Source: a virus. From it: 25,342 nt of DNA. Numbering within the stretch: position 1 is the stretch's first letter; each line of letters starts with the position of its first letter. Positions 1 through 25,342 of the stretch are shown here, one piece after another. The stretch lies in IMG/VR virus record IMGVR_UViG_3300033149_007541, positions 1 to 25,342 of that record; one strand, 5' to 3'. The translations under genes were made by a program, and so were the position numbers. The notes under the pieces were generated by a model, which saw only the letters and a program-made list of their open reading frames with translations, was not told the origin of the DNA and searched no databases.

Positions 1-2
1 TA

Positions 3-422
3 ATAAGAGGCGCACGTGGTGGTATATGGTTCGCGCACTACGATGCGGACAAGGAGCCAGTGCCCGCTGTACTCCCGGCGTGCCGATTCCTGCCCTGGCG
101 ATGGAAGCGAGACCGGCTGCCTGCCCGCTTCATGCCGCGCGAGGCTGCCCGGCTCTTTGCCGCCTGCATGGTGGCGCGACCGCAGCGGCTTCAAGATATT
201 GCCCGTTCCGAGGCGGTGCGGGAAGGCGTCGAATATGCCTATCGCATCGCCGATTGCGATTGGCACAATGCCGAGCGTGTAGGCCCAGAGCCTGTCGCAG
301 GCTCACCAACCCAGGCCTTCCGTTGGGTCTGGAATAAGCTATATCCGACTGGGCCGGCTAGTTGGAACGCAAATCCCTGGGTCTGGGTCTACGAGTTCGC
401 GAAGACAGGACATGTACTGTGA
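3..422 (+). CDS. ASCH-like domain phage protein, C-terminal part (5' truncated)
   Basis: The reading frame is open to the left edge, so the true start lies outside the window; about 139 residues are visible. The segments RFMPREAARLF, RLQDI, SEAVREGVE, AFRWVWNKLY and the end NANPWVWVYEF follow the pattern of the small phage ASCH proteins, which typically carry a W-R-P-S-x-x-M-P-R stretch, an LQDI-x-E-E-D-A-x-x-E-GV helix and a WDxNPWVWVI-like end. ASCH domains have a PUA-like fold thought to bind RNA or modified nucleotides; the role in phages is mostly unknown. It is followed 31 bases later by the start of a zinc-ribbon gene on the same strand. The family call comes from recalled motif similarity, so it is good but not certain. 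Confidence 0.7.
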   Translation: MRGARGGIWFAHYDADKEPVPAVLPACRFLPWRWKRDRLPARFMPREAARLFAACMVARPQRLQDIARSEAVREGVEYAYRIADCDWHNAERVGPEPVAGSPTQAFRWVWNKLYPTGPASWNANPWVWVYEFAKTGHVL

Positions 423-453
423 CGAAGCGCTTGGCAACAGAAAGGACGAGCGC

Positions 454-672
454 GTGAAGACGGTAGACTTGGTTTTGGGAGTAGTGTTGGCGGTCTGGGT
501 GCTGGCCCTGATCCTGTGGGCCTTGCTCGGCGACCGCAAGCCGAACCGCGCACCGCACAAACCCGCAGCCGTGCGGCGCTGCCCGCGATGTGGGAGCCGG
601 TCCATTTCGTGCCGCTATACTCACTGGGAATGCCGGCTTTGCGGATATTGCTGGCCTCCACGCATGCGATGA
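454..672 (+). CDS. Small membrane-anchored zinc-ribbon protein
   Basis: The call gives 72 residues from a GTG start at 454, preceded by AAAGGA seven to eight bases upstream. An in-frame ATG at 412 lies inside the preceding gene without a good ribosome-binding site and would add 14 residues. Residues about 5-25 (LVLGVVLAVWVLALILWALL) form one hydrophobic segment, probably a membrane anchor. The second half has two pairs, CPRC and CRLC, about 17 residues apart, the layout of a zinc ribbon. The function is not recognised. The protein would present a cytoplasmic or periplasmic zinc ribbon at the membrane. Its stop overlaps the start of the next micro-ORF (ATGA). Confidence 0.6.
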   Translation: MKTVDLVLGVVLAVWVLALILWALLGDRKPNRAPHKPAAVRRCPRCGSRSISCRYTHWECRLCGYCWPPRMR

Positions 673-743
673 AAAGCCTAAAGCGCCACAGCTGCCCGAA
701 CTGCGGGCGAGTCTTCCATCGGCAGAGCACACGCGCCGACTAG
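669..743 (+). CDS. 24-residue Cys-pair microprotein
   Basis: This short frame starts at an ATG that overlaps the stop of the upstream zinc-ribbon gene (ATGA), an arrangement typical of translational coupling. It encodes MKSLKRHSCPNCGRVFHRQS followed by four more residues, with one CPNC pair and a nearby His, so it could be half of a zinc-binding fold or a metal-binding peptide. Its TAG stop shares the CTAG palindrome at 740-743 with the convergent stop of the minus-strand recombinase. It may be non-coding; the main support is the overlap and the sensible Cys motif. Confidence 0.35.
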   Translation: MKSLKRHSCPNCGRVFHRQSTRAD

Positions 744-1453
744 CGGGATTGCCTCTCGTACGGCCTCCGCGCAAGAATGCGCTTTACGGTCTCATGATTC
801 CACCTGGGCCGCCCCCGACAGTCTATGCCCGCCTCCTCAAGCGTCCGCGCGATACGGTGATAGGTGAAGCCCTGTCCCCGCAGCTCCTCGATGAACTCGA
901 TTACCATCTGCTCAGACTCATCCGGCACAAGCCTGGAATCGTCCGCCGGGTCGAGACGCCAACCGTAAGGCGGTCGGTGTCTGCCGCACATCCTGCGGCC
1001 CCCCGCCTGGTGGCGCATCATGGCGGCCTTCGTCCGGGCCGCTATCATCTTGCGTTCATACTCGGCGAAAGCCTCAAGAACCTGGCGCATCATGGTCTGT
1101 TCCGGTGACTCCCGCCCGTTCGTTCCTCCGCGCACCGCCTCGATGGCGGCACGCTTCCTGCCGAGCATCCTGCGCACGTATTCGCTCAGAAATACGTCGC
1201 GTGCGAGCCGATCGGGCCGACTGACGAGCAGGACCCCTCCGCGCGGCACGGCCTCGACGGCGGCCCACAGGCCCGGCCGGTCCTCCTCCGCTCCTGAAAG
1301 CGCCCGGTCTACGTGCTCGGCCGCGATCGCGTAGCCGTTACGCTTGCAAAACGCGCGGCACTCCTCGAGCTGTGCCTCGATGCTCTCGGATTCCTCCGCA
1401 TTGCGGCGCGGGGAAATCCGAGCGTATATCACGGCTGTCTTGGCGGCACCCAT
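740..1453 (-). CDS. Small serine recombinase (resolvase/invertase family)
   Basis: This is a 237-residue site-specific DNA recombinase with an N-terminal resolvase domain. The AVIYARIS motif carries the likely catalytic serine at residue 14. It continues with SIEAQLEECRAF, a D-x-A-LSG-x-x-x-x-RPGL segment and LLVSRPDRLARD. The EAFAEYERKMIAARTKAAM helix (long E helix), the G-x-RMCGRHRPPYGW turn and a recombinase-type DNA-binding segment (VIEFIEELRGQGFTYHRIAR, then the repeat ending NHETVKRILARR) follow. There is no zinc-ribbon or long coiled-coil end, so it is much shorter than large phage integrases (usually 450 residues or more). The chosen start at 1453 has AGGGG just upstream; the frame stays open further upstream but would read through a tandem repeat. 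It lies at the distal end of the minus-strand operon. Integration, inversion or resolution are all possible roles. Confidence 0.85.
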   Translation of the reverse strand: MGAAKTAVIYARISPRRNAEESESIEAQLEECRAFCKRNGYAIAAEHVDRALSGAEEDRPGLWAAVEAVPRGGVLLVSRPDRLARDVFLSEYVRRMLGRKRAAIEAVRGGTNGRESPEQTMMRQVLEAFAEYERKMIAARTKAAMMRHQAGGRRMCGRHRPPYGWRLDPADDSRLVPDESEQMVIEFIEELRGQGFTYHRIARTLEEAGIDCRGRPRWNHETVKRILARRPYERQSR

Positions 1454-1468
1454 ACCCCTGCGTCCCCC

Positions 1469-1498
1469 TGTAAACCCATGTAAACTCATGTAAACACA
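1469..1498. repeat. Three tandem 10-bp repeats TGTAAACNCA upstream of recombinase
   Basis: Three adjacent copies read TGTAAACCCA, TGTAAACTCA and TGTAAACACA, differing only at position 8. They end about 16 bases upstream of the recombinase start. A 10-bp spacing places each copy on the same face of the helix, which suits a protein-binding site such as an operator or a recombinase or regulator site. The 7-mer TGTAAAC also occurs on the minus strand at 3600-3606 and 3702-3708 in the gene-free region. Confidence 0.7.
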
Positions 1499-1521
1499 CC
1501 TCGCATGCGGACTTGAAGAGG

Positions 1522-1557
1522 GGGCCGCCCCGCCTGTAGGCGCAGCGGCCCTTTTCT
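1522..1557 (+). terminator. GC-rich hairpin with T-tract, candidate terminator
   Basis: GGGCCGC at 1522-1528 pairs with GCGGCCC at 1545-1551, and an inner GCCT/AGGC stem (1532-1535 with 1538-1541) is nested inside. TTTT follows at 1552-1555 on the plus strand. In that orientation it looks like a Rho-independent terminator, although no plus-strand gene precedes it closely. On the minus strand the same hairpin falls between the zinc-ribbon gene and the recombinase and could attenuate read-through. Confidence 0.45.
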
Positions 1558-1568
1558 CCACACAGTCT

Positions 1569-1721
1569 CTAGGACTCGAGATGTATCCGCACGACGTTGG
1601 GGCCGCGCCACCCGCACCGCCGGCACCAGTAGACATTTTCGCGTGCCAGGTGCCGGATTTGCGCGCTGTCGCACTCAGGGCACCGCAAAGCAATCCGTGC
1701 CTTCTTCGCTCTCTCAGCCAT
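1569..1721 (-). CDS. Zinc-ribbon small protein
   Basis: The call gives 50 residues from an ATG at 1721 with a near-perfect AAAGGAG seven bases upstream. The sequence has CPEC and CRRC pairs separated by about 15 residues (CPECDSAQIRHLARENVYWC then RRCGWRG), a classic zinc ribbon. It resembles transcription-factor or nucleic-acid-binding ribbons that are common in phage early regions. Its ribosome-binding site lies inside the end of the upstream micro-ORF (1723-1797), suggesting coupled translation. No specific function can be assigned. Confidence 0.65.
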   Translation of the reverse strand: MAERAKKARIALRCPECDSAQIRHLARENVYWCRRCGWRGPNVVRIHLES

Positions 1722-1722
1722 A

Positions 1723-1797
1723 TCAACACTCCTTTCCGCTTGAGTCCGCGTGCTCGTGAGCAAGCCAGCCGGGTCCTTCCTCGATACTAACCCTCAT
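1723..1797 (-). CDS. 24-residue micro-ORF coupled to zinc-ribbon gene
   Basis: The ATG at 1797 follows AAGGAGG (plus-strand complement at 1804-1810) with six bases of spacing, the best type of ribosome-binding site in the window. The frame encodes MRVSIEEGPGWLAHEHADSS followed by GKEC and a TGA, one base before the next gene's ATG. Its last codons include the next gene's AAAGGAG. It could be a real small protein or a leader peptide controlling the downstream zinc ribbon. No family is recognised. Confidence 0.5.
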   Translation of the reverse strand: MRVSIEEGPGWLAHEHADSSGKEC

Positions 1798-1833
1798 GAC
1801 TCGCCTCCTTGCATCAGCTTGAGGAAACAGGGT

Positions 1834-2094
1834 TTACGGATTCAGCGGCGGATGCGAAAGCCTCTGGCGCCCCGTAAGCGCCCGGACCGCCGCATCGTGC
1901 TCCAAAAGCACAACGCGCACAGCGACAATGTCCCGCTCATATGCAGGGATACGCAAGAGTCGAGCAAGGTCTTGCCGCGTCTCGCGCAGGCGAGCGCGGG
2001 CGGGCGTGCCCTTATAGCGCTTCGTTCGCATGAGCCGCCTACTGCCCGCAAGACGTGACCTTATTTCAAGCGTCCAGCGGTTCTGGCCTGCCAT
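1834..2094 (-). CDS. Small basic hypothetical protein
   Basis: This is an 86-residue protein rich in Arg and Leu, predicted largely helical (for example RLRETRQDLARLLRIPAYER and VVLLEHDAAVRALTG). The start at 2094 was chosen because AAAGGAGGAGAAGG lies directly upstream; the longer open frame up to 2298 has no such site. It overlaps the end of the upstream gene by 29 bases, so the two are probably co-translated. The high positive charge would allow nucleic-acid binding, but no family is recognised. Confidence 0.6.
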   Translation of the reverse strand: MAGQNRWTLEIRSRLAGSRRLMRTKRYKGTPARARLRETRQDLARLLRIPAYERDIVAVRVVLLEHDAAVRALTGRQRLSHPPLNP

Positions 2095-2314
2095 CCTTCT
2101 CCTCCTTTCGCTCCCAGCGGTAGAGCCGCTGGGTGATGTAAGTGGAGAGCGCCTTAATGTGTTGCGCCTTGTACAAAGCATACGCATGCACGGCGGGATT
2201 GGACGTCGTGCGACTACGCTGGAGGACATCGTTCCGATACTCCGCCAGCAAGCGGGCCACTCTATCCGCCATCGGGTGTGGCAGAAGCACGTCAACATCC
2301 TTACGCTGAGCCAT
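2066..2314 (-). CDS. Hypothetical helical protein
   Basis: The call gives 82 residues from an ATG at 2314 with GGAGGTGAT upstream, an excellent ribosome-binding site. The sequence (MADRVARLLAEYRNDVLQRS, then HAYALYKAQHIKALSTYITQ) is charged and predicted helical, with no cysteines. It overlaps the preceding gene by 14 bases and the following one by 29 bases within the minus-strand operon. The role is unknown; position suggests an early or regulatory accessory protein. Confidence 0.65.
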   Translation of the reverse strand: MAQRKDVDVLLPHPMADRVARLLAEYRNDVLQRSRTTSNPAVHAYALYKAQHIKALSTYITQRLYRWERKEEKDGRPEPLDA

Positions 2315-2471
2315 CGTTTATCACCTCCAGACGGGTCTTGTCGTATGCAAGCTCCTCTCTACTTTCTCTGCGTATCTGCTCCATGCAATCATCGCAAATA
2401 GCCCACTTCAGGCCGCCTTCAGACCAAGCCCCCTCTGTCGGCTTGCCGCATCTCGGGCAGGCGTGCTCCAT
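2301..2471 (-). CDS. 56-residue zinc-ribbon protein
   Basis: Read directly from the minus strand, this frame gives MEHACPRCGKPTEGAWSEGG, then a stretch with CDDC, then an acidic helical tail ending INDGSA. Two Cys pairs 17 residues apart (CPRC and CDDC) form a zinc ribbon. The start has AGGAGGG upstream and carries the GGGCTGAAGC leader shared with two neighbouring genes. The TAA stop lies inside the start of the next gene. It is short enough to be missed by an ORF cut-off at 60 residues. The function is unknown. Confidence 0.6.
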   Translation of the reverse strand: MEHACPRCGKPTEGAWSEGGLKWAICDDCMEQIRRESREELAYDKTRLEVINDGSA

Positions 2472-2472
2472 G

Positions 2473-2482
2473 GCTTCAGCCC
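2473..2482 (-). promoter_or_regulatory. Shared leader GGGCTGAAGC before start codon, copy 1
   Basis: On the minus strand the bases AGGAGGGCTGAAGCC directly precede the ATG at 2471. The ten bases GGGCTGAAGC recur at the same one-base distance from two other start codons (2768-2777 and 3097-3106). Confidence 0.55.
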
Positions 2483-2484
2483 TC

Positions 2485-2766
2485 CTACTCGGTGAACACC
2501 TGGAAACGGCACTCCGGCTCGTCGGGCCGAGCGCGGAAGTGCGGCGCGCCGTGCTGCTCGCATTGCCACCAGCCGGGCAGGGCGGGGTTACGCCTCAGAG
2601 CGCTGCCGCACCTGGGGCACTTCCCCGCCTCGACGATTACTCGCGCCCGCTTGCGAGCCTCCGCCAGCTCTGCAGCGGAGCATTCCCTGCACTTCGTGGC
2701 ATAGCGGCTCTTGGGCCTTCCGCAAGCGCACCGGCTTATCGTTCGTTTCTTCACCCTTGTCCTCAT
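2485..2766 (-). CDS. Double zinc-ribbon hypothetical protein
   Basis: This 93-residue protein has an N-terminal CACG/CREC ribbon (residues about 13-29) and a second CPRC pair near residue 50. A distinctive end follows, with WWQC, a phenylalanine-rich turn and ECRFQVFTE. That end resembles phage hypothetical proteins that finish in a WWQC...CxFQxFT pattern, known to me only as uncharacterised. The ATG start at 2766 was chosen because it carries the same GGGCTGAAGC leader as its neighbours; a GTG four codons later is the alternative. It is part of the minus-strand operon, with gaps of about 14 bases on either side. Confidence 0.65.
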   Translation of the reverse strand: MRTRVKKRTISRCACGRPKSRYATKCRECSAAELAEARKRARVIVEAGKCPRCGSALRRNPALPGWWQCEQHGAPHFRARPDEPECRFQVFTE

Positions 2767-2767
2767 C

Positions 2768-2777
2768 GCTTCAGCCC
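2768..2777 (-). promoter_or_regulatory. Shared leader GGGCTGAAGC before start codon, copy 2
   Basis: On the minus strand GAAGGGGCTGAAGCG directly precedes the ATG at 2766. The core ten bases and their distance to the ATG match the copies at 2473-2482 and 3097-3106. Confidence 0.55.
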
Positions 2778-2780
2778 CTT

Positions 2781-3095
2781 CTATCGCGAGGAAACATTGT
2801 GGGCGTTATGTAAAACTTCCCCAGATAAGGCGCACCGGGCAGCCGCCAACATAGGGAGAGATTGCTCATCTACTGGCTCGTGCTTTGCAATCGCAGCAAT
2901 GGGCATAGACCAATACTGATGAGGCTCATCACCAATTCGCCCAAGTAATATGTCTCCGCAGCGATACCAATCGACTTGCAATCCGTGTACGCTGCCAGAA
3001 CCGATATACTGGCATTTGGGGCAGCTATGCTGGAACCGGACCCACGTGAATGCCGCTTCACCAATATGCCCTAGGTCTTTATGGTTTCTTGTCAT
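2781..3095 (-). CDS. Hypothetical protein with single CPKC motif
   Basis: The call gives 104 residues from an ATG at 3095 that has GGAGG and the shared GGGCTGAAGC leader; the upstream in-frame ATG at 3137 lacks a site. The N-terminal half holds CPKC followed by about 20 residues and YRCGD, then LLGRIGDEPHQYWSMP. The layout resembles phage proteins with a CPxC...Y-x-C-GD...R-x-GDEP pattern, all of unknown function. It is the first gene downstream of the minus-strand promoter at 3152-3180. The C-terminal third looks helical and has no clear motif. Confidence 0.6.
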   Translation of the reverse strand: MTRNHKDLGHIGEAAFTWVRFQHSCPKCQYIGSGSVHGLQVDWYRCGDILLGRIGDEPHQYWSMPIAAIAKHEPVDEQSLPMLAAARCALSGEVLHNAHNVSSR

Positions 3096-3096
3096 C

Positions 3097-3106
3097 GCTT
3101 CAGCCC
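3097..3106 (-). promoter_or_regulatory. Shared leader GGGCTGAAGC before start codon, copy 3
   Basis: On the minus strand CTGGAGGGCTGAAGCG directly precedes the ATG at 3095. The same ten bases at the same offset precede two other genes of this operon. Confidence 0.55.
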
Positions 3107-3151
3107 TCCAGACCTGAGTAACGTCGCTCGGCCCCATGGCCGACTGTGTCT

Positions 3152-3180
3152 CTTATAGCACCCACCCCCACCGTTGTCAA
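3152..3180 (-). promoter_or_regulatory. Sigma70-like promoter for the minus-strand operon
   Basis: The minus strand reads TTGACA (complement of 3175-3180), a 17-base spacer and TATAAG (complement of 3152-3157). The -35 is a perfect consensus and the -10 matches four of six bases with ideal spacing. Transcription would begin near 3145, about 50 bases before the first called start codon. Confidence 0.75.
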
Positions 3181-3232
3181 GCCCTTTTTTTCGGAAAAAT
3201 CTTCTTTTTCTTCCGGCGAGCGTGCGCAAGTC

Positions 3233-3262
3233 TTTGCCCGCAAAGCAGTTGCGACGGGCAAA
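3233..3262. other. Imperfect hairpin TTTGCCC/GGGCAAA
   Basis: TTTGCCC pairs with GGGCAAA and continues with GCAA/TTGC around an AGCAG loop, with a three-base GAC bulge, giving about 11 base pairs. It sits about 50 bases upstream of the minus-strand promoter. The function is unknown. Confidence 0.45.
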
Positions 3263-3479
3263 AGAGTTTCTGCGCCGCGCTTTTTTCGGTTCCGCATCCC
3301 TCCTGAAAGCGCAAAAGGACTCGGCGAGCGCCTCCGCTCCGACTCAGCGCCCGCCTTTTCCGATCCCCGCAAAGCATAGCAGCGACCGCCGAGCGCCTGG
3401 CCTTCTCGCCGCGCGCCGCCCCTTTTTTCTCGGCTTCCTTCGTCTCTCCACAAAACTTCCCACCCCCGTCATGAAACAG

Positions 3480-3553
3480 CCCCCCCCTAAAAGAAGCGGT
3501 TCCCCCCTTCCCTTTTAATCCTTTCCCCCTTCCCAAGAAAAACGACCCCCCCC
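3480..3553 (-). other. G-run cluster, possible G-quadruplex
   Basis: The minus strand carries six runs of three or more G within about 74 bases, including two runs of eight (complement of 3480-3487 and 3546-3553), separated by short A-rich loops. This meets the simple pattern for G-quadruplex formation. It may instead be only compositional bias. Confidence 0.4.
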
Positions 3554-3884
3554 GAAATGGGTAGAGGGATGGGTTGTTAGGGAAGGGAGACCCCTTTTTG
3601 TTTACAGAATCGGCACCTAAGCCAAACCCGCGCGCCGCCGCAACCCCCCAGATCGCAACACCTTACAGCCTTCCGAGCCCTCGGTTGCTATTTATCGGCA
3701 AGTTTACAAGCTTTTTCGAACCGCGCCAGAGTGCGCCCCCACAGCCGCCTTCGTCGGGCCTTCCAAGCGCCTGGCAACACAAGAGGCTCAAGCCACGAGG
3801 CATCAGGAGTGTGATGCACCTGCTTGCGCGGGAGGCCCCTGAGGCATACGCCTGGTGCTGGCAGTGTAGGAAACTCTAAGACTG

Positions 3885-3944
3885 TCTTGCAGAAAAGCGC
3901 AAGAAAGTGCGGTAAACCGCAAAAGACCGCAAAACACTGCAACA
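3885..3944. repeat. Six 10-bp phased GCAAAA-type repeats (iteron-like)
   Basis: The dinucleotide GC recurs at 3889, 3899, 3909, 3919, 3929 and 3939, each followed by an A-rich stretch. The two best copies are ACCGCAAAAG (3916-3925) and ACCGCAAAAC (3926-3935); the others are degenerate. The perfect inverted repeat GCGGTAAACCGC (3909-3920) lies inside. Phased A-rich repeats of this kind are seen at replication origins and multi-site operators. One plus frame through the array reads as a Cys-containing peptide but has no start codon. Confidence 0.5.
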
Positions 3945-4045
3945 GATGCGAAGATCGGGGACTCTGTGGCCCCTGGATGGTGTAAATGCTTTGTGACATA
4001 CCAGTTACGCGCTGCCCGTAGCGAACGCTATCTGCAACTATGCTG

Positions 4046-4070
4046 CTGAGGGGCACCTGGCACCCCTCGG
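4046..4070. other. Hairpin CTGAGGGG/CCCCTCGG
   Basis: An 8-bp stem (one T-G wobble) with a 9-base loop lies in the gene-free region, with no T-tract after it, so it is not an obvious terminator. The bases AGGGGCACC recur near 4192. Confidence 0.35.
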
Positions 4071-4349
4071 CGACGGCGAGAACGCCCCAGCGGGGCCGAC
4101 GATTCGGCGCGGATGGCCGAGAATAGCGCGCACACGAGGCCATGGGGCCGACCGAGCCAGGCCCGTGCGCGGGTCTCTGGGCGGGGGTAGGGGCACCCAG
4201 GCCCCCCGGCCAGATATGATTGCATCCCCCCACGGGATTTTTTCGCATATGGTTCGGCGGTGGTTGAACTAAGGGGTGTTTTTTTTCTCCCGAAATGGCG
4301 GTTTCGGGGCTGTTTTCGGGGGTCTGGGCGGTTTGGGTGGTTGGCGTGC

Positions 4350-4378
4350 TTGACCTGACCGGTGAAACCGTGTAGGTT
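4350..4378 (+). promoter_or_regulatory. Candidate promoter for the packaging/structural operon
   Basis: TTGACC at 4350-4355, a 17-base spacer and TAGGTT at 4373-4378 form a sigma70-like pair with a good -35 and a weak -10. It ends 48 bases before the first gene of the plus-strand operon. The weak -10 would suit control by a phage activator. Confidence 0.45.
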
Positions 4379-4426
4379 ACAGTTGGCTGAAGGGAGGGAG
4401 GCAAGGGGCCGATACAGGGGTGTATT

Positions 4427-4897
4427 ATGCGTGGCAAGGTGACGGCGGATGTAGTTCGGCGGGTGTCGGAGTTGATAGCGGGGGAGTATTTGTCGGAGGC
4501 GGATGCGTGTCGGGCGGAGCGGGTGCGGCCGGAGGAGTTTCGGGCGGCGGTCAACGAGAGGCCGGCGTGGGTGGCGGAGGTGGAGCAGGCGAGGTCGGAT
4601 GCGGTGCGGGGTGCGCTTGAGGAGTTGCGGAATGCGGTGGGGGCGGCGGAGGTGCGGAAGTGGGAGAAGATAGTGGCGGCGTTGGATGAGCGGTTCCAGC
4701 GCGGGGGCGAGAGGGCTGTTGCGGGGCTGAATATAGTCGTGCAGCAGGGGCGGTCGGACGCGGGGCGGGATTTGCGCGTGCAGGTTGTCGAGGAGGGGGG
4801 CGAGAGTTTGCTGTTGTCCGGCGGCGGGGCCGGAGGAGGCGGGAAGGATGCCCGACGAGGCAGAAAGAATCGAAGCGGCGGAGCCGGAAGCGGCTGA
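4427..4897 (+). CDS. Candidate small terminase subunit
   Basis: This is a 156-residue protein. Residues about 5-50 look like a helix-turn-helix (VVRRVSELIAGEYLSEADAC, then RVRPEEFRAAVNERPAWVAE). A helical middle follows (RSDAVRGALEELRNAVGAAE), with the WEKIVAALDERFQ segment that resembles the A-LE-R-F helix of small terminases, and then a Gly/Arg-rich basic tail. Small terminases bind the packaging site and regulate the large subunit. Its position, first in the operon and three genes before the large terminase, supports the call, as does length. AGGGG precedes the ATG by about eight bases. It could be another DNA-binding protein. Confidence 0.5.
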   Translation: MRGKVTADVVRRVSELIAGEYLSEADACRAERVRPEEFRAAVNERPAWVAEVEQARSDAVRGALEELRNAVGAAEVRKWEKIVAALDERFQRGGERAVAGLNIVVQQGRSDAGRDLRVQVVEEGGESLLLSGGGAGGGGKDARRGRKNRSGGAGSG

Positions 4898-5339
4898 CGG
4901 CGGCGAGCATGTGGACCGGTATGAGTCGGGGGTGGAGGTCGAGTATGCGCGGCCGCGGGGGGGGCGTCCTCGCGGCGTGGGCCGGCGCGGGGAGGATGTT
5001 CGTCGGGTGCGGGGCGAGTGGAAGTTTGTGGGGGAGACGAAGGCGTTTTACCGGTATGCGAAGGACTACAAGCGGGAGGCGCTGCCCCTCAAGAGGCGGT
5101 TGTACGAGCTTGTCGGCTCGATTTACGTGGGGAAGCAGCTGCTCAGGGGCGGGCCGAGGGAGCTTTTGCGGGTAGAGCTTGTGCCGGCGGGCAGGCGACT
5201 TGTGCGGCGGATACACAGGCCGGGGGCGCCGGTGGAGTTTGGGGACGACGACTACAGGGTTGTGGAGGAAGGAGAGGGGGGCGGAAATGGCGAAGCAGAC
5301 GAGGCGCAGGAAGCTGCGGCCCCTCAAGGTGAGGACTAA
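4848..5339 (+). CDS. Hypothetical acidic/basic protein of the packaging region
   Basis: The call gives 163 residues from an ATG at 4848 preceded by GGAGGCGGGAAGG. The frame is open upstream to 4785, but that part has no site. The N-terminus is acidic (MPDEAERIEAAEPEAADGGE), followed by an Arg/Gly-rich stretch. A folded-looking middle follows (WKFVGETKAFYRYAKDYKRE, then LPLKRRLYELVGSIYVGKQL), and then an acidic tail. It overlaps the preceding gene by 50 bases and the next by 53, an unusually deep overlap. No family is recognised. Confidence 0.55.
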   Translation: MPDEAERIEAAEPEAADGGEHVDRYESGVEVEYARPRGGRPRGVGRRGEDVRRVRGEWKFVGETKAFYRYAKDYKREALPLKRRLYELVGSIYVGKQLLRGGPRELLRVELVPAGRRLVRRIHRPGAPVEFGDDDYRVVEEGEGGGNGEADEAQEAAAPQGED

Positions 5340-5571
5340 GGAGAAGGGGGGCAAGATAACGACGTACGGCAGGCGCAGGCTCAGGCGCAGCCAGTTCGCC
5401 TTGCCGGACGGGGACAGGCCGGGCGTCAAGGGCCGGTATCCGATTGACACGATAGAGCGGGCGCGGAATGCGCTTGCGCGTGTGGCCCAGTTCGGGACGG
5501 CGTCCGAGAAGGCCCGAGTGCGGCGGGCGGTTTACCGGAAATACCCGAGCCTGCGGAAGAAGAAGCGATAG
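5287..5571 (+). CDS. Basic phage protein with RYPI...ARNALARVAQFGT motif (DUF6582-like)
   Basis: The call gives 94 residues from an ATG at 5287 with GGAGAGG upstream. The N-terminal half is very rich in Lys and Arg. The C-terminal half (SQFALPDGDRPGVKGRYPID, ERARNALARVAQFGTASEKA, then VRRAVYRKYPSLRKKKR) matches a motif I recall from many phage proteins, FA-x-P...RKYPI-x-D-x-x-H-ARNALARV-x-Q-x-GT-x-EEK-x-x-V-x-x-AV-x-x-KYP. Those are annotated only as domains of unknown function or fused to other phage proteins. Its place before the large terminase suggests a role in packaging or DNA binding, which is inferred. Confidence 0.65.
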   Translation: MAKQTRRRKLRPLKVRTKEKGGKITTYGRRRLRRSQFALPDGDRPGVKGRYPIDTIERARNALARVAQFGTASEKARVRRAVYRKYPSLRKKKR

Positions 5572-5583
5572 GAGGTCCGCCGG

Positions 5584-5763
5584 ATGCCGTTGCCAGTCCC
5601 GCAGAACGGAGAAAGTCGCGACGATTTCATCGGGCGCTGCATGTCGGCTTCGGTCGTGCAGCGGGAGTTTCCGAGGCGGAGGCAGCGCCTGGCGGTATGC
5701 TTCGCGCAGTGGCGGAAAGGCAAGGCGCGAAAGCATTCAAGGCGAGGAAGGGTCCGCAAATGA
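5584..5763 (+). CDS. 59-residue phage protein with GES-DFIGRCM and AVCFAQWR motifs
   Basis: This frame starts with MPLPVPQNGESRDDFIGRCM and includes REFPRRRQRLAVCFAQWRKG. The pattern P-x-P-x-x-GES-x-x-x-FI-x-RCM...REFP-x-x-x-QR-x-AVC-x-x-x-W is a recurring short domain in phage head/packaging regions, often free-standing or fused to a protease or capsid gene; its biochemical role is unknown to me. AGGAGGT lies eight bases before the ATG. The stop overlaps the start of the large terminase (ATGA), so the two are probably coupled. Being 59 residues, it is easily overlooked. Confidence 0.75.
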   Translation: MPLPVPQNGESRDDFIGRCMSASVVQREFPRRRQRLAVCFAQWRKGKARKHSRRGRVRK

Positions 5764-7340
5764 GCAAGTCCCGCAATCACGCGCTCAACGACGGCGTGCA
5801 GATAGAGGACGCGCCGCCTGCCGAGGTGCGCAATGCACCGTCCGTTTTCAACCTCAAGGGACCCTTCCTCGGCTTCGACGTGGAGCGGCCCTCGGCCGGG
5901 GGGAACGTAGAGAAGCTGCTTTCGTACAGGCCGCAGCCCAAGCAGGCGTTTGCGCACAACTGCGGATGCGACGAGATAGGTTTCGGCGGGGCCGTGGGGG
6001 GCGGCAAGACGTACGCGGGCCTGTATCATTGCGCGATGCACTGCCTGCTTTTCGGGCCTGCGGCGAACACGCTCGTGCTCAGGCGGACGTACAGACAGCT
6101 CGAAACGAGCATCATACCGCACGTGCTGCGGGCGTGGGACGGCAAGCTCGGCAAGTACAGCGCGGATTCGCACGTGTTTCGGTGGCGGAACGGGGCGACT
6201 ACGTGGTTCGGGCACATGGAGACCGTGGACGACAAGGAAAACTACCAGTCGTCACAGTTCAGCTTCGTCCTCTGGGAGCAGCTTGAGCAGTTCACTGAGG
6301 AGCAGTACCGGTTCGTCTTTTTGCGGACGCGCTCGGAAGACGCCCATGTCAAGCCTCAGACGTTCGCGACTTTCAATCCGGGCGGGATAGGCCAGGCATG
6401 GATAAAGCGCCGGTTCATCGAGGGGAAAGAACCTTATGTCGCATATGAGTTTCGCGAACCGGAGCTACGCTTGCCGAGCGGACTCGTCATCCCCGAGCAG
6501 CGCTACAGGCGGATTTTCATTCCGTCCTACCTGGAAGACAACGAGGAGCTGTTGAAGAAGGACCCCGGGTACCTCGCGCGGCTGCGGGCCAACCTGTCGG
6601 ACAGAGAATACGCGGCATACAGGCGCGGCGATTGGGACTTCTTCGAGGGCATGGCCTTTCCCGAGTGGGACGAGAATGTGCACGTCTGCTCGGAGTTCAA
6701 CGTACCGGCGCACTGGAAGGTCATCAGGGTGCTCGACTGGGGCTATTCGAGTCCGTTCTGGGTGGGCTGGATCGCACAGGACCCGGAGAGCGGCACGGTA
6801 TTCGTCGTGCGGGAGCTCTACGGAGCGGTGCGCGGCACGCGAGGGGCCATCAAAGGCGCCTCGATGACGGCGCCCGAGGTGCGGCGCACAATCCTGGAGC
6901 ATGAGGATGCGTTCAGGGAGGCGGGCGTGCTGCTGGCGGTGTCTTACGGTGTCGCCGATCCGTCGATCTGGAGCGAGCAGGGAGGCACGGGGGGCAGTGT
7001 CGGCTTCGAGCTCAATCGGGGCGGCACCCTGTTCAAGAGGGGGTCCAAAGACAGGGTCCTGCGCAAGGAGTTGTTTCACCAGTACTTGCGTATCAACGAA
7101 GTTACGGGCAAGCCCCGCCTTCAGGTCTTCGAGTGCTGCCGGGAGCTGCGGCGGATGATGCCTGCGCTGCCGCGAAGCGAAAAGAATCCGGAAATCGTGG
7201 ACCCGAACAGCGAAAACCATGCATACGACGCCGTCGGCTACGGTCTTGCGGAGTTGAACAGGGCGCCGGCTCGGCGACGCGACACGGCACAGGAATGGGC
7301 GGCCGTGGAGGCGATGAGCCTGTACCCGCAGCTTGTGTGA
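5760..7340 (+). CDS. Terminase large subunit (packaging ATPase/nuclease)
   Basis: This 526-residue protein is the motor that cuts and pumps phage DNA into the prohead. The ATPase domain shows Walker A GGAVGGGKT at residues 76-84 and the motif ATFNPGG at 203-209. The nuclease domain carries the usual acidic residues in LDWGYSSPFWVGW (Asp326), VADPSIW (Asp400) and NHAYDAVGYGL (Asp490). The segment aligned with Walker B reads FVLWEQLEQFTEEQY (169-183), with Glu-Gln where Asp-Glu is usual. The start at 5760 overlaps the preceding stop and has GAGGAAGG upstream; the frame is open to 5697 but without a site. Length fits the family. Confidence 0.92.
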   Translation: MSKSRNHALNDGVQIEDAPPAEVRNAPSVFNLKGPFLGFDVERPSAGGNVEKLLSYRPQPKQAFAHNCGCDEIGFGGAVGGGKTYAGLYHCAMHCLLFGPAANTLVLRRTYRQLETSIIPHVLRAWDGKLGKYSADSHVFRWRNGATTWFGHMETVDDKENYQSSQFSFVLWEQLEQFTEEQYRFVFLRTRSEDAHVKPQTFATFNPGGIGQAWIKRRFIEGKEPYVAYEFREPELRLPSGLVIPEQRYRRIFIPSYLEDNEELLKKDPGYLARLRANLSDREYAAYRRGDWDFFEGMAFPEWDENVHVCSEFNVPAHWKVIRVLDWGYSSPFWVGWIAQDPESGTVFVVRELYGAVRGTRGAIKGASMTAPEVRRTILEHEDAFREAGVLLAVSYGVADPSIWSEQGGTGGSVGFELNRGGTLFKRGSKDRVLRKELFHQYLRINEVTGKPRLQVFECCRELRRMMPALPRSEKNPEIVDPNSENHAYDAVGYGLAELNRAPARRRDTAQEWAAVEAMSLYPQLV

Positions 7341-7353
7341 AAGGATGCGGCGC

Positions 7354-9207
7354 ATGAAGCTGAACGAACAAGTCGAGAAGGACCTGGCGCGGCGCGTATA
7401 TGACGACTTCCTGTGGGCCAAGGACAACCGCCTGAGCCTGGAAACCGAGTGGCGGAAGGCTCGCCGTCAGTACGACTGCGAGTGGTATGAAAGCACGCAG
7501 GATTTGCGGCCTCCCATGAACCGGAGCCGTCACCGCTTGGCCTTCTATGTGCCGTTCACACGCAAGATTATTGCGCGCCTCCTCGCCGAGGCGACGAGCT
7601 ACTTCTTCCCGCCCGGAGGCTTCAGGCTGGGTGCCCTTCGCGGCGCGACGGATTCCGCCGCCGACGCAATCGCGGCCTCGATCATGACGACCCTTCTGCA
7701 TCAGCTCTTGACGATAGCACACAGGAGCACACTTCCTCTGAGCATCCATTACGCGATGGAGGGGGCGCTCGTAGACGGCCAGGGGATTCTGCGCGGCAAC
7801 TGGGTCAAAGTAAGGGAGCCGCGAAGCGGAAGGATTGTCCGGCGGCCCGTAATCGAATGGCTGCCGAACGAGCACGTCTGTTTCGATCCGCTCGCCGTCG
7901 CGCCGTGGCAGGTTCGGTACGTCTGCCATGAGCTTTGGCTTGACGCCGACCAGCTGTGGGAGCGGCAGTCGAGGGGCGTATACAGGGGAGTGGAGCGGGT
8001 CATCAAGGCGGGCGAGACGCGAGGCGAGGGAAGCGAAAGGAATCCGTACGCCGACAGCACGCGGGAGGTGGCAGGCCCGGACGGCAGATACCGCAAGATG
8101 TACCGCCTCATCGAATACTGGGGGCCAGAGGCGCTTGCCACAACCGAGCAGCTGCGCGCGGCGGACCGGGCGGGCCGAGCAGTACCGAATCAGGACCTTA
8201 TCGTCACGACTTTCGGCCCTGACATCGTTCTGCGAGTGGACCGCAACGTAGCTGCGAAATGGGCTCCGAACGATACGCCTTTTGCGAGGCTCCCGTTCTG
8301 GCCGATGGTGACGTTGCCCAAGATAGGTTCGGTCTGCGGGCATTCTATGGCCTTGTGGCTGCGCGAGTTGCAGAAGGAAATCAACCTGAAGGCGAACCAG
8401 CGCGCGCGGGCCGTAGAGATGGAGATGACGCGCAAGATTCTCTATGACGCCAGCAGCGGGCTGGACATCAACCGGCTGACCGCCGCGCGTTACGGCGGGG
8501 CCGTCCCGGTCAGCGGCGACCCGCGGGCGGCAGTCCTGGACCTTCAGTTCCAGACCTCCACGGCGAACATCGTCCAGGAACTGGCGGACATAGAGCGCAT
8601 GGGGGTCGAGATAGGCGGCGTCACGCCGCCGCACTACGGACTTGGGCCGACCGGCGGCGCGGGCAGGACCGCCACGGGAATGAGCATCATCGCGGCGGAA
8701 GGAAACATCAAGCAGGACAGTCAGCTTTACTGGGCGACCGCGACCGGCATCGTACCGGCCCTGGAATGGATTGCGGCTGGCATACCGCACATGTTGAACG
8801 ACAGGGACCTCTGGGAGCTTTTGGGGACGGAGCAGCCGCCGCCACCGATGGAGACGCTCATGCGTCCCTACCACTATGAAATCGAGACGCCGGGCTCCAT
8901 CGCCTCGAAGCAGAACGAGATACGGAATCTCGAGCATGCGCTTGGAATGATACTTCAGGGCGCAGCGGCGGCACCGGAAGTGGCCCTGCCTGCGGCGATG
9001 CAGGTAATGACGAAGTTGTTGGTGAAGCTCGGCGTGGGCGGCGCCGCGCAGTTCTACGAGGAGCTGGTGGGCCGGATTGCGCAGGCTCGGAGCTCTCAGC
9101 AACCGGAGGGCCAACCGGCTCGGTTTGAAGCCGCCGCAACGCCGCACCTGCGGCTGCCTGCACCAGAGGAGACGCCGGGACACCTGCCGCTTGCGCCGGT
9201 CGGTTGA
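7354..9207 (+). CDS. Portal protein
   Basis: This is a 617-residue protein of the dodecameric ring through which DNA enters and leaves the head. Features typical of podovirus-like portals are visible. The N-terminal helix is charged (WAKDNRLSLETEWRKARRQY), and segments such as IARLLAEATSYFFP and an IEWLPNEHVCFDPLAVAPWQ stretch resemble the ID-P-EHVFFDP motif. A region with LREIN-like helices (LRELQKEINLKANQRARAVE) follows, and then a C-terminal helical, Gln-rich barrel-like tail. The ATG at 7354 has AAAGGA eight bases upstream; TTG at 7333 and ATG at 7345 are alternatives. It follows the large terminase directly, as in most tailed phages. Confidence 0.88.
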   Translation: MKLNEQVEKDLARRVYDDFLWAKDNRLSLETEWRKARRQYDCEWYESTQDLRPPMNRSRHRLAFYVPFTRKIIARLLAEATSYFFPPGGFRLGALRGATDSAADAIAASIMTTLLHQLLTIAHRSTLPLSIHYAMEGALVDGQGILRGNWVKVREPRSGRIVRRPVIEWLPNEHVCFDPLAVAPWQVRYVCHELWLDADQLWERQSRGVYRGVERVIKAGETRGEGSERNPYADSTREVAGPDGRYRKMYRLIEYWGPEALATTEQLRAADRAGRAVPNQDLIVTTFGPDIVLRVDRNVAAKWAPNDTPFARLPFWPMVTLPKIGSVCGHSMALWLRELQKEINLKANQRARAVEMEMTRKILYDASSGLDINRLTAARYGGAVPVSGDPRAAVLDLQFQTSTANIVQELADIERMGVEIGGVTPPHYGLGPTGGAGRTATGMSIIAAEGNIKQDSQLYWATATGIVPALEWIAAGIPHMLNDRDLWELLGTEQPPPPMETLMRPYHYEIETPGSIASKQNEIRNLEHALGMILQGAAAAPEVALPAAMQVMTKLLVKLGVGGAAQFYEELVGRIAQARSSQQPEGQPARFEAAATPHLRLPAPEETPGHLPLAPVG

Positions 9208-9219
9208 GGAGAGAGCTAG

Positions 9220-9507
9220 ATGAGAGAAGACGGCAGTTTCGACCTGACGGAGCATGAGTGCAAGGTCCTGGCGGCCTGTCTCCGGTCGCCGATGCGGGCC
9301 GTGGCGGAGAAGATCAAGAGCCAGATAGAGGACGTTCTTCTCAACAGACTTCGCACATGTACTCCTGAGCAGGTTCTCATGCTTCAGGCCAACTTGCGAC
9401 TGCTCAACGAAATACGCGGTGCAGTGCTGCGCACGGCGGGCATAAGCGACGCCGACGCGGCCCAGGCCGCCGAGCGAGAATACCCCAGCGGTGATGGACT
9501 GGTATGA
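9220..9507 (+). CDS. Small helical virion-region protein
   Basis: The call gives 95 residues, mostly helical (ECKVLAACLRSPMRAVAEKI, then EQVLMLQANLRLLNEIRGAV). GAGGAG lies eight bases before the ATG. It sits between the portal and scaffold genes, where small head-assembly accessory proteins often lie. No family is recognised. Confidence 0.6.
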   Translation: MREDGSFDLTEHECKVLAACLRSPMRAVAEKIKSQIEDVLLNRLRTCTPEQVLMLQANLRLLNEIRGAVLRTAGISDADAAQAAEREYPSGDGLV

Positions 9508-9537
9508 CCCCGGCGCAAACCCAGCGAGGAGGCTTAT

Positions 9538-10518
9538 ATGCCCCAGCAGGACAGGAAGCTGCGGATTCAGTTGCAGGATGGAACGGTGGTCGAGGACACG
9601 CTCGACAACCTGTACAAGAACCACTATGAGGCCCTGGCGAACAGCGTGATGATGCACGCGGACTACAGCCGCAAAACGGACGAGGTCGCCAGGCTGCGCC
9701 AGCAAGCGGAGGCTGCAATAGAGGCGGCGCAGAGGATAATCGGCGGGCAAGCGCCCGGAAGACCTGGGACTCCACCCGTCTTCGGAGTTGCCGGAGGAGT
9801 AGGAGCGGGGCCGGTAGTGAATAACTCTCCGCTCGTGAGCGGAGGCGCTGGGGGCTACGGGCTTGCCGCGCCGATGCCTTTGGCATCCGCAGGTGGACAA
9901 GGAGGGCAGACAACTTCCGGGCCTGGCCCGGCCGGAGCGGGGTTGATCTCGGAGGAGGACTTTGAGGACCTCGATCCAGTGACACAGGCTGCCATGCGCA
10001 GGATGGAGGAGCGGCTGCGGATTCTGGACCAGCAAAACGCGCAACTTGCGCAGCAGCTTTCCGCGCGGTTGGCCGAAATGCAGGAGCGGGAAGCATATCA
10101 GGCGTTCGTGGCTCGGACGCCCGGATACAACGAGAAACTGGTGGAGCAGGCGTACTACGAGCTGAGCCCGACGGAAAGGCAGGAGATCGATCAGCTGCCG
10201 CCGAGCGTGGCAAAGCGTCTCTTGTGGGCTGAGCGCGTTGCGCCCAAGCTCCAAACAGCGGAAACCCCAGCAGTGCAGCAACAGCCAGCGGCGACCGCAC
10301 AGGCCCCGGCGCAGGCGGCGACCGCGCAAGGCCAGACGACCCCAGCACCAGGTGAGACGGAGACCCCATACGTCGAACCGGCAACCCCAGTGCCACCCAG
10401 CACAGCCCCAGCGATACCGGAGAATCTGGGCGTTCACTCCTCGAGGGCCGAAATAGCGCAGATGGTAGACGCCATCGAAGGTGCTGAACAGGCCGCCGGG
10501 GGTGAACAGACAGCGTAA
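9538..10518 (+). CDS. Candidate scaffolding protein
   Basis: This is a 326-residue protein immediately upstream of the major capsid gene. Residues about 35-70 contain MMHADYSRKTDEVARLRQQA, a Y-x-RKT-x-E-x-A...coiled-coil pattern that I associate with phage scaffolding proteins. A Gly/Pro-rich linker (about 75-140) is followed by a second coiled coil (MEERLRILDQQNAQLAQQLS). A long Ala/Gln/Pro/Thr tail comes last. Scaffolding proteins direct prohead assembly and then leave or are degraded; the composition and position fit. GAGGAGG precedes the ATG by five bases. There is no protease domain. Confidence 0.7.
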   Translation: MPQQDRKLRIQLQDGTVVEDTLDNLYKNHYEALANSVMMHADYSRKTDEVARLRQQAEAAIEAAQRIIGGQAPGRPGTPPVFGVAGGVGAGPVVNNSPLVSGGAGGYGLAAPMPLASAGGQGGQTTSGPGPAGAGLISEEDFEDLDPVTQAAMRRMEERLRILDQQNAQLAQQLSARLAEMQEREAYQAFVARTPGYNEKLVEQAYYELSPTERQEIDQLPPSVAKRLLWAERVAPKLQTAETPAVQQQPAATAQAPAQAATAQGQTTPAPGETETPYVEPATPVPPSTAPAIPENLGVHSSRAEIAQMVDAIEGAEQAAGGEQTA

Positions 10519-10548
10519 GCCAGTTCGACAAAGAAGGAGAAGGTCAGT

Positions 10549-11475
10549 ATGGCCCGTTGGACTTACCAGCAATACTCTGGTGGTCCGCGAACGGTGCAGG
10601 CCGTCGGTGACTGGCGTGACGTAATCAAGATTCTGGCGCGGAAGGAAACGCCGCTCTGGACGCTGATTACTCACGAAGAGACCACCGACATAAATCCTCA
10701 CTCTCTGGAGGACACGCTGAGCCCGCCTGACCTGACGAACTACCATGCCCAGGAGGTTGCGGCTCCTGCTGCGGTGGACACGCGAAGAACGACTGTACAG
10801 AACTGGACGCAGATTCTGTACAAGACCGTTCAGGTGACCGACACGCAGGAGGCGGTCAAGCAGTACGGCATGGTCAGCGAGTCGAAGTACCAGAAGGGCA
10901 AGAAGCTCATCGAGTTGCTTCGCGACATCGAGAGCTTCCTCGTGTCCGACCAGGGCGCACAGGCTCCCGACTACGACCACGCCAATACGGGCAGGATGGG
11001 CGGCGTAGGTGCCATCATAACGAGCCATGTGGACACTTTGTTCACGCAGGCTCGGTACGACCAGATGATGGGCGACATCTACGCCGGCGGCGGGAGCCCG
11101 ACCATCGCTTTCATGGACCGTACCAGGAAGGCGATAGTGAACTCGTGGACCACTGCGCCCACCCGTTACACTTCGGACATCCAGCGCCTCGAAAAGGAGG
11201 TGCTGGTGTACCACTCGGACATCGGCCCGGACGTGCAGATGCGCTATCACTGGGCCATGCCGCAGAACGTGGCGGGCGCACCGCCGGTGTTCCTGCTTCT
11301 CGATCCGTCGCTGTGGGTAATCAAGGTGTTGCTTCCCGTGAAGTACACCGTTGTGCCCAACGATGGTTCGGGCGTGCGGGGATACTGGAAGACGGAACTC
11401 TCGTGGCTTGGGCTTGCCGAGCGGGGCAACGGGATGTTCGTTGAGACCGTAAGTTCCAGCTCAAGCTCTGCCTGA
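10549..11475 (+). CDS. Major capsid protein, DUF5309 / SU10-type
   Basis: This is a 308-residue HK97-fold capsid subunit. The segments KETPLWTLI (32-40), TTVQNWTQILYKTVQVTDTQ (81-100), YGMVSESKYQKGKKLIELLR (106-125) and DIESFLVSDQG follow the DUF5309 pattern of ETP...R-x-x-x-NYTQI...V-S-x-T...E...K-x-x-x-EL-x-RDIE. The protein ends in six consecutive serines and an alanine, a tail that is not part of the fold. Serine-rich tracts also occur in the nozzle and Cys-rich genes downstream. AAGGAGAAGG precedes the ATG. A strong GC hairpin follows the gene. Confidence 0.88.
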   Translation: MARWTYQQYSGGPRTVQAVGDWRDVIKILARKETPLWTLITHEETTDINPHSLEDTLSPPDLTNYHAQEVAAPAAVDTRRTTVQNWTQILYKTVQVTDTQEAVKQYGMVSESKYQKGKKLIELLRDIESFLVSDQGAQAPDYDHANTGRMGGVGAIITSHVDTLFTQARYDQMMGDIYAGGGSPTIAFMDRTRKAIVNSWTTAPTRYTSDIQRLEKEVLVYHSDIGPDVQMRYHWAMPQNVAGAPPVFLLLDPSLWVIKVLLPVKYTVVPNDGSGVRGYWKTELSWLGLAERGNGMFVETVSSSSSSA

Positions 11476-11504
11476 GCCAGGGCAAGCTAAACTCTAAGCC
11501 GCCG

Positions 11505-11529
11505 GGGGGCCGGAGTGGGTCCGGCCCCC
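11505..11529 (+). terminator. Perfect GC hairpin after the capsid gene
   Basis: GGGGGCCGGA (11505-11514) pairs exactly with TCCGGCCCCC (11520-11529) around a 5-base loop. No T-tract follows, so it is more likely an attenuator or an mRNA-stabilising 3' structure for the abundant capsid message than a full terminator. Confidence 0.6.
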
Positions 11530-11551
11530 TGAGCGGGACAAGACAGGGGCT

Positions 11552-11914
11552 ATGGGACGGAAGCGGCATCTAGAAGGGCTCGACGGCAGCGTAGTGGAGG
11601 TAGAGTTCCTACCGGACGGCCAGGTAAAGGGAACACTGACTGAGGACGTGTCGGAATCCCTGCGCGCAGCCGAAGAATGCCGGAAGGAGACGAAAAAGCG
11701 CCCTTCAAAGACTGAAGTCAAGGGCACGCCGCTGCGGCTCGTGGCTTCGCTGCCGCCCATTGTAGCGCAGGAAATGGACCGGCAATGCGGCGGTGACCCG
11801 GAGAAAGTGAGAGCGTTTCTGAGAGACCACCCGGAGCATCTGGTCGTCTCGAAATCGGCGACGAAGCTGCCAGGCCGAAGGAAGTACATCTATTCCCGCG
11901 AATTGAGGAGGTGA
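11552..11914 (+). CDS. Hypothetical virion-region protein
   Basis: The call gives 120 residues, basic and Glu/Lys-rich, with a beta-like N-terminus (GSVVEVEFLPDGQVKGTLTE) and a helical end (AFLRDHPEHLVVSKSATKLP). It lies between the capsid and adaptor genes, where head decoration or completion proteins often lie, but no motif proves this. AGGGG lies just before the ATG after the capsid hairpin. The function is not recognised. Confidence 0.6.
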   Translation: MGRKRHLEGLDGSVVEVEFLPDGQVKGTLTEDVSESLRAAEECRKETKKRPSKTEVKGTPLRLVASLPPIVAQEMDRQCGGDPEKVRAFLRDHPEHLVVSKSATKLPGRRKYIYSRELRR

Positions 11915-11917
11915 GAG

Positions 11918-12403
11918 ATGGGCAAGGTTTTCGTCGTACATCGTGCCGCGACGGATGCCGGAATAGACCCTGAGACCGGCTATCCGTATCTGCGCTTCCT
12001 GCACGGCCAGGAGGTTGACGAAACGATTCTTCCGCACGGGGGGATTATCCTCCGTGCCGAGGACTTCAAGGACCACCCCTTCGTCGTGCACGGCAAGCAG
12101 GAGAAGTCGCCCGATGGCAGGAAGATATGGCGTAAGTGCACGCCGGAGGAAGTCGCAGAGATGCGTGCCAACGCCATTGCCTCGACGCGGGTAGGCATGT
12201 ACGTAACGCCGCTGCCGGATGAGAACATGGTGCCCAGGGCCGGCGTGCAGTCCCGGAAGCCGAACGCCGATCAGAAAAAGGCCCGCGCGGAAAGGGAGGA
12301 GCTGGCGAGCAAGATCGCCAAGGCGAAGCGAAAAGTCGTCTCCAAGGATGTATCCGAAGTTCCGCTGGAAGCGGAGTCCGAGGATTTGAAAGAGCTGGTG
12401 TGA
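11918..12403 (+). CDS. Hypothetical virion-region protein
   Basis: The call gives 161 residues with GGAGGTGAGAG directly before the ATG. The N-terminal two thirds mix beta-like and polar segments (DPETGYPYLRFLHGQEVDET, then LRAEDFKDHPFVVHGKQEKS). A charged helix follows (DQKKARAEREELASKIAKAK), with an acidic end. It could be a head-tail connection or decoration protein by position only. No family is recognised. Confidence 0.6.
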   Translation: MGKVFVVHRAATDAGIDPETGYPYLRFLHGQEVDETILPHGGIILRAEDFKDHPFVVHGKQEKSPDGRKIWRKCTPEEVAEMRANAIASTRVGMYVTPLPDENMVPRAGVQSRKPNADQKKARAEREELASKIAKAKRKVVSKDVSEVPLEAESEDLKELV

Positions 12404-12431
12404 ATCTCGCTTCTGCCGGGAGGGCGGCAAA

Positions 12432-13076
12432 ATGGCGACGGCTCAGGTGCATTGTAACAACTGCGCCTACATGCTGAAGGACTTTCAGTTCACGCAATGG
12501 AGCAAGGCAGAGCTCCGCAGCTACATCAACAAGGCCGTGCGTGCGATTGCGCGGCAGATATGCCAGAAGCACCCGGAGTTTTGGCTTTCCACGGGTCAGG
12601 CCTCGCAGCATACGTACACTGTTGCCGCCGGAACGCAGGACTACGCGCTTCCCGCCGACTTCTTCGGTGTCATCTCGGTCAACTCCACTGACAGTGAAGG
12701 CGCGGTGACCGAGGTCTATCCGCTCTCGCCGAGCCAGGCACGCGAGAGCGGCGCCGAAGGCTATCAGCTCGTGGGCGGTTCCTTGCGCATCTGGCCCGTG
12801 CCGTCCTCCGACGGCCCTGCGAACGGTCTGGAGCTCCTTTACGTGAGCACGCCCTCCGAGGTGGCCGCCGACGGCGACATCGTTCCGCTCGGCGATACGT
12901 TCGGGGACCTCATCGAGCTCTACGCCGTGAACATGGCGAAAATGCGGCAGCAGCAAGACTGGAGGGCCTTCGGGGCGCTGATGTCGAGCGTGCGCTCAGA
13001 GCTCGACCATCTCATCGCCAGGCGCAACATGGCCGTTGACGCCGGTCTGAGCGTGGACGTCGGCCCGACCATCTGA
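12432..13076 (+). CDS. Head-tail adaptor protein, SU10-like
   Basis: This is a 214-residue protein. The N-terminus (WSKAELRSYINKAVRAIARQ) and the YTVAAGTQDYALPADFFGVISV segment match the adaptor family of short-tailed phages. In that family an N-terminal helix W-x-x-x-EL-x-x-x-IN-x-A is followed by a beta region with T-x-x-Y-x-LP-x-DF-x-x-I. A later stretch (LRIWPVPSSDGPANGLELLY) and two long helices complete it. Adaptors form the ring beneath the portal. GGGAGGG precedes the ATG, and the tail nozzle gene follows. Confidence 0.7.
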   Translation: MATAQVHCNNCAYMLKDFQFTQWSKAELRSYINKAVRAIARQICQKHPEFWLSTGQASQHTYTVAAGTQDYALPADFFGVISVNSTDSEGAVTEVYPLSPSQARESGAEGYQLVGGSLRIWPVPSSDGPANGLELLYVSTPSEVAADGDIVPLGDTFGDLIELYAVNMAKMRQQQDWRAFGALMSSVRSELDHLIARRNMAVDAGLSVDVGPTI

Positions 13077-13132
13077 CCTGACATCGGGCATGTCACCCCG
13101 GCGCAAGCTGTCGGCAACTGGAGCGGACTTGC

Positions 13133-14629
13133 GTGAGGTTGCAACGCATAGGCTGGCCGTTCCCGTTCGCGGGGATAGTAACCGAGCTCTCCGAGGCGCA
13201 CATGCCGCCGCAGGGGCTGGTCACCCTGGAGAACATGTATTATGCCAGCCCGCAGACGCTTCGGACGCGCGGTGGATTCGAGCGTATCGCGCGCAGCGCG
13301 AGCATGGGTCCGGTTCGCGTGATGTACTACTGGGACCACAATGATAGCCTGTTCTGGGCGGACGACGAAGGGCATCTGTGGGTGACCGCCATGGGCGGTG
13401 GCGGCTACAGCGGCCCCGTAGCGGGCGTACAGAACAAGGTTACCTCCATAGTAAGCCATGCCAACTACGACGAGCCCCCGAAGCTGTACGTGTGCGAGGA
13501 GCGCGGTGCTACGGGCGACCATACCGTTCACGTCTACGACGAAGCGTTGCATGCCGTCAAGCCGCTGGAAGGCACGAACGTGCCGACGGTGACGCGGCTC
13601 TGGAGCTGGCTGGGCAGGTTGTGGGGAACCTGCGACGACAGACATCCGGACCGCGTATATCATTCCGAGGCGGGCAACGCGGCGAACTGGGGAGGGATAT
13701 TCGGACAGGGCGGGGCATTCGACGTCGCAGCGGGGCGGGAAGGCAAGATCGTTGACTGGCTCATCTACCGTCGGAATCTTTACATTCTGAAGCAACGAGC
13801 GGTCTTCGTGCTGCTGGGGAACAACCCGCTGAACTTTCGCTTGCAGCCGTTCGAGCGCTGTGTGGGCACCGTACTCGGAGGAGCGGCGGATTGCAGCGCC
13901 GGTGCCTTATATCTGACCGACAACGGAATCTGGACGCTCGGCAAGGGATACGGCGGTGAGGGCCACAATCTTGCCCGCTGGCCTTCCGGCAGCCTGATTC
14001 CTCTGCTCCCCAGTGCACAGGCCGACTATGCGTTCGGGCTCAATGCATACCTTGTCGTCAGCCCGCAGGCGCGATGGGAGTGCCTGACGGCGCTTCGAAG
14101 GCCAAGCGTTTCGTCTTCGTCGTCTTCGTCTTCGTCGAGCGCCCAGCCCGAATACACCAGGCCTGTGATATGGCTGTCTTCGCACGACAATCGCCCGGAC
14201 GCCTGGGCTGTCTTTACGACGCCGGAGCCGTTCTACTCGGTCTACCAGGGAGAAGACCTTTTGTTCGGCGGCAACGGCGCGGTATACCGCTACAGTTCGG
14301 ACGGCCTGAGAGACGACGGGGAGGAGTACGCATGCGGCTTCAGGACGGCGAGCTGGAATCTGGGAACCAGCAAGCCGCGGAAGGAGTTGATGCTCGTTGA
14401 GGGTAATCTGAACGCGTCGGACGGCGGCAGAGTCCGGCTGAGACTGTACCGCGATGGTGAGACGACGCCGGTGTTTTCCGAGACGCTGGCCCCCGGTGAA
14501 CGGAACCTGCGGCGCTTCAACTTCAGCTGCGAGCGCCTGGCGGTGGAGCTCATTTACGAGCAGCTCGCACAGCCGTGCTGGTTTACTGACAAGTCGTTCT
14601 GGCTGAGCTTGGGAGCGGACGTGCTCTAA
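13133..14629 (+). CDS. Tail nozzle/hub-like protein (podovirus tail tube)
   Basis: The call gives 498 residues from a GTG at 13133 with GGAG nine bases upstream. The N-terminus (PFPFAGIVTELSEAHMPPQG, then NMYYASPQTLRTRGGFERI) has the pattern seen in nozzle proteins of short-tailed phages (FP-x-x-G...P...A...L-x-N...LR-x-R-x-G). Repeated beta segments with W and G (for example LWSWLGRLWGTCDDRHPDRV, RRNLYILKQRAVFVLLGNNP and LYLTDNGIWTLGKGYGGEGH) suggest a beta-propeller. Ten consecutive serines occupy residues 327-336. The adaptor gene precedes it and the Cys-rich gene follows with a TAATG overlap. The call is a structural inference. Confidence 0.68.
   Translation: MRLQRIGWPFPFAGIVTELSEAHMPPQGLVTLENMYYASPQTLRTRGGFERIARSASMGPVRVMYYWDHNDSLFWADDEGHLWVTAMGGGGYSGPVAGVQNKVTSIVSHANYDEPPKLYVCEERGATGDHTVHVYDEALHAVKPLEGTNVPTVTRLWSWLGRLWGTCDDRHPDRVYHSEAGNAANWGGIFGQGGAFDVAAGREGKIVDWLIYRRNLYILKQRAVFVLLGNNPLNFRLQPFERCVGTVLGGAADCSAGALYLTDNGIWTLGKGYGGEGHNLARWPSGSLIPLLPSAQADYAFGLNAYLVVSPQARWECLTALRRPSVSSSSSSSSSSAQPEYTRPVIWLSSHDNRPDAWAVFTTPEPFYSVYQGEDLLFGGNGAVYRYSSDGLRDDGEEYACGFRTASWNLGTSKPRKELMLVEGNLNASDGGRVRLRLYRDGETTPVFSETLAPGERNLRRFNFSCERLAVELIYEQLAQPCWFTDKSFWLSLGADVL
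14111..14140 (+). repeat. Ten-serine codon tract inside the nozzle gene
   Basis: The tract uses TCG and TCT codons in a near-repeat and ends in AGC. It inserts a flexible serine segment between two beta-rich parts of the protein. Comparable serine stretches occur at the end of the capsid protein and in the next gene. Confidence 0.8.
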
Positions 14630-15972
14630 TGGACCTGGTGTGGTGCGAATATCGCTGGCCTTTCTGGCAATGGGAGGAGCCCGACCCGGTTGGCGCCGAC
14701 GGTCTGCCCGAAGGTTGGGAATACGGGCCGGACGGGCCGATGCCCATACCCAGCAGCTCGTCCTCGCCTGCACCCGAACCCGAGCCTTCTCCCGGCGGTT
14801 CCCCGGGTCCGTCTCCAGGTCCTTCGTCGGAAGGCCCATCCGTCTCTTCTTCGCTTGCACCCTGTCCGGCGGACTGCTCGGACTGTCAACCCACACTGTT
14901 CGTGTATATCCCCCCGGACTCCCCGGTGCATGCGGGATGTTACCCGGTATGGCGCGTTGGTGAAAGTTGTGAGTGGCAAAGGAATGAGGGCAGCTTTGAT
15001 ATCACGCTCTACTGTGACAGCGAGCGATGCAGATGGACGGTGAGGTTGCGGGACTATGAGAATCGGTACGTATGCTGGTGGCAGCATCCGACGCCGGTGC
15101 ACGAATGCCCATGGCTGGACGATTATCCGTTCCGGACTTCATGGTCGGAGAGTGGCACCGCTCCATGCCAAGCACCATGCCCATCCGTGCGCGTATCAAG
15201 CATTCCGTGCCCCTTGAGTGACGACCTATGCGGAACCTGCGCCGACCGGTACTGCGTCGAGATTGATGGGGTGACCTGCGCCGATGACCCGCTCCACGAT
15301 GCTGATCCCAATGGCCTCTATACCGTCTCACGTCTGGATGTGGATGAGGATATCTGTTTCTGGGAATCGGTCCCTACGAACGAGCGGCCGTACAGAGTGC
15401 AGCTTTTCCGCCTATTCTCGTACTGGGCGATTCTGCTGACTGGGCCGGGCGTGCCTCACTGCTTCTGGTACCGGCCGAATGACGAGCCTTCCGGGGGCTC
15501 ATCTTCGCCGGGGCCGACGGACCTTTGCCCGCCGACGGGACTGGATTGGTGGTCACCCGTCCTGGACCAGGACGAATGCTGCGGCTCGGCGCGGGTGCTT
15601 CACGACGGCGGCTGCGGCACGGGTGGGCCAAGTTCACCAGGCGCAGCAAGTTCAGCAGGGACGAGCTCACCAGGCGCAGCAAGTTCACCAGCAGCGAGTT
15701 CGCCGGCCCCAGCTGCCGACTGTTGCTACGACTGTTACTGGGTCTACGACACCGGCTCGCCGCCGGGCACCGTGCAGCTCGACTGCGACGGCGGCGGTGT
15801 CTGCGCGCCGAGGGAGGGGTGCTCCGAGGCGACGGGCACGTGCACCTACAACTTGACGGGTAACAGGCAGGTTGCCGCGCCGCCAACCTGCGAGATGGCG
15901 CCCTGCACCGGCGACCTGGGCACCGGCGACTGGCACCGGTACGACTACGCGAGCGACAACTGCGCGGTCTAG
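14629..15972 (+). CDS. Cys-rich modular protein with Ser/Pro linkers (candidate virion surface protein)
   Basis: This is a 447-residue protein with 33 cysteines, far above phage norms. After a Trp-rich start and a Ser/Pro/Glu/Gly linker (residues about 40-76) come two similar modules at about 79-175 and 201-285. Each begins with a C-x-x-C cluster, then Y/F-V, a G-x-Y or GCY turn, a C-x-W or C-F-W segment, an I-x-L or V-x-L strand and a W-x-V-x-L or W-A-I-L-L strand. A second Ser/Ala/Pro/Gly linker (about 331-362) leads to a third Cys-dense end (ADCCYDCYWVYDTGSPPGTV). The start overlaps the previous stop (TAATG). It is probably a disulfide-stabilised tail or decoration protein; no named family is recognised. 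Confidence 0.7.
   Translation: MDLVWCEYRWPFWQWEEPDPVGADGLPEGWEYGPDGPMPIPSSSSSPAPEPEPSPGGSPGPSPGPSSEGPSVSSSLAPCPADCSDCQPTLFVYIPPDSPVHAGCYPVWRVGESCEWQRNEGSFDITLYCDSERCRWTVRLRDYENRYVCWWQHPTPVHECPWLDDYPFRTSWSESGTAPCQAPCPSVRVSSIPCPLSDDLCGTCADRYCVEIDGVTCADDPLHDADPNGLYTVSRLDVDEDICFWESVPTNERPYRVQLFRLFSYWAILLTGPGVPHCFWYRPNDEPSGGSSSPGPTDLCPPTGLDWWSPVLDQDECCGSARVLHDGGCGTGGPSSPGAASSAGTSSPGAASSPAASSPAPAADCCYDCYWVYDTGSPPGTVQLDCDGGGVCAPREGCSEATGTCTYNLTGNRQVAAPPTCEMAPCTGDLGTGDWHRYDYASDNCAV
15634..15687 (+). repeat. Direct repeat in the Ser/Ala/Pro linker
   Basis: A 21-base unit at 15634-15654 recurs without change at 15667-15687, an offset of 33 bases. It encodes SPGAASS-type linker sequence. Near-copies continue to about 15714. 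Such repeats allow the linker length to vary by recombination or slippage. Confidence 0.8.
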
Positions 15973-15982
15973 GGAGGACGCA

Positions 15983-16105
15983 ATGGCTGACATAAAGTGC
16001 AAGTACGCGGTGCACCAGAGCGAGCACATCGTCACCTGCCAGCAGCTGTGCCTGCGGCGTGGGAAAGGCGATATGCCGCCGGTGCCTCGGCGGCGGCTGG
16101 AATAG
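15983..16105 (+). CDS. 40-residue Cys-containing small protein
   Basis: GGGAGG lies just before the ATG at 15983. The frame reads MADIKCKYAVHQSEHIVTCQ, then QLCLRRGKGDMPPVPRRRLE. Three cysteines and two histidines could bind a metal. An overlapping frame starting near 16059 supplies a further C-x-x-C pair, so the true product may be different (see findings). It lies at the junction between the Cys-rich virion gene and the glycosyltransferase block. Confidence 0.5.
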   Translation: MADIKCKYAVHQSEHIVTCQQLCLRRGKGDMPPVPRRRLE

Positions 16106-16112
16106 AGGCAAT

Positions 16113-16418
16113 GTGGAGGACAGCCCCGAAATGCTCCGGCTCGCCATCAATGCGCTGAAAGGCCGCATCATGGGCGGGGACTGCCCGCGCTACCAGCGAC
16201 ACAACCCGTTCGACGTGCGGGCGACCTTCGCGAAGCTGGCCTCGCTGGTGGACCGGACGGAGCTGCGCGAGGTTTACCGCGAGGCGCTGGACGCCTGGGC
16301 GCGCATCCGCCCGGAGGACGGCGGGCATGACGAGCTGACCGTAGCGGAGAAGGCCGAGCAGATAGCCACGGACCTGAGCCTGGAGAAGGAGCTTGAGGAT
16401 TGGGCGAAACTGGCCTAG
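16113..16418 (+). CDS. Hypothetical helical protein preceding the glycosyltransferase
   Basis: The call gives 101 residues from GTG at 16113 (AGAGG four bases upstream); ATG at 16131 with GGAGGAC nine bases upstream is equally possible, and the frame is open to 16059. The sequence is helical and charged (MLRLAINALKGRIMGGDCPR, then FAKLASLVDRTELREVYREA and KAEQIATDLSLEKELEDWAK). There are no membrane segments. The next gene overlaps its end by 19 bases. The function is unknown. Confidence 0.55.
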   Translation: MEDSPEMLRLAINALKGRIMGGDCPRYQRHNPFDVRATFAKLASLVDRTELREVYREALDAWARIRPEDGGHDELTVAEKAEQIATDLSLEKELEDWAKLA

Positions 16419-17668
16419 TGCTGGAAGCAGTGAAACGACGCCGGGACCGCAGAGCAGCCCGTACGGGCTTTTGCCGCTGGGCGAGGCCCCTGCCAGAGAG
16501 CGGCAACTGCAAGGGATGCCGTCGGCGCATTGAATGCCGGCACCCCGAAGTCGGACCGGTTATCGTCTCACAGCGGCATTGCAGGCAAATCTGCACACTT
16601 TGGGAAGACAGTGCGACGCTACGGGAGGCCACGGCGACCACACAGCGCGAGTTGCTGGTCGCGCCGCTCTCAGACGAGTTTCAACGGGACGCGGCGAAGC
16701 CAGTGTCGAAGGTGCGCCTGCGATGCTTTCTGTCGCCAGGTGACATCTTGATGTTGACGGCAGCCGTGAGAGACCTGCACAAGACGTTTCCGGGACGCTT
16801 CGTAACTGCCGTCCAAACGACCGCACCCGATATCTGGGAGAACAATCCGTACGTGACGCAACTGAGCGGCACGGATGGTCATGTGCGGACGGTAACCTGT
16901 CACTATCCACTGATACACGAGCCGTTCCAACGGACATGTCACTTCGTGCGTGGCTTTCACGAGTACCTCAGCAGGCAGCTGGGTGTGGCCATACCGGTTA
17001 CAGAGTACCGGGGCGATGTCCATTTGACTGGGGCTGAAAAGGAATGGCCTGCTGATTTGCTGGGAGATGCGCTTGCAACGGGGACGCGGTACTGGCTGGT
17101 CTTCGCGGGTGGAAAGCACGATTACACGGCGAAGTGGTGGCCGAGCGAATACTACCAGGCCGTAGTTGATAGCTTCCGGGAGCGTATTCAGTTCGTTCAA
17201 TGTGGCGGCAAGGGCGACTGGCATCCGCCGCTGGACGGCGTCGTGAACCTTGTCGGAAAGACAACGATAAGAGACGTGCTTCGGTTGGTATACAGCGCTG
17301 ACGGCGTGCTGTGCCCCGTCACTTTCGCGATGCATGCGGCGGCTGCCCTTCCGCGAGAGGACGGTTCGCTGCGTCCTTGTGTTGTGATTTCGGGGGCGCG
17401 GGAGCCGGCGAACTGGGAGCAGTACCCGGGCCACCAGTTTCTTCAGACCGTCGGCTGCCTGCCGTGTGCCAAGTCAGGCGCATGCTGGAGGTCGAGATGC
17501 CAGAAAGTGGGTGACGGTGACGAAAAGGACCGAAGCAACTTGTGCTCGGAACCCGTGGAGATGGGCGCGGCTGTAAGCTATCCGAAGTGCATGGTGATGA
17601 TAAAGCCGACAGACGTTGTCCGAGCAATAGAGAGGTACTATGAGTCCGGCATTCTCCACTATCTGTGA
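16400..17668 (+). CDS. GT9-like glycosyltransferase (heptosyltransferase superfamily)
   Basis: This is a 422-residue protein. SPGDILMLTAAVRDLHKTFP (112-131) and the following TAPDIWENNPYV match the N-terminal Rossmann half of ADP-heptose:LPS heptosyltransferases. The KWWPSEYYQAVVD segment (245-257), FVQCGG (265-270) and the glycine/hydrophobic stretch around VLCPVTFAMHAAAAL (303-317) match the donor-binding half. Such enzymes move an activated sugar to an acceptor. The N-terminus (residues 25-65) and the end (353-397: CLPC, ACW, C, LC, KC) add Cys clusters that could bind metal. The start is TTG at 16400 with AAGGAG eight bases upstream; GTG at 16418 is an alternative. The donor sugar is unknown. 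Confidence 0.75.
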   Translation: MGETGLVLEAVKRRRDRRAARTGFCRWARPLPESGNCKGCRRRIECRHPEVGPVIVSQRHCRQICTLWEDSATLREATATTQRELLVAPLSDEFQRDAAKPVSKVRLRCFLSPGDILMLTAAVRDLHKTFPGRFVTAVQTTAPDIWENNPYVTQLSGTDGHVRTVTCHYPLIHEPFQRTCHFVRGFHEYLSRQLGVAIPVTEYRGDVHLTGAEKEWPADLLGDALATGTRYWLVFAGGKHDYTAKWWPSEYYQAVVDSFRERIQFVQCGGKGDWHPPLDGVVNLVGKTTIRDVLRLVYSADGVLCPVTFAMHAAAALPREDGSLRPCVVISGAREPANWEQYPGHQFLQTVGCLPCAKSGACWRSRCQKVGDGDEKDRSNLCSEPVEMGAAVSYPKCMVMIKPTDVVRAIERYYESGILHYL

Positions 17669-18338
17669 CACAGAGAGTGTCCGTACACTGAATGTCAAAG
17701 TCGGCGGTCTCGTTCTGGAGGTGCGGCCAGGCACGTGGGATTCCACGCTGGGACGCATCATCATCGAGAATGACGAATATCAGATACGTTGCCTGAAGAA
17801 AGCGGGCAAAGACATACGGCGCATCGTTGACATCGGGGCGCATATAGGATGCTTCGCGCGACTTGCTTCAGAGCTGTGGCCTGATGCCGAGGTGCTGGCG
17901 TACGAGCCTGATGAGGAGAACTTCGAGCTTCTGAGGCGGAACATGCGCGGTCACAAGGCCAGGCTTGTGAGGGCCGCCGTGGTGGGCCGCGAAGGGGAGC
18001 TTGTGCCCTTCGAGTGCTACAGAGACAGGGGGGCGCCGGTGAATACAGGCGCGGGGAGGGTGGCCGAAACAGGCACGCACTACGTGAAGGCGGTGAGGCC
18101 GCAATGGGGAAGGGTAGACGTTCTCAAGCTCGATTGCGAGGGCCTGGAGGGAGAGATTCTGGAATACGCAGCGGCGCACGGGATGCTCGACGAGGTTGGC
18201 TGGGTGAGAGGAGAATGGCACGGGGCTGAGAATAGGCGGCGAGTCGTTGCCGCGCTTTCGGACACGCATGAGGTGCACACCTCGGCGAAAGTGCCGCAGC
18301 AGGGGTACTTCATAGCGCATTCCAGGAGGCGGCATTGA
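17640..18338 (+). CDS. FkbM-family methyltransferase
   Basis: This 232-residue SAM-dependent methyltransferase shows motif I IVDIGAHIGCFARLA (62-76), an acidic end of strand 2 (AYEPDEENFELLRRN, 87-101) and the FkbM-typical LKLDCEGLEGEIL (162-174). FkbM enzymes O-methylate sugars or polyketides. GAGAGG lies four bases before the ATG, and the gene overlaps the glycosyltransferase by 29 bases. A role in methylating a glycan made by its neighbours is inferred from context. Length and motif order are normal for the family. Confidence 0.85.
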   Translation: MSPAFSTICDTESVRTLNVKVGGLVLEVRPGTWDSTLGRIIIENDEYQIRCLKKAGKDIRRIVDIGAHIGCFARLASELWPDAEVLAYEPDEENFELLRRNMRGHKARLVRAAVVGREGELVPFECYRDRGAPVNTGAGRVAETGTHYVKAVRPQWGRVDVLKLDCEGLEGEILEYAAAHGMLDEVGWVRGEWHGAENRRRVVAALSDTHEVHTSAKVPQQGYFIAHSRRRH

Positions 18339-19546
18339 TGGCGAAAGGCTGCGGGCGAGCACAGAGAGGCTACTACGCAATGCCGTGGGTTCGGGCAAGC
18401 CTGGCGGGGCGAGTCGCGGCAATCGCGCAAGTTGTGCCGCCCGGCTCGCGGGTCGCGGACATAGGCTGCAACGACGGAACCGTGGGGATGGAACTGCTGA
18501 AGTCAGGGCTCGCGCAGGAGGTCTACGGCTACGACCTGGAGGACATCAGGCGGCCAGAGGCCCGCAGAGACAAGCGTTTCAAGTTTGAGGCGATTGACCT
18601 GAACAGGAGCCTGCCGCGCCTCAGCGACGTGGACGTGGTGCTGCTGCTTTCGGTTCTTCATCACTTATGGCCCGACGGGACGCCTCTGAGGCAGGCCCAG
18701 CTTTTAGAACTGGCGCTGAAGCAAGCGCACACCGTGATCTGTGATATGGGCTCAATGACGGAACCCCACACTCACAGCTGGAAGCGACGGCAGAGGCAGT
18801 TCTGGTCTTCCGACATTGCGATGGCAAAGGACCTTTTCCAGGAGGCACGGTACGCGTACCCGATTCACTGCTATCCTGCGCAGGGCGGGCGCCGTCTCAT
18901 GTGGAAACTGGGGGGACACAAGAAACGAGATGCTGACTATACCGTCATCGCTATGTATCGGCGGACGGTCGGCAGGGTGGGACAATGGTTGTACCGAGTC
19001 ACATCGTTGCAAGAGGCGCCCGTCCCGTGGGGGAGGAAAGCAGGCAGATTGTGTCCATTTGTCGTCTTCTACTGGCTCCGAGACGCTTCGACAGGCGAGG
19101 AGTTCTGGGCAAAACGGTACGGGAAGCGAAGCTACGCCGAGCTGGAATACCGCGTGGCACAGAGCGTGGCCCGTGCGCCGCACCTGGCGCTCGCGCCGAT
19201 AGCCGTGCACCAGGATTTCGGGCTTGTATATCCATTCTACGAGCAAGTACGCGCGACTGCGGCGCTGAACTACTCGCGGCGTCACTTGATGGAGCCAAGG
19301 CATAGAGAGGAATGCGAGCGGTTTGCCGCCACGCGCGTGAACGCCGCCGGGGTACGGCGGTGGCCGTTGGGGCGAATCTGCGACTTCCAGGCTGTCGCCA
19401 CAAAGTACGGCTTGATGTTCTACGATTTTGCACCCAACGATGAAGCAATAGTCCAGGCAACCAAAGAGGCGGAGGCTGTCAATGAAGTGTCCCCGGACGC
19501 AAGAGAGCTTGCCGGAGCAGGCTCACATGCTGGCAGAGGCATCTGA
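18338..19546 (+). CDS. SAM methyltransferase with extra C-terminal domain
   Basis: This is a 402-residue protein. The N-terminal half is a class I methyltransferase, with RVADIGCNDGTVGMELL (38-54), VYGYDLEDI (62-70) and the DVDVVLLLSVLHHLW motif (97-111). The half after about residue 210 is a second domain. FWAKRYGKRSYAELEYRV (256-273), LALAPIAVHQDFGLVYPFYE and YGLMFYDFAPND (357-368) recall the Lys, Glu and hinge region of kinase-like folds, but no HxD catalytic loop is seen, so this is weak. A methyltransferase-kinase order is known in WbdD, which ends O-antigen chains. ATG at 18338 has AGGAGG eight bases upstream and overlaps the FkbM stop (TGATG). Confidence 0.75.
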   Translation: MAKGCGRAQRGYYAMPWVRASLAGRVAAIAQVVPPGSRVADIGCNDGTVGMELLKSGLAQEVYGYDLEDIRRPEARRDKRFKFEAIDLNRSLPRLSDVDVVLLLSVLHHLWPDGTPLRQAQLLELALKQAHTVICDMGSMTEPHTHSWKRRQRQFWSSDIAMAKDLFQEARYAYPIHCYPAQGGRRLMWKLGGHKKRDADYTVIAMYRRTVGRVGQWLYRVTSLQEAPVPWGRKAGRLCPFVVFYWLRDASTGEEFWAKRYGKRSYAELEYRVAQSVARAPHLALAPIAVHQDFGLVYPFYEQVRATAALNYSRRHLMEPRHREECERFAATRVNAAGVRRWPLGRICDFQAVATKYGLMFYDFAPNDEAIVQATKEAEAVNEVSPDARELAGAGSHAGRGI

Positions 19547-20303
19547 AAGGCTCTTCATTGTTCTGGATGCGTGCCGGTACGATGAATTTGCCCGAATCTG
19601 CTCAGGGTCCCAATGCGTACGTTCCTGCGGCTCCTGTACCGGCGACTGGCTAAGGGCGTTGATGGGTTGGCTTAGAACACGAAAACCGGTGTACTTCACT
19701 GCGAATCCCGTTCCGAGCAATGTTCTGAAGAAGGCTCAGGCTGTTCGCACAGTGGACTTGTGGCGTCGGCACTGGGGTCTTCACTCGGACGCGTTGATTC
19801 CCTCTGTGCACCCGGAATCGGTCAACGCAGTAGTGGTAAACAAATGGGCTGAGCTAAAGGATAAGGTTGTCGTGGTTCATTATTTACAGCCGCACATGCC
19901 GTACATTGGCGGCTCCGGCCTTGGCTTCGTGAACTGGGGACCCAACTGCGGTGGGACGTTGGGAGATGCCCTGCGCACCTATCCGACGCTGCACAGTGCA
20001 GTGAAGCGGGCCGAACTCAGCTGGAAGCGTGTTCGAGAGGCATATCGGGCAAATCTGCGCCTGGCCTGGCGGGCCGCCTATAATCTTGTCCACTCTGTCA
20101 GGGTTCCAGCGATAGTCACTTCAGACCATGGGGAGTTTCTGGGTGAGAACGGCGAGTTTGGGCATCCAGGCGGCATTCACGACGCGCGATTGCGTCGCTA
20201 CGCCAATCATAACATATTGCGCGAAGTGCCGTATCTCAAGCTGGAACCTGAGGCGCGTGTGCAAACTGTTGAACAGAGACTTGCGGCGCTTGGTTACAGG
20301 TAG
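19482..20303 (+). CDS. Alkaline-phosphatase/sulfatase-superfamily protein
   Basis: This is a 273-residue protein. LFIVLDACRYDEF (24-36) carries the first metal aspartate (29). VVHYLQPHMPYIG (131-143) and AIVTSDHGEFLGENGEFGHP (210-229) carry the His and the Asp-His metal ligands (215, 216) of the alkaline-phosphatase superfamily. A CGSCTGDW segment near residue 53 may hold the nucleophile Thr. This superfamily includes sulfatases and phosphoglycerol or phosphoethanolamine transferases, so it may remove or add a charged group on a glycan. There is no signal peptide or membrane anchor. GGAGG lies six bases before the ATG, and it overlaps the previous gene by 65 bases. Confidence 0.75.
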   Translation: MKCPRTQESLPEQAHMLAEASERLFIVLDACRYDEFARICSGSQCVRSCGSCTGDWLRALMGWLRTRKPVYFTANPVPSNVLKKAQAVRTVDLWRRHWGLHSDALIPSVHPESVNAVVVNKWAELKDKVVVVHYLQPHMPYIGGSGLGFVNWGPNCGGTLGDALRTYPTLHSAVKRAELSWKRVREAYRANLRLAWRAAYNLVHSVRVPAIVTSDHGEFLGENGEFGHPGGIHDARLRRYANHNILREVPYLKLEPEARVQTVEQRLAALGYR

Positions 20304-20326
20304 CTAAACGAAGGAGCGTTGAGGGA

Positions 20327-21502
20327 ATGACGCACGGCGTAGCACAGGAGTTCGAGCGGGCTGCAAAGTGCAAGCCCAACTATCCCGGAGGATTTGAGGG
20401 CAGGGGCGTGGTGATCTGTGCCGGTGGCCTGCGACTCTTTAGCTGCGCCTACGTTTGTGTGCGGATGCTGCGCGAGGCCGGCTGCACGCTGCCCGTACAG
20501 TTCTGGTATTTGGGCAAGAAGGAGATGACGCCGGCCATGGAGGCCATCGTGGAACCGTATAACGTCACTTGCGTAGACGCATATGAGGTGCGCAAGAAGC
20601 ACCCGGCCCGGATTCTGCGCGGCTGGGAAGTAAAGCCCTATTCCATCATCTGGTCGCCATTCAAGCAGGTGCTGTATCTGGACGCAGACAACATGCCGGT
20701 ACGTGACCCGACCTTTCTGTTCGAGACGAAGCAGTTTGCCGAGACGGGCGCGATATTCTGGCCCGACTTCGGCAGGCTCGGCCCCGAACGAGACATCTGG
20801 AGGATATGCGGCGTCCAGTATCGCGACGAGCCTGAGTTTGAGAGCGGGCAGATGGTGATAGACAAGGAACGCTGCTGGGCGGCCCTGCACCTGACGATGT
20901 GGATGAACGAGCATTCCGATTTCTTCTACAAGCACATTCATGGTGACAAAGACACTTTCCACATGGCGTGGCGGAAGCTGGAACAACCGTACTCGATGGT
21001 GTCCACGCCGATAAGGGCGCTACCCGGCGTGATGTGCCAGCACGATTTCGACGGGGGGCGGCTTTTCCAGCATCGCAACCTGCGGAAGTGGAACGTATTC
21101 GGGGACAATCCTGAGGTGCCGGGCTTTGAGGGCGAGGACAGATGTTTGGAGTTCCTGGCGGAGTTGCGTGGGTTGCTTAGCCCACAAGGCTACGGGCCGT
21201 ACGACGCGAGCAGGGCGAACGAGGTACAGAAACGCGCTGCGGAGGAGCTATGCAATCGCCGGTGGAGCTATCGCCGCGTGGGCATCGGGGACAGGCCCAT
21301 GAAGTTCAGCCTCGACGGTACATTCATCGAGGGCGGCGCGGGCTGCGAAGAACAATGGAACCTGTCCGCCGATGGAGAGACGCTGATCGTGTCCGGTAGA
21401 GGCATGGTAACGTTCACCGCTCACAGGGACGGCCCGGACCGCTGGTCCGGGCAGTGGCTCGTACACGAAAAGAACCTGGTAGAGCTGATTGCCATTGACT
21501 GA
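20327..21502 (+). CDS. GT71-like glycosyltransferase (Mnn1-type) with beta-rich C-terminal domain
   Basis: This is a 391-residue protein. GRGVVICAGG (25-34), LPVQFWYLGKKE (55-66), GWEVKPYSIIWSPFKQVLYL (99-118) with the metal-binding DAD at 119-121, PEFESGQMVIDK (169-180) and HGDKDTF (205-211) follow the alpha-mannosyltransferase Mnn1/GT71 pattern. The donor is probably a nucleotide-activated hexose. Residues about 310-391 form a separate beta-rich domain (RPMKFSLDGTFIEGGAGCEE, then WSGQWLVHEKNLVEL) also found, as I recall, attached to other sugar enzymes. GGAG and GAGGGA lie before the ATG. It is the last gene of the block. Confidence 0.78.
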   Translation: MTHGVAQEFERAAKCKPNYPGGFEGRGVVICAGGLRLFSCAYVCVRMLREAGCTLPVQFWYLGKKEMTPAMEAIVEPYNVTCVDAYEVRKKHPARILRGWEVKPYSIIWSPFKQVLYLDADNMPVRDPTFLFETKQFAETGAIFWPDFGRLGPERDIWRICGVQYRDEPEFESGQMVIDKERCWAALHLTMWMNEHSDFFYKHIHGDKDTFHMAWRKLEQPYSMVSTPIRALPGVMCQHDFDGGRLFQHRNLRKWNVFGDNPEVPGFEGEDRCLEFLAELRGLLSPQGYGPYDASRANEVQKRAAEELCNRRWSYRRVGIGDRPMKFSLDGTFIEGGAGCEEQWNLSADGETLIVSGRGMVTFTAHRDGPDRWSGQWLVHEKNLVELIAID

Positions 21503-21519
21503 GAGGAGCAGAAGCGAAA

Positions 21520-21768
21520 ATGGACGTGGCGACGGGATTGATGATGAGCGCGGCGGCATTGTTCTCGGAGGTGGAAAGCCCGCTGGGCTACGCCAAGGTG
21601 ATGGGCGAGGGGGAGGACGCTACTCGGCAGGACTACGTGGACAGGGTGGCGGGGGCATTCAGGGCGCTGGAAGAAGCGATGGCCGCGAGGCCAGCCGCGG
21701 ATCGCCAGGCCATATACATGGCGCTGCGCAAGGGAATATTACTCACTTCCGGACAGGAGGGACCATAA
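21520..21768 (+). CDS. Small hypothetical protein
   Basis: The call gives 82 residues, Ala-rich and helical (MMSAAALFSEVESPLGYAKV, then RVAGAFRALEEAMAARPAAD). GGAG lies eleven bases before the ATG, a loose spacing. The TAA stop is immediately followed by the next ATG. It begins the last run of probable internal virion genes. No family is recognised. Confidence 0.6.
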   Translation: MDVATGLMMSAAALFSEVESPLGYAKVMGEGEDATRQDYVDRVAGAFRALEEAMAARPAADRQAIYMALRKGILLTSGQEGP

Positions 21769-22329
21769 ATGCCAGGATTGACGAACACGTTCGTTCCCGT
21801 GAACCTTTCGACAATGGGGCCGGGAGAATCACTTTCGGCAAAGCTCTGGGGGCCGCAACCGGTCCGGGTCCCGTACCGGGGGCCGGGCTATCTGGGGCTG
21901 GCGCGACAGCTTTTCCGGCGCGGGATGGCGGAGTTGTCCGGCTACTTCGGCAGCCGGGGAATGCTGTCATCCTCGTACATGCAGCAGAGGGCCGCGCAGT
22001 TGTGGTCGGATGCACAGCTCAGGGCGTGGCAGATGTATCAGCAGAAACGGCAGGTGGACCTGGGTTGGGCGCAGTTTGAGGAGCGCAGAAGGGCGCGCTA
22101 TCAAGCCTGGCGCGCGCTCATGGGCAGGTTGAGCATGGAGTCCGCCCTGGCGCTCCAAAGGAACATAGCCGCTGCAATGCCGCAGTTCTGGGTGCCGCAG
22201 CAGCCGTGGCAGATGCCGCAACCTGAAATCGGCGAGCCTGAGGCCGAGCCGGAAACTGAACCGGAACAGGAGTGGCTGCCCGGAAACTGGGTGCCAGGAA
22301 CCTATGTGGAGTATCCGTATCCGCGATGA
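21769..22329 (+). CDS. Hypothetical Gln/Arg-rich virion protein
   Basis: The call gives 186 residues, with GGAGGGA before the ATG. The N-terminal 45 residues are loosely structured and Pro/Gly-rich. A long helical region follows (SSSYMQQRAAQLWSDAQLRA, then MYQQKRQVDLGWAQFEERRR), and then a Pro/Glu-rich end (EIGEPEAEPETEPEQEWLPG). The composition resembles internal or ejected proteins of short-tailed phages, a guess from position and helicity. Confidence 0.6.
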   Translation: MPGLTNTFVPVNLSTMGPGESLSAKLWGPQPVRVPYRGPGYLGLARQLFRRGMAELSGYFGSRGMLSSSYMQQRAAQLWSDAQLRAWQMYQQKRQVDLGWAQFEERRRARYQAWRALMGRLSMESALALQRNIAAAMPQFWVPQQPWQMPQPEIGEPEAEPETEPEQEWLPGNWVPGTYVEYPYPR

Positions 22330-22766
22330 GCACGCGAGAGAAAGAAGAGACGCCGGGCCGAAAAACAGTCGCCCAGGTCCGGGCGCTCGGCGAAGCGCTT
22401 GGCTTGCATCAAGCGTTCATCCGCGACGTGGCCGCGAGAGGGCAGCCCGCCATCATAGACAGGGCCGACGTTACCGATGAAACGGGGGCACTGGGCGTGG
22501 TGCTTTTTACTCTCCAGCAACTCGGCTACTGGCTTCAGGACCGGGCGGCACAGGGACCGAAGCCGGCCAGACCGGGCGAGTTGGTGGAAGCGGTCGGCTT
22601 GATTGCGCGGCAACTGAACGTCAATCCAGGGCTGCTGGTCAAGGTCGTCGGCGCGGCACATGAGGTGTATACGCAGGCGCTGGAGGTCCTGATAGCGAAG
22701 GAGAGGGGAGCATATGAGGCAGAGGATGCCGACAATACAGGAGGAAGCGGCGGCCCAGCGAGCTGA
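22326..22766 (+). CDS. Hypothetical helical protein
   Basis: The call gives 146 residues from an ATG that overlaps the previous stop (ATGA). It is predicted mostly helical (TVAQVRALGEALGLHQAFIR, then LVEAVGLIARQLNVNPGLLV). The upstream open frame to 22272 has no site. The start of the next gene overlaps its end by 53 bases. By position it is another probable internal virion or assembly protein; no motif identifies it. Confidence 0.6.
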   Translation: MSTREKEETPGRKTVAQVRALGEALGLHQAFIRDVAARGQPAIIDRADVTDETGALGVVLFTLQQLGYWLQDRAAQGPKPARPGELVEAVGLIARQLNVNPGLLVKVVGAAHEVYTQALEVLIAKERGAYEAEDADNTGGSGGPAS

Positions 22767-23919
22767 CCTGGAGCGACTGCGCTTGATGCAGCAGGAATCG
22801 CTTTCCATGTTGGAGGATGCGCTCGCGTTGCGGGCGCAGCATAACACGCAATGGGCGCTGTGGAAGATGGACGCGGACTACAAGGCGGCCCTGGCAAGGG
22901 AAAGGGCGAGGCGCCAGCGCGAGCTCACGGTGCAGCGTGAGAGGCGCGAGACGCAGCTGTTGCTTCAGCGGGCCGGGTTTGAGCAGGAAGCAGAACAGGC
23001 CCAAGCCGAGCGCCAATGGGAAGTGCTTCGGGCGGAACTGGACAAGCTCGACGTGGAGCAGAGGCGTGAGCGACTGGGCGGCCTGGCCGAAGCCTTCCCG
23101 GAGGAGCGCCAGCAGCGTGCATGGCGTGCAGCGGTTGAGGCCTCCATCAAAGCCGAGCCCGACGAGGTCCGGCGCATGTACGAACTGCTGAGCCCAAGCG
23201 AAGACCACGGTGTACTGCGGCAAGTGCTGGGAGGTTGGGGCTTCGTCGGGCGGGAAGGCGTCCAGATGATTCCGGGTACGCAACCGCGAACTCTCGAACA
23301 ACTTGCGGCCCAGAATCCATACCAGTTTGCGCAAACAATGGCGACGGTCAAGGGCAAAATAAGCATGATGCCCGATGACTACGGCGTATCAAGCGAGGAA
23401 TGGTCCAGGATGAGCGAGGATGAAAAGGACCTGTTCGTGCGCAACTGGATGAGGAAACAGCTATTTCCTCAAGCGCCGACCCCCTCCGAAGGGACGCAAG
23501 CCATAGCGGCTGGCGGCACGGCACCAGCGTCAGGTCAGTCGTACGAAGCGTTCGAGCGGGCGCCCGCACCTGGGGCTCAACCCGAAAGACCCACCTCGGC
23601 AAAGCCCACGGTGGAAATCGGCGCCGAGGGCACAGAGGCCCTGGAAAGGGCGGGGAAGGAGCCAGAGGAGACACTTGAAGACATTTTGCAACGTGGCAGA
23701 CTCGTCCACATACTCATGCGGCATAACCCGTGGATCGCTATGCCTGGCGGGGAGCGCGTACGGTTCAAAAGCGCGCCAATGATGAGTCGCGAGAACTACA
23801 TGAGCAGCCTCGAAACATTGGCACGTATCGCGAATGGACAGATAGATGCCGCACCGGAGGATATGAGAAAAGCGCGTGAGTGGCTGGAGAAGAACGGCTA
23901 CTGGGAGCTGCTGAGGTAA
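22714..23919 (+). CDS. Coiled-coil internal virion/ejection protein candidate
   Basis: This is a 401-residue protein. Residues about 10-145 form a long, charged coiled coil (EEAAAQRADLERLRLMQQES, then RERARRQRELTVQRERRETQ and QRRERLGGLAEAFPEERQQR). A folded-looking part follows (MYELLSPSEDHGVLRQVLGG, then PQTLEQLAAQNPYQF-like segments). An Ala/Pro/Glu linker and a helical end (ENYMSSLETLARIANGQIDA) complete it. Long coiled coils at this place in a podovirus-like genome are typical of proteins injected with the DNA. GGAGAGGGG lies before the ATG. The function is inferred. Confidence 0.65.
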   Translation: MRQRMPTIQEEAAAQRADLERLRLMQQESLSMLEDALALRAQHNTQWALWKMDADYKAALARERARRQRELTVQRERRETQLLLQRAGFEQEAEQAQAERQWEVLRAELDKLDVEQRRERLGGLAEAFPEERQQRAWRAAVEASIKAEPDEVRRMYELLSPSEDHGVLRQVLGGWGFVGREGVQMIPGTQPRTLEQLAAQNPYQFAQTMATVKGKISMMPDDYGVSSEEWSRMSEDEKDLFVRNWMRKQLFPQAPTPSEGTQAIAAGGTAPASGQSYEAFERAPAPGAQPERPTSAKPTVEIGAEGTEALERAGKEPEETLEDILQRGRLVHILMRHNPWIAMPGGERVRFKSAPMMSRENYMSSLETLARIANGQIDAAPEDMRKAREWLEKNGYWELLR

Positions 23920-23934
23920 ATGGAGCACGGCGGA

Positions 23935-25342
23935 ATGGCCGACGTAGACACGATTATCGCGGGATTGGAAGGCAAGGCTGACCCGCAGGCGCTTGCGAAG
24001 GAAAAGTTGACATCCGCCCTAGCGGTACTCGAAGCGGAGCCGCGACCCGGTCTACCACGCTTCGAGTGGGAGCCAACCCGGGAAGATTACCTCTCGCTCG
24101 CGGGACGGGTAGCAGCGAAAAAACACTTTCTGGGCGGCTACCAGGAGGGCTGGCTCAAGGATGAGGAGGGGAGCCTGGCGAAGGGCGAGCTCGTCCTCCG
24201 CCGGCCTACGCCCGAAGAAGCAAAAACATTGCGGCGTTTTCACGTTGACTGGTACGACCGCCGCCCTGAGGCTGCAATACCTGAGCCCGCTGCACAGAGG
24301 CTGCTGCAAGCCTACCGGCTGTGGATCAATCCTTACGGCATGGCCCAGAACCTAGGCTATGGTCTCTCCGAGTTGCCGCCGATAGTCGTAGCGGCAGGTC
24401 TGATTCCAGGCGGTCGTCGGACGCTGCAAGAGCTTGCTTTCGAGGACCCGCACGTCGGCAGTTATCTGAAGGAGGGCACACGGGCGCTCGCTGGCGCGTT
24501 GGCTGAGATGGAGATTTGCAGCGGGCTATATCGCGCTGCGGGGTGGATAGGGGGCCGCGTCTGGCGGGCGACCGGTCTCGCCGGCAAAGTCAAGCCTCGC
24601 ATAGCAGCCGAGCTCTTGAAGCCGGTACGGCGGCTGAAGGGACTGGCGCGCGCGAAAACGCGAGCGGCGAATGCCGTCACGCGCTGGCTGCGCGCTGACA
24701 GGGCGGTCGGGACGCACGCGGCCAGGTTGATCGAAGCCGCTGACGATCTGGCGACGCAAGTCCTGGAACAAGGCGAAAGGGCCGCTGAATGGCTCGTGCC
24801 GCGCGCCGTGGCGTTAGGCGGGCGGCAGGCAGCGGGCGCTCTCAAAGGGCGGGCGCTGGGAGAAGTAGTGGGGCGCGTGGTACCCTGGGCGGAGGGCATG
24901 GACGAGGAAGAAGCGGCGGCATATCTCGCATCGTGGCAAAAGTGGGGGCCGATCATGGGCGCGTTCTTCGAGAGTGTCGCCTATGCGGACCGCGTCCGAA
25001 TCGCACATGCGATGAAGCGACGGGTCGCCGAGCATTTCGCTAGGGCGAGACAAGTTGCCCTCGGCGCAAAGGGTGCGGACGGTGTAGGAGTCAATGCCAC
25101 GGTGAAAAGACTGTATGCGGCGCAAAACATCGTCGAGGCGCAAATAGACGATGTATTGGCCGGCGTGCGCTATACCGTGCCGGGCGGCAAGCCGATGGCG
25201 CCGGAAGCTACGCCGCGCGCGGTGGCAAAACACGCATATCAAATAGCAGGGTGGGAACACGCAGACGAAGCCTACGCCCGCAGCGTTGCCGGTGCCCTTG
25301 CGAAAATGCGTGGCGGGGCGCAGCGGTTGACGCCTGAGGACT
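23935..25342 (+). CDS. Large hypothetical protein, 3' truncated (candidate internal virion protein)
   Basis: The frame is open to the right edge, with about 469 residues visible. ATG at 23935 has GGAG nine bases upstream; ATG at 23920, directly after the previous stop, is an alternative adding five residues. The sequence is Ala/Arg/Glu-rich and mostly helical (LEGKADPQALAKEKLTSALA, then RLLQAYRLWINPYGMAQNLG). A mildly hydrophobic stretch (SELPPIVVAAGLIPGG) and a WLVPRAVALGG segment are visible. It is probably much longer than shown. Its place last in the coiled-coil run suggests an injected protein; no motif is recognised. Confidence 0.6.
   Translation, partial: MADVDTIIAGLEGKADPQALAKEKLTSALAVLEAEPRPGLPRFEWEPTREDYLSLAGRVAAKKHFLGGYQEGWLKDEEGSLAKGELVLRRPTPEEAKTLRRFHVDWYDRRPEAAIPEPAAQRLLQAYRLWINPYGMAQNLGYGLSELPPIVVAAGLIPGGRRTLQELAFEDPHVGSYLKEGTRALAGALAEMEICSGLYRAAGWIGGRVWRATGLAGKVKPRIAAELLKPVRRLKGLARAKTRAANAVTRWLRADRAVGTHAARLIEAADDLATQVLEQGERAAEWLVPRAVALGGRQAAGALKGRALGEVVGRVVPWAEGMDEEEAAAYLASWQKWGPIMGAFFESVAYADRVRIAHAMKRRVAEHFARARQVALGAKGADGVGVNATVKRLYAAQNIVEAQIDDVLAGVRYTVPGGKPMAPEATPRAVAKHAYQIAGWEHADEAYARSVAGALAKMRGGAQRLTPED

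Follow-up and report, generated by a model that had tools for sequence, protein, structure and literature searches.

Among described systems, the closest to the locus analysed here are the bacterial autotransporter heptosyltransferases (BAHT) TibC and AAH, of which TibC modifies serine, not threonine, and carries an iron finger formed by Cys-339, Cys-342, Cys-358 and Cys-370 (eLife 2014, PMC4358343). TibC acts on serines in the cytoplasm together with a partner substrate protein, and BAHT substrates are beta-helix autotransporters. Traits by which BAHT are recognised further include heptose transfer to serine of that partner, a ring-shaped dodecamer and a beta-hairpin thumb. In phages, glycosyltransferases of the mycobacteriophages Che8 and Rita have been tied to glycans on the major capsid proteins (Freeman et al. 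2023, via PMC11256854), and the glycosylation genes of the related phage Maravista are placed near the 3' end of the genome. Phage particle glycosylation has so far been documented in few phages, and our literature search found no publication on poly-serine glycosylation or GT9 enzymes in phages. WaaC and WaaF, the lipopolysaccharide (LPS) heptosyltransferases, act on a lipid acceptor. The GT71 enzymes of fungi sit in Golgi membranes, where they lengthen mannan or O-mannose chains, and lipid A phosphoethanolamine transferases are membrane anchored.

Here, we analysed a window of 25,342 nt, the whole stretch of DNA under study, which is one complete IMG/VR record of an uncultured phage with a podovirus-like late operon around a block of five genes. 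The original prediction had read these genes, all on the late strand, as a GT9-like transferase, an FkbM methyltransferase, a second methyltransferase, an alkaline-phosphatase-superfamily protein and a GT71-like transferase, and all five ORFs are indeed open on the plus strand (16400..17668, 17640..18338, 18335..19546, 19482..20303 and 20327..21502, in that order). As the ORFs comprise 232-422 aa and four of the five score above curated cutoffs, the block is not a chance pattern. Overlaps of 1 to 65 bases had been noted for most genes; we measured 29 bp between the GT9 and FkbM genes, 4 bp between the two methyltransferase genes and 65 bp between the second methyltransferase and the alkaline-phosphatase-like gene, followed by a 23-bp gap before the GT71 gene. 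The GT9 gene also overlaps the gene preceding it by 19 bp. Upstream, PHROGs and Pfam identified TerL, an SU10-like portal, a major head protein, an adaptor and a nozzle-like protein, which establishes the virion-gene neighbourhood on this side. The expected virion genes on the other side, described as internal coiled-coil proteins, could not be confirmed because the genes at positions 21520-25342 gave no informative match. The glycosyltransferases are thus phage-encoded and lie among structural genes, as seen from the gene order of the window and from relatives, whereas the Maravista genes lie outside the structural operon. Scanning the window for Rfam families and tRNAs gave no match, capsid and terminase searches of IMG/VR found no close relatives of the phage, and TerL relatives in Planctomycetota MAGs at 31-36% were of no help.

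The GT9 protein matches PF01075 Glyco_transf_9 (E 4.4e-6, 26.6 bits against a cutoff of 22), and its AF2 model (pLDDT 82.6) retrieved GT9, WaaF, WaaC and TibC structures with Foldseek at E 1e-11 to 1e-8, plain GT9 enzymes ranking slightly ahead of TibC; the family is hence as predicted, and the fold is that of heptosyltransferases. With WaaC and WaaF it shares both the Pfam family and the fold, and a profile of the GT9 family found WaaF weakly at sequence level (E 5e-5). The likeness to BAHT lies in the GT-B heptosyltransferase fold and, less surely, in four cysteines towards the C-terminal end of the C-lobe (C356, C362, C382 and C397, with W363 also invariant; 17465..17590, plus strand), which are conserved in every one of the 25 rows of family alignment A6 and in 18 of 19 rows of family alignment A3. 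Their position in the chain is equivalent to that of the TibC metal finger, but the spacing differs (Cx5C(7-25)C(9-14)C vs Cx2Cx15Cx11C) and metal binding is presumed by analogy only. TibC homology at the sequence level was rejected, as the TibC PDB chains gave no match to the family profiles A3 and A6 at E 10; agreement is limited to fold and cysteine finger. We sampled the family at 23 viral and 46 genome loci. It is absent from the 50,697 GenBank phages of our collection, where GT71 was not found either (this screen included no individual comparison with the Che8 and Rita transferases), and no plasmid carried it, so that in phages the whole family is known solely from uncultivated sources. 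The four-Cys GT9 family is undescribed, and its near-invariant cysteines occupy the site of the iron finger in TibC.

The remaining enzymes could be assigned to differing depth. For the FkbM protein, both TIGR01444 (E 3.5e-18, 66.4 bits vs a cutoff of 37.7) and PF05050 (E 7.7e-7, 29.8 bits vs 22.7) score above cutoff, and phrog_8156 matches at E 4.3e-10. The second methyltransferase was likewise recognised above cutoff by PF12847 Methyltransf_18 (E 9.1e-7), with no profile match beyond residue ~150; the added domain at its C-terminus (~190-403) was identified with no family, and no relatives of the protein were found. A kinase-like nature of this domain, suspected from motifs, found no support in hhalign and only a sub-threshold PDB match (E 0.07). 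The alkaline-phosphatase-like protein had no sequence profile match; its membership in the superfamily is supported by the fold (AF2 model pLDDT 74.7; Foldseek E 1e-5 to superfamily enzymes) and by a metal-ligand Asp/His set with a nucleophile residue, since D29, T53, H138, D215, H216 and H228 are invariant in five sequences, the protein itself and four from three viral contigs. The nucleophile is probably T53. The best structural matches were phosphoethanolamine transferases of the MCR-1/Ept type, followed by sulfatases and LtaS; fold and catalytic Asp/Thr/His set agree with EptA and MCR-1, from which the protein differs in lacking an evident membrane domain and a profile-level sequence match. 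A formylglycine sulfatase was also considered and rejected: a conserved cysteine occurs in DACRxD, without the C/S-x-P-x-R maturation motif. Finally, the GT71 protein falls well above cutoff to PF11051 Mannosyl_trans3 (E 5.6e-35, 121.5 bits vs 22), matches the alpha-1,3-mannosyltransferase MNT2 by PDB profile (E 0.0014) and contains an invariant DxD-type motif (D119-A-D121-N, DAD/N), in line with its predicted family; its beta-rich C-terminal domain recurs as a repeat in phage L002. It shares PF11051 with fungal MNN1 and MNT2, but is apparently soluble, occurs in bacteria and viruses and is often fused to or adjoining GT9.

This partnership turned out to be recurrent. GT9 and GT71 are direct neighbours in six further, distinct viral contigs. 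We also observed eight bacterial ORFs in which the two are fused as well as three planctomycete ORFs with a GT9-FkbM fusion, indicating that GT9, GT71 and FkbM act together. Such company distinguishes the GT9 described here from BAHT. The original prediction had not recognised the order and combination of the genes; the GT9-GT71 combination is not unique, as adjacency and fusions demonstrate, but no locus outside the window showed all five genes in this order. In other phages, the GT9 family neighbours capsid, portal/terminase (TerL), tail sheath and tube, and collagen-like tail fibre genes. A 'complete' set of genes, as had been suggested, is an overstatement: the window holds no nucleotide-sugar synthesis genes, and one methyltransferase domain is unassigned. 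Two other GT9 phage types (L012 and L024/L025) encode HldE-like PfkB and cytidylyltransferase domains plus an epimerase, as expected for an ADP-heptose donor. HldE is no constant neighbour of GT9, since the genes of L023 and L030 that had been taken for it are methyltransferases.

What might the GT9 enzyme act upon? Counting ORFs by a strict criterion against control DNA of the same genomes, we found 20 poly-Ser ORFs in 525 kb within 5 kb of GT9 and one in 695 kb of control (binomial p = 5.8e-7), which establishes a statistical link between the family and poly-serine proteins. The combination recurs in bacteria, among them Planctomycetota and Verrucomicrobiota, as well as in phages and in one archaeal MAG. 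In Chthoniobacter flavus Ellin428, the GT9 gene (L063:9917-11026) has a neighbour that encodes a serine-rich protein of 180 aa (L063:9309-9851). As five or six serine codons are used, the tracts are kept at the protein level. A WSN codon-pattern scan of 294 Planctomycetota genomes was discarded, as the pattern also hits the other strand and other frames and is not serine-specific. The link is incomplete: 45 of 64 GT9 loci (~70%) have no poly-Ser ORF within 5 kb by the strict criterion, and truncated contigs and ORF calling account for no more than some of these cases. In some phages, the gene that directly follows the capsid gene encodes a tail of about 90 serines. When phages with homologous capsids were compared, limited to those whose sequence continues for 4 kb or more past the capsid gene, a Ser-rich gene lay just 3' of this gene in all GT9-positive and in none of the GT9-negative phages (p = 6e-4); the GT9-positive phages, however, have closer capsids, so the comparison coincides with phylogeny and may reflect a single evolutionary gain.

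Within the window, serine runs of at least five are limited to three late proteins, an outcome that none of 3000 shuffles gave. The major capsid protein (10549..11475, plus strand; phrog_1328 major head protein, E 5.5e-38) has a run of six at its C-terminus (AGT TCC AGC TCA AGC TCT; 11452..11469), and the nozzle-like, stubby-tail virion protein (13133..14629, plus strand; phrog_5107, E 1.5e-10; phrog_3287 virion structural, E 9.5e-4) contains a run of ten (14111..14140); neither length was reached in 5000 shuffles. The third proposed acceptor, taken from the serine-run analysis, is a protein with 33 cysteines (14629..15972, plus strand) that has a Ser/Pro-rich linker at 14749..14853 (PSSSSSPAPEPEP...SVSSS) and a second Ser-rich linker at 15631..15705 (SSPGAASSAGTSSPGAASSPAASSP). 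With 5, 6 and 10 residues, these runs are short; most other systems have 12-40 serines.

As the phage's own capsid and tail proteins carry serine runs, it probably attaches sugars to its own particle. We thus consider it likely, albeit not certain, that with this block the phage encodes a protein O-glycosylation pathway for serine tracts of its own virion proteins, at work in the host cytoplasm. The GT9 enzyme, our proposed initiating serine O-glycosyltransferase, would place the first sugar, most likely heptose from host ADP-heptose, on tract serines of the three proteins; GT71, a retaining GT-A enzyme, would lengthen the chain, FkbM and the second methyltransferase would O-methylate it, and the alkaline-phosphatase-like enzyme would attach or take off a phosphate-linked group. 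Which serines accept the sugar, what the donor is, how the steps follow each other and that virions carry a glycan are all inferred without experiment. As with BAHT, there may be a protein partner, which here is suggested by poly-Ser neighbours only and would comprise serine tracts and virion proteins instead of beta-helix autotransporters. In outline, the predicted virion decoration gains support from the GT9/poly-Ser link, the confinement of the runs to three late proteins, the position of GT9 near virion genes elsewhere and the TibC-like fold and finger, while no sugar has been demonstrated on any virion protein.

Remodelling of a host surface glycan such as the LPS core or another envelope component, e.g. 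to block superinfection, with an incidental place in the late operon, would suit the PF01075 and WaaF matches, as the best-known GT9 enzymes are LPS heptosyltransferases, and also the resemblance of the alkaline-phosphatase-like protein to lipid A-modifying enzymes; furthermore, none of the genes tested around GT9-GT71 in L016 is structural. We regard it as improbable nonetheless: WaaC and WaaF are not known to have a four-cysteine finger, the family tracks poly-Ser proteins and sits among head or tail genes in several unrelated phages, and none of the block proteins shows an evident membrane segment on reading their sequences. The finding feared for virion decoration, namely the genes in host capsule clusters without structural neighbours, did not materialise in this form, as bacterial members often lie beside poly-Ser proteins. 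Exchangeable islands come to mind given that cassette content differs between phages L002, L003, L012 and L026, but a mobile glycan island that inserted passively into the late operon and makes a small glycoconjugate or polysaccharide without protein acceptor appears very unlikely in view of the recurrence with poly-Ser proteins in three kinds of genomes and of the enzyme fusions. More room remains, doubtful as it is, for a real link with a single acceptor. This would most likely be the Cys-rich protein, serving as a spike or fibre, and the runs in capsid and nozzle would be unmodified spacers. The Cys-rich gene is the serine-rich gene nearest to GT9 (428 bp upstream), with two linkers, and elsewhere the main tract of a phage resides in one protein; yet the capsid and nozzle runs are likewise far beyond shuffles, and at least two tract proteins occur in some phages (L026, L018).

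Virion decoration by the block would be a variation on already known phage virion glycosylation; like the Che8 and Rita systems, it would rely on phage-encoded glycosyltransferases, and its chemistry is inferred. Whether it belongs to a widespread, undescribed poly-Ser O-glycosylation system of phages, bacteria and perhaps archaea is evenly balanced in our judgement: a metal-finger GT9 would read serine homopolymers, GT71, FkbM and others would build a heptose-based methylated glycan, and phages would coat capsids and tails with glycan brushes, some on the ~90-serine tails encoded beside the capsid gene. If true, this would explain how phage particles become glycosylated and offer serine runs as an acceptor motif that can be predicted, account for the recurring tracts in uncultured phages and beside GT9 in Planctomycetota and Verrucomicrobiota, and make virion glycosylation predictable from a four-Cys GT9 and then a serine tract. 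The GT9-GT71 and GT9-FkbM fusions represent ready-made enzymes. Chthoniobacter flavus and Caballeronia telluris are named isolates carrying the GT9/poly-Ser pair, with which the idea can be tested now.

The IMG/VR record, a linear sequence of 25,342 bp covered by the window in full, is probably a fragment of a phage genome. ORF calling and profile searches revealed a podovirus-like late operon on the + strand, comprising a large terminase (phrog_2, 3e-35), an SU10-like portal, a major head protein (phrog_1328, 5.5e-38), an adaptor, a nozzle-like protein and, before the five glycan genes, a Cys-rich protein of 447 aa with 33 cysteines. GT9 (16400-17668), FkbM (17640-18338), a second methyltransferase (18335-19546), a fourth gene (19482-20303) and GT71 (20327-21502), all +, were found where the original prediction had placed them, with overlaps of 29, 4 and 65 bp followed by a 23-bp gap. 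The internal coiled-coil proteins expected downstream could not be confirmed; genes past 21502 gave no informative match. At the left end, a serine recombinase is encoded on the opposite strand (740-1729, -; Resolvase PF00239, 1.5e-27, plus a Recombinase domain), so the phage may be temperate.

Three query sequences recovered GT9 relatives at 23 viral and 46 bacterial or archaeal genome loci, the closest genome relatives belonging to Planctomycetota (52-57% identity). The family is rare: 294 Planctomycetota genomes yielded four strong matches, and neither 50,697 GenBank phage records nor plasmids gave a match. Four cysteines and a tryptophan (C356, C362-W363, C382 and C397 in the window GT9) are kept in 25 of 25 rows of a mixed alignment, and the four-Cys pattern in 18 of 19 rows of a viral one. 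TibC, a heptosyltransferase modifying serine, not threonine, binds iron in a finger via Cys 339, 342, 358 and 370 (PMC4358343); the four cysteines of the GT9 family lie at the equivalent C-lobe end, in a putative finger of different spacing. The AF2 model (pLDDT 83) matched WaaF, WaaC, TibC and a Veillonella GT9 without characterised function, with E-values only a few orders of magnitude apart, but profile comparison gave a significant sequence-level match to WaaF only. The fold thus points to a heptosyltransferase and the four-Cys finger to a TibC-like enzyme, but true membership in the TibC family is not shown. N-terminally, the window GT9 is extended by ~90 residues (16470-16600) that include several cysteines; this zinc-finger-like stretch is missing from relatives and modelled with low confidence, and it is uncertain which start codon is the true one. 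In one viral contig (L016:8318-10594), an intein-like in-frame insertion of ~400 residues with an HN end, adjoining a DFT/CKW motif, interrupts GT9.

When loci were read one by one, serine-homopolymer proteins were found to recur beside GT9. Chthoniobacter flavus Ellin428 encodes a 180-aa, mostly serine protein directly upstream of GT9 (locus L063:9309-9851), a convenient test system, and poly-serine neighbours also occur in Schlesneria, Gemmataceae, Caballeronia, Chitinophagaceae, Bacteroidetes, Armatimonadetes and a Lokiarchaeota MAG; in GT9-carrying phages, serine runs reach 40. Counting ORFs with a run of at least 8 serines at most 5 kb from GT9, with other regions of the same bacterial genomes as controls, we obtained 20 in 525 kb compared to 1 in 695 kb (binomial p = 5.8e-7), or 19 of 64 GT9 loci compared to 1 of 38 control loci (p = 4e-4); the contig of the sole control match itself carries GT9. 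A further test employed phages with a homologous capsid protein on contigs extending at least 4 kb past the capsid gene. Here, a serine-rich protein just downstream of that gene was present in 8/8 contigs with GT9 and 0/6 without (7 versus 6 contigs in a cautious count, p = 6e-4). As the GT9-positive phages are closer relatives and some GT9-negative ones are alike, this pattern may reflect one gain. Five or six serine codons are in use in the tracts, so selection on the protein, and not repeat slippage, maintains them.

A short way past the major capsid gene, L026:8301-9110, L023:8129-8956, L029:2808-3590 and L143-L158 encode proteins that end in near-pure serine tails of up to ~100 residues (runs to 40, five or six serine codons). 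The Lokiarchaeota MAG contig (L079:16948-20686; archaeon, virus or misbinned contig) carries a four-Cys GT9 with two large poly-serine proteins 6-8 kb off, and four Planctomycetota loci (L043, L071, L076, L123) show runs of 8-13 serines in very large Rhs-like (by eye) or surface-like proteins near GT9.

GT9, GT71 and FkbM appear to belong together, since they are fused or adjacent elsewhere: eight bacterial ORFs from seven loci, most of them in Verrucomicrobia, combine GT9 and GT71 in a single polypeptide, the two adjoin each other in a Phycisphaerales MAG and in six more distinct viral contigs, and three planctomycete ORFs unite GT9 with FkbM. Further GT9 fusion partners are methyltransferase or GT2 domains. 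The position of GT9 in other phages is likewise among virion genes: it comes after TerL, portal and MCP (L026/L144 group), is flanked by TerL and a portal-like gene (L003), neighbours tail sheath and tube (L004, a 527-kb phage), follows collagen-like tail-fibre genes (L012, L019) or lies downstream of MCP (L030). Within the block, profiles assigned GT9, FkbM, a methyltransferase with an unassigned additional domain and GT71 (E = 5.6e-35); the fourth gene had no match in profile searches. Its AF2 model (pLDDT 75) matched the alkaline-phosphatase superfamily, with MCR-1 type phosphoethanolamine transferases best and sulfatases and LtaS next. D29, T53, H138, D215, H216 and H228 are invariant in an alignment with relatives from three viral contigs, and the formylglycine motif is absent from the protein. 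The threonine opening the helix behind the first metal ligand is presumably the nucleophile of phospho-transfer or hydrolysis, the direction (addition or removal) being unknown. Relatives of the fourth gene adjoin glycosyltransferase-like genes (by eye) in L005 and L006.

Serine runs of at least 5 occur in only 3 of 24 window proteins, a number reached by none of 3000 within-protein shuffles: the capsid protein (10549-11475; run of 6 at the C-terminus), the nozzle-like protein (13133-14629; run of 10) and the Cys-rich protein (14629-15972; run of 5 plus two Ser-rich linkers), all late and encoded upstream of GT9. These runs are shorter than those of most relatives, which weakens the proposed acceptor role. 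In the mechanism we consider most likely, serines of exposed tracts would receive sugars in the cytoplasm, with GT9 performing the starting step, GT71 the extension, FkbM and the second methyltransferase the methylation of the glycan, and the phosphatase-like enzyme its charging or trimming, so that a glycan brush would cover capsid and tail. If true, this could protect disordered tracts from proteases, change adsorption or provide shielding. Remodelling of the host surface remains the main rival, but it leaves the poly-serine link unexplained. Virion glycosylation by phage genes is already known from Che8 and Rita (cited in PMC11256854), and so is a serine-modifying finger heptosyltransferase, TibC (PMC4358343). 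None of the literature searched describes a phage GT9 family linked with poly-serine tracts and with GT71/FkbM, an absence that is only weak evidence.

Two GT9 phage types (L012, L024) encode HldE-type PfkB and cytidylyltransferase domains with an epimerase, which suggests an ADP-heptose-like donor. These genes are absent from the window, and its phage would rely on the host for donor sugar. A 165-kb phage (L002:184-13752) carries a large sugar cassette ahead of a portal-like gene, with SDR, dehydroquinate-synthase-like, sialyltransferase-like, SIS isomerase, NeuA-like plus cupin, GT32-like, GT8-like, GT71 and aminotransferase genes, identified by reading translations, with additional support for SIS from a Pfam match below the cutoff. 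A beta-rich C-terminal domain of ~80 residues is shared by the GT71 proteins of the window (21230-21499) and of this phage (L002:9965-11467), where it is duplicated and apparently also present on the GT8-like protein adjoining GT71.
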